DNA of 43,034 nucleotides, taken from the NCBI GenBank assembly GCA_022340515.1, contig JAJDNT010000284.1, positions 1-43,034 of the forward strand, in the 5' to 3' direction. The notes under the pieces are model-generated. The model was given only the letters and a program-made list of their open reading frames with translations. It was not told the DNA's origin and made no database searches. Made by a program: the position numbers and the translations under genes. This document shows, piece after piece, positions 1 through 43,034 of the stretch; position 1 is the stretch's first letter, and the number at the start of each line of letters is the position of its first letter. The DNA is from Deltaproteobacteria bacterium (GTDB lineage: Bacteria > Desulfobacterota > Syntrophobacteria > BM002).

Positions 1-1643
1 CAAAGGCCGTTCAAGGCCTGGAGCGCGGCGGTGCCATACATACCGTTGGGGCATTGGGCCACGCCTGTCCAGGATAGGGCTCCCTTGTTCTTGGCGAGGG
101 CAAACTCCAGGGCTATCCTTTCGATAGTTTCAGCGGGGACCCCGCTTATCTTGGCGGCCCACTCGGGGGTGCGGGCCGCACCGTCCTCTTCACCCATTAC
201 CCTTTTTTTAAACTCCTCAAATCCATGGGTCCAGTTCTCTACAAACTCCTTATCATAGAGGTTATTCTTTATGATCACGTAACACATTGCCATGGCCACA
301 GCGCCGTCGGTCGCCGGCTTCAAGGTGATCCACTCGGTTGCGGCGGCCGCTGTCTCGGACCTTCTCGGATCGAAGACCACAAGTTTGCTACCCCTCTTGA
401 GGGCAGCTTTCAGTTCGGCAGTCTTGCGCTGACCGTAGGAGCTGGCGAACTCATTCATCCCAAAATGGATGATGTAATCGGAGTCCTGGTAATTGATCCA
501 CGGACGTTTATCATTAAGATTGTGCTCGTTCGCCATACGATTGGAGTTGTCGCACATGGGCCGGTGGGTGGTCTTGGGGCAGCCCAAGTGGTCGAAGAGG
601 GCCTCGTGAATCCAATTGGCAAAGTCATTACCCCTGAAGTAGCCGAGCTTGCCCTGTTCTATGTTCTTTATCCCTTCGACGATCCTGTCTAAGGCCTCGT
701 CCCAAGTGGCTTTGCGGAAACGGTTGTTCTCCTTTATGAGCGGCGCCTTGAGCCGGTACGCGGAGTAGAGGTGTTTTGGCACAGAACCTCCCTTGGGGCA
801 GATCCTGCCGCCGCCTTTGGGGTCGCCGGTGAGACCGGTAGTACCGGTGAGGATGCCATCCTTCACCTTGGCCGTTATTCCGCAGAGGGCGCCGCAAGTG
901 TAACAGTGGGTGGGAACCGTCTTTTCCGGCCCCGGATCCAATGTACCTTCGGCCAGGGTGACATAAGTCGAATCAAGACCTAGCGCGTCTACAGCCCCCA
1001 CCATCTTTCTCGTGGTCTCTTCGCCTCTGGTAAATCCCTCAATCCTCATAGCCTCGCACATCAGGGCCCCACGAGTAAAATGGGCCAGGCCTTGGTAAAA
1101 ATCGGTCTGGGCAGATACTGCAAGCTGATCACAGAAAGCAGGCACCCAGTTCATATACTTGTTTTTGAAGAAGTCCTTGTACAGGTCCGCCTTACCCTGT
1201 TCCAGGAGGTAGCGGAGAAACTCCAGCTGCACTGCGATATGTTCCTCCAAATCCTTGTAGTCGGGAGACTTGCTCACGCCGGCCTTACGGAAAAACTCTC
1301 TCAATTCGAAAACCGGTTTCTGCATTACCACCGGTTCCTTGTTCACTTGGGCAGATTCGTATGGAAAGACGGGGTTGGCACCGGCGTTCAGAAAAAGATC
1401 GGCGTAATCGTACCTGAGCTCTTTGTAAAGCTCATCAGCAGTGCCGCTCTTAAGAAATGAAGTCATTACCTCCGCCCCACTTATAAGGTCGATGAACCCG
1501 CAACCTTTTACTGATTCATTGAACCCGCTTAGGAACTCATCTGTTTGCATCGCAGAAATGAGCTCAAGGGGTATTTCGTCACGGAATAGGGTTGAAAGAT
1601 AATGGTATCTCTTTGCCCTGGATTTCATGAATTCTATATCCAT
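1..1643 (-). CDS. TorD-like chaperone fused to molybdopterin oxidoreductase (partial)
   Basis: I translated the minus strand codon by codon from the ATG at 1643 through about 420 without a stop; the frame is also open at the left edge, giving about 547 residues in the window. Residues about 1-225 resemble the TorD/DmsD/NarJ family of cytoplasmic chaperones for molybdoenzymes (PVFPYES, then EEHIAVQLEFLRYLL). At about residue 246 a molybdopterin oxidoreductase begins with a 4Fe-4S motif (CYTCGALC...RICPKGG), followed by WDEALDRI and MCDNSN, whose Cys (about residue 364) is a plausible Mo ligand. No Tat signal is seen, so the enzyme is probably cytoplasmic. The substrate cannot be told because the C-terminus is outside. 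AAGGAG lies 11 nt before the ATG. The ORF track lists only shadows here because the real frame is open at the edge. Confidence 0.85.
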   Translation of the reverse strand, partial: MDIEFMKSRAKRYHYLSTLFRDEIPLELISAMQTDEFLSGFNESVKGCGFIDLISGAEVMTSFLKSGTADELYKELRYDYADLFLNAGANPVFPYESAQVNKEPVVMQKPVFELREFFRKAGVSKSPDYKDLEEHIAVQLEFLRYLLEQGKADLYKDFFKNKYMNWVPAFCDQLAVSAQTDFYQGLAHFTRGALMCEAMRIEGFTRGEETTRKMVGAVDALGLDSTYVTLAEGTLDPGPEKTVPTHCYTCGALCGITAKVKDGILTGTTGLTGDPKGGGRICPKGGSVPKHLYSAYRLKAPLIKENNRFRKATWDEALDRIVEGIKNIEQGKLGYFRGNDFANWIHEALFDHLGCPKTTHRPMCDNSNRMANEHNLNDKRPWINYQDSDYIIHFGMNEFASSYGQRKTAELKAALKRGSKLVVFDPRRSETAAAATEWITLKPATDGAVAMAMCYVIIKNNLYDKEFVENWTHGFEEFKKRVMGEEDGAARTPEWAAKISGVPAETIERIALEFALAKNKGALSWTGVAQCPNGMYGTAALQALNGL

Positions 1644-1880
1644 AAACCGTCTTACTCCTTTCTCACCATCAGGAGAAAACCCCTCCCCTGTTTAGTTATC
1701 CCAATATCTTGGCGTACCGAAAAACCTAAAGTTCCAGCCCCGCTCATTTACGCCTACGGGACCAAAAAGTTTGTTACCGCAACATCTGTGCCTACTCTGG
1801 TCACTTGGATAAAAGTCACTGAAATCATTAATAAATACTGATATTAAATTCAGTAGAAAGTAAAGCTAAGGCTTCTCTTG

Positions 1881-1900
1881 GTGCAATACAAAAAATGCAC
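1881..1900. promoter_or_regulatory. 20-bp inverted repeat, possible operator
   Basis: GTGCA-N10-TGCAC, with an A-rich centre, lies between two divergent genes. The arms are perfect and the next base pair position nearly so (GTGCAAT/GTGCATT). The regulator is unknown; an operator role is inference from symmetry and position. Confidence 0.35.
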
Positions 1901-1968
1901 TCTATAGCATAATCGAGCACTATTCTAGTTATTCAAAATAGTTACTATTAGGAACAAAAAACTTGCTG

Positions 1969-1988
1969 ATGCAATTTTTTTATTGCTT
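1969..1988. promoter_or_regulatory. second A/T-centred inverted repeat, possible operator
   Basis: GCAAT-N6-ATTGC sits 68 nt from the previous inverted repeat and can be aligned with its reverse complement over 20 bp (TGCA, T-run, TATTGC shared). Two similar sites in one divergent promoter region would suit a dimeric regulator, but this is only pattern evidence. Confidence 0.3.
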
Positions 1989-2090
1989 CTTTCACCTCCA
2001 GACCGTGCCACCCTCTTGACATTATCCACTTATCCCATCTAAAGTTCATGGAATTAAGCGAGAGTATTCGGCAGCCGAGAGGAGGAACCA

Positions 2091-3197
2091 ATGGTGAGTG
2101 AAGTTTTGGCCATGGATTTGAGGGCTTCTTTGCAAGAAAATCTTTACGTTAAGCTTGACCGGTTGTTGGATGCTGCTGGTCTTGATGAAATCATCATGGA
2201 AAGGCATCTGGTTGCCATCAAGCTCCACTTCGGAGAAAAGGGCAACACCGGTTACATTCCTCCTACCTATTTGCGCCATTTGGTCAATCGAGTGCAAAAC
2301 CTGGGAGGTAAACCTTTTTTGACAGATACTAACACTCTCTATGTGGGTAGTAGGACCAACAGCGTGGATCATCTCACTACGGCAATCCAGAATGGCTTTG
2401 CTTATGCTGTGGCCGGTGCACCCTTGACCATAGCCGACGGCCTCAGAGGTAACGCTGAGGTAGCCGTACCAGTAAATCTTCCTATCCATGAGGAAGTTTA
2501 CCTTGGTGGGGACGTGGTGCATGCGGACGCCCTCATAAGCGCCGCCCACTTCAAAGGGCACGAACTTTCGGGATTTGGCGGTACCATTAAGAATCTCGGC
2601 ATGGGCTGCGCCTCCCGAAGAGGAAAACTTGCCCAGCATTGTGAGATCTCACCTCAATTTAACGCCAAAAAGTGCATCGGCTGCGGTGAGTGCGTGGCTC
2701 ACTGCCCAACTGAGGCAATCGAACTGGTCAAGAAAAAGGCCGTAAAAGATTCTGAGAAATGCATTGGCTGTGGTGAGTGTATAGCAGTGTGCCCGGAAGA
2801 GGCCGTCTCCATCCCCTGGGACAGCGACACAGCCCGCTTTCAGAAAAAGATGGTAGAGTACACAGTGGGTGTTCTCAAAGGTAAGGAAAACCGAACTTTC
2901 TACCTCAGTTTCGTCAGTCGGGTAACTCCACAGTGCGATTGTTATGGTTACAGCGATGTTCCTCTAGTAAAAGACGTGGGCATCCTGGCAAGCCGGGACC
3001 CGGTGGCCATCGATCAGGCTTCTGTGGATTTAGTCAATGCGCAGCCAGCCTTAGCTGACTGCTGCCTTGAAAAAAATAAGGGGCCCGGTGAGGACAAGTT
3101 CCGGGGAGTTTACCCTCACATTGACTGGAGCATCCAATTAGGCTATGCGGAAGAGCTGGGGTTGGGTAGCAGGGAATATAAGCTCGAGTATGTGTAG
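2091..3197 (+). CDS. DUF362 protein with two 4Fe-4S clusters
   Basis: A 368-residue cytoplasmic protein. The N-terminal and C-terminal parts match the DUF362 family (AIKLHFGEKGNTGYIPP, AHFKGHELSGFGGTIKNLGMG, ILASRDPVAIDQASVDL). Between them, at about residues 193-245, lie two ferredoxin motifs, CIGCGECVAHCP and CIGCGECIAVCP, each able to hold a 4Fe-4S cluster. Family members are thought to act in electron transfer, but no reaction is established. Start: ATG after a strong GAGAGGAGGAA. It is divergent from the Mo-oxidoreductase, so a redox partnership is possible but unproven. A REP-like repeat follows the stop. Confidence 0.9.
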   Translation: MVSEVLAMDLRASLQENLYVKLDRLLDAAGLDEIIMERHLVAIKLHFGEKGNTGYIPPTYLRHLVNRVQNLGGKPFLTDTNTLYVGSRTNSVDHLTTAIQNGFAYAVAGAPLTIADGLRGNAEVAVPVNLPIHEEVYLGGDVVHADALISAAHFKGHELSGFGGTIKNLGMGCASRRGKLAQHCEISPQFNAKKCIGCGECVAHCPTEAIELVKKKAVKDSEKCIGCGECIAVCPEEAVSIPWDSDTARFQKKMVEYTVGVLKGKENRTFYLSFVSRVTPQCDCYGYSDVPLVKDVGILASRDPVAIDQASVDLVNAQPALADCCLEKNKGPGEDKFRGVYPHIDWSIQLGYAEELGLGSREYKLEYV

Positions 3198-3204
3198 CCA
3201 CCAT

Positions 3205-3281
3205 CGGGCGGAGTTAAACCCCGCCCCTACGGGATCTCATGGTGTAAAATCATCTGTAGGAGTGGGGTTTATCCCCACCCG
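3205..3281. repeat. pair of REP-like palindromes in inverted orientation
   Basis: Two related units of about 30 bp face each other: CGGGCGGAGTTAAACCCCGC and, on the other strand, CGGGTGGGGATAAACCCCAC, both continuing to CCTAC. Each forms its own GC hairpin. This is the layout of a bacterial interspersed mosaic element. It could also stop transcription after the DUF362 gene. No RAYT transposase is in the window. Confidence 0.65.
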
Positions 3282-3314
3282 TTTCCTCATTTTATTTTTG
3301 AGTTACTAGCCAAA

Positions 3315-3812
3315 ATGACGAATACGATTAGACAGAAAAACTACAAAGTTGTTAAGGCTTTACTGCTTACCTTAGTACTCTTCTGTTCGCCCAAGTCAGC
3401 CTGGGCCCTCCAGACTCACCCGGCGCCGGAAGGCCTCTATGCCCATATGCTGGCGCACCTTTTCTTTATTGCCACTTTGGCAATATTTATCTATTGGCTG
3501 CAGACCACCGGGCTCGTTAGGGGAAAGGGCTGGCGTCTGATCCAAATCTCCTGCCTTATGTTCATCTTGTGGAACCTGGACACCTTCACGGTTCATTGGA
3601 TTGAATACACCATGACCAGAGACATGTTCATCACCACCGGACTCGACTGGTCTCACAGGCTTTCCATGAACGGTGGTTGGCGCAGCTGGTTGTATTATTT
3701 TGGCAAATTTGATCATTTACTCTGTGTGCCCGCCATGCTTTTCCTGCTCTTCGGCCTTCGCGATCTTTATAGACAAGCGGGTACTACTGAGGGGCTTTCA
3801 CAACATGATTAG
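3315..3812 (+). CDS. small membrane protein upstream of a sensor kinase
   Basis: 165 residues. An N-terminal signal-like hydrophobic stretch (ALLLTLVLFCSPKSAWA) is followed by about three membrane segments (AHLFFIATLAIFIYWL, ISCLMFILWNLDTF, and LLCVPAMLFLLFGL near the end). I do not recognise the family. The stop overlaps the ATG of the kinase gene (CATGATTAG), so the two are probably translationally coupled and the protein may be an accessory or sensing partner of the kinase. His residues in the predicted membrane region (AHMLAHLFF, HWIEYT, FDHLL) might bind a metal or haem, which is speculation. The Shine-Dalgarno sequence is weak. Confidence 0.75.
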   Translation: MTNTIRQKNYKVVKALLLTLVLFCSPKSAWALQTHPAPEGLYAHMLAHLFFIATLAIFIYWLQTTGLVRGKGWRLIQISCLMFILWNLDTFTVHWIEYTMTRDMFITTGLDWSHRLSMNGGWRSWLYYFGKFDHLLCVPAMLFLLFGLRDLYRQAGTTEGLSQHD

Positions 3813-5328
3813 TAGTCTCCCCCTCTTTCCAGTCTGGTTTGTTGACGTTCTGGGCTCGGCCATTATGATCATCATCTCCTTTGTCTGCGTGCGCTACGCC
3901 CAATTACTCCGTCGAACCGACAGAGACAACGTGATCTGGACTTATCTACTCTGGCTCTCTTTGGCCTTGGCCCTCTTTTCCGTCTCGCGATCAGTGGGGC
4001 ACATCGCCAAACACTTGCTCCTTCTTGCAGGCCATAGCGACGTCTGGGTAGCGCTGAGGCCCTTTAGCGGCTCGATTAACAGCTTGACCTTCGTCATTGC
4101 GGGTAGCATAACCCTCTTTTTCCAGAGAGTTCACCGGATTAATCTCCAAATCCTGAATGACAAAAGGGCCATTGAAAAGGCGAGTGAAGAACTCATTTGG
4201 CTCAACCGAAATTTGGAAGAAATCGTGCGCCAGCGAACCGAGGAACTCAGCAAGTCTGAGGAGAAATATCGGCGCATCTTCGAAGGATCTATGGACATTA
4301 TTATGATCCTTGACCTGCAAGGCAGATTCTTGGACATAAACCAGGCTGGACTCAGCATTCTCGGTTATCCTTCAAGGGACGAACTCACTGCAAATGCAAC
4401 CTTTGCAGATTTAATTGTGGAGCCGCCTAATCCCCACCAGCTTATGGAAGAGGTTGCTTTAGCCGGCTTCTGCAAAGACCTGGAGTGCAGGGTGCGGAAC
4501 CGGGATGAGGAGATCCGCACATGGCTTTTAAGTCTGACTGTCAGTAGAAAAACCGATGGGAAGGTAGGAGGATTCGAGGGCATTGCCAAGGATATTACCC
4601 ATCGAAAGAAAATGGAGCAGCAGCTCCTGCAGGCTGACCGTTTAGCCTCTTTGGGCGAACTCTCCGCCGGAGTAGCCCACGAGGTCAACAACCCACTCGG
4701 CATGATACTTGGCTATACTCAGTTATTACTTCGCAATGAGCCTGAGAACACTCAGGATTTTCAGGATCTTAAAATCATTGAAAAACACGCGCGCAACTGC
4801 AAAACGATTGTGGAGGATCTTCTCAACTTTGCTCGCAATGCCGAGACAAAGAAAGGTGCACTTCAGGTCAATGACCTGCTGCGGGAGGTCATATCGGTGG
4901 TGGAGCATCAGTTTAAATTGGACAACGTCATCATAGAAACCAGCCTCGACTCTTCCATCCCAGCTCTATATGCTGATGGTGAAAAATTGAAACAAGTGTT
5001 CATGAATCTATTGATGAATGCTAAACAGGCAATGGAAGGCCAGGGGCAAATCCGGATAACCACTGATCACGATTCTTCTCGAAACGAGGTCGCGGTTGTG
5101 GTGCAGGATACGGGCGCAGGCATACCTGCTGAAATTATAAAAAAGATTTTCGATCCCTTTTTCACTACCAAACCCACTGGGGAGGGTACTGGTTTGGGGT
5201 TGTCAGTGAGCTATGGTATCATCAAAGACCACCACGGAGAGATCGAGGTTCAGAGTACACCGGGAAAGGGGAGCACCTTTACCATCACCTTTCCGGTCAC
5301 ATTGGATGAGCAGAAAGATCCGTGTTGA
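3805..5328 (+). CDS. PAS-domain membrane histidine kinase (NtrB-like)
   Basis: About 507 residues. I chose the ATG at 3805 ([12 protein letters not shown]) rather than the track's 3673 because it follows GAGGGG and overlaps the upstream stop. Order: about three membrane segments (residues 8-108), a coiled coil to about 150, a PAS domain ([21 protein letters not shown]), a HisKA domain with phospho-acceptor His in [13 protein letters not shown], and a HATPase domain with N box ([10 protein letters not shown]), G1 box (DTGAGIP) and G2 box ([13 protein letters not shown]). The next gene is its likely NtrC-type partner. The signal is unknown; sensing probably involves the membrane region or the PAS domain. 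Confidence 0.93.
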
Positions 5329-5396
5329 CGAGTGGTAGAAGCCACCGACATTACGGGGTGAAGGGTCACTGCCCGATTGGCCCGTTTGAAGGGTGT

Positions 5397-6800
5397 ATGG
5401 TAAAGCAAATAAAAGATAGAGTTCTGGTTGTTGATGATGAGACTGACATGCTTCGTTTATTGGAGCGAAGTATCAGTCAAGAACTAGATTGTGAGATAGA
5501 TACCGCTGCCTCCGCCATAGAAGCCCTTAAACTGCTGGAGACCAAGAACTATGATCTGGCTCTGGTGGACATCCGCATGCCTGGAATGGATGGCATCGAA
5601 CTGCTGGATCGGGTAAAGCAGATCAACCCCTGGATGACCGTAGTGATAATGACCGCCCATGGAGTGGTGGAGCTAGCGGTAAAATCTATCAAAAAGGGTG
5701 CCTATGATTTCATTACCAAGCCATTTGATCATGAGGAACTCATTCACCTGCTGCGAAAGGCCCTGGAGCGCAGTCAACTTCTCCGAGAAAATTTAAATCT
5801 TCAGCGGCGGATCAGGAAGAAAGAGCCTTTTGAGAATCTTATCGGTTCCAGCCCGGCCATGCAGAGGGTCTACCAGACCATCCAGATGATAGCCAAAACC
5901 GATGTTACGGTTCTGGTTACCGGCGAATCTGGCACTGGCAAGGATCTGGCCGCTCGGGCAATCCATGCATTCAGCCATCGATATGACCAGCCTTATGTGA
6001 CGGTGAACTGTCCCACCTTGCCGGAGAACATTTTAGAAAGCGAACTCTTCGGCTACAAGAAGGGGGCCTTCACCGACGCCAGCAGCGACAAGATTGGATT
6101 ATTTGAAGAAGCTGGGGGTGGGACCATCTATCTTGATGAAATAGGAGACATTGCTCCAACTATTCAGACTAAATTACTGAGGGTGCTGCAAGAGAAAGAA
6201 ATCAAACCCCTAGGGCAGACCAAATCGATCAAAGTGGATGTCAGGGTTATTGCTTCCACCAATCGTGATCTCAAAGAAAAAATTCGCAAACAGGAATTCC
6301 GGGAAGACCTCTTTTACAGATTGAATGTGCTCACTGTGGAAATGCCTCCCTTGCGAGAACGTAAGGAAGACATTCCTCTCTTGGCTGAACACTTCCTCAA
6401 ACACTACTGCGAGGAGTTCGGCAAACCGCTCAAATCTCTATCCCCTGAGTTAATGGATTTGCTCTTGAGGAGGAGCTGGGAGGGCAACGTCAGAGAACTG
6501 GAAAACATAATCAACCGAGCAATTCTTCTTTCAACCGGGAATGTTATCAAGCCATTCGAAATAGGCTGGACTCCTGAGCCGACTGATAGCTGCGTGGTGG
6601 GGAGGGAGATTTACGGCATGGATTACAAAGAGGCGAAAGAGGAGGTGCTTCATCGCTTCCACGCGGAGTATCTGGGAGAACTTCTGCGGCGCCACAACGG
6701 AAATGTTACCCATTCAGCCCGAGAATGTGGCTTGGAACGACAGGCATTGCAACAAATTCTGAAACGCTACCGGATCAAATCTCAAGATTTCCGTCCCTAG
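5397..6800 (+). CDS. NtrC-family sigma54-dependent response regulator
   Basis: 467 residues from the ATG at 5397, which has AAGGG just upstream; the track's GTG at 5322 overlaps the kinase stop and adds 25 residues before the receiver. Domains: receiver with phospho-acceptor Asp58 (LVDIRMPG); AAA+ ATPase with Walker A GESGTGKD, sigma54-contact loop GAFTDA (the more common form is GAFTGA), Walker [12 protein letters not shown]; Fis-type helix-turn-helix at the C-terminus ([19 protein letters not shown]). It should activate sigma54 promoters when phosphorylated by the upstream kinase. I found no clear -24/-12 promoter nearby, so its targets are unknown. Confidence 0.93.
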
Positions 6801-7056
6801 GCGGTGGCGCGCATGGCGATGCCTATTCACGGCTAGAAGCCGCTCCCACAGAATCACAAACCAGCCATATTTCACAATTACCATTCTTATGCGACCCTAA
6901 GAGTCAATCTAGAATGGCAAGTCTTTCAAATACCAAACGTAAGCCTTGAAGTGATTATTACAAATTGTGTGGTGCTTTGTGTCTAGTGCTTAGTGCCCAG
7001 TAGTCGGTGCGAAGGGGAAGTCGCTCCTACCTAATACCTTTTGGGAGACCATCTAG

Positions 7057-8454
7057 ATGTACCAGTATGATACGGTAGTCCTCGGAGCTGGACCCGGTGG
7101 TTACGTGGCAGCCATTCGGGCCGCCCAACTAGGAGCCAAAGTATGCATTATTGAAAAGGAACTGGTGGGCGGTACCTGTCTCAACTGGGGCTGCATCCCT
7201 ACCAAGGCCATGTACAAATCCGCCGTCCTCTTTGAGCAAATGCGCAACTCGGAAGCTTTTGGCTTGAGTTGCCAAAACCCTGTTGCTCATCTGGACAAGA
7301 TTGTTGGTCGAAACCAGCGGATCGTGGCAGAGCTCCGAAAGGGAGTCGAAAAGTTGTTCAAGAACCATAAGGTTAATCTGATTATGGGGGAGGGGTATGT
7401 AAAAGGACCAGGTGAAGTTGAGGTAACCACAAAAAGTCGAAGCAAAGAGACCATTCGCGGCAACCAGCTCATCATAGCTACCGGATCAGAACCCCTACCT
7501 CTGGGCCTCTTACCCTGGGACCATAAAAAAGTTTTCAACACCCGCAGCATACTGGAACTGACAAACATTCCCTCAAGCCTGTTTATTGTGGGCGGGGGTG
7601 TTTCTGGTTGCGAATTCGCCCTGCTCTTCAGTGCTCTCGGCTCTACCATCCATATGAGCAAGCGCGGCAAGGAACCAATTAAAGGGCTTGATCGGGATAT
7701 TAATAAAGCACTCATTCGAGCCTTGAAAAAACGAAAAGTAAGACTGCATCTTGGAGATCCTCCGGTCACTACAAGCCACTCCGCAGTTGGAGTAGAAATC
7801 ACCCTCAGCTCAGGCAAAAAGATCGAGACGGAGACAACTCTGGTTACGGTGGGACGATCGCCTGTTTCTTACCATCTGGGGTTGGAGGAGATTGGCCTCG
7901 ATTTGCAAGACGGTTATATTCAGGTTGATCAGCACTGCCAGACAAATGTGCCTGGGGTGTATGCCATTGGCGACGTTACGGGCAAAAGAGAGCTGGCCCA
8001 CTTTGCCTCTCATCAGGGGATAGTCGCTGTGGAGCATGGATTGGGAAACCAGGAAGCAAGTGTCGACGAAGACGCTGTACCTGTGGCCATATTTACCAGC
8101 CCGGAGGTTGCCTCCGTTGGACTTACCAGCCAACAGTGCGAGGAACAGGGTATATCCTATCTCGAGGGATCTTTCCCTTTTCGCGCCTTAGGAAAATCTC
8201 ACGCCATAGGAGAAATAGACGGCTTTGTCAAAGTAATTGCCCGGGAGAAGGACGAGAGGGTAATGGGCATACATTTAATAGGCCCGGATGCCAGCACTCT
8301 GATTGCTGAATGTACTGTGGCCGTGAACCAGGGCGTGACTCTTAAGGAGATGGCCAGAACTATTCATGCCCACCCGACAGTTGCTGAGGCCCTATGGGAA
8401 GCGGTGGAAGATGCCAGGGGTCTGTCCATTCATAAACTGGACCTTGGACTTTAG
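7057..8454 (+). CDS. lpdA: dihydrolipoyl dehydrogenase
   Basis: 465 residues, normal for the family. It reoxidises dihydrolipoyl groups with NAD+ in lipoyl complexes. FAD-binding motif GAGPGGYVAAIRAAQLG at the N-terminus; redox-active disulfide GGTCLNWGCIPTKA; second Rossmann motif VGGGVSGCEFALLFSALG; GVYAIGDV; C-terminal catalytic HAHPTVAEALWEA. GGGAG lies about 9 nt before the ATG. It is the first gene of a lipoyl group with lipB and a gcvH-like gene, so it may serve glycine cleavage or another lipoyl-carrying system. The 256-nt spacer before it holds only degenerate repeat words. Confidence 0.95.
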   Translation: MYQYDTVVLGAGPGGYVAAIRAAQLGAKVCIIEKELVGGTCLNWGCIPTKAMYKSAVLFEQMRNSEAFGLSCQNPVAHLDKIVGRNQRIVAELRKGVEKLFKNHKVNLIMGEGYVKGPGEVEVTTKSRSKETIRGNQLIIATGSEPLPLGLLPWDHKKVFNTRSILELTNIPSSLFIVGGGVSGCEFALLFSALGSTIHMSKRGKEPIKGLDRDINKALIRALKKRKVRLHLGDPPVTTSHSAVGVEITLSSGKKIETETTLVTVGRSPVSYHLGLEEIGLDLQDGYIQVDQHCQTNVPGVYAIGDVTGKRELAHFASHQGIVAVEHGLGNQEASVDEDAVPVAIFTSPEVASVGLTSQQCEEQGISYLEGSFPFRALGKSHAIGEIDGFVKVIAREKDERVMGIHLIGPDASTLIAECTVAVNQGVTLKEMARTIHAHPTVAEALWEAVEDARGLSIHKLDLGL

Positions 8455-8471
8455 CCCACTAGGCGACACCG

Positions 8472-8633
8472 GCATAGAGCAGAGGGCATAGGGAGATAAT
8501 TGCGAATGTCGAATTGCGAATTTCGCCTTTCTAATTTTAAAGTACTACCAAGCAGTAATCCAGCTCCTAAATTCTGGATTCTGACTCCTGGCTTCTTACT
8601 CTATGCCCCATGCTCCATGCCCCATGCCCATGG
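8472..8633. repeat. degenerate inverted repeat of CATAGAG/CATGCCC words
   Basis: The left arm (CATAGAGCAGAGGGCATAGGG) and the right arm (CTCTATGCCCCATGCTCCAT) are complementary variants of one short word. The element separates lpdA from lipB. Similar words recur at 23511-23580 and 28568-28771. Confidence 0.55.
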
Positions 8634-8660
8634 CGATGGAAAGCGAAGCGAAGTAAATTG

Positions 8661-9365
8661 ATGACAAACGGTGATGGTTGGATTGTAAACCTAGGTCGCG
8701 CTCGATACCTCGAGGTGCTCGACCTGCAGAGAAGACTGGTCGAACTGCGGCAGGAGAACTTAGTGGAGGACACTCTCCTGCTGGTGGAGCACGAACCGGT
8801 AATCACTCTAGGCCGGAGGGGAAACAGGACCAACATTTTGTCACCTTTGGCAGAGCTCGCTTCTGAGGGAATTCAGGTTCATCAAGTGGAACGAGGAGGA
8901 GATGTGACCTACCACGGCCCGGGGCAGTTGGTAGCCTATCCCGTAGTTCATCTGACTCAAAGGAACCTCTCAGTTCGCAAGTTTGTCCATTTACTCGAGG
9001 AAACCATAATTCAGGCTCTGGCAGATTTTGGCATTCAAGCTGGCCGCCATCTGCAGCACCGGGGCGTTTGGCTCTCAAAGCAAAAGGTGGCTGCCCTAGG
9101 CGTTGCCATCAGGCGATGGGTAAGCTTTCATGGCATTGCCCTAAACGTCTCCCCCAACATGGACCATTTTCGTCACATCAACCCTTGCGAGCTTAGAAGC
9201 GAGCAAGTGACCTCAATGGCGAAGATACTGGGAAAGAGACCCAACATGGAAGAGGTGGTCCAAAAGATTGTGGGTAGATTTGTCGAGCTCTTTCCAGGAA
9301 AATGGCGTGAAATTTCGCCAACGGAAGTCTTCAGGATAATTAAGGCTGAGGATCAGACTGCATAA
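8661..9365 (+). CDS. lipB: lipoyl(octanoyl) transferase
   Basis: 234 residues from the ATG at 8661 (MTNGDGWIVNLGRARY); the track's earlier start is inside the repeat. LipB moves octanoyl groups from acyl carrier protein to lipoyl domains. Visible family motifs are ERGGDVTYHGPGQLVAYPVVHL, the catalytic Lys segment SKQKVAALGVAI and the catalytic Cys in HINPCEL. It lies between lpdA and a gcvH-like gene, so it probably modifies that protein; lipA is not in the window. The Shine-Dalgarno region (AAGCGAAGCGAAG) is poor. Confidence 0.95.
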   Translation: MTNGDGWIVNLGRARYLEVLDLQRRLVELRQENLVEDTLLLVEHEPVITLGRRGNRTNILSPLAELASEGIQVHQVERGGDVTYHGPGQLVAYPVVHLTQRNLSVRKFVHLLEETIIQALADFGIQAGRHLQHRGVWLSKQKVAALGVAIRRWVSFHGIALNVSPNMDHFRHINPCELRSEQVTSMAKILGKRPNMEEVVQKIVGRFVELFPGKWREISPTEVFRIIKAEDQTA

Positions 9366-9399
9366 GCGGGGGAAAGCCCCGGCCATTGATGAGTCTAAT

Positions 9400-9482
9400 T
9401 GAACCACCAAGAACACAAAGAGCAAAAGGAAACTTCTGTATTTGTGGGAAGTCCCTTTGTGATCTTTGTGCACTTTGTGGTG
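9400..9482. repeat. inverted repeat of the AACACAAAG type
   Basis: ACCACCAAGAACACAAAGAG on the left and CTTTGTGCACTTTGTGGTGA on the right form an imperfect palindrome of about 80 bp. A related form occurs at 29120-29247. A small separate hairpin, TCCGCC-TTA-GGCGGA, lies at 9559-9573. Confidence 0.55.
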
Positions 9483-9598
9483 AAAAAAGATCTTTCTATT
9501 CTGGAAGGGGATAAAGGTTCTTTGGGCACAAAACCATTGAAATATAACGGACCACGGATCCGCCTTAGGCGGAACAACTGACAATATGAGGAGGCGAT

Positions 9599-9988
9599 AT
9601 GGCAAAGGGAGTTTTGAAAATCAGTCAAGATCACGTCTATGTCCAACCTAACGATGATGGTGCCCAGGTTGGCATATCCGACTTTGCAGCCGAAGCCCTG
9701 GGTACCATCATTTATGTGGAACTTCCAGAGGTGGGCGACGAAGTCGTTAAGAACGAACCTTTTGCCGCTGTGGAATCAGGAAAGGCCAGTATTGAGCTTC
9801 CCGCACCCATATCGGGTAAAGTCCTAAAAGTGAACGAAGAACTCGAAGACACTCCTGACCTGATTAATCAAGACACCTATGGTAAGGGCTGGATCGCCGT
9901 CCTCACCATTCAGGAGGTCGCCGAATTCGACGAACTTATGAGCAAACCTGACTACGACCTGTTCTTGGCCGGCGGCGAAGAAGAATAG
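9599..9988 (+). CDS. gcvH: GcvH-like lipoyl carrier protein
   Basis: 129 residues, normal for glycine cleavage H protein, which carries aminomethyl groups on a lipoyl arm between the P, T and L proteins. The fold sequence is clear (GISDFAAEALGTIIYVELPEVGDEV) and the lipoyl Lys is Lys62 in VESGKAS, where many GcvH proteins have ESVKA. TATGAGGAGG precedes the ATG. gcvP and gcvT are not nearby, so a role as carrier for another redox system cannot be excluded. It follows lpdA and lipB, which supply its dehydrogenase and its modification. Confidence 0.88.
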   Translation: MAKGVLKISQDHVYVQPNDDGAQVGISDFAAEALGTIIYVELPEVGDEVVKNEPFAAVESGKASIELPAPISGKVLKVNEELEDTPDLINQDTYGKGWIAVLTIQEVAEFDELMSKPDYDLFLAGGEEE

Positions 9989-10004
9989 TTAGGGGGTATA
10001 GTCC

Positions 10005-10715
10005 ATGGACTCCCCTGTGAACCAGGGACCGATTCTCATCGTGGAAGACGATAAAAAGACCGCTTCACTAGTAGAACTCTACTTACAGCGGGAGGGCTTC
10101 CAGACTGTTGTTGCTCCTGATGGCCGAGAAGCCCTGCAACTGGCTCGGCGACATAACCCCGTGCTTGTGGTTCTCGATCTCATGCTTCCCTTTATCGACG
10201 GCTGGGAAGTCTGCCGGGAGCTCAGGAGCTGGTCGGATGTTCCTATCATCATGCTCACCGCGAGAGGGGAAGAAGTGGACCGCATTTCGGGACTGACCTT
10301 GGGGGCTGACGATTATCTGGTAAAACCCTTCAGTCCGCGGGAATTGGTGGCAAGGGTGAAAGCGGTTCTCAGGAGAGGTCGTTTGGACACCACCGTCCAA
10401 AAAACTGTCTGGTCACATAAAGACCTGGTGCTGGATGTTGATAAGCGCAAGGTGAGCTTACGAGGGCGGGCCATTTCGCTCACGGTTCACGAATACAATC
10501 TCCTCAAAGCTTTGATGACCAGGCCCGGAAGGGTGTTTACCCGCACCGAACTTCTGGACCGGCTCTATCCAGAGGGTGAAGCAGTAATAGACCGCGTCAT
10601 CGACGTCCATATCGGAAAGCTTAGACAGAAGATCGAAGAGGACTCATCGCAGCCTCGCCACATCATCACGGTGAGAGGTGTAGGATATCAGTTTGCCGAG
10701 GAGAACGGCTCATGA
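10005..10715 (+). CDS. OmpR/PhoB-family response regulator
   Basis: 236 residues. Receiver with the acidic pair in LIVEDDKKT, phospho-acceptor Asp in LVVLDLMLP and Lys in DDYLVKPF, followed by a winged-helix DNA-binding domain (LTVHEYNLLKALMTRPGRVFTRTELLDRLY ... VIDVHIGKLRQKIE ... ITVRGVGYQF). AGGGGG precedes the ATG. The kinase gene follows 16 nt after its stop. Four 11-bp direct repeats lie after the kinase gene, before msrAB, and have the spacing this family uses, so msrAB is a likely target. Confidence 0.95.
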   Translation: MDSPVNQGPILIVEDDKKTASLVELYLQREGFQTVVAPDGREALQLARRHNPVLVVLDLMLPFIDGWEVCRELRSWSDVPIIMLTARGEEVDRISGLTLGADDYLVKPFSPRELVARVKAVLRRGRLDTTVQKTVWSHKDLVLDVDKRKVSLRGRAISLTVHEYNLLKALMTRPGRVFTRTELLDRLYPEGEAVIDRVIDVHIGKLRQKIEEDSSQPRHIITVRGVGYQFAEENGS

Positions 10716-10731
10716 AGAGGGGGATTAGGTC

Positions 10732-11817
10732 GTGAAAAACCGACTTTTGTGGAAACTCCTTGGTATCAATGTCCTTGTCATTGCATTCGTTATCATAATG
10801 GTGTGGCTGGCGGTTGACTACCTGGCCGCGGGGTATTTCATGACTTTGATGGAGAAATATAATATCTCTCCAACATCGAGCCATCAAATGTTCTTGAGTG
10901 CTGTTCATCGCTATCTTCTCTGGGCTAGTGTCGGGGCTCTTGTGTTGGCTGTTGGTTTCAGCTTCTTTCTCATGAGAAGAACTTTGCATCCCCTCACTCA
11001 GATGACTGCGATCACGAGCAAGATCGCCTCCGGCGACTACTCAGCCAGCGTGCCAGTGAAATCCCAAGATGAAGTGGGTCAGTTGGCTCTGGCCTTTAAC
11101 CGCATGGCTGAAAGCCTTCAAAAGATCGAGCAATTGCGGAAGACAATGATGATCGACGTGGCCCATGAGCTCAGGACTCCCCTGACCAATATAAAAGGGT
11201 ATCTCGAGGCACTGACGGACGGAGTGGTAAGCCCTTCTGAGGAGACTTTCGAGTTACTTCAGGAGGAGACGTCCCGCCTGGTGCAATTAGTGGAAGACAT
11301 CCTTAGGTTGGCCAAAGCTGACGCCGCCAGGGCAAGCCTCCGTAAAGTTGAGGTCAATATTGTCGATCTGATTAGCCAAATGCTCGACTCATTTCGTTCT
11401 CAGCTTGAAGAAAAAGAACTCAGGGTAGAGACTCATTTTGCCCATGGCGAAAAAAACTTTTGGGCTGATCCCCACCATTTGTCGCAGGTGCTGCAAAATC
11501 TCCTGCAAAACTCGTGGCAGTATACCCCCTCGGGTGGAGCGGTCACCATCTCAACCGAACTCAAGCCGCGACTGATTAAGGTTGTTTTTACTAACACCGG
11601 AGGGGAAATAGCCGATGAAGATCTGCCCTTTATCTTTGAGCGTTTCTACCGAGGAGAAAAGTCCCGCTCACGGGAGCACGGCGGAGCCGGCCTCGGTTTG
11701 GCCATCGTCAAGGAACTGGTCGAAGCCCACGGCGGCTCAGTGGGCGCTAAACTGCTCAACGGTAGCATCCAAATCTGGTTCGAACTCCCCATGGATCAAC
11801 CGCCACGGGCTGATTGA
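10732..11817 (+). CDS. HAMP-domain sensor histidine kinase (BaeS-like)
   Basis: 361 residues from a GTG start with AGAGGGGGA upstream. Two membrane segments (about residues 5-28 and 57-80) enclose a short periplasmic loop, then a HAMP linker (MTAITSKIASGDYSASVPVKSQDEVGQLALAFNRM), a HisKA domain with His in DVAHELRTPLTNIKG and a HATPase domain (NLLQNSWQYTPSGG, FERFYRGEKS, GGAGLGLAIVKEL). Partner of the regulator just upstream. The short periplasmic loop suggests it senses an envelope condition; oxidative damage to methionine is a guess from the msrAB neighbour. Confidence 0.94.
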   Translation: MKNRLLWKLLGINVLVIAFVIIMVWLAVDYLAAGYFMTLMEKYNISPTSSHQMFLSAVHRYLLWASVGALVLAVGFSFFLMRRTLHPLTQMTAITSKIASGDYSASVPVKSQDEVGQLALAFNRMAESLQKIEQLRKTMMIDVAHELRTPLTNIKGYLEALTDGVVSPSEETFELLQEETSRLVQLVEDILRLAKADAARASLRKVEVNIVDLISQMLDSFRSQLEEKELRVETHFAHGEKNFWADPHHLSQVLQNLLQNSWQYTPSGGAVTISTELKPRLIKVVFTNTGGEIADEDLPFIFERFYRGEKSRSREHGGAGLGLAIVKELVEAHGGSVGAKLLNGSIQIWFELPMDQPPRAD

Positions 11818-11849
11818 CCCATTTATTCCCCCAGCAGACCCCGTCGCAA

Positions 11850-11893
11850 ATCTTTACCCAATCTTTACAGTTTCTTTACACCATCTTTAATTA
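11850..11893 (+). promoter_or_regulatory. four tandem 11-bp direct repeats, likely OmpR-type regulator site
   Basis: Consecutive 11-mers ATCTTTACCCA, ATCTTTACAGT, TTCTTTACACC and ATCTTTAATTA share the core TCTTTA in exact 11-bp register. OmpR/PhoB-family regulators bind head-to-tail sites one helical turn apart. The array lies 33 nt after the kinase stop and about 100 nt before msrAB. Confidence 0.65.
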
Positions 11894-11928
11894 TCACTCT
11901 TATTATTTATCTAAAGAAAAAATAAACC

Positions 11929-11946
11929 CCGGTCGCTTTGGACCGG
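11929..11946. other. perfect 6-bp hairpin between regulator repeats and msrAB
   Basis: CCGGTC-GCTTTG-GACCGG. On the minus strand it is followed by a T-rich run, on the plus strand it is not, so it is a poor plus-strand terminator. TTGGAC with TAAAAT 18 bp downstream (11938-11967) is a weak promoter candidate for msrAB. Confidence 0.35.
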
Positions 11947-11996
11947 ACCCCTTTATATGGTTAAAATTATGTAGTTAGAAGCTAAGGAGGTATCTG

Positions 11997-13196
11997 ATGA
12001 AAAATTTACATATGGCAATTATCGCCCTGGTGTTGGTCTTCTTGGGCTACCATCAGGTGATGGGAAAAATGGAGAAAAAGATGAACGATGGACCACAAAA
12101 CTCCAAGGAGGCCTATTTTGCTGGTGGCTGTTTCTGGTGCACCGAAGCGGATTTTGAGAAGGTCGACGGCGTGATCGAAGCTATCTCAGGTTACACCGGC
12201 GGCCACCTTGCCAATCCCACCTACAAACAGGTGTCTGAAGGCGGGACCGGTCACGTGGAGGCGGTCAAGGTAGTCTACGACCCGGCCAAGGTTACCTACG
12301 AGGAACTTCTGCAAGTGTTCTGGATGCATGTGGATCCCACCGATGGAAAAGGCCAGTTCGTGGACCGTGGCTCCCAGTACCGCAGCGTTATCTTTTACGC
12401 CAACGAGGGAGAGCACCGTTTGGCCGAAGCCTCCAAGAAAAAACTGGCGGCATCGGGACGCTTTGACAAGCCCATAGTAACCGATATCCTCCCCTTGGGG
12501 CCCTTTTACCCGGCGGAGGACTATCACCAGGATTACTACAAGAAAAATCCTCTCCGCTACCGCTATTATCGTTACCGTTCCGGTCGGGACCAATTCCTGG
12601 AAAAAGTATGGGAACACGCGGAGTCGGACATGAAACCCCAGGCCAAAGCTGAGATGAATTCCAACATGCAAGACGAGAGGAGAGAGACCCAAATGACCTC
12701 GGGCAAAACGAAAGAAAAAATGGACAGCGGCATGGCATCGCACATGAAAAACAGCCAAATGTACAACCTTCCCGAAAAGAAGGAACTGCGTCAGCGGTTG
12801 ACGCCTATGCAATACAAGGTCACTCAGGAAAACGGTACCGAGCCGCCTTTCAACAACGCATACTGGAATAACCATCAAATGGGCATCTACGTAGACGTTG
12901 TCTCCGGGGAGCCTCTCTTCAGCTCAAAGGATAAATTTGATTCTGGCACGGGCTGGCCCAGCTTCACCCAGCCTTTGGAGCAAAATAATATAGTGGAGAA
13001 GACTGACCGGAGTTTTTTTATGAGTCGCACCGAAGTAAGGAGTAAACACGGCGACTCCCACCTTGGTCATGTATTTAACGACGGGCCTGACCCCACTGGT
13101 CTGCGCTACTGCATCAACTCGGCCGCCTTACGATTCATCCCCAGGGCAGACTTGGAAAAGGAAGGCTACGGTAAATACCGGAAGCTCTTCGAGTGA
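11997..13196 (+). CDS. msrAB: exported bifunctional methionine sulfoxide reductase MsrA-MsrB
   Basis: 399 residues. An N-terminal hydrophobic segment ([14 protein letters not shown]) suggests export or membrane anchoring. The MsrA domain has the catalytic Cys45 in GGCFWC and reduces the S-form of methionine sulfoxide. The MsrB domain, about residues 250-399, reduces the R-form; its catalytic Cys372 is in [11 protein letters not shown]. The zinc-binding Cys pair of some MsrB proteins is absent (SGTGWPSF). The linker of about 48 residues holds eight Met. AGGAGG precedes the ATG. The likely selenoprotein gene follows 20 nt after the stop, and the direct repeats upstream link the gene to the two-component system. 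Confidence 0.95.
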
Positions 13197-13216
13197 TTCG
13201 CCAGGGAGAGTTCATC

Positions 13217-13507
13217 TTGAAAGTCATTACTACTGTACTCATGACCTTTTTGCTCCTTGGATCTATTTGGGCGGGGGCGGTTCAGTCAAAGGAGCCGCCC
13301 CTGGCTAAAGTGGTGTTTTACGTTGCCTGATACGATGTGGGCAAGGCAGCCCTGGACGGGTTGCAAGGCATCAAAGAGGTAAAGAAAGGTTTTCGCGGAT
13401 TCCGGGAAATTAACACCGTGATTTATGACCCCAGAATAATCACCATAGACGCAATGGTATCGGCCCTGAAAAGGGCCCGCACCTATGGCGGACTAGCACA
13501 GGAGTGA
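13217..13507 (+). CDS. small exported selenoprotein, HMA-like (Sec38 at TGA)
   Basis: Absent from the ORF track because of an in-frame TGA at 13328-13330. Read through, the frame gives 96 residues: a signal peptide (MKVITTVLMTFLLLGSIWAGA), then KVVFYVA-U-YDVGKAAL and DGLQGIKEVKKGF...INTVIYDPRIITIDAMVSALKRA, ending at TGA 13505. The pattern resembles the heavy-metal-associated fold, with Sec at the end of the first strand where a reactive Cys would be expected. Codon use and homology-like pattern run unbroken on both sides of the TGA. Start: TTG with GGGAG upstream. It follows msrAB by 20 nt and is probably co-transcribed. Alternative: a nonsense-mutated pseudogene. Function unknown; a thiol/selenol redox or metal-binding role is inferred. 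Confidence 0.72.
13346..13364 (+). promoter_or_regulatory. SECIS-like hairpin downstream of the in-frame TGA
   Basis: GCAGCCC-TGGAC-GGGTTGC forms a 7-bp stem with one G-U pair and a five-base loop containing GG. The loop starts 23 nt after the TGA, within the distance usual for bacterial SECIS elements, which sit in the coding region just after UGA and carry a G near the loop start. Confidence 0.6.
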
Positions 13508-13511
13508 ATAA

Positions 13512-13555
13512 GGATGACCATGGTGCATTATTTTTTTTGCACTGCATCCTTTTTT
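13512..13555 (+). terminator. probable intrinsic terminator after the msrAB-selenoprotein unit
   Basis: An interrupted stem GGATG...GTGCA/TGCAC...CATCC is followed directly by TTTTTT. The inner part GTGCA-N10-TGCAC has the same form as the inverted repeat at 1881-1900. The rest of the spacer to 13795 is T-rich and I see no gene in it. Confidence 0.5.
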
Positions 13556-13795
13556 GTTCTTTTCTTTAACCTGCCGTTTCTAAAGTTGAAATTCCTTTGC
13601 CATCCCAATTATGCAGTAATTTACCTGCAGCCTAAGCACACAACTTTGATCCTTCTTTTTCTATTGTCCGAATAATTACATACAATATTAACTAGTTACA
13701 TTTTAGATCTGTTTGTGTTTCTTGTGGCACAGCCCTTGCTCTCAGGGTGCGCCTAACTCATCAGCATTTGTTTACGATAAGGATCTTGATAAAGC

Positions 13796-14176
13796 ATGGC
13801 CAAATCACTCATACTTCATGATGAAACTGATTGCCGTGAACTGATCAAGAGGGTGCTCCTGGAAAATGGCCATGAGGTGGCAACCTTCGCTGAAAAGGAA
13901 GAGGCCCTGGCCTGGACCAGTTCCAACCAAGTGGACCTTGCCATCGTTAGCCTGGAACCAGGAATTGTCCAAGGCGAAGTTTGTCAGGGACTGAAAAAGT
14001 TGAGGGAGAACCTTAAGATCCTCGTGCTTACGACCTACACCAGCAGGGGTCTGGCCACCGAGGCCCTTGAACAAGGCGCTGATGACTACCTGTTGAAACC
14101 AATTGATATTAAAAAACTAGAGGCTAAGGTGAGATCTATTATCACTGGAAAATACCAACGAGGTGAGATTCCATAA
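13796..14176 (+). CDS. degenerate single-domain receiver (pseudo-receiver)
   Basis: 126 residues, one receiver fold. The acidic pair is reduced (LILHDETD), and the position of the phospho-acceptor Asp is Ser52 (DLAIVSLEPG). The Thr (LVLTTYTS) and the Lys (DDYLLKPID) are kept. The minus-strand receiver at 20217-20585 aligns without gaps over this part and has Asp52 (DLAIIDIRL), so the two look like paralogues. It probably cannot take phosphate on Asp and may act as a binding partner or decoy. A TauE/SafE gene and a membrane protein follow. Confidence 0.85.
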   Translation: MAKSLILHDETDCRELIKRVLLENGHEVATFAEKEEALAWTSSNQVDLAIVSLEPGIVQGEVCQGLKKLRENLKILVLTTYTSRGLATEALEQGADDYLLKPIDIKKLEAKVRSIITGKYQRGEIP

Positions 14177-14198
14177 TAAGTTTATAAAAGGAGGTGAA

Positions 14199-14267
14199 AT
14201 GGGGATTTTCTTTAAGAAACGGATTAATAGATTTAGCTTAACAAAGGAGGATTATTTAGATGGATAA
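14199..14267 (+). CDS. 22-residue small ORF coupled to TauE/SafE
   Basis: Too short for the track. An ideal Shine-Dalgarno sequence, AAAGGAGGTGAA, precedes ATG; the frame reads MGIFFKKRINRFSLTKEDYLDG and its TAA overlaps the start of the next gene (ATGGATAA), the usual form of translational coupling. The peptide is basic in its first half and has no membrane segment. It may be a leader peptide or a small regulatory protein. I know no family. Confidence 0.5.
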   Translation: MGIFFKKRINRFSLTKEDYLDG

Positions 14268-15426
14268 GAAGAAGCTGATTATCTTTTCATTGTTCTTGGT
14301 CGTCTTGGTAGGGGCAGGCTTGCTCCTCACCCAACCAGCTTTTGCGGATAAACTCGCGGAAGCCATTGCCAAGACGCCCACTGGCACAGAAGCAGGCATG
14401 ATTAACCAGGAGGCGCCTAAAGGTTTCTTGGGTATTCCCGGCGCTCCCAGCCCGAACCTCATCCTCGGCTTTCTCTGGGCCATCTGGGTAGGCTGGATTT
14501 TTTCCACGGTTGGAGCCTTTGGGGGAATTATGGCTGGTGTCGGCCACATGACCATCTTCGGCCTGGGTGACTATGCCCGTACCTTCAAGAAAACTTCACC
14601 CGTACTCAACAAGTTGATCACCGACAGCATCCGGGTTTCCAACCAATGGCTGGTAGGTTTGAGTGCGGCCATCTCCACTACTAACTATTATAGGATGGGC
14701 CGTCTTGTTGCTCCCCTCGGCATTGCCCTCGCCCTCGGCGGGGTGACCGGTTCTCTATTAATTCCCTGGCTCACCGCCGGCAAAATCAAATTGAGCTCCT
14801 ATATGGGGTATTTCGGCCTCTGTGTTTTTGTTATCGGTGGTTTTTTGTTTTATGAGACCACCCCCCGGGGACAGTCTAAAAAGAAGCAAGCCAAGGCTGC
14901 TGCTCAGGCTTTTGAAAAAAGCGTCAAGGAGAAAAAGGAAGGCAAGGCCCAAGATGAGGCAGCCATGGGAGTCAAAGTTACCAGCTTCAGCCTGGCGAGG
15001 ATCAAATTCACCTTTTTCGGGGTCGAATTCAGCTTTAATCCCCTCTGGCCCATAGTGGGTGGCCTCTTTATTGCCGCCCTGGCTTCCTTTCTGGGCATTG
15101 GTGGTGGTTTTCTCTACGTGCCCTTCATCACCAGTGTTGTAGGGTTGCCCATGTATCTTGTTGCCGGAACCTCCGCCCTAACCGTGCTTGTGGGTATGAT
15201 CGTAAGTATCTTCGGCTTTATGGTCCTTAAAGGCGCTGTGGTCCATTGGAGCCTGATCGGCGCTGAGCTGGTGGGAATCTTTGTAGGTTCCATGATCGGA
15301 CCGAGAACCTCCAAGTACATCCCTGACATCTGGCTAAAGCGGCTCTTTGTGGTCTTGGCCATCTATGTGGGCCTTCGCTATTTTTCCAAGGGCTTCTTCG
15401 GCCACAGCTGGGTGCCACCTTATTAG
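14260..15426 (+). CDS. TauE/SafE-family anion exporter
   Basis: 388 residues. After an N-terminal hydrophobic segment with a signal-like end (LLTQPAFADK), two membrane halves are separated by a charged cytoplasmic linker (SKKKQAKAAAQAFEKSVKEKKEGKAQDEA). The family hallmark repeats are WIFSTVGAFGGIMAGVGHM in the first half and ASFLGIGGGFLYVPFITSV in the second, matching the TauE/SafE family of putative sulfite, sulfoacetate or other anion exporters. AAAGGAGG precedes the ATG. In a sulfate reducer the substrate may be a sulfur oxyanion, which is inference. The genes on either side are a pseudo-receiver and a membrane protein. Confidence 0.9.
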   Translation: MDKKKLIIFSLFLVVLVGAGLLLTQPAFADKLAEAIAKTPTGTEAGMINQEAPKGFLGIPGAPSPNLILGFLWAIWVGWIFSTVGAFGGIMAGVGHMTIFGLGDYARTFKKTSPVLNKLITDSIRVSNQWLVGLSAAISTTNYYRMGRLVAPLGIALALGGVTGSLLIPWLTAGKIKLSSYMGYFGLCVFVIGGFLFYETTPRGQSKKKQAKAAAQAFEKSVKEKKEGKAQDEAAMGVKVTSFSLARIKFTFFGVEFSFNPLWPIVGGLFIAALASFLGIGGGFLYVPFITSVVGLPMYLVAGTSALTVLVGMIVSIFGFMVLKGAVVHWSLIGAELVGIFVGSMIGPRTSKYIPDIWLKRLFVVLAIYVGLRYFSKGFFGHSWVPPY

Positions 15427-15466
15427 AACAGCTACATTTTCACTAGAGAAACAAAATAACCGCATG

Positions 15467-15522
15467 GACCACAGAGGGCACAATGACCGCGCAGACCATG
15501 AATATCAGTGCCCTCTATGGTC
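15467..15522. repeat. inverted repeat between TauE/SafE and membrane protein genes
   Basis: GACCACAGAGGGCAC and GTGCCCTCTATGGTC are complementary at 14 of 15 positions, 26 nt apart. It belongs to the word-like intergenic repeats of this window and could form a strong hairpin in the transcript. Confidence 0.6.
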
Positions 15523-15549
15523 AAGAAAAAAACCAGAGGTTTTAATCCC

Positions 15550-16164
15550 ATGAATGCAATAGGAGGTTGGCTGGTAAACATTGATGAAGTCCTGATCCAG
15601 TTTTATAGGCTCACGGGTTTGACATTCCTGGACTACCTGTTGGGCACCTTCATTCTTGCCCTGATTAGCGTTATTTTAGGTGAACTAACCATCTCTCTGG
15701 CACTCAGATACAACAAAATTCACGTTAATACCATTACTGATGACATGGTGAAAATGAACAACTTATCCATCATGGCACTCAAGCATAGGGACAAGAAGAG
15801 CTATAAGGCTTGCAATGATACGGCCAACGACGCTTTTGGTAAATACTTCTTTAATATGATTGCCTATTCAGCTTCCTCTCTGTGGCCTGCCTTTTTCGCC
15901 CTTGCGTGGATGCAAACCCGTTTCAGCCAGGTGGAATTCCCTCTGCCTTACCCTGTCGAAACTATTTTGCCAACCATAGGCTACTTCCCCACCTTTCTGC
16001 TCTGTTACATTCTTGCCAGGATTCTCTTTAAAAACATCAGACGTTATCTTCCATATTTTAGTACCGTTCAGAAGCAGCTTGATGCGGCTGACAAAGAAAA
16101 ATCAGAAAGAATGATGACCTTTTCTGACCTAATGCCCGAAAAAAGTGAAGGAGTCAGAAACTAG
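15550..16164 (+). CDS. membrane protein of unknown function
   Basis: 204 residues from the ATG at 15550 (MNAIGGWLVNIDEV), which has AGAGG upstream; the track's start at 15508 is inside the inverted repeat. Membrane segments at about residues 25-45, 95-115 and 140-160. Between the first and second lies a charged helical segment (NNLSIMALKHRDKKSYKACNDTANDAFGKYFF). This layout loosely recalls the DUF106/EMC3-YidC group of membrane insertion factors, but I cannot confirm it. The charged C-terminal tail is probably cytoplasmic. It is likely co-transcribed with the TauE/SafE gene and may be its partner. Confidence 0.75.
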   Translation: MNAIGGWLVNIDEVLIQFYRLTGLTFLDYLLGTFILALISVILGELTISLALRYNKIHVNTITDDMVKMNNLSIMALKHRDKKSYKACNDTANDAFGKYFFNMIAYSASSLWPAFFALAWMQTRFSQVEFPLPYPVETILPTIGYFPTFLLCYILARILFKNIRRYLPYFSTVQKQLDAADKEKSERMMTFSDLMPEKSEGVRN

Positions 16165-16246
16165 ATTTCAGCAGCCAGGAGCAAGCACCAGAACATTACA
16201 AGATTGGAGTAATGGAGTGGCGGAGTTTATGAAATCCCAAACTCCA

Positions 16247-16359
16247 AGCACCAAATCCTAAACAAATCTCAAATTCCAATATCTAATGACCAAAACACAA
16301 GACAGGTTTGGTCCGCCGGAGGCGGATTGCTCATTGTGATTTGTTTGGGATTTGTGCTT
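16247..16359. repeat. inverted repeat element (AGCACCAAATCC type)
   Basis: AGCACCAAATCCTAAACAAATC on the left matches the reverse complement of GATTTGTTTGGGATTTGTGCT on the right. Between them is a GC hairpin, TCCGCC-GGA-GGCGGA (16312-16326), whose form also occurs at 9559-9573. It fills most of the 295-nt gap between two convergent genes. A related element is at 21449-21655. Confidence 0.6.
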
Positions 16360-16459
16360 TGCTATTTGGAATTTTCTGTCACTCTAGTACTTAAGGACCG
16401 CTGGAGATGTCTACCGGTAAAGCCATTAAGATTTGACCAGGCAGGAAAGACCAGGTTTG

Positions 16460-17605
16460 CTAGGAATCACTATTAGAAGTCGCAAGCCATTGAAAATATT
16501 CCTGGACAAATCTGCCGGTTACTGCGCTGGGTAGGGTAAAGGTAGGTCCATTGTCTTTGGGGAGAATCGAGGTCAAGGCATGCAAGACGTTTATTGAAAG
16601 TCTCTGCAGTGATTGCTGAACCTCAGCCAAATCTGCTTCAGGATTAAATCGTTTTCCTTTCTGGGCTAGATCTGCGGCAATCCCCCCTTTTACTCCAGCC
16701 GAGATTTCAAGACCATGCATCCTGCAGCAGATGGGTCTGGCGTCATAAAGAATACACTTGCCCTCAAGGTTGAGAGGGCATTTGATCTTTTCCCGTTCAT
16801 ATAAAAGGTGAAGGGTCTCCTCACTATTATTAGCTTGGCGACCCTCCTGCTCGAGCCGCCTTCCGAGTTCCCGCAACCTCTTGGTTACCCCAATAGCCCT
16901 CTCTATGGCTGCTTTCCTTTCTGAGGTTTGGAGAGTTTTATTCATCTTGTGGCTCAAATAAGCAGCCTCCACTAGCTCTAGATCCACCAAACGGAAGCAG
17001 CAAGCCTCTGTTTCCCACCCGCAACTCAAAAGCGAGCTTTCCTCTACTGCTGCCTTTTTAAAGGCAGCGTCTACCTGTTCCAGCAGAATTTCGTAATCTT
17101 GAAAGAATGGTTTGAGATCTACGGTTCGTTTAGTCTCCAGAGAGGGCACCCTAAAAGTTAGTTCACCGGAATTCTTCTTGTACTTTCTTAACAGTCTCCA
17201 TTGGGTAAAGCTTGTGAAGCCTGCCCTGGTCTTCTCTACCTTTTTCCTGGCAAGCTTCATGCCGAAGCCTTTGCGTAAGAGATAGGCGGTGATAAACGTT
17301 CCTGATCTTCCTATTCCTTGACGGCAATGGACTAAGATTTTCTTACCTAAATATATTGCTTCATCCAGCCAATCGAGTGCTTTTTCCAAGTCCGGTATGG
17401 TTGGCGCCTCATCGTCACAAGTGGGCAGATAGTAAACCTCAAATCCTTGATCTGATTCTATCTTATGGAGATCGCAAAACTCACCGCAGAGGTTAACGAT
17501 GCCATCGATGCCTTGACTGCGAATGGATTCCAACTCATCGTAGGACATGGGTGCATGGCCCACGGCCAGGTATTCCGTAATCCAGTGAAGTCTGTAGGCT
17601 GCCAT
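16460..17605 (-). CDS. dual-specificity phosphatase fused to YkgJ-like Cys-cluster domain
   Basis: 381 residues. The N-terminal 150 form a Cys-dependent phosphatase: catalytic loop HCRQGIGRSG (Cys94, Arg100) and a general-acid region CDDEAP at 63-68. After a linker, the C-terminal half carries the Cys pattern of the YkgJ family (SCGWETEACCFRLVDLEL, then KCPLNLEGKCILYDARPICCRMHG), thought to bind a metal ion or Fe-S cluster. I know no standard protein with this pair. The start is 7 nt after the stop of the PEP-synthase-like gene, so they form an operon; the phosphatase may reverse the phosphorylation made by that enzyme. The substrate is unknown. Confidence 0.85.
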   Translation of the reverse strand: MAAYRLHWITEYLAVGHAPMSYDELESIRSQGIDGIVNLCGEFCDLHKIESDQGFEVYYLPTCDDEAPTIPDLEKALDWLDEAIYLGKKILVHCRQGIGRSGTFITAYLLRKGFGMKLARKKVEKTRAGFTSFTQWRLLRKYKKNSGELTFRVPSLETKRTVDLKPFFQDYEILLEQVDAAFKKAAVEESSLLSCGWETEACCFRLVDLELVEAAYLSHKMNKTLQTSERKAAIERAIGVTKRLRELGRRLEQEGRQANNSEETLHLLYEREKIKCPLNLEGKCILYDARPICCRMHGLEISAGVKGGIAADLAQKGKRFNPEADLAEVQQSLQRLSINVLHALTSILPKDNGPTFTLPSAVTGRFVQEYFQWLATSNSDS

Positions 17606-17612
17606 TTTGAAG

Positions 17613-20168
17613 CTATCTTTTCCCTATGGGCGAGAGATTGTAGTCTCCCACTAAAAATCTGTTGACTAAGGGCTCAACGTCCTTTTCATCTTTGAGAGCC
17701 ATGTCCAATAGTCGGGTGCAACCGAGGAGCAGACCGATATTCTCCAGCTTGGCCTCTATGGCCGACTTATCATCCCTGGTGAACTGAGCCTCGATGAGAT
17801 CACCCTTAGTCTCTGTTCTGAAGCCGAGTTTTGAGAGAATCTCTTCCAGAAACTTCACCCGGAGTGAGCGGGAGTAAGGTTTTGCACCTCCTCCGGCGAA
17901 TCTGAGCATAATGTAGTTGTTATCATAGTCTTCACCACACAAAGTGTCCAAGACCACAAAATGATAACCGAAATGAATGTTAAGATTGAGATAGTCGGCG
18001 GATAAGATAGCATAACTGCCCAAACTGTCCAAAGGCACGATACCAGCACTTATCCGGTCGAACTCCTCCCAGTCGAAGTGTTTAAGTTTGGGGTCCCAGT
18101 AGAGGTCGGGATGCCCGAGCCCCTTCCAAAGGGCCCTGAATGGCACGCTGGCGATCTCCTCCAACTCTACCACTTTTTTGGTTCCAGCCTCCTGCCGGAG
18201 ACCTTCACCCACGTCAAGTAGATGAACTGTTATGGGAATTTCTGAAATCAGCTTTTTTACGCCCTTTTTCCCTCTCCTTCCCCGTCCCCCGCGAGAGAAC
18301 ATCTCATAGACGCTCTTTTCATGGGCGAATCTTAGAATGTCGTGCAAGGTCTCACAGCCCTCGGGAACAAAGGATTCTGCCGTGGAATCAACAAGATTAA
18401 GGGGAGAGATGTAGTCGAGAACTTCTTTCATGGTCGCCATTAAGGGGCTGCCAACCAGTAAGGATCTGGCTCCACAAGCACTCTCCAGGAGCTGCTGCAC
18501 AACACCTTGGTAAACCAACTTAGCGTCTACATAAACCGTGACTTTTTCTCCCGCTGTGAGTGTGCTCGTGGCATGACCAGTATTTACCAGGGTGGGAATG
18601 CCAAACTCTCTGGCCACCGAGGCAAAGTGCCCTGCCGGACTGCCAACATCAGTTATAACAGCAGCGATTTTTCCTACCACTTTTACCAAATCCGGCGACG
18701 GCACCTTGGCCACTACGATTGCTCCCTTAGGAAGAGTCTCCAGATCTTTGGGTCCTTTAACTTTGTAGACCTCACCAGCGGCAATGCCGCCGCAAGCCCT
18801 ATTGCCTCCTGAGAGTAACACCCGATTGTCCACCCCGATGTTGCTACAATCAATCATCTCCGGTTCGACATCTTCTATATGGAGTGGTCTGGACTGAAGA
18901 ATGACAAGCTTGCCTTGATTGTCCATGCACCACTCGATGTCCTGAGGGACCCCGTAAAAATCCTCCAGTCTGATTGCCCACTCAACCAACTTGCGAGCAG
19001 AATCATCATCCAAGGCCAGGTTCGCCGGCAGATCGTTCACCCCTGAGACTATTTGAATTCCTCCTGCACTTGCAGAGATCGCTTTGACAGGCTGAAATAT
19101 TTCATCGTCGCGCTCGAGTTTACAGGGTGGTTCCCTCTTTACCCTGATAACGCTAGGGGTGACACTGCCATCGACGAGCAACTTGCCCAGACCCCATGTG
19201 CAGTGGATCACTACGGTATCATCTTCTGGGTCTTCAGGATCCACCGTGTAGACCACCCCGCTCGCCCCGGCATCAATCATTTCCAAGACCAGTACCGCCA
19301 TGGGAGTCTCTCGGTCCGACAGCCCGTAGTTGATGCGATAGTTAAGGGCCCTTGGCGAATACTTGCTGGCAATTACCTCTTTGTATGCCAGGACCACTAG
19401 ATTGGGTTCCACGTTGAGCACTGACTCGTACTGACCAGCAAAGGATGCCGCCCCGTCCTCGCCCACAGCGCTACTTCGTACTGACACCCCGAGTCTTCCT
19501 TTATGCTCTTTTCTCATTTCTTTGAGAGCAGTGGTGATCTTCTCTTCGATGGCTATGGGTACCCGGGCTGAAAGTATTAGTTCCACCAAAACCTTGGATG
19601 TTTTCTCCAATGAACTGGCAGAATTGATGTCCAGGCGGGCCAGCTTATCATCAATTCTCTCGCGGAGATTGTTGGTTTCCAGGAAGCAATTGTAGGAGTT
19701 AGCGGTAATTACAAAGCCGCGGGGCACGGGGAGGCCCAAACTTTTTCGGTTGGCGGCCAAGTTAAAAGCCTTTCCGCCAACCAACAGGTGGCTCTCAAGG
19801 GTCAATTGATCTAGGGACAGAACGAAGGGTGGAGAGGAGTCGGGCAAATCAGGGGCCAAGATTTGTTTTATCTTGACATCTATTTTACGGAAGTAATTAT
19901 CAAGTCTCGGGTAACAAGTAGGGCAGATTTCGCTGAGCGACTCGACAACCTTGGCCACAGACAAGGACAACTCCTTCAAAGTGCGCTCTATTGCAGCAAA
20001 ATCGACTTTGAGCTGATCGTAGTAGATTTGTTCGATTTCGGCGATTAGCTCATGGCTCTTTTTGTCGTACTCCAGCAAATTTCTAAAAGCTTCATATTTC
20101 TCCTTGGCCAGAAGGCTGGGATCGAAAATTTTATGAGTCCAGTGTTTAAACAAATTGCTCACATACAT
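17613..20168 (-). CDS. PEP-synthase-like ATP-grasp/phospho-His protein with novel C-terminal domain
   Basis: 851 residues. About 1-110 is helical and unfamiliar. About 115-435 is the ATP-binding domain of PEP synthase and pyruvate phosphate dikinase (VGGKAFNLA, SVRSSAVGEDGAASFAGQYESVLNV, SGVVYTVDPED, DIEWCMDNQGKLVILQSRP). Then a swivel domain with a catalytic His in GSPAGHFASVAREFGIPTLVNTG. The C-terminal 290 residues are not the PEP/pyruvate barrel and I do not recognise them (YWDPKLKHFDWEEFDRI, LNLNIHFGYHFVVLDTLCGEDYDNN). So it probably phosphorylates something other than pyruvate. Rifampin phosphotransferase shows that this machinery can be re-targeted. It sits between a receiver gene and a phosphatase gene. 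Confidence 0.85.
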   Translation of the reverse strand: MYVSNLFKHWTHKIFDPSLLAKEKYEAFRNLLEYDKKSHELIAEIEQIYYDQLKVDFAAIERTLKELSLSVAKVVESLSEICPTCYPRLDNYFRKIDVKIKQILAPDLPDSSPPFVLSLDQLTLESHLLVGGKAFNLAANRKSLGLPVPRGFVITANSYNCFLETNNLRERIDDKLARLDINSASSLEKTSKVLVELILSARVPIAIEEKITTALKEMRKEHKGRLGVSVRSSAVGEDGAASFAGQYESVLNVEPNLVVLAYKEVIASKYSPRALNYRINYGLSDRETPMAVLVLEMIDAGASGVVYTVDPEDPEDDTVVIHCTWGLGKLLVDGSVTPSVIRVKREPPCKLERDDEIFQPVKAISASAGGIQIVSGVNDLPANLALDDDSARKLVEWAIRLEDFYGVPQDIEWCMDNQGKLVILQSRPLHIEDVEPEMIDCSNIGVDNRVLLSGGNRACGGIAAGEVYKVKGPKDLETLPKGAIVVAKVPSPDLVKVVGKIAAVITDVGSPAGHFASVAREFGIPTLVNTGHATSTLTAGEKVTVYVDAKLVYQGVVQQLLESACGARSLLVGSPLMATMKEVLDYISPLNLVDSTAESFVPEGCETLHDILRFAHEKSVYEMFSRGGRGRRGKKGVKKLISEIPITVHLLDVGEGLRQEAGTKKVVELEEIASVPFRALWKGLGHPDLYWDPKLKHFDWEEFDRISAGIVPLDSLGSYAILSADYLNLNIHFGYHFVVLDTLCGEDYDNNYIMLRFAGGGAKPYSRSLRVKFLEEILSKLGFRTETKGDLIEAQFTRDDKSAIEAKLENIGLLLGCTRLLDMALKDEKDVEPLVNRFLVGDYNLSPIGKR

Positions 20169-20216
20169 AGCCTAACAAACCCACCAATCGCCTCTGGAGG
20201 CCAGCCTTTTCTGAGT

Positions 20217-20585
20217 TCACTCTTTCCCAAAACTCAGAATCTTCTCTACCTTTTCCTCTAGTTCGTCGATATCGACCGGTTTGACCAGATATTCACTCAC
20301 TCCTAACTCGAAGGCTTTCTGGGCCGTCTCCAAAGTAGGATAACCGGTCAACAATACTGCTCGGATCTGGGGTGTAATTTTTTTTAGTTCTTCGAGCACC
20401 TCAACTCCGAGTATTTTTTTCAGTCGGATGTCTATAATGGCTAGATCCACGCTATTGGCTCTGGCGTGCCCTATTGCTTCCTCTTCATCGGTAAAACCAA
20501 AAACTTTATGCCCTTTTCCCTCAAAGAGCCTCTTGAGCAAAACCACTGCATCAAGCTCATCATCAAGTACCAGTATATGGGCCAT
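20217..20585 (-). CDS. single-domain response regulator
   Basis: 122 residues, one complete receiver: acidic pair in LVLDDE, phospho-acceptor Asp52 in LAIIDIRL, Thr in LLTGYPT, Lys in EYLVKPVD. No output domain, so it acts by protein contact. It lies 48 nt upstream of the PEP-synthase-like gene and probably shares its transcript. It is similar to the degenerate receiver at 13796-14176. GAGGA precedes the ATG. No cognate kinase is adjacent. Confidence 0.93.
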   Translation of the reverse strand: MAHILVLDDELDAVVLLKRLFEGKGHKVFGFTDEEEAIGHARANSVDLAIIDIRLKKILGVEVLEELKKITPQIRAVLLTGYPTLETAQKAFELGVSEYLVKPVDIDELEEKVEKILSFGKE

Positions 20586-20624
20586 CTTTAGGTCCTCATA
20601 ATATTTTAACTTGGAAACAGCTAC

Positions 20625-21407
20625 TTAGAAAACAACTATGGGATCAACCGGATGGTGCTGGCAGGCCAGGGTGATCCTCAGACGGTCCCGCATCTGGCGG
20701 GAAAGCTCACTAGTAAAGGCATTCAAGACCCTCTCTGAGGAATTGTTGGTCTCACTCATATGAGCAAAGATAACCTCTTGTAGATTTTCGCTATAAACTT
20801 GAGAGAGAACTTTTACCGACTGCTCATTGGAAAGATGGCCGAATCTACTTCTAATTCGCTGCTTCACCGGCCAGGGATAGGGACCATTTTTCAGCATCTC
20901 AACATCATGGTTTGCCTCCAGAATCAAAATGGAGCACTGTTCAAGATGGCGACGGACCAAGTTGGTAGCCGCTCCCAGGTCCGTGCAAACTCCAACCTTT
21001 ACCGAGCCATTGTGCAAAGCAAACCCTACCGGGTCTGCGGCATCGTGCGAAATGGCAAAAGGATGAATGATCATGTCTCCAAGGGAGAAACTCCTGCCAG
21101 TGCAAAACTCCACTTTCTCCCCCAGTCGCCCCACCGTCTCCGGCAGATGAGCATAGGTTGGCTGGTTGAGATAAACCGGCAGTCTGTACCTCCTTGCCAG
21201 ACTACCTAGGCCTCGAACGTGGTCCAGATGCTCATGAGTGATGATGATTCCAGCAAGATCTTTGGGGTCCACACCCATAGTCGCCAGTCGCCGCTTTGTC
21301 TCCCGTCCACTTAGCCCGGCATCTATAAGTAGGCGCACCCTCTCAGTTGCGAGGTAGATGCTATTGCCTCTCGAGCCACTAGCTAAGACCGACAGCGTTA
21401 TTCCCAC
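20625..21407 (-). CDS. MBL-fold metallohydrolase, WalJ/YycJ-like
   Basis: 260 residues. Metallo-beta-lactamase fold with the metal motif THEHLDH (residues about 55-61), start strand SVLASGSRGNSIYLA and later His/Asp ligands (ISHDAADPVGF, VCTDLGA, LEANHD). The SGSxGN opening is typical of the WalJ (YycJ/VicX) group, thought to act on nucleic acids. It lies 39 nt upstream of the receiver gene on the same strand, so it may be in the same operon. The exact substrate is not known. Confidence 0.88.
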   Translation of the reverse strand: MGITLSVLASGSRGNSIYLATERVRLLIDAGLSGRETKRRLATMGVDPKDLAGIIITHEHLDHVRGLGSLARRYRLPVYLNQPTYAHLPETVGRLGEKVEFCTGRSFSLGDMIIHPFAISHDAADPVGFALHNGSVKVGVCTDLGAATNLVRRHLEQCSILILEANHDVEMLKNGPYPWPVKQRIRSRFGHLSNEQSVKVLSQVYSENLQEVIFAHMSETNNSSERVLNAFTSELSRQMRDRLRITLACQHHPVDPIVVF

Positions 21408-21448
21408 TTTAGCCCCTGTTTACAGGCTATTCTAATTCGCAAGCCAGG

Positions 21449-21655
21449 TTTAAATCCGAATATCTAATATCTAAATCCTAAATGGTTCGACAAGCTCACC
21501 ACCCTGAGCCGAGTCGAAGGGCAAATTCAAATTTTCAAAATCCAAATGACCAAAACTGCAAAGTCATTCATTTATTCGATTTTCTTTTGAACATTTGCAC
21601 ATTTGTATTTCGGATTTGTTTGGTGCTTCGTGCTTCGGATTTAGAATTTCCGCTA
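21449..21655. repeat. composite inverted repeat with nested palindrome
   Basis: The outer arms are variants of AAATCCGAATATCTAAAT and its complement (ATTTCGGATTTG, CTTCGGATTTAG). Nested at 21484-21521 is a separate palindrome, TTCGACAAGCTCA...TGAGCCGAGTCGAA. Both types look like small non-autonomous repeats; no transposase gene is present. The element fills the gap between dut and the MBL gene. Confidence 0.6.
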
Positions 21656-21658
21656 AGC

Positions 21659-22147
21659 CTAGCGGCCGGTGTGCCCAAAGCCCCCTTCATTTCGTTCGGT
21701 TGTCTCCAGACTTTCCTTGAGTTCCCATTGTACCCGGTACACCCGGTTAACGATCATCTGGGCAATACGGTCGCCCCGGCGAATGGTGAAAGGGTTTTCA
21801 CCCAAATTGATCAGAGCCACCTTGATTTCCCCCCGGTAATCGCTGTCTATGGTTCCAGGTGCGTTGATCACTGCAAGACCATGGGCAACAGCCAAGCCAC
21901 TGCGGGCTCTCACCTGTCCTTCGAATCCCTCGGGTATGGCCACCGCTAGGCCGGTTGGTACCAAAGCAGCTGCTTGGGGCTGAATGGTCACATCTTCATC
22001 CACCGCAGCGAAAAGGTCCATTCCTGCTGCCCCACTACTCATATATTGAGGTAATGGTAGGTCTTGGTCAGCATCTCCCCTAAGGCGAGTGATAGGAATG
22101 GAGAGTGTTTGGTTTGGGGCTATTGTCCTTGGATTTGCTTTGGTCAT
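21659..22147 (-). CDS. dut: dUTP diphosphatase
   Basis: 162 residues. Hydrolyses dUTP to dUMP, keeping uracil out of DNA and feeding dTMP synthesis. All five trimeric dUTPase motifs are visible: GAAGMDLFA, RSGLA, INAPGTIDSDYRGEIKVALINLG, GDRIAQMIV and the C-terminal GGFGHTG. It follows the M16 protease, matching the pnp-M16-dut order seen in many bacteria. The gap to the upstream gene is about 85 nt. Confidence 0.96.
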   Translation of the reverse strand: MTKANPRTIAPNQTLSIPITRLRGDADQDLPLPQYMSSGAAGMDLFAAVDEDVTIQPQAAALVPTGLAVAIPEGFEGQVRARSGLAVAHGLAVINAPGTIDSDYRGEIKVALINLGENPFTIRRGDRIAQMIVNRVYRVQWELKESLETTERNEGGFGHTGR

Positions 22148-22232
22148 GGTAGGTCTACTGATTGCAGATTGTTATAGCTTCATTTTGCCTCAATCTGCAA
22201 TCTAAAATCTCAAATCCCCAAAGCTGCTGGGC

Positions 22233-23489
22233 TCAAATATTCAAATAGGATTGGTCTACATTTAGGCCATCTACCTGTCCCAGCAGCACCAAAGACATGT
22301 ACTCTGGCCGGAAGAGTTGTTGAGCTAGGGCCTGAACCTCTTCAATCGTAACACTTTCAAGACCAGCTTCTATTTCTTCATAGGGAACAAAACGGTCGAA
22401 AATAAACTCGTTTTTTGCAAGACGGCTCATCCGATTGTCTGTATTTTCTGCGGCCAGATAGATCCCTCCCTTGATATGCTCTTTTGCGGCTCGCAGTTCG
22501 GCGTCACTAATGGGATCTTCTTTGAAGCGGCTTAGTTCATGGCGAATCAAGTCAAGAGTTTCCTTGATATTTTGAGGCCTCACCGCCCCATAAATTCCCA
22601 CCATCCCAGCATCGCTGTGGGAAGAGAGGAAAGAGTAGATCGAATAGGCCAGTCCCCGCCGTTCCCTCACCTCTTGAAACAGACGTGAACTCATACTTCC
22701 GCCGAGGATTACATTTAATATACTGCAGCTGTAGCGCTCCTTTTCAACCAACGATGTCCCCCTGGCGCCAAGGCACAGATGGACCTGTTCTAGATCCCTT
22801 GGATAAAGTTCAACCCTGGAGCTGATAGTGGGAACCTTCCGATTGAGAGTATGTGAATGTCTCTTTATATTGTTAAAGGCAGGTTCCACCAGTTGGAGAA
22901 ATTTTTCATGATCCAAGTTGCCGGCTGCGCTCAAAACGATGCGATCAGGATGGTAGCCCCTATTCAAGTAGCCCAGAATCATCTCCTTGGTAAAGCTCTG
23001 CACTGTCTTTATGCTGCCAAAAATCGGGCGAGCCAGTGGATTGCCATCCCAGAAGTTGCGATTGAAAAGTATATGCACATATTCGTCAGGAGTTTCCTCC
23101 ACCATGTTTATTTCTTGGAGGATCACCTCTCGCTCCCGTTCAACTTCTGCGGGATCGAAAACGGAATGTAGGAAGATGTCGGATAGTATGTCCACCACTA
23201 GGGGTAGGTGAGTATCCAGCACTTTTGCATGAAAACAGGTATTCTCTTTGCTGGTGAAGGCGTTGGACATGCCCCCCACAGCATCAAGCTGTTTGGCAAT
23301 CTCCTGAGCACTTCTCCTTTGTGTCCCTTTGAAGAGCATGTGCTCAATGAAATGGGTCAGTCCACTTTCATTTTCTGTTTCATCCCGGGAGCCCAAATTC
23401 AGCCAGATACCCATGGAAACTGAATGCAGATGGGGAATCCACTCAGTCACCACCCGCATACCATTAGCTAGAACAGTTTTCTGATACAA
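22233..23489 (-). CDS. M16-family zinc metallopeptidase
   Basis: 418 residues. N-terminal inverzincin motif HFIEH (His46, Glu49, His50) with the more distant acidic residue in the region after AVGGMSNAFTSKENTCFHA; second, inactive half with GGSMSSRLFQEVRERRGLAYSIYS, typical of the processing-protease-like group. The cellular substrate is not known for most members. It starts with TTG (TTGTATCAG). It sits between pnp and dut, a conserved position for this family. Confidence 0.94.
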   Translation of the reverse strand: MYQKTVLANGMRVVTEWIPHLHSVSMGIWLNLGSRDETENESGLTHFIEHMLFKGTQRRSAQEIAKQLDAVGGMSNAFTSKENTCFHAKVLDTHLPLVVDILSDIFLHSVFDPAEVEREREVILQEINMVEETPDEYVHILFNRNFWDGNPLARPIFGSIKTVQSFTKEMILGYLNRGYHPDRIVLSAAGNLDHEKFLQLVEPAFNNIKRHSHTLNRKVPTISSRVELYPRDLEQVHLCLGARGTSLVEKERYSCSILNVILGGSMSSRLFQEVRERRGLAYSIYSFLSSHSDAGMVGIYGAVRPQNIKETLDLIRHELSRFKEDPISDAELRAAKEHIKGGIYLAAENTDNRMSRLAKNEFIFDRFVPYEEIEAGLESVTIEEVQALAQQLFRPEYMSLVLLGQVDGLNVDQSYLNI

Positions 23490-23510
23490 TTTTCAGTTCC
23501 CTAATTGATG

Positions 23511-23580
23511 GCATAGAGCATGGGGCATAGGGCATAGAGATAAAATAAAAAACTCCATGCGCCATGCGCCATGCTCCATG
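23511..23580. repeat. inverted repeat of CATAGAG/CTCCATG words
   Basis: GCATAGAGCATGGGGCATAG on the left and CATGCGCCATGCTCCATG on the right are complementary variants of the same word, as at 8472-8633. The element lies between pnp and the M16 gene. Confidence 0.55.
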
Positions 23581-23599
23581 CGGCGAACGCAGTGAGCCC

Positions 23600-25702
23600 T
23601 TAGTTGCGCACTTTGCTAAGAGATTCTCCTAGAGCGGCTTTTCGACTGAGACGAATTCGTCCGTCTCTATCTATTTCCAGCACTTTGACCAATACCTCGT
23701 CTCCTTCGTTAAGCACGTCTCTGACTTTTTGGACCCGTTTGTGATCCAACTGCGAAATGTGTATCAGACCATCAGTTCCAGGAAGTATCTCAACAAAAGC
23801 CCCAAAGTCAGTAATTTTCCGTACCTTCCCCAGATAAAGACCACCAACCTCTGCTTCAGCCGTAAGCTTTTCGATCATCTCCACCGCCTTTTCACAGCCG
23901 GCCAGGTCGGGACTCATAATGGTCACTTTACCGTCGTCTTCAACATCAATTTTGGTGTTGGTCTCGGCGATTATATTGCGAATTATCTTGCCGCCGGGAC
24001 CGATGACGTCGCGGATTTTGTCCGGATGTATTTGAATGCTCAGAACCCTAGGTGCGTAAGGTGAGAGTTCTTCACGAGGCACCGATATGGTCTTGTTCAT
24101 CTCCTCCAGAATGTGAAGCCGCCCCTCCTTGGCCTGAAATAAGGCCTGACGCATGACCTCCCGTGTTACTCCCGCAACCTTGATGTCCATCTGCAGGGCT
24201 ACAACTCCTTTGGAGCTACCGGTGACCTTGAAGTCCATGTCTCCCAGGTGGTCCTCATCGCCGAGGATATCGCTGAGAATGGCGACCCGGTCATCTTCCA
24301 TGATCAGACCCATGGCGATTCCAGCCACGGCTTCTTTCATCGGCACTCCCGCATCCATAAGGGCAAGGGAACTGGCACACACCGAGGCCATGGAGGAGGA
24401 ACCATTGGATTCTAACACCTCCGCCACCACCCGCACTGTGTAGGGGAAATCTTCATGGGAGGGAATTACTCTTTTCAGGGTTCTCTCAGCCAGAGCCCCA
24501 TGACCAATTTCCCTCCGGCTAGGTCCCCTAAGAAACCTGGCCTCCCCTACGCAATAGGGTGGAAAATTATAGTGGAGCATGAAACTCTTAAACTCATCAC
24601 CTTCCAAAGCCTCGATCTTTTGTTCGTCGGCGGAGGATCCCAAAGTCACCACAGAGAGCACCTGGGTCTCACCGCGAGTGAAAAGTCCGGAACCATGGGT
24701 ACGGGGCAAGCGACCAACCTGACAATCAATCTGCCGAATGTCTTTGGGCCCTCTGCCGTCTATCCTGGTCTTACGGGCAAGTGCCATCTCTCGCACAAAC
24801 TTCTTCTCCAGGTTATAGACAATCTCTCGAACTTCTGACTCTTTTTCAGCAAAGTCCGGTCCGAGTTTTTCCATGATCTCCTGGATCATGGCACTCCTGA
24901 GCAGATAGCGGGCTTCTTTCTCGGCAGTGGTGTTGGCTTCCTCAATGCGCTGTTGGGAAAGCTCTGCCACCCTGGCAGCTAGAGTTTGATCTTCCTCGAG
25001 GGGCTTGAATGTCTTTTTACTCCTGCCGCAGCGGGATTTCAGGCTCTCCTGCATATCCAGGATGGGCTGGATTGCTTCATGGGCGAAATAGAGGGCCTCC
25101 AACAAATCATCTTCACTGACAAATTGGGCGTTACCCTCCACCATGACGATTCCCTGACGGTTGCCCGCCACAGCCACATCGAGGTCACTCATTTCCAATT
25201 GGACTGCAGTTGGGTTGATTATCAGCTGACCATTGGCTCGACCTACCCTTACAGCACCTATCGGTCCTTGAAAGGGTATGTCGGAAATCTCCAGTGCCGC
25301 GGATGCCCCCACTATTGCTACCATTCCCGGGTCGTTATCGGGGTCGGCAGAAAGCACCGTGGCGATTACCTGGATTTCATTTCGATATTTCTTCGGGAAA
25401 AGGGGCCGGATTGGCCGATCAATAAGGCGGGAAGTCAGGGTCTCTCTCTCGCTGGGGCGACCGATTTCGCGGCGGAAAAAACCGCCAGGTATTCTTCCCA
25501 CGGCAAAGCCCTTTTCCATATAGTCCACACTAAGCGGCAAGAAATCAATGCCCTCACGTACCCTGTCCTCACCAACCGCAGTAATGAGAACAACCGTTTC
25601 TCCGTAGCTGGCTAATACGGCACCACTTGCTTGCTTTGCCAGCTCCCCGGTCTCCAGGCTGAATTTTCTGCCACCCACTTCGATTTCAACGATTTCCTTC
25701 AT
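23600..25702 (-). CDS. pnp: polynucleotide phosphorylase
   Basis: 700 residues, normal length. Phosphorolytic 3'-5' RNA degradation, core of the degradosome. Two RNase PH domains ([15 protein letters not shown]...; [22 protein letters not shown], with [15 protein letters not shown] at the active site), then a KH domain ([15 protein letters not shown]) and an S1 domain ([28 protein letters not shown]). AAAGGAAAC precedes the ATG. It follows rpsO after about 190 nt holding possible RNA structure, as in many bacteria where pnp is post-transcriptionally regulated. Confidence 0.97.
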
Positions 25703-25743
25703 AATTTTGTTTCCTTTACCTCGGCAGCTTTATTTAGCAACAG

Positions 25744-25858
25744 GCCATTAAAAAACAATCTATGGCGACTTTTGCGGATCTCACTTTTTTGGCAAAGCTG
25801 CCTCTAATGGACATTTTTCCACTCAGCACATGGGGCTTTCTTGGTATAGATTGCCAAG
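25744..25858 (-). other. rpsO-pnp leader with two hairpins able to kiss
   Basis: In minus-strand RNA, hairpin 1 is CUUGG-CAAUCUAUA-CCAAG (25840-25858) and hairpin 2 is GCCAU-AGAUUGUUUUUUA-AUGGC (25744-25766). The loops share six complementary bases (CAAUCU with AGAUUG). An upstream UAUGGCG (25866-25872) can also pair with CGCCAUA (25761-25767), which would compete with hairpin 2. Structure by eye only. Confidence 0.4.
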
Positions 25859-25896
25859 AGATTCCCGCCATAACAATGAATGGACTCCTGTCTTGA

Positions 25897-26166
25897 TTAA
25901 CGACGAAGACCCAGTCGTTCAATAACCACTCGATAACGATCAATGTCTTTACGTTTGAGATAGTCTAGGAGACGGCGACGCTGCCCTACCAGTTTCAGCA
26001 ATCCTCTCCTTGAATGATGGTCTTTTTGGTGAGTTTTGAAATGCTCAGTGAGATAGTTGATCCGCTCGCTGAGCAAAGCTATCTGCACCTCCGGAGATCC
26101 AGTATCGGTCTCATGTGTCTTGAAGACCTCTATTACTTCCTTTTTCCTTTCAGCAGTAAGTGCCAC
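25897..26166 (-). CDS. rpsO: 30S ribosomal protein S15
   Basis: 89 residues from GTG at 26166 ([15 protein letters not shown]), the usual length; the track's ATG at 26190 adds eight residues overlapping the Shine-Dalgarno sequence GAGGAGG. The family signature is complete: [51 protein letters not shown]. Binds 16S rRNA in the platform of the small subunit. Upstream of pnp as usual. Confidence 0.96.
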
Positions 26167-26267
26167 CGTTAATACCTCCTCGTGTTTCACACCTTTAGCT
26201 TATTCACCATTCCACAAAAAATTTTTTCCAAGATAGGGGGGCTTTTTTCCAAAATTTCAGATTCACC

Positions 26268-27254
26268 CTAAGAAATTAGCCCAAAAACGCGTAAAGTCTT
26301 GAATGTGATCTCACCTGCGTGCCCACCATTGCTGGCTTGACCCGATTTGGCAACCATGGCCACTAGCTTATTATCGGGGTCCAGGACCCTGTAGGGCCCT
26401 TCCAGGCTGGGTTTAGGTTCAAAAAACTCTGTGGAGCTCGGACTACCTCCTTGGCGGATATTGTTGGCAACCCCATAACTAACTCTTAATTCAGGATAGT
26501 CAGCCAGTGCCTCTGCTGGAGTGATCAGCCTTGGGCCAAGCTCGCCCTTTTCGACGATTTCCTTGAATTGCTCTAAAGGCAAGGCCTGTTTCAGATCAAA
26601 TCTTCCACTTGCCAGCCGGCGCAACTTACTCACATGCCCATTGCAGTTCAAGTGAAGGGCCAGATCCACTCCCAGGCTTCGCACGTAAGTTCCTTTAGAG
26701 CAAGTGACCTCAAATGTGACCTCAGGCCAGTTCAAGTCGCAGAGGTCAAGACTTTTGATCTTCACTGTGCGACAGGGTGGTTTTACATGGACACCTTGGC
26801 GCGCCAATTGATAAAGTCTTTGTCCGCCAACACGGACGGCTGAAAAGCGGGGTACGGTCTGCTCGATTTCGCCCACAAAAGCAGAACAGGCCCTTCTGAT
26901 TTCCCCCTTCGACAAGGCCACGCATGGATGGGTAGCCACCACCCTGCCGGTGTTGTCCTGGGTATCAGTCTCAACTCCAAAATGAACACTAAAACGATAG
27001 CTCTTCTCTTGGTCTAGGAGAAAGGGAGCGAGCTTTGTAGCCCCGTTGATCAGTATAATGAGAACTCCCGTGGCAAAGGGATCCAGAGTGCCACTGTGTC
27101 CCACCTTGGCCGCTCCCAGTGTTCTTTTTACCTCTTTAACCACATCATGGGAGGTCAAACCTGTCGGTTTATCTAAAACCACAACCCCATTAGCGGTGAA
27201 TTTACCCTGCCCGAGGGCTTGCTCTTTTGGCTGCAAACTTCGGCTCAAATTCAC
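26268..27254 (-). CDS. truB: tRNA pseudouridine-55 synthase
   Basis: 328 residues from a GTG start that overlaps the nrnA stop by 4 nt (GTGA). Makes pseudouridine 55 in the tRNA T loop. Motifs: GVVVLDKPTGLTSHDVV, catalytic Asp in KVGHSGTLDPFATGVLI, SYRFSVHFGVETDTQD, CSKGTYVRSLGVDL. A C-terminal PUA-like extension is present. Position between nrnA and rpsO is conserved. Confidence 0.96.
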   Translation of the reverse strand: MNLSRSLQPKEQALGQGKFTANGVVVLDKPTGLTSHDVVKEVKRTLGAAKVGHSGTLDPFATGVLIILINGATKLAPFLLDQEKSYRFSVHFGVETDTQDNTGRVVATHPCVALSKGEIRRACSAFVGEIEQTVPRFSAVRVGGQRLYQLARQGVHVKPPCRTVKIKSLDLCDLNWPEVTFEVTCSKGTYVRSLGVDLALHLNCNGHVSKLRRLASGRFDLKQALPLEQFKEIVEKGELGPRLITPAEALADYPELRVSYGVANNIRQGGSPSSTEFFEPKPSLEGPYRVLDPDNKLVAMVAKSGQASNGGHAGEITFKTLRVFGLIS

Positions 27255-28219
27255 TGCGACCCTCCAGCAATGAATTCTTCTGCCGCTGCTAAAATTTTCT
27301 CCACCACTTCGGGCAAAGACCCCTCGGCACGAAATGCTGCCGCATTGTGATGGCCACCGCCGTTATAGCTGCGGGCAAATTCGGCGACATTCAGCTTACC
27401 CCGCGACCTCAAGCTGACGTTTACCTTGCCCGAATCCATCTCTCTGAAAAAAATAGCCATTTCAGCGGTGCTTATACCTCTTGGATAATTGACGAAACCA
27501 TCGGTGTCCATGACCGTTGTCTCAGTCTCTTCCAGCATTTGCCGGCTCACTAGCATGGTAGCCAACCGCCCATTGGCTCGTAAAGTCAGTGTGTTTAAAC
27601 TTCTGGCCAACAATCGCAACCGCTCAGGGCTCATACTATCGTAGACCTCACTGGCAATCTTGTCCGGTGCCACTCCCAGGGCCACCATTTCTGCGGCTAT
27701 GTCCAGAGCTCTTGCCGTGGTGTTGGCAAAGCGAAAAGATCCCGTGTCTGTCAGGATAGCAGTGTAAATGTTCTCTGCAGCTTTCTTGCTCAAGGAAGCG
27801 GGGATCGCCTGAATAATTTCGTAGAGAATTTCCGCTGTGCTACTGCACTCTGGTCGAACTAGATTCAGCTGGCCGAAATCATCGCTTGAGCTATGGTGGT
27901 CGATATGGATGATTTTCTCGATGTTCTGGAGGACATCAGCAGCGTTGCCGATCCGGTCAAGTTCCCCGCAGTCCAGGACCACCGCCACATCAAATCTATC
28001 GGGGCCCTGGATCTCCCTTACTATCCGATCTGAATAGGGGAGAAATCGCAGAAACCCTGGGATCTCATCCTGACAGTAGGCCACCACCTCTTTGCCCATA
28101 TCCTCAAGCACCAAGGCGAGGGCCCCTAACGAGCCTATGGCGTCACCATCTGGGTTTACGTGGGTAGTCAGGAGAAAACGTTTGTTGTCTCTAAGCTCTC
28201 TGGCAATGGCCTCTATCAA
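27251..28219 (-). CDS. nrnA: DHH-family nanoRNase/pAp phosphatase
   Basis: 322 residues. DHH/DHHA1 fold: THVNPDGDAIGS, VVLDCGELDRIG, IDHHSSSDDFG, AILTDTGSFRFANT, and the C-terminal GGGHHNAAAF. Members degrade oligoribonucleotides of a few bases and dephosphorylate 3'-phosphoadenosine 5'-phosphate. Starts with TTG inside the rbfA stop (TTGA), so it is coupled to rbfA. Confidence 0.94.
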   Translation of the reverse strand: MIEAIARELRDNKRFLLTTHVNPDGDAIGSLGALALVLEDMGKEVVAYCQDEIPGFLRFLPYSDRIVREIQGPDRFDVAVVLDCGELDRIGNAADVLQNIEKIIHIDHHSSSDDFGQLNLVRPECSSTAEILYEIIQAIPASLSKKAAENIYTAILTDTGSFRFANTTARALDIAAEMVALGVAPDKIASEVYDSMSPERLRLLARSLNTLTLRANGRLATMLVSRQMLEETETTVMDTDGFVNYPRGISTAEMAIFFREMDSGKVNVSLRSRGKLNVAEFARSYNGGGHHNAAAFRAEGSLPEVVEKILAAAEEFIAGGSQ

Positions 28220-28566
28220 TGGTCAGATTCCTTGAGCTCAGCAAGTAGCCGGTCAATATTGGATCCATGTTCAAGAGAAGCGTCAAAGTAAAATGAGATG
28301 TCAGGAATTCGCCTTAGCTGTAAGCGTTTACCCAGTTCACGTTTGACAAATCCTTTTGCCCTTTCTAGACCCACAGCTGTTTCACTTCTTTTCTCATCAT
28401 CACCTAAGAGACTGTAATATACCTTGGCATGTCGAAGGTCCGGCGAAACCTCAACATTGGTCAAGGTGATGCCAGCCAGGCGGGGATCTTTCACCCTGCG
28501 GAATAGCACCTCAGCCAGCTCTTTCAAGATGAGATCTGCAATCCGGTCCGCTCTTTTGTGTTCCAT
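28216..28566 (-). CDS. rbfA: 30S ribosome-binding factor A
   Basis: 116 residues. KH-like fold maturation factor for the small subunit. Family pattern: RADRIADLILKELAEVLFRRVKDPRLAGITLTNVEVSPDLRHAKVYYS, then LRRIPDISFYFDASLEHGSNIDRLL. The stop overlaps the nrnA start. The Shine-Dalgarno sequence is weak, and a repeat element lies directly upstream. Confidence 0.96.
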   Translation of the reverse strand: MEHKRADRIADLILKELAEVLFRRVKDPRLAGITLTNVEVSPDLRHAKVYYSLLGDDEKRSETAVGLERAKGFVKRELGKRLQLRRIPDISFYFDASLEHGSNIDRLLAELKESDH

Positions 28567-28567
28567 T

Positions 28568-28771
28568 AGTGTCCGGTGCTTGTTGTCCGTTGTCTTGGCT
28601 CACTGTGTTCACCGCAAAGGGCATAGCGTTTTAATCAGCGAGGAGCGGGCAACTGGCAGCAGGCAGCGTTTTTGGATTAGGCCTTTTGGTCAATTGCCAG
28701 CGAGTAAATGCTCCATGCCCTATGCCTTTTGTGCAACGGACTACTGACTACGGTCAACTGACGGGAATTGA
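28568..28771. repeat. nested word-like inverted repeats
   Basis: Outer arms: GTGTCCGGTGC/GTTGTCCGTTG on the left and CAACGGACTACTGAC on the right. Inner: GCAAAGGGCATAGCG on the left and CTCCATGCCCTATGCCTTTTG on the right. It lies inside the ribosome-maturation operon between ylxP and rbfA, so it must be transcribed. Confidence 0.5.
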
Positions 28772-28802
28772 TCATTACCGCTAGTCCACCTGCGAATATT
28801 CA

Positions 28803-29090
28803 TCAAAAATGAATCAATTCCCTTTGTATATCCACAATTTCAGCAAGTTGCATATTCTCGACAAAATTGATCGCCTTGTCCAATTTTGAGTCAATGTATC
28901 CGGCCTGGTTGCCGATTGCCACAAGCCCTAACTCTCCACTCTGCCATAGATCTTGGGCGTCGGTCTCGGCCACTGCCAGATTGAAACGTTGGCGCAACCT
29001 TTCGCGAATACTCTTTATAACCTTACGTTTCCCTTTGAGGGATTTGTTACCTGGCAAGCGCAGGCTTAGCTTTGCAACCCCCACAACCAT
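28803..29090 (-). CDS. ylxP: DUF503 family protein (YlxP-like)
   Basis: 95 residues, matching DUF503: VVGVAKLSLRLPGNKSLKGKRKVIKSIRERLRQRFNLAVAETDAQDLWQ. Function poorly known; homologues often sit between infB and rbfA, as here, and a role in ribosome assembly has been proposed from context. Confidence 0.93.
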   Translation of the reverse strand: MVVGVAKLSLRLPGNKSLKGKRKVIKSIRERLRQRFNLAVAETDAQDLWQSGELGLVAIGNQAGYIDSKLDKAINFVENMQLAEIVDIQRELIHF

Positions 29091-29119
29091 AGCCGTTCCT
29101 CAGCGAAAAACAACTCATC

Positions 29120-29247
29120 ACCTCAAAGAGCACAAAGAACAACAGATATGTAAGGTGAGATGTGAGATATGGGGTCAGACGATTTTGTATCTGCTTGCAT
29201 CTCAGATCCCACATCTCACATCTCAAATCCCTTGGCCCTCTGTGGCT
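29120..29247. repeat. nested inverted repeat between infB and ylxP
   Basis: Inner arms GTGAGATGTGAGATATGGG and CCCACATCTCACATCTC; outer arms CTCAAAGAGCACAAAGAAC and CCTTGGCCCTCTGTGGC only loosely paired. Same style as the repeats at 9400-9482 and 15467-15522. Confidence 0.55.
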
Positions 29248-29265
29248 ATTTCTTTTGCCCCTACT

Positions 29266-31959
29266 CTATTCCGACTTTTTACTACCCTTACCAGATTCCA
29301 GGACAGGTCTAATCTCTTCCACCGTATAGGTCTCCAGGATGTCCCCAATCTTGACATCGTTGAACTTCTCAATGATTATGCCGCAGTCTTGACCTGCCTT
29401 TACCTCCTTGACTTCATCTTTATAGCGTCTGAGTGAGGCGATCCTACTGTCATTGATCACCACATTGTCCCGTAAGACCCGGATCTTAGCGCCCATTTCC
29501 ACCCGGCCTTCATTGACCATCGAGCCAGCCACTGTACCAACTCGGGAGATGGTGAAGGTCTTAAGTACCTCGGCGCTACCCATGAAGTGCTCTTTGTAGA
29601 TGGGCTCCAGCATTCCCTCCATTGCATCTTTTACATCAGCAACCAATTGATAGATGACGTCATAGAACCGCAGATCCACATTCTCAGCTTCGGCCAGCTC
29701 TTGAACTTTCTGCGGAGCCCTAACGCTAAAGCCAATAACTATGGCGTCAGAAGCGGAGGCCAACATTACGTCAGTCTCAGTTACTGCTCCTGCAGCGCTA
29801 TGAATAACGTTAACTTTGATTTCTTCGGTACTGAGGTTGTTCAAGGAGTCTATGATAGCCTCCAGAGAGCCCTGAACATCAGCTTTGAGCACCATCTTAA
29901 GCTCTTTGGTTTGTCCTTCTTTAATCCGGGCGAAAAGGTTGTCCAAGGTCACCTTGGTCGTCCGAGAAAGCTCAGCTTCACGGAGCTTCAGCTGCCTGTG
30001 ACTTGCCACCTGTCTTGCCTGCCTCTCATCGTCCACAACCACAAGCTCGTCACCTGCCTGTGGCACCCCTGATATACCGTGAACTTCCACCGGCATTGAG
30101 GGCTCCGCTTGTTCTACTTTGCGTCCCAAGTCGTCTAACATGGCTCGCACTCTTCCGTGGAAAGTCCCACAAACGAAGGGATCTCCGGCTCGCAAAGTTC
30201 CCTCTTGCACCAAAACGGTAGCCAAGGGCCCTTTGCCTACGTCCAGTCTAGCCTCGATCACCCGGCCTCTTGATTTTTTGTTAGGATTGGCCTTAAGTTC
30301 CATAAGTTCTGCTTGTAGCAGTATTAACTCGAGCAATTCATCCAAACCTATCTTCTTCTTGGCAGAGACTTCCACCATGGTGGTCTCGCCACCCCATTCC
30401 TCTGGACTAAGTCCTCTCTCAGCCAGCTCCCGTTTTACCTTATCGGGATTGGCGTTTTCTTTGTCAATTTTGTTAATAGCCACCAGTATGGGAATATCTG
30501 CCGCCTGGGCATGGTTGATTGCCTCAACCGTTTGCTGCATGACCCCATCGTCCGCCGCCACCACTAAAACAACCAGATCCGTTACCCGGGCACCGCGGGC
30601 CCGCATTGCGGTGAAGGCTTCATGCCCCGGCGTGTCCAAAAATACAACTCGCCCACCCTCGAGGCTGACATTGTAGGCGCCAATATGCTGGGTAATACCT
30701 CCCGCCTCACGTTCCGTCACTTTGGTCTCCCTGATGGCATCAAGCAGGGAGGTCTTGCCATGATCAACGTGTCCCATGATGGTTACAACCGGAGGTCGAG
30801 GTTTGAGATCTTCCTCCCGATCGGGTGTGGCTTGGATGATTTCTGTTTCCTCAAAACTAGTCTTCTCCGTCTCGTAGTTAAATTCCGCTGCCACAAGAGC
30901 GGCTGTATCAAAATCGATTGCCTGGTTAAGGGTTGCCATGAGGCCTAATTCCATTAGCTTTCTGATGACCTCGGTAGCCTTGATTCCCATGCGCTTGGCG
31001 AGATTACCAACGGTTATGGCCTCGTCAAGTCTTAGCCGCCGTTTGACAGCCTTAGGTACTGTGATCTCGGTTTTCTTGACGTCTTTGGCAACTGCTCGAG
31101 CTACCCTCCGTCCTTTCATAACCCGGCCCGGAATAGTCCTTCTTTCATAAAGGTCCTCCCCGCTAATTACCTCTTTGCGACGGCTCGGCAGTCTCCTCCT
31201 GACTGGACGGTCATCTTCCTCCTCAACTCGTCCCCGCCTACCTTTCCTTTTCTTTGCTTTGCCAGGCTTTTTTTCTGCCTCAGGCTCAGCGGTAACCGAT
31301 GGTGGCGCAGGCTCAACTGCTAGAGTTTCAGTCTTTTCCTCTGCTTTGACCTCTTTCTCTGGTTTGACCTCTTTCCCTGGTTTGACCTCTTTCCCTGGTT
31401 TGACCTCTTCCTCTGGAGCTACTTCCGTGACCCTTTCTGGAAGCTTAATTATTTTGGCCGCAGGCTCCCTCTTGACCCGTCGCCGAGGTTTCTTTGCTTT
31501 CTTTTCCTTTTCTTCAACTTTCTCTTTTACTTTCTTATCGACCTTAGCCTCTTCAGCTACTTCTGCTTCAACTTCGGGGGTTGGTTCCTCCTCCACTACG
31601 GTTGGCAACTCTTCCTCCAATGGTTCTTCAGTTGGTGCTACTTCCTCGAGCTGTATTTCGGCTGGAGTCTCGGGGGGGGTTACCGCTTCTGGTGTGATTT
31701 CGGCTTCCACCGGTTCATGGGTTGGCTCGGCCTTAACGACTTTTCGACGTCTGCGAATAACTCCGCGTCTAACCCTCTTTTCCACAATCAACTGCTGGGA
31801 CTTGCCCGTTACCGTGTCTCTCACTAGTTGAGCCTCTTCTTCTTCCAAAGAGCTCATGTGCCCTTTGATTTGAATGCCCAAGCTATTGATTTTATCAACC
31901 AAGTCCTTATTGGGCATGTCCAATTCTTTTGCCAATTCGTACACCCTCATCTTCGCCAT
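29266..31959 (-). CDS. infB: translation initiation factor IF-2
   Basis: 897 residues. Places fMet-tRNA on the 30S subunit; a GTPase. N-terminal helix-turn-helix (MRVYELAKELDMPNKDLVDKINSLGI), a long charged Pro/Glu/Lys linker to about 300, second IF2_N module (GIKATEVIRKLMELG), G domain (GHVDHGKTSLLDAI, DTPGHEAFT, NKID), then domains II-IV. The linker contains an 18-bp tandem repeat. GGGGG precedes the ATG. The plus ORFs opposite it are shadows. Confidence 0.97.
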   Translation of the reverse strand: MAKMRVYELAKELDMPNKDLVDKINSLGIQIKGHMSSLEEEEAQLVRDTVTGKSQQLIVEKRVRRGVIRRRRKVVKAEPTHEPVEAEITPEAVTPPETPAEIQLEEVAPTEEPLEEELPTVVEEEPTPEVEAEVAEEAKVDKKVKEKVEEKEKKAKKPRRRVKREPAAKIIKLPERVTEVAPEEEVKPGKEVKPGKEVKPEKEVKAEEKTETLAVEPAPPSVTAEPEAEKKPGKAKKRKGRRGRVEEEDDRPVRRRLPSRRKEVISGEDLYERRTIPGRVMKGRRVARAVAKDVKKTEITVPKAVKRRLRLDEAITVGNLAKRMGIKATEVIRKLMELGLMATLNQAIDFDTAALVAAEFNYETEKTSFEETEIIQATPDREEDLKPRPPVVTIMGHVDHGKTSLLDAIRETKVTEREAGGITQHIGAYNVSLEGGRVVFLDTPGHEAFTAMRARGARVTDLVVLVVAADDGVMQQTVEAINHAQAADIPILVAINKIDKENANPDKVKRELAERGLSPEEWGGETTMVEVSAKKKIGLDELLELILLQAELMELKANPNKKSRGRVIEARLDVGKGPLATVLVQEGTLRAGDPFVCGTFHGRVRAMLDDLGRKVEQAEPSMPVEVHGISGVPQAGDELVVVDDERQARQVASHRQLKLREAELSRTTKVTLDNLFARIKEGQTKELKMVLKADVQGSLEAIIDSLNNLSTEEIKVNVIHSAAGAVTETDVMLASASDAIVIGFSVRAPQKVQELAEAENVDLRFYDVIYQLVADVKDAMEGMLEPIYKEHFMGSAEVLKTFTISRVGTVAGSMVNEGRVEMGAKIRVLRDNVVINDSRIASLRRYKDEVKEVKAGQDCGIIIEKFNDVKIGDILETYTVEEIRPVLESGKGSKKSE
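31345..31416 (-). repeat. four 18-bp tandem repeats inside infB
   Basis: Plus-strand units TTTGACCTCTTTCCCTGG, two exact and two with two or three changes, encode the protein repeat (P)GKEVK/EKEVK in the IF-2 linker. A likely site of slippage and length variation. Confidence 0.85.
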
Positions 31960-32040
31960 GCAATCCCCCGGCTTCTATTAATCTAGTACTTGCTAAAATT
32001 GACAACCCCGCTCTTGAGTGCCCGGCCTAATTCAGTTCTT

Positions 32041-32328
32041 TTATAAGTGGGCCTCACACCCCTTGAGAGCCGCCACCAGTACAATGGCTCGATTCCACGA
32101 ATCTGCAGACAGTCTTTGGCGAAAGGCCCTGTTCAGGTGTGCCAGTTTCACTCCCGTCAGGCACTCAGGTCTGGGGCATACATAAGCACCACGTCCATGG
32201 TGGAGTTGCCGTTGGTCCCAATAAACTCTGCCATTATCATCCAAGGCTAGCCTCAAAAGTTCTCCCTTCGCTCTCTTGCCTCGACAGACAATGCAGGTTC
32301 GTTGCGGCTGTATTCCTTTCCTCCCCAT
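32041..32328 (-). CDS. ylxR: YlxR (DUF448) RNA-binding protein
   Basis: 95 residues. Family pattern: QRTCIVCRGKRAKGELLRLALDDNGRVYWD and GRGAYVCPRPECL, with paired Cys. Between nusA and infB as in most bacteria. YlxR (RnpM) is reported to bind and modulate RNase P in some Gram-positive species; here that is only transfer from family knowledge. Confidence 0.93.
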   Translation of the reverse strand: MGRKGIQPQRTCIVCRGKRAKGELLRLALDDNGRVYWDQRQLHHGRGAYVCPRPECLTGVKLAHLNRAFRQRLSADSWNRAIVLVAALKGCEAHL

Positions 32329-32444
32329 TAGCCCTATTCAGTTCCCATCTGGCCCAACTTTCAAATATTCCATCCTTGCGCGAAGGTCGCCACAAACCAG
32401 ATTCTTGAAGATTATTCCACTCTGGCTGGCAGAAAGCTCAAGCA

Positions 32445-33797
32445 CTATGCTTCATCATCTTCTTCACCTTTTTCCTTCTCATCGGTCTGGGCTTCCTCTT
32501 CCTCGGCCTTTACCTTCTCTGGTTTGGTCTGAGATTCTTCTTTCTCGGCCTGAACTTCCGTTTGCTCAGCCAGGTATTCTTTTGCCGCGTCTATGAACCT
32601 CGTCGCTTTCTGCTGGCTAATGCCAGGAATGGACACTAGCTCTTCCACCAGGCCCCCAGCCAATTCTTCTGCCGAGGAAAATCCGGCCTCATAGAGATTG
32701 TCCGCTGTAGCATCTCCCACCCCCGGCAGTGCTAGAAGTGAATCATAACCCTCTTTGAGTGATTTCTGGTACTTGCTCTCACTCTTCACATCTATGCGCC
32801 ACTCGGTTAGTTTTGAGGCTAAGCGGACATTCTGCCCCCGTTTGCCAATGGCAAGGGAAAGCTGATCATCGGGAACGATAACCTCCATAAGACGATTTGC
32901 CTGGTCTATGACAACCTTGGAGATGACTGCGGGAGCTAAACCATTACAGACGAATTTGGCAGGATCGGGATTGTATTCAATAATGTCTATTTTTTCACCT
33001 CGTAACTCCTGGACCACGCTTTGTACCCTTGATCCTTTCATACCCACACAGGCGCCTACTGGGTCAATATCCGGATCTTTAGAGGTGACAGCTATCTTAG
33101 CCCTACTACCTGGTTCACGAGTTGCTCCCATGATGGTGACAATGCCTTCGGCGATCTCGGGCACCTCGAGAGTAAAAAGCTTGATGAGAAAATCAGGGTG
33201 GGTTCGACTGAGGATAATCTGAGGCCCTCGCGCCTCCCGGCTGACTTCAAGTACTAGAGCGCGGATGCGATCCCCCCTTCTGTAAGTCTCACGGGGCACT
33301 TGCTCTCGGTAAGGGATAACGGCCTCGGCCCGCCCCAGGTTGACTGTAATTCCGCCTTTGTCTAGCCTTTGAACTATACCGTTGATGATTTCGCCGCGAC
33401 GATCCTTGTAATCTTCGTAGATCATCTCTCGTTCAGCGTCTTTCATCTTCTGGATGATGACCTGCTTGGCTGATTGGGCAGCAATACGGCCAAAGGTGTC
33501 GGTGTCCAATTTTATGCCCAGGCTATCTCCGATCTCACATTCTGGATCCAATTTGCGGCCATCTTTGAGAGATATCTCCAGAATTGGATCCTCCACCTCT
33601 GCCACTACTTCTTTAAATTGAAACGCTTCAATCTCTCCAAATTCATCATTGTAGGCTACTTCCAAATCAAGATCGTGGCCGAATTTTTTCCTGGCAGCAG
33701 ACCGCATGGCCTCTTCCAAAGTGGCTATAAGTACGTCCCTCTCGATGCCTTTATCTCTGCTGACCTGTTCTATTAACCTTTTCAGATCCTGAATCAT
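32445..33797 (-). CDS. nusA: transcription termination/antitermination factor NusA
   Basis: 450 residues. N-terminal RNA-polymerase-binding domain (ALEEAMRSAARKKFGHDLDLEVAYND), S1 domain (GEIINGIVQRLDKGGITVNLG), two KH domains (DPVGACVGMKGSRVQSVVQELRGEKIDIIEY; LAIGKRGQNVRLASKLT), then one helix-hairpin-helix region (LLALPGVGDATADNLYEAGF ... LVSIPGISQQKATRF) and an acidic tail (KAEEEEAQTDEKEKGEEDDEA). It may regulate its own operon through the leader terminators upstream of rimP. Confidence 0.97.
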   Translation of the reverse strand: MIQDLKRLIEQVSRDKGIERDVLIATLEEAMRSAARKKFGHDLDLEVAYNDEFGEIEAFQFKEVVAEVEDPILEISLKDGRKLDPECEIGDSLGIKLDTDTFGRIAAQSAKQVIIQKMKDAEREMIYEDYKDRRGEIINGIVQRLDKGGITVNLGRAEAVIPYREQVPRETYRRGDRIRALVLEVSREARGPQIILSRTHPDFLIKLFTLEVPEIAEGIVTIMGATREPGSRAKIAVTSKDPDIDPVGACVGMKGSRVQSVVQELRGEKIDIIEYNPDPAKFVCNGLAPAVISKVVIDQANRLMEVIVPDDQLSLAIGKRGQNVRLASKLTEWRIDVKSESKYQKSLKEGYDSLLALPGVGDATADNLYEAGFSSAEELAGGLVEELVSIPGISQQKATRFIDAAKEYLAEQTEVQAEKEESQTKPEKVKAEEEEAQTDEKEKGEEDDEA

Positions 33798-33943
33798 TTC
33801 CTCTGCTCTCCTCGTTTACTAAATTAGGACACAGATTTTGACAGATAGTAAGTATTTGAAATTAGACATTCGTATCAATTAATCCTCACAACATGCTACC
33901 AATCTACCTTTTATCCGTGCCCGCAAGTTCTTTGCCTTAAGCT

Positions 33944-34414
33944 CTAGAACTCATAGATCAAATTAGCTTTAGCTATATCCTTAATTGGTACCGAGAAGCG
34001 GCCCTCGGGAGCTGTCACAACTACCTCTTCTCCTTTAACTCCAACTAGGTACCCTAAAATCTTTCTCCGACCCTCCTTAGGCGAAGATAGCAAGAGCTGC
34101 ACCCTTTGCCCGGCAAACCGAGAAAAATCCTCTTTTTTCCTGATCCGCCGATTCAATCCTGGTGAAGATACTTCAAGGACATAGGATTGGGGGATAAGAT
34201 CCTTCACATCCAAGAGGTCGCCCAACTCCCTGCTAATCCGGGCGCAGTCATCAACGGTAACTCCTCCCTCCTTGTCAATAAAAAGTCGGAGCATCCACCG
34301 GCGACCCTCCCTGCGATACTCGAGGTCCACCAACTCCATCCCCTCTGAAATGACAAGGGACTCGGCAACTTCTTCCACCTGCCTCTGGATTTGCCCTTGC
34401 TGATCTTCTTTCAT
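33944..34414 (-). CDS. rimP: ribosome maturation factor RimP
   Basis: 156 residues from the ATG at 34414 (MKEDQQGQIQRQVEEV). The track's GTG at 34441 lies inside a terminator hairpin and adds nine residues of atypical sequence; neither start has a good Shine-Dalgarno site. Family motifs: GMELVDLEYRREGRRWMLRLFIDKEGGVTVDDCARISRELGDLLD and YVLEVSSPGLNRRIRKKEDF. First protein gene of the nusA-infB operon. Confidence 0.94.
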   Translation of the reverse strand: MKEDQQGQIQRQVEEVAESLVISEGMELVDLEYRREGRRWMLRLFIDKEGGVTVDDCARISRELGDLLDVKDLIPQSYVLEVSSPGLNRRIRKKEDFSRFAGQRVQLLLSSPKEGRRKILGYLVGVKGEEVVVTAPEGRFSVPIKDIAKANLIYEF

Positions 34415-34418
34415 ATAC

Positions 34419-34443
34419 AAAAAAAGTGGGCTGACGCCCACTT
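34419..34443 (-). terminator. terminator-like hairpin in the rimP leader (possible attenuator)
   Basis: In the minus strand AAGTGGGC-GTCA-GCCCACTT is a perfect 8-bp stem followed by five more T; the run ends just before the rimP ATG. With a TATAAT box 16 nt upstream, a transcript starting there would meet the hairpin at once, which suggests conditional termination. Confidence 0.7.
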
Positions 34444-34458
34444 CTCTTAGCAGACTAG

Positions 34459-34464
34459 ATTATA
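34459..34464 (-). promoter_or_regulatory. candidate -10 box for the rimP operon
   Basis: The minus strand reads AGTTATAATCTAG, a perfect TATAAT. No good -35 hexamer is at the right distance. Predicted start of transcription near 34452. Confidence 0.4.
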
Positions 34465-34575
34465 ACTAAATCGACAACAAAAGCTGACTTTTGATGCAAG
34501 CAAGTCTATAACCTAAAAATCCACTAATCGAAGTTAGCACATCGCCGGTGGCACCCTGTCCACCTAAGGCTACCT

Positions 34576-34614
34576 CAAAAAGGGACATGAACATCGGCTT
34601 TCAGCCGTGTTCCC
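34576..34614 (-). terminator. terminator after tRNA-Gly
   Basis: Minus strand GGGAACA-C-GGCT-GAA-AGCC-GA-TGTTC...TCCC followed by TTTTT: a nested stem and U run 36 nt after the tRNA 3' end. Confidence 0.6.
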
Positions 34615-34649
34615 TCCGCCAAGCTCACCAGCCCAACTGGAAGAGCCGA

Positions 34650-34725
34650 TGGAGCGGGCAACGGGACTCGAACCCGCGACACCGAGCTTGGGAAGCTCGT
34701 ACTCTACCAACTGAGCTATGCCCGC
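34650..34725 (-). tRNA. tRNA-Gly (anticodon CCC)
   Basis: 76 nt including an encoded CCA. Acceptor GCGGGCA/TGCCCGC with discriminator T; D arm GCTC-AGTTGGTA-GAGT; anticodon stem CGAGC with loop TTCCCAA, giving anticodon CCC; T arm GCGGG-TTCGAGT-CCCGT. It stands upstream of rimP, where E. coli has a tRNA-fMet gene (metY). Confidence 0.97.
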
Positions 34726-34924
34726 TCAGGCGTACGCAGTCTAATCAATAGTCGATTTTTTGTCAACCTTTTTCAAGGGGTATAATCCCCCAGGGCTAGC
34801 GCAGTTTAGCTTCTTGCATTGACACAACCATGTCTGTGTGATACCCACATTTCAGATTCCTGGTTTCTTTCATTTTCTGAAAGAACAGCATTGTTTAATC
34901 CTTGAGAAACTCGGAGGGCGAGCT

Positions 34925-36010
34925 TTGTCGGAAAATATTGACAAATGGCATCCTCATGGGGCCGCCACTCTAATTGGAAGTCTGCCCCATAAGGATCACC
35001 ACAGGGCCTTAGACTTGGTTTTTCACCAGATGGTGGAAATTCCTGTCTGGCCGCAACTTTCGCCCTATGTTTCTGAACAAATGATGGTTCAGTTCAACGA
35101 AGGCCTGCCCGGACTAGTGCGCAGAGACAACCGCACCCTGTTCATTACCTCTGACCCGAGCTTCGAGGAGGAATTGCTTAGATTCTATGAAGAATACCTG
35201 GCGGCCTCAGATGGTGAGCTTCCTTTGGAGCAGTCCCGCTTTCGCCTCGGAGACGACACGGGCAGGACTTTCTTTGCCTTTCTGGACAGGCTGGAGCGGC
35301 AGCAGCCCAGCCCTGCTGCGGTAAAGGGCCAGATCACCGGACCTTTTACTCTCACAGCGGGTCTCAAAGACGAGAAGGACCAGCTTGCCCTCTACGATCC
35401 TCGACTCCGTGATGTGGTGGTTAAAACCCTCGCCCTGAAAGCGCAATGGCAGACTGAACTATTGGCACGCTCCGGGCTTCCCACTATTGTATTCATCGAC
35501 GAACCGGCCCTAGCCGGGTTTGGCTCTTCTGCCTTTATCAGCGTTTCGGCAGAGGATATTGGCACCATGCTTGATGAAGTTGTCTGTCATATTCACAGGG
35601 CCGGCGGTCTCGCCGGCATTCATGTTTGCGCTAACACCGATTGGTCGCTTTTTTTCGGTGGCTCACTGGATGTGATCAACTTCGACGCCTATGGATATTT
35701 TGAACGCTTTGCCCTCTATCGCCAGGAGCTTGTCTCGTTTGTGGAGCGAGGCGGCCTGGTGGCCTGGGGTATCGTTCCCACCCTGGACGTGGACAATCTT
35801 GAGCAAGAGAACAGTGAATCCCTGCTCAATCGCTGGCGCCAGCAGGTAGAGCAATTGGTGGACAAAGATCTCTCCTGGGAGAGAATCTTCCAGCAGGCGA
35901 TCATTACTCCGACCTGTGGTTGCGGCACCTTAACTGAGACCCTGGCCGAGAGGGTAATTGCCCTTACTTGCCAGATATCCGAGCAGATACGCTTGGAATT
36001 CAAAAGCTAG
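34925..36010 (+). CDS. core MetE-like methyltransferase
   Basis: 361 residues from a TTG at 34925, chosen because GGAGG lies 7 nt upstream; the track's ATG at 34838 has no such site and adds 29 unlikely residues. The sequence follows the C-terminal catalytic half of cobalamin-independent methionine synthase: ATLIGSLPHKDHHRAL, KGQITGPFTL, FIDEPALAGFG, zinc-site HVCANTDWS and PTCGCG. It is about half the length of full MetE, as in the 'core MetE' proteins of anaerobes, which are thought to take methyl groups from a corrinoid protein rather than folate. Probably makes methionine; methyl donor unproven. Confidence 0.85.
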   Translation: MSENIDKWHPHGAATLIGSLPHKDHHRALDLVFHQMVEIPVWPQLSPYVSEQMMVQFNEGLPGLVRRDNRTLFITSDPSFEEELLRFYEEYLAASDGELPLEQSRFRLGDDTGRTFFAFLDRLERQQPSPAAVKGQITGPFTLTAGLKDEKDQLALYDPRLRDVVVKTLALKAQWQTELLARSGLPTIVFIDEPALAGFGSSAFISVSAEDIGTMLDEVVCHIHRAGGLAGIHVCANTDWSLFFGGSLDVINFDAYGYFERFALYRQELVSFVERGGLVAWGIVPTLDVDNLEQENSESLLNRWRQQVEQLVDKDLSWERIFQQAIITPTCGCGTLTETLAERVIALTCQISEQIRLEFKS

Positions 36011-36189
36011 CCCGGATAATGCATGAATCACCTGCTGCGACCACGGATATTGCCGTCCTTCCTGGCGTCCTCGGGTGATGGCTCCTGCGACGTACCGTTC
36101 AGGTACGCCTCGGAACCAACACCCTGCGGTTGCCAGGTGGTACGCCCTCTTCATGGTCTCGCGACAGAGATTCATGAAATATCCGGGCT
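36009..36189. mobile_element. MITE-like element with 20-bp terminal inverted repeats
   Basis: GCCCGGATAATGCATGAATC at the left end and, reversed, GCCCGGATATTTCATGAATC at the right end match at 18 of 20 positions; total about 180 bp with no coding frame. The left end overlaps the metE-like stop codon (TAG). Interior hairpin GTACC-GTTCA-GGTAC. No transposase nearby. Confidence 0.6.
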
Positions 36190-36225
36190 TGGTAAAAATG
36201 TCTGCCTGCTGCCCCGCCATATGTG

Positions 36226-36387
36226 GTCATCTGCCTTCGGCGTCATTTGGCTAAAGCCGACATTATGCTTCGCTGTCATTTATTGTAAGGACATAATGAC
36301 TCAGTGACGGCCGTAAGGCCGAATGACGGGCGCAGCCCAACTGACCGTCGCCAGGCCTAATAACAGCCACTTTAGTGGTATAATGAC
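36226..36387. repeat. array of small hairpins separated by GTCAT/ATGAC
   Basis: Short stems (GCCTTCGGC, GGCTAAAGCC, GCTTCGC, GGCCGTAAGGCC, GGGCGCAGCCC, CCACTTTAGTGG) are spaced by GTCAT-type words on the left half and ATGAC/TGAC-type words on the right half. The switch lies near 36285, so the whole block is also one long palindrome. Together with the MITE it fills the 428-nt gap; I see no gene. Confidence 0.55.
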
Positions 36388-36438
36388 AAAAAATTACAAA
36401 GAAGTGCCTGGGGCGAAGTGTGTGCTGGTGCATAGTGC

Positions 36439-37065
36439 CTAGTGGTCTCTAATGGCATGCACCGCCATCCAGGTAAAGCTGCCAGTGGGCGAGTCGCCGA
36501 AAAAAACGAGATCCGCACTCAACCACGATTTGTCTTTCAGTCCCTGCCGTCTTAGTTCTTCTTGCAGTAAAGGTTTGTCCAGATCCTGAAAGCCCGAGAG
36601 CACCAACCTGCTTCCCGCTTTGCTCAGGCGACACAACTCCGGGAGTTTTTCAGTGAGCACGTGCAGGGGCAGGTTTGCCAGTACCAGATCAAAGCTGCCA
36701 GCTACTGCTTCGGCTGAACCTTTGACCAGCATGAGCCTACTTTCCAATCCATTAAGCTGCCCATTTATTCTGGTGAGTTTTAGCGCCTGGGGATCTATAT
36801 CCAGGGCCACTGCCCGCTCTACACCCAGTTTCAAGCCAGCTAGCGCTAAAACACCGCTTCCGCACCCCACGTCCACAAGATCTTGGTAGGATCGTTCCTT
36901 GAAAACCTCCAGCATGATACTCAGGCACATTTTCGTGGTGGGATGATAGGGGGGGAAGGTGCTGTTACACCTAAGCACAATGGATGTGGGCGCTCGAGAA
37001 ATCAGCCAGCGGCACCAGGGGGAACCGACAGCCAGGGAGCGATCTATGCGGTAATAGAAAAGCAC
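36439..37065 (-). CDS. PrmA-like SAM-dependent methyltransferase
   Basis: 208 residues. SAM-binding motif LVDVGCGSGVLALAGLKLG, acidic residue ending strand 2 (ALDIDP), then LVLANLPLHVL in place of the NPPY-type loop and LVLSGF. It resembles the catalytic half of ribosomal protein L11 methyltransferase, with a conserved approach FPPYHPTTKMCLSIMLEVF, but lacks the usual N-terminal domain. The target may be L11 or another protein. Confidence 0.82.
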   Translation of the reverse strand: MLFYYRIDRSLAVGSPWCRWLISRAPTSIVLRCNSTFPPYHPTTKMCLSIMLEVFKERSYQDLVDVGCGSGVLALAGLKLGVERAVALDIDPQALKLTRINGQLNGLESRLMLVKGSAEAVAGSFDLVLANLPLHVLTEKLPELCRLSKAGSRLVLSGFQDLDKPLLQEELRRQGLKDKSWLSADLVFFGDSPTGSFTWMAVHAIRDH

Positions 37066-37096
37066 GGCTATTTCCTTTTGCGGTGCAAAGGAGATA

Positions 37097-37283
37097 GCAA
37101 GCAGCTGGCAGGAGGCAGCGGGCAGCTTTGCAATTGGTTAAAATGCAAAATGATCATCAGCTTAAATTACGATATTGTGTTTCTCCGTGATTATTTGGAC
37201 TGAGCAGCTCTTGCCGTTGGCTTGGATCGCAGATCCACTGCAGGTATTATTCATAATCAATCGCTGGATGCTGCCTGCTGGAT
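37097..37283. repeat. degenerate repeat of GCAGCTGGCAG words
   Basis: GCAAGCAGCTGGCAGGAGGCAGCGGGCAGC near the methyltransferase start is answered by GCTGGATGCTGCCTGCTGG next to serC. I see no gene in this spacer. Confidence 0.4.
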
Positions 37284-38369
37284 TTAACCATAACGACGCT
37301 CAAAGTCTGTCATGAACGATACCAGAGCCTCAACTGCCTCCAGAACTGTGGCATTGTAAAGAGAGGCGCGACAACCTCCAACAGAGCGATGCCCTTTGAG
37401 ACCCCCCAGATCATTGGCCAGGGCTTCTTCGACAAATATTTGCTCAAGAGATTGCTCGGCTAAGCGAAAGGTGACATTCATCATGGACCGGTCTTCTTTA
37501 TCCGCAGTGCCCCGGTAGAAGTCACTCTTATCGAGGTAGTTGTAAATAAGTGCTGCCTTTTCCTTATTTATCTTTTCCATCTTGGCCAGACCACCTACGG
37601 TTTCTTCTAACCATTTGAGCACCAATTGAACCACATAGATGGCGAAGCAAGGAGGGGTATTGAACATGGAGTTTTTGGCGCTAAAAGTAGTGTATCTAAG
37701 CATAGTGGGAAGATTGTCCGGCACGCGGTCAAGCATGTCTCGGCGGATCACCACCAGGGTGACACCTGCCGGTCCCAGGTTTTTTTGTGCCCCTGCATAA
37801 ATCAGTCCGAAAGAAGTGAGGTCCATAGGGCGGCCCATAATGTCAGAGGAAAGATCACTTACCAGGGGTAGAGTTCCCGTATCGGGGTATCTGCTCCACT
37901 GGGTACCACGGATAGTATTATTTGAGGTTATGTGCACATAAGCTGCATCCTCATTGAAGTCTATATTTTTCGGTATGTAGGTGAAGTCACGATCTTCTGA
38001 AGAGGCAACTACCCGCACCTTTTTAGCCAAAATCTGAGCCTCTTTTATGGCCTTTGCCGACCAGGAGCCAGTGTTCACGTAGTCAGCAACCTGGTCATCC
38101 GGCAACAAATTCATTGGTACCATGGAGAATTGCAGGCTGGCTCCTCCCTGGATAAATAGTACCTCATAATCTTCCCCACATCCGAGGAGCCTTTTGACCC
38201 TCACCTTGGCATCATTGATCACCTCCTCAAACCAGGCAGAGCGATGGCTCACCTCGGTTATGGACATGCCAGATCCTTTGTAATCCAGGAACTCCCCTTG
38301 AATCTCTTCAAGCACTGGCAATGGTAGCGCAGCTGGACCTGGGTTGAAGTTATGAATCCGTTTCCCCAT
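37284..38369 (-). CDS. serC: phosphoserine aminotransferase
   Basis: 361 residues. PLP enzyme that transaminates 3-phosphohydroxypyruvate in serine synthesis and also serves pyridoxal phosphate synthesis. Start NFNPGPAALPLPVLEEIQ, SGMSITEVSHRS, FIQGGASLQFSMVPMNLL, PLP-Lys in IYAGAQKNLGPAGVT, C-terminal GHRSVGGCRASLYNA. The fold and length are typical. serA is not in the window. Confidence 0.96.
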   Translation of the reverse strand: MGKRIHNFNPGPAALPLPVLEEIQGEFLDYKGSGMSITEVSHRSAWFEEVINDAKVRVKRLLGCGEDYEVLFIQGGASLQFSMVPMNLLPDDQVADYVNTGSWSAKAIKEAQILAKKVRVVASSEDRDFTYIPKNIDFNEDAAYVHITSNNTIRGTQWSRYPDTGTLPLVSDLSSDIMGRPMDLTSFGLIYAGAQKNLGPAGVTLVVIRRDMLDRVPDNLPTMLRYTTFSAKNSMFNTPPCFAIYVVQLVLKWLEETVGGLAKMEKINKEKAALIYNYLDKSDFYRGTADKEDRSMMNVTFRLAEQSLEQIFVEEALANDLGGLKGHRSVGGCRASLYNATVLEAVEALVSFMTDFERRYG

Positions 38370-38422
38370 CTCTTGATCCTCCCTAATGTCAACCAGTCAA
38401 GTCATTTAATCACAAAGCCGAG

Positions 38423-38484
38423 AAGGCCTAGGGCATTTACCAGCAGGCAGCGGTCAGCTGACTAATGCTCTAGGCCCTATGCCT
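38423..38484. repeat. inverted repeat around AGGCCTAGGGCATT
   Basis: AGGCCTAGGGCATT on the left and AATGCTCTAGGCCCTATGCCT on the right, enclosing CAGCAGGCAGCGGTCAGCTG. Directly after the stop of the 81-residue gene, so it may act as a terminator. Confidence 0.5.
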
Positions 38485-38485
38485 C

Positions 38486-38731
38486 CTAGTCTTTGAGGAA
38501 ATATAGATGATACTCCTTCTCACTCAGATGCTTTTTCATCAGACCCGTAAGGAGATCCACCAGATTTTCAATCTCTGAATTTCTGAGGCGACTACTTAGC
38601 AGTCTCATCAGGTCATCGTCCGAGAACTTTTGCAGAAAGGCTATGAGGGCGCGTTCATCTTCCTCTCGAGAGTAACCGAAGGCAAGGATTCCTTCGTAGG
38701 TCTCCACAAAGTCATGGCGGTATCGGCCCAT
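38486..38731 (-). CDS. 81-residue conserved-looking small protein
   Basis: No family recognised. Charged, helical and cytoplasmic (YGILAFGYSREEDERALIAFLQKFSDDDLMRLL-like pattern; C-terminal HLSEKEYHLYFLKD), no membrane segment. GGAG lies about 10 nt before the ATG. It begins 16 nt after the SRPBCC gene on the same strand and is probably co-transcribed with it. Confidence 0.75.
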   Translation of the reverse strand: MGRYRHDFVETYEGILAFGYSREEDERALIAFLQKFSDDDLMRLLSSRLRNSEIENLVDLLTGLMKKHLSEKEYHLYFLKD

Positions 38732-38747
38732 AGGGACTCCTCAATTC

Positions 38748-39227
38748 CTAAACCTTACCCCTATCGATCCAGGCAGCTAACTGCTGCATGTTTTCTTTGA
38801 TCATCCGATTTCCAATCTGCCCGCTTCCCAGACTCCGAACCGGACCCGCTTCTAGGTAGTAGCGAATCTGGGTTCCTCTACCCTCGGATGCAGGCTCGAC
38901 CCTCCAGTGGCCGCGGAAAAAGGCAAAAGATCCCTGGCGCTGGCTAAAGTAGAGGAAGGGCCTTTCTTCCACAACGTCCATGACTACCCGAAAATAGAAT
39001 GATAAAAGGGGAATTCCCACTTTCGCCGTTTGTTCCACTAGAAGATAATTGCCTTCCTTTTTCAACACCCTACTCTTTTTTAATCCGCTTAGATGTGCGT
39101 CCATTTCATCAAAGGATGTCAGAATACGCCAAACACGGTCTGATCCGGCAGCAACGGTCATTTCTGCCACTATTCCATTGCCATTTTTTCTCATGGTGAT
39201 TGAGCTATTGTTATTATTCGAACTCAA
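38748..39227 (-). CDS. SRPBCC/polyketide-cyclase-like protein
   Basis: 159 residues. START-like fold pattern: VAEMTVAAGSDRVWRILTSFDEMDAHLSGLKKSRVLKKEGN, central strands (LLVEQTAKVGIPLLSFYFRVVMDV, YFSQRQGSFAFFRGHWRVEP) and a C-terminal helix (IGNRMIKENMQQLAAWIDR). Such proteins bind lipids or hydrophobic ligands; the ligand here is unknown. Begins with TTG at 39227; an ATG 11 codons later is an alternative. Confidence 0.85.
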   Translation of the reverse strand: MSSNNNNSSITMRKNGNGIVAEMTVAAGSDRVWRILTSFDEMDAHLSGLKKSRVLKKEGNYLLVEQTAKVGIPLLSFYFRVVMDVVEERPFLYFSQRQGSFAFFRGHWRVEPASEGRGTQIRYYLEAGPVRSLGSGQIGNRMIKENMQQLAAWIDRGKV

Positions 39228-39295
39228 CTTCTTACCCTAAACCTATGTGAGTTGTTGGTTTAGCCCCTCAATTCGCGAGGAAGAGAAAAAACCTG

Positions 39296-39477
39296 CAAAA
39301 TGATAACCCATCGGCAGGTTATTTTCTCTTTGGCAAATACAAGGCCAAAACGAAAACCCCACTTTGACCGCTTACGGCAAAGAGGGGAAGATGGGAATAT
39401 TTTTATTGGCGCTAACAATGCCCAAGGCCATTTCGTTTGTCAAGGCAAATCTCCCCGCACCAGGGAGGGTTTTTTTA
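39296..39477 (+). ncRNA. candidate structured RNA ending in an intrinsic terminator
   Basis: No gene lies in the 551 nt before groES. This part can fold as follows: 5' hairpin ATAACC-CATCGGCA-GGTTAT; a closing stem CAAAACGAAA (about 39346-39355) with TTTCGTTTG (39431-39439); inside it, hairpin CCCC-A-CTTTG...CAAAG-A-GGGG (39357-39387) and hairpin TGGG...ATTG/CAAT...CCCA (39392-39424); then a terminator. I checked it by eye against common riboswitches, SRP RNA and tmRNA and found no match. It may be a small RNA or a 6S-like RNA. It stops well before groES, so it is not its leader. Confidence 0.4.
39451..39476 (+). terminator. intrinsic terminator of the candidate RNA
   Basis: CTCCC-CGCACCA-GGGAG-GG followed by seven T. 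No protein gene ends before it on this strand, which is the main reason to suspect an RNA gene upstream. Confidence 0.7.
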
Positions 39478-39662
39478 TCGCCAGTAGGTTCCCTTGAATT
39501 TCTTTGATGCAATATTAAAATGGAGTATTGAGGCGAAGAAAGGAGGAAAATCTTGACATTTGAAGATTACAGCTTATTTTTTTCAATGAATTGTATTATT
39601 CAAAGATTAAAAACGTCTTTTGGTACTTGAATTTTTTCTGCGAATCAGTAAATTTCACCTTG

Positions 39663-39689
39663 CTAGCACTCTTTCCTGGCGAGTGCTAA
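39663..39689 (+). promoter_or_regulatory. CIRCE element (HrcA operator) before groESL
   Basis: CTAGCACTC-N9-GAGTGCTAA differs from the CIRCE consensus TTAGCACTC-N9-GAGTGCTAA at one position. It lies 90 nt before groES and shows HrcA control of the chaperonin; hrcA is outside the window. Confidence 0.95.
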
Positions 39690-39778
39690 CAACTCTTTAA
39701 GGAAGCAAGGATCCTTTACAATATCCAAACCGAGTTTGCGCTCTTTGAGGAGCGCTATTAGAAAAGGAGAGTGATGGT

Positions 39779-40066
39779 ATGAAGCTGAGACCTCTGCAAG
39801 ATCGAATTATTGTTAAACGGATTAAGGAGGAGGAAAAGACCGCTGGCGGTATAATTATCCCTGATACTGCTAAAGAAAAGCCTCAAGAGGGTGAAGTTAT
39901 TGCTGCTGGCAAAGGGAAGATACTGGAAAATGGCAAGGTAAGTCCCACTACCGTCAAGAAGGGTGACAGGGTGCTTTTTGGCAAGTATGCGGGGACGGAA
40001 ATTAAGATTGATGGCAAGGAACATCTAATCATGCGTGAGGACGACATTCTTGCCATAATTAAATAG
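39779..40066 (+). CDS. groES: co-chaperonin GroES
   Basis: 95 residues, full length. [40 protein letters not shown] is the family signature with the mobile loop; [31 protein letters not shown] at the C-terminus. GGAG precedes the ATG. Forms the heptameric lid for GroEL, whose gene follows after 43 nt. Confidence 0.98.
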
Positions 40067-40094
40067 AGACGAAGTTGCCGTTCTCGACAAATAA

Positions 40095-41741
<1,647 letters not shown>

Positions 41742-41764
41742 ATCATCAAGGTATTTTCACATCA

Positions 41765-41814
41765 GGCCCAGGCGCCCGGGTTATCCATCTCGGGTTGTCT
41801 GGGCCCTTTTATTT
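41765..41814 (+). terminator. intrinsic terminator after groEL
   Basis: GGCCCAG...CTGGGCC with an inner CCCG/CGGG stem, followed by TTTTATTT. Confidence 0.9.
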
Positions 41815-42005
41815 AGCTATCAGCGGTCAGCTTTCAGCTGTCAGTAAAAGACATACATTAAAGATGGGTAATCGCTGCTCATCGAAAGCCAATTCTGGCT
41901 GACTTGAGTGGAGGCAATCATCGAGCTCAGGTCTTCTTGCTCTTGGACTGATGTTTACTTATTGCAAATCCGTTTCATAGCTGAAAGCCGAGAGCTGATA
42001 GCTAA
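41813..42005. repeat. long inverted repeat between groEL and rpoZ
   Basis: TTAGCTATCAGCGGTCAGCTTTCAGCT at the left and, reversed, TTAGCTATCAGCTCTCGGCTTTCAGCT at the right; about 190 bp in total with no coding frame. It fills most of the gap between groEL and rpoZ. Confidence 0.7.
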
Positions 42006-42071
42006 AATTCATTTTCCCCTTGCTTCCTGTAAGCTTCTCGGATATATATTTCTTTTTTGAGGAGGACAAAC

Positions 42072-42413
42072 ATGGCTCGTGTCACCATTGAAGATTGTCT
42101 CAAGGAAGTCAACAATCGCTTCATGTTGGTCCATCTTGGCGCAAAAAGAGTCATTCAACTGCGGAAAGGTGCCACCCCTCTTGTAGAAGCCCCTAAAAAC
42201 AAAGAGGTTGTCCTGGCCCTCAGGGAAATCGCAGCTGGATTGGTGAATTTCGACTCTATTGCCCAGATTGAACCGGATGAGGTTGTCGCCGAAGCCCTAC
42301 CAGAGCAAAGTCCTGAGGAAGCTGAAACCGAAGCTACCACTCAGAAGGCTGCAGAAGAAACACCACCCCAGACAGCAGAATCCGACGAAGGTGAAAAAGT
42401 TGCGGAGGAATGA
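42072..42413 (+). CDS. rpoZ: RNA polymerase omega subunit
   Basis: 113 residues from the ATG at 42072 ([30 protein letters not shown]), which follows GAGGAGG; the track's start adds five residues. The core is the omega fold ([17 protein letters not shown]). The C-terminal 45 residues are an unusual acidic, Glu- and Ala-rich tail ([20 protein letters not shown]), probably disordered. Confidence 0.94.
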
Positions 42414-42488
42414 GTTGGTCTCCATCACACTTGCTTAGGCATGAGGTTGTGGGCCGACTGACGGTAGCCTCGAGAGTGTAAGGAGTTA

Positions 42489-42911
42489 TTGGCATTGGCG
42501 GGCAAGAAGCGCCTTAATTGTTTGAAAAAGCGTGATTTATTAAACAGCAACAGAGCGGACAAGTCTGAACTGATAAAGCTGGGCCAGACCTACCTACAGC
42601 AGGGACTCATTTCCGACTGCATAGATTTTTTCGAAAAAGCCGAACATTTTGAAGAGTTGATACAGCTCAAAGAGAAGTGTGCTGACGATGGAGATTATTT
42701 TCTTTACCGGCGATTAGCAAAAATTCTGCAGGATCCTCCTTCCCCTGAAGAGTGGACACACCTAGGGGACAAAGCTCTGGACTTGGGTAAGCTTTTGTTT
42801 GCCCGCTTAGCTTTTCAGCAGGCAGACAACCATGAAAAGGCCGCCCAGGTGGAAAAACTTCTCCAACTCCACTCCCAGGAGCGAAATCCCGTCGGAAACA
42901 TGCTCCAATGA
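42489..42911 (+). CDS. TPR-like small protein
   Basis: 140 residues from TTG with AGGAG upstream; another TTG two codons later is also possible. The helical repeat pattern (LGQTYLQQGLISDCIDFFEKAEHFEEL, then HLGDKALDLGKLLFARLAFQQADNHEKAAQVEKLL) suggests tetratricopeptide repeats for protein contacts. No specific family recognised. It follows rpoZ by 75 nt and may share its transcript. The last 120 nt of the window hold nothing I can assign. Confidence 0.75.
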   Translation: MALAGKKRLNCLKKRDLLNSNRADKSELIKLGQTYLQQGLISDCIDFFEKAEHFEELIQLKEKCADDGDYFLYRRLAKILQDPPSPEEWTHLGDKALDLGKLLFARLAFQQADNHEKAAQVEKLLQLHSQERNPVGNMLQ

Positions 42912-43034
42912 CTGGAAACCCCCGCGAACTTGATTCGGACCAAAGTTAACCAACAAATCCCTCCTTTCTTTTATCAAAGCCTGCAGCATTCTTTCAGCCG
43001 GCACACTTATTAAATACAATGCTACTTGATATTT

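Follow-up and report, generated by a model that had tools for sequence, protein, structure and literature searches.

TorD-type chaperones have been studied as separate, system-specific proteins: known members of the TorD/DmsD/NarJ family (PF02613) are about 180–250 aa long, many of them bind Tat signal peptides, and the best-known tasks of the type are Tat proofreading and cofactor insertion. Among molybdoenzymes, PsrA and PhsA are Tat-exported catalytic subunits of ABC membrane complexes, B being the Fe-S and C the membrane subunit; acetylene hydratase (2e7z), a Mo/W enzyme, consists of a single soluble chain with one 4Fe-4S cluster and Cys as metal ligand, and has no fused chaperone. In Desulfobacterota, a molybdopterin enzyme and a TorD-family chaperone are found together, in the context of sulfur metabolism, in the MOLY cluster (molyA/molyB/molyC) of sulfur disproportionators, where MolyA and MolyB were described as likely extracellular and the chaperone as separate (PMC12998232). 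The thiosulfate reductase and sulfite oxidoreductase steps of disproportionation are treated as unsettled in published work (PMC9751629, PMC12998232, PMC3739170).

The stretch analyzed here, further called the window (43,034 nt from a Deltaproteobacteria bacterium), is contig C217 of a 342-contig assembly (G000). Its minus strand contains, from 1643 to 3, one stop-free frame of 547 codons starting with the ATG at 1643–1641. This gene differs from the MOLY cluster in encoding one chain, without an export signal and without a B subunit, and is not of the MOLY type. Its features are as follows.

3–1643, minus: TorD–molybdoenzyme fusion gene, truncated at the contig edge after 547 of ~930 codons and continuing at G000:C257:2-1054
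1655–1660, minus: Shine-Dalgarno AAGGAG of the fusion gene, read from the sequence, main starts of relatives compared
1059–1643, minus: TorD-type chaperone domain, residues 1–195, with the PF02613 match at residues 62–172 (window 1128–1460)
927–1058, minus: linker, residues 196–239, the least conserved stretch, without a Tat motif or a conserved internal start
762–926, minus: 4Fe-4S domain (PF04879), residues 240–294, with four invariant Cys and an invariant Lys
3–755, minus: molybdopterin oxidoreductase domain (by Pfam), residues 297–547, incomplete
552–554, minus: codon of Cys364, predicted Mo/W ligand in the invariant HRxMCDN motif, by alignment to PsrA and acetylene hydratase

The original prediction had read here a TorD-type domain followed by a 4Fe-4S and Mo-binding oxidoreductase in a continuous frame. 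The frame is indeed open to base 3 and preceded by a good Shine-Dalgarno sequence, and the Pfam matches are PF02613 (Nitrate_red_del/TorD, 9.5e-21), PF04879 (residues 240–294, 1.8e-10) and PF00384 (Molybdopterin, residues 297–476, 4.7e-19, partial profile). The PF02613 score of the window protein is 74.7 bits, above the gathering cut-off of 22.2 (73.7–105 bits in relatives), and in a sequence search TorD (1n1c) is matched by residues 4–192 with 1.1e-8. In full-length relatives, Molybdop_Fe4S4, Molybdopterin and Molydop_binding all exceed their cut-offs, as characteristic of the DMSO-reductase superfamily; the Molydop_binding part of the window's own gene sits on contig C257. Among NCBIfam models, those of TorD and DmsD match the N-terminus, and the closest enzyme model is thiosulfate reductase PhsA, whose score of 265 is far below the cut-off of 694, so that the substrate cannot be read off the family.

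Leftward extension of the gene, suggested in the original prediction, was achieved by a search with the catalytic domain only. The remaining C-terminal 350 codons are at the edge of contig C257, and the gap between C217 and C257, judged against the relative G005, is 33 codons. The C257 part is 95% identical to G005 in both nucleotides and protein (the window part, 96% and 97%, respectively), and is followed by genes for a substrate-binding protein and a CoA-ligase-like protein, same as in G005. A second copy of the fusion is represented by an N-terminal fragment at a contig edge (G000:C267:1-258, L015), with 86% protein and 84% nucleotide identity. The genome thus has two copies, and this may explain the break of the assembly inside the fusion gene. 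The C267 fragment adjoins unrelated genes, for a copper-type P-type ATPase and an Fe-S protein.

Conservation was assessed in an alignment of 36 full-length fused sequences. All 36 retain the four Fe-S Cys, the following Lys (K284) and the HRxMCDN motif, whose Cys aligned with the metal-ligand Cys of PsrA and of acetylene hydratase. In the TorD part, PYES and H135 are invariant and the D/E-H motif nearly so, PYES and D/E-H being surface motifs of the TorD family; the least conserved stretch is the linker (about residues 196–240). The domain thus shares with the TorD/DmsD/NarJ proteins a score above the family cut-off, both motifs and the association with a molybdoenzyme, but it is joined to the catalytic chain, has no Tat signal, and is not a stand-alone protein of about 200 aa.

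Two observations had been named that would speak against the fusion, a frameshift near 920–1000 and a start with a ribosome site near the 4Fe-4S motif that splits the gene in relatives. The same frame is continuous in relatives of 52–97% identity, leaving no place for the frameshift. The ribosome-site match near the 4Fe-4S motif has a mean of 3.5 bases versus 3.7 for random positions, compared to 5.1 bases on average at the real start in relatives, and there is no conserved internal start. The 36 N-termini are free of Tat signals (two have an incidental RR), and the N-terminus is the TorD domain itself, therefore a cytoplasmic location is the natural conclusion; we consider the enzyme very probably cytoplasmic, as originally suggested.

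The AlphaFold model built from the 36-row alignment has pLDDT 84.6 and pTM 0.87. Its TorD part (residues 3–201) is almost wholly helical and modeled with high confidence; the structure search returned the catalytic part only. The latter (residues 238–930) is closest to polysulfide reductase PsrA (2vpw; Z 34.9, 659 residues, 2.8 Å), followed by arsenate reductase ArrA (Z 31.9) and acetylene hydratase (Z 31.3), the hydratase being also matched with 4.7e-46 in a sequence-based comparison. Loops around the predicted metal ligand are of low confidence, as would be expected for a cofactor-free model. With PsrA/PhsA the fusion shares the closest solved fold, the best NCBIfam model, the Cys ligand at the same place and the 4Fe-4S domain, but it has no signal, no conserved adjacent B/C genes and a score far under the PhsA cut-off, and carries the fused chaperone. 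The likeness to acetylene hydratase includes the soluble single chain, one 4Fe-4S cluster, the Cys ligand and high structural similarity.

The same fusion was looked for in related genomes, and about 60 fused genes, some of them cut by contig ends, were found in Desulfobacterota and in Archaeoglobi MAGs. Complete relatives are single frames of about 930–950 aa, e.g., that of G005 with 930 aa (97% identical to the window part) and those of G010, G018, and G029 with 929–949 aa. Scanning of bacteria and archaea, one genome per species, with patterns derived from the TorD part yielded 48 loci, and both halves are in one frame apart from contig-end cuts, with one partial gene (L068) and one clear exception (L061). 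In this latter MAG the fusion frame is in four pieces (L061:5001-7834), due to either gene decay or assembly errors. The carriers are recorded as Desulfobacteraceae, Desulfobulbaceae, Desulfocapsaceae and ‘Deltaproteobacteria’, as well as three Archaeoglobaceae/Archaeoglobales MAGs; they include cultured Desulforhopalus vacuolatus DSM 9700 and Desulfofustis glycolicus DSM 9705, and the fusion is also present in Desulfocapsa and relatives.

In the collections searched, the fusion is confined to Desulfobacterota and Archaeoglobi. Some ‘Deltaproteobacteria bacterium’ records are labeled Myxococcota in the tree, yet they are placed among Desulfobacterota, and hence the label is probably name-derived. 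Contamination does not seem an obvious source of the archaeal copies, because the gene order around the fusion is common to two Archaeoglobus MAGs, the fusion and its flanks are similar in base composition, and the archaeal fusions form their own clade in the tree. Plasmid records gave no match of at least 60% identity, and among the matches listed identity was at most ~33%.

A profile of the catalytic part only was run on three sets of genomes, from the class (55), the phylum (395) and the archaeal phylum (294). All matches above 1000 bits are in fused frames of 933–988 aa, three intermediate ones (657, 709, and 806 bits) are fragments at contig ends, and all the rest, at most ~352 bits, are in unfused frames of 700–822 aa. 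Neither an unfused member of the enzyme clade nor split genes of this clade were found in these searches of sampled genomes of both phyla. In the maximum-likelihood tree, a branch supported at 100/100 separates the 47 fused sequences from the others, the stem length being 1.1 changes per column; the fused group is recovered in 200 of 200 bootstrap trees, with long-branched outgroups placed unsurely. Moreover, each of 18 carrier genomes has exactly one fused PF02613 match, and all other PF02613 proteins there are in frames of 184–254 aa. In 10 of these 18 carriers (G000, G005, G018, G029, G161, G337, G375, G390, G433, and G435) the fusion is the only PF02613 protein detected; other molybdopterin enzymes are encoded in these genomes.

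Given the clean separation of scores, the single clade and one fused copy per carrier, this looks like one old fusion event, kept since, amid ordinary stand-alone chaperones. That the covalent union of chaperone and enzyme is genuine, as first proposed, is practically certain, with single frames throughout the clade. Its parts are of known kinds, a TorD chaperone and an enzyme of the DMSO-reductase superfamily; we found no description of a native TorD–molybdoenzyme fusion, nor of such a conserved union as a cytoplasmic enzyme, in the open-access literature searched, which given this coverage is not proof. Public databases may well list individual fusion genes under names such as ‘molybdopterin oxidoreductase’ or ‘TorD family protein’.

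A search for electron-transfer subunits downstream had been proposed. No Fe-S, membrane-anchor or cytochrome subunit consistently adjoins the fusion across the loci examined, and a TauE/SafE-type protein and a small membrane protein recur instead. The relevant genes of the window are as follows.

2091–3197, plus: DUF362 / 2x4Fe-4S protein, divergent neighbor common to G005 and G010
3315–3812, plus: small membrane protein, recurrent neighbor (family 3, 25 loci)
3673–5328, plus: membrane PAS sensor histidine kinase, judging by relatives probably starting near 3800
5322–6800, plus: sigma-54-type response regulator, named from its own sequence
14260–15426, plus: TauE/SafE-family membrane protein, 62% to the neighbor in Desulfofustis glycolicus and 41–42% to the neighbors in Archaeoglobus MAGs
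15508–16164, plus: small membrane protein beside TauE, counterpart of small TauE neighbors elsewhere, with weak homology

The TauE/SafE-type protein is encoded one to four genes from the fusion in 26 of 49 loci, with four to nine TauE genes per genome checked; the probability of such proximity by chance is roughly 1.5% per locus, and since the loci are related to each other, this figure is only a rough guide. G018 and G029 are among the loci without this linkage, and in G010 a TauE gene is about 10 kb from the fusion. The small membrane protein, often accompanying TauE, is seen at 18 loci; between groups, small TauE-neighbor proteins have only weak homology (16–22% identity), and the model of the small membrane protein has pTM 0.38. 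Both TauE and the small membrane protein adjoin the fusion not only in bacteria but also in Archaeoglobus, and this occurrence in both domains is the strongest functional clue. Response regulators also recur, as does a membrane sensor kinase accompanied by another small membrane protein; the sensor system in the window spans 3315–6800. At some loci (L043:9574-11259, L025:2641-4344, L032:8209-9969) TauE is extended at its N-terminus by a domain of ~200 residues that looks secreted and matches no Pfam family. This domain is common among the linked TauE proteins and absent from the window and Archaeoglobus forms.

On balance we favor the reading of the fusion as a single-chain cytoplasmic Mo/W enzyme with a chaperone working in cis and probably a sulfur substrate. 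It would be a Mo/W-bis-pyranopterin enzyme of the polysulfide/thiosulfate-reductase fold with a predicted Cys ligand, whose dedicated TorD-type chaperone has become the N-terminal domain. As no export of the enzyme is expected, release of the chaperone for Tat transport would be unnecessary: the TorD domain probably keeps the apo catalytic domain in a state able to receive the 4Fe-4S cluster and the Mo/W cofactor, and then remains attached. The earlier claim that the enzyme carries its own maturation factor stands as to the fused domain with its retained chaperone motifs, while self-maturation is what we infer; family knowledge and conservation make it likely that the TorD domain chaperones its own enzyme in cis.

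The proposed substrate is a sulfur compound, either thiosulfate, sulfite or polysulfide, which the enzyme would convert in the cytoplasm of prokaryotes that reduce sulfate or disproportionate sulfur, soluble carriers presumably passing the electrons. TauE proteins carry several anions, and the one linked to the fusion may move a sulfur anion that is the substrate or product of the enzyme, which the nearby two-component system may regulate; these roles of TauE and the sensor system are suggested by gene proximity. The carriers are organisms of the sulfate-reducer type. Of 19 carrier assemblies, 18 have dsrA above the cut-off, and the remaining one, G717, holds only a fragment of the enzyme gene; because dsrA is frequent among non-carriers as well (65 of 97 relatives above the cut-off), the link to sulfur is circumstantial, and we consider arguments for and against a sulfur substrate evenly balanced.

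The alternative that survives best, albeit unlikely, assigns the TorD domain a permanent structural or docking role (a lid, an oligomerization module, or an anchor to TauE and the small membrane proteins) with chaperoning lost. In its favor, the domain by construction stays on the mature enzyme, and the gene is genetically linked to membrane proteins; on the other hand, the signature chaperone motifs are retained, and the 10 carriers mentioned above have no other detected PF02613 protein. A non-redox enzyme (a hydratase or transferase) similar to acetylene hydratase or transhydroxylase would explain the absence of an adjacent electron-transfer subunit, and the hydratase, by general knowledge also soluble and single-chain, is among the closest structures; we still regard this as improbable, since its catalytic Asp13 is absent, the position being occupied by Gly251 (Leu in the Desulfocapsa group), and PsrA is closer. 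Identity with acetylene hydratase itself was rejected for the same missing Asp. It is highly improbable that the fused domain additionally acts in trans on other molybdoenzymes of the same cell: many such enzymes are encoded in carriers where it is the sole PF02613 protein detected, but TorD-family chaperones are, by general knowledge, usually system-specific, the other half of the carriers have separate PF02613 proteins, and the profile may miss divergent chaperones. Finally, an artefact of sequencing or assembly, or the misreading of two genes as a single one, to which the cut at the contig end and the second partial copy on C267 could point, has next to no chance and was rejected on the evidence of relatives and start-site analysis, the same single frame with one strong start being observed in assemblies made independently, in cultured isolates, and in both bacteria and archaea.

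This natural, conserved fusion, having no export signal, separates the two best-known tasks of TorD-type proteins, and the one-polypeptide, 1:1 pair of chaperone and enzyme offers a chance to study chaperone-assisted insertion of the Mo/W cofactor. Lineage restriction, TauE linkage and presence in Desulfocapsa and its relatives make the fusion a concrete candidate for an unassigned cytoplasmic sulfur reaction, for which cultured strains exist. More tentatively, an unrecognized cytoplasmic sulfur molybdoenzyme with a built-in chaperone, present in sulfate-reducing bacteria and Archaeoglobi, could, together with TauE and the small membrane protein, account for a step that sulfur metabolism still lacks, e.g., the activity of thiosulfate reductase or sulfite oxidoreductase that has been proposed for disproportionators.

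Several further genes were observed near the fusion. In G010 (L017:1-3917), a separate 694-aa molybdopterin enzyme and an Fe-S/FAD oxidoreductase are encoded a few kb downstream of it, an arrangement seen at no other locus; rhodanese with a multihaem cytochrome (L033) or a NIR_SIR protein (L018) are beside the fusion at single loci. A 399-aa frame at 11997–13196 of the window reads as an ordinary MsrA–MsrB peptide methionine sulfoxide reductase fusion. The region 16460–20168 of the window encodes a dual-specificity-phosphatase-like protein and a PPDK_N/PEP-utiliser protein, and homologs of one or both (families 4 and 14) recur near the fusion at other loci.
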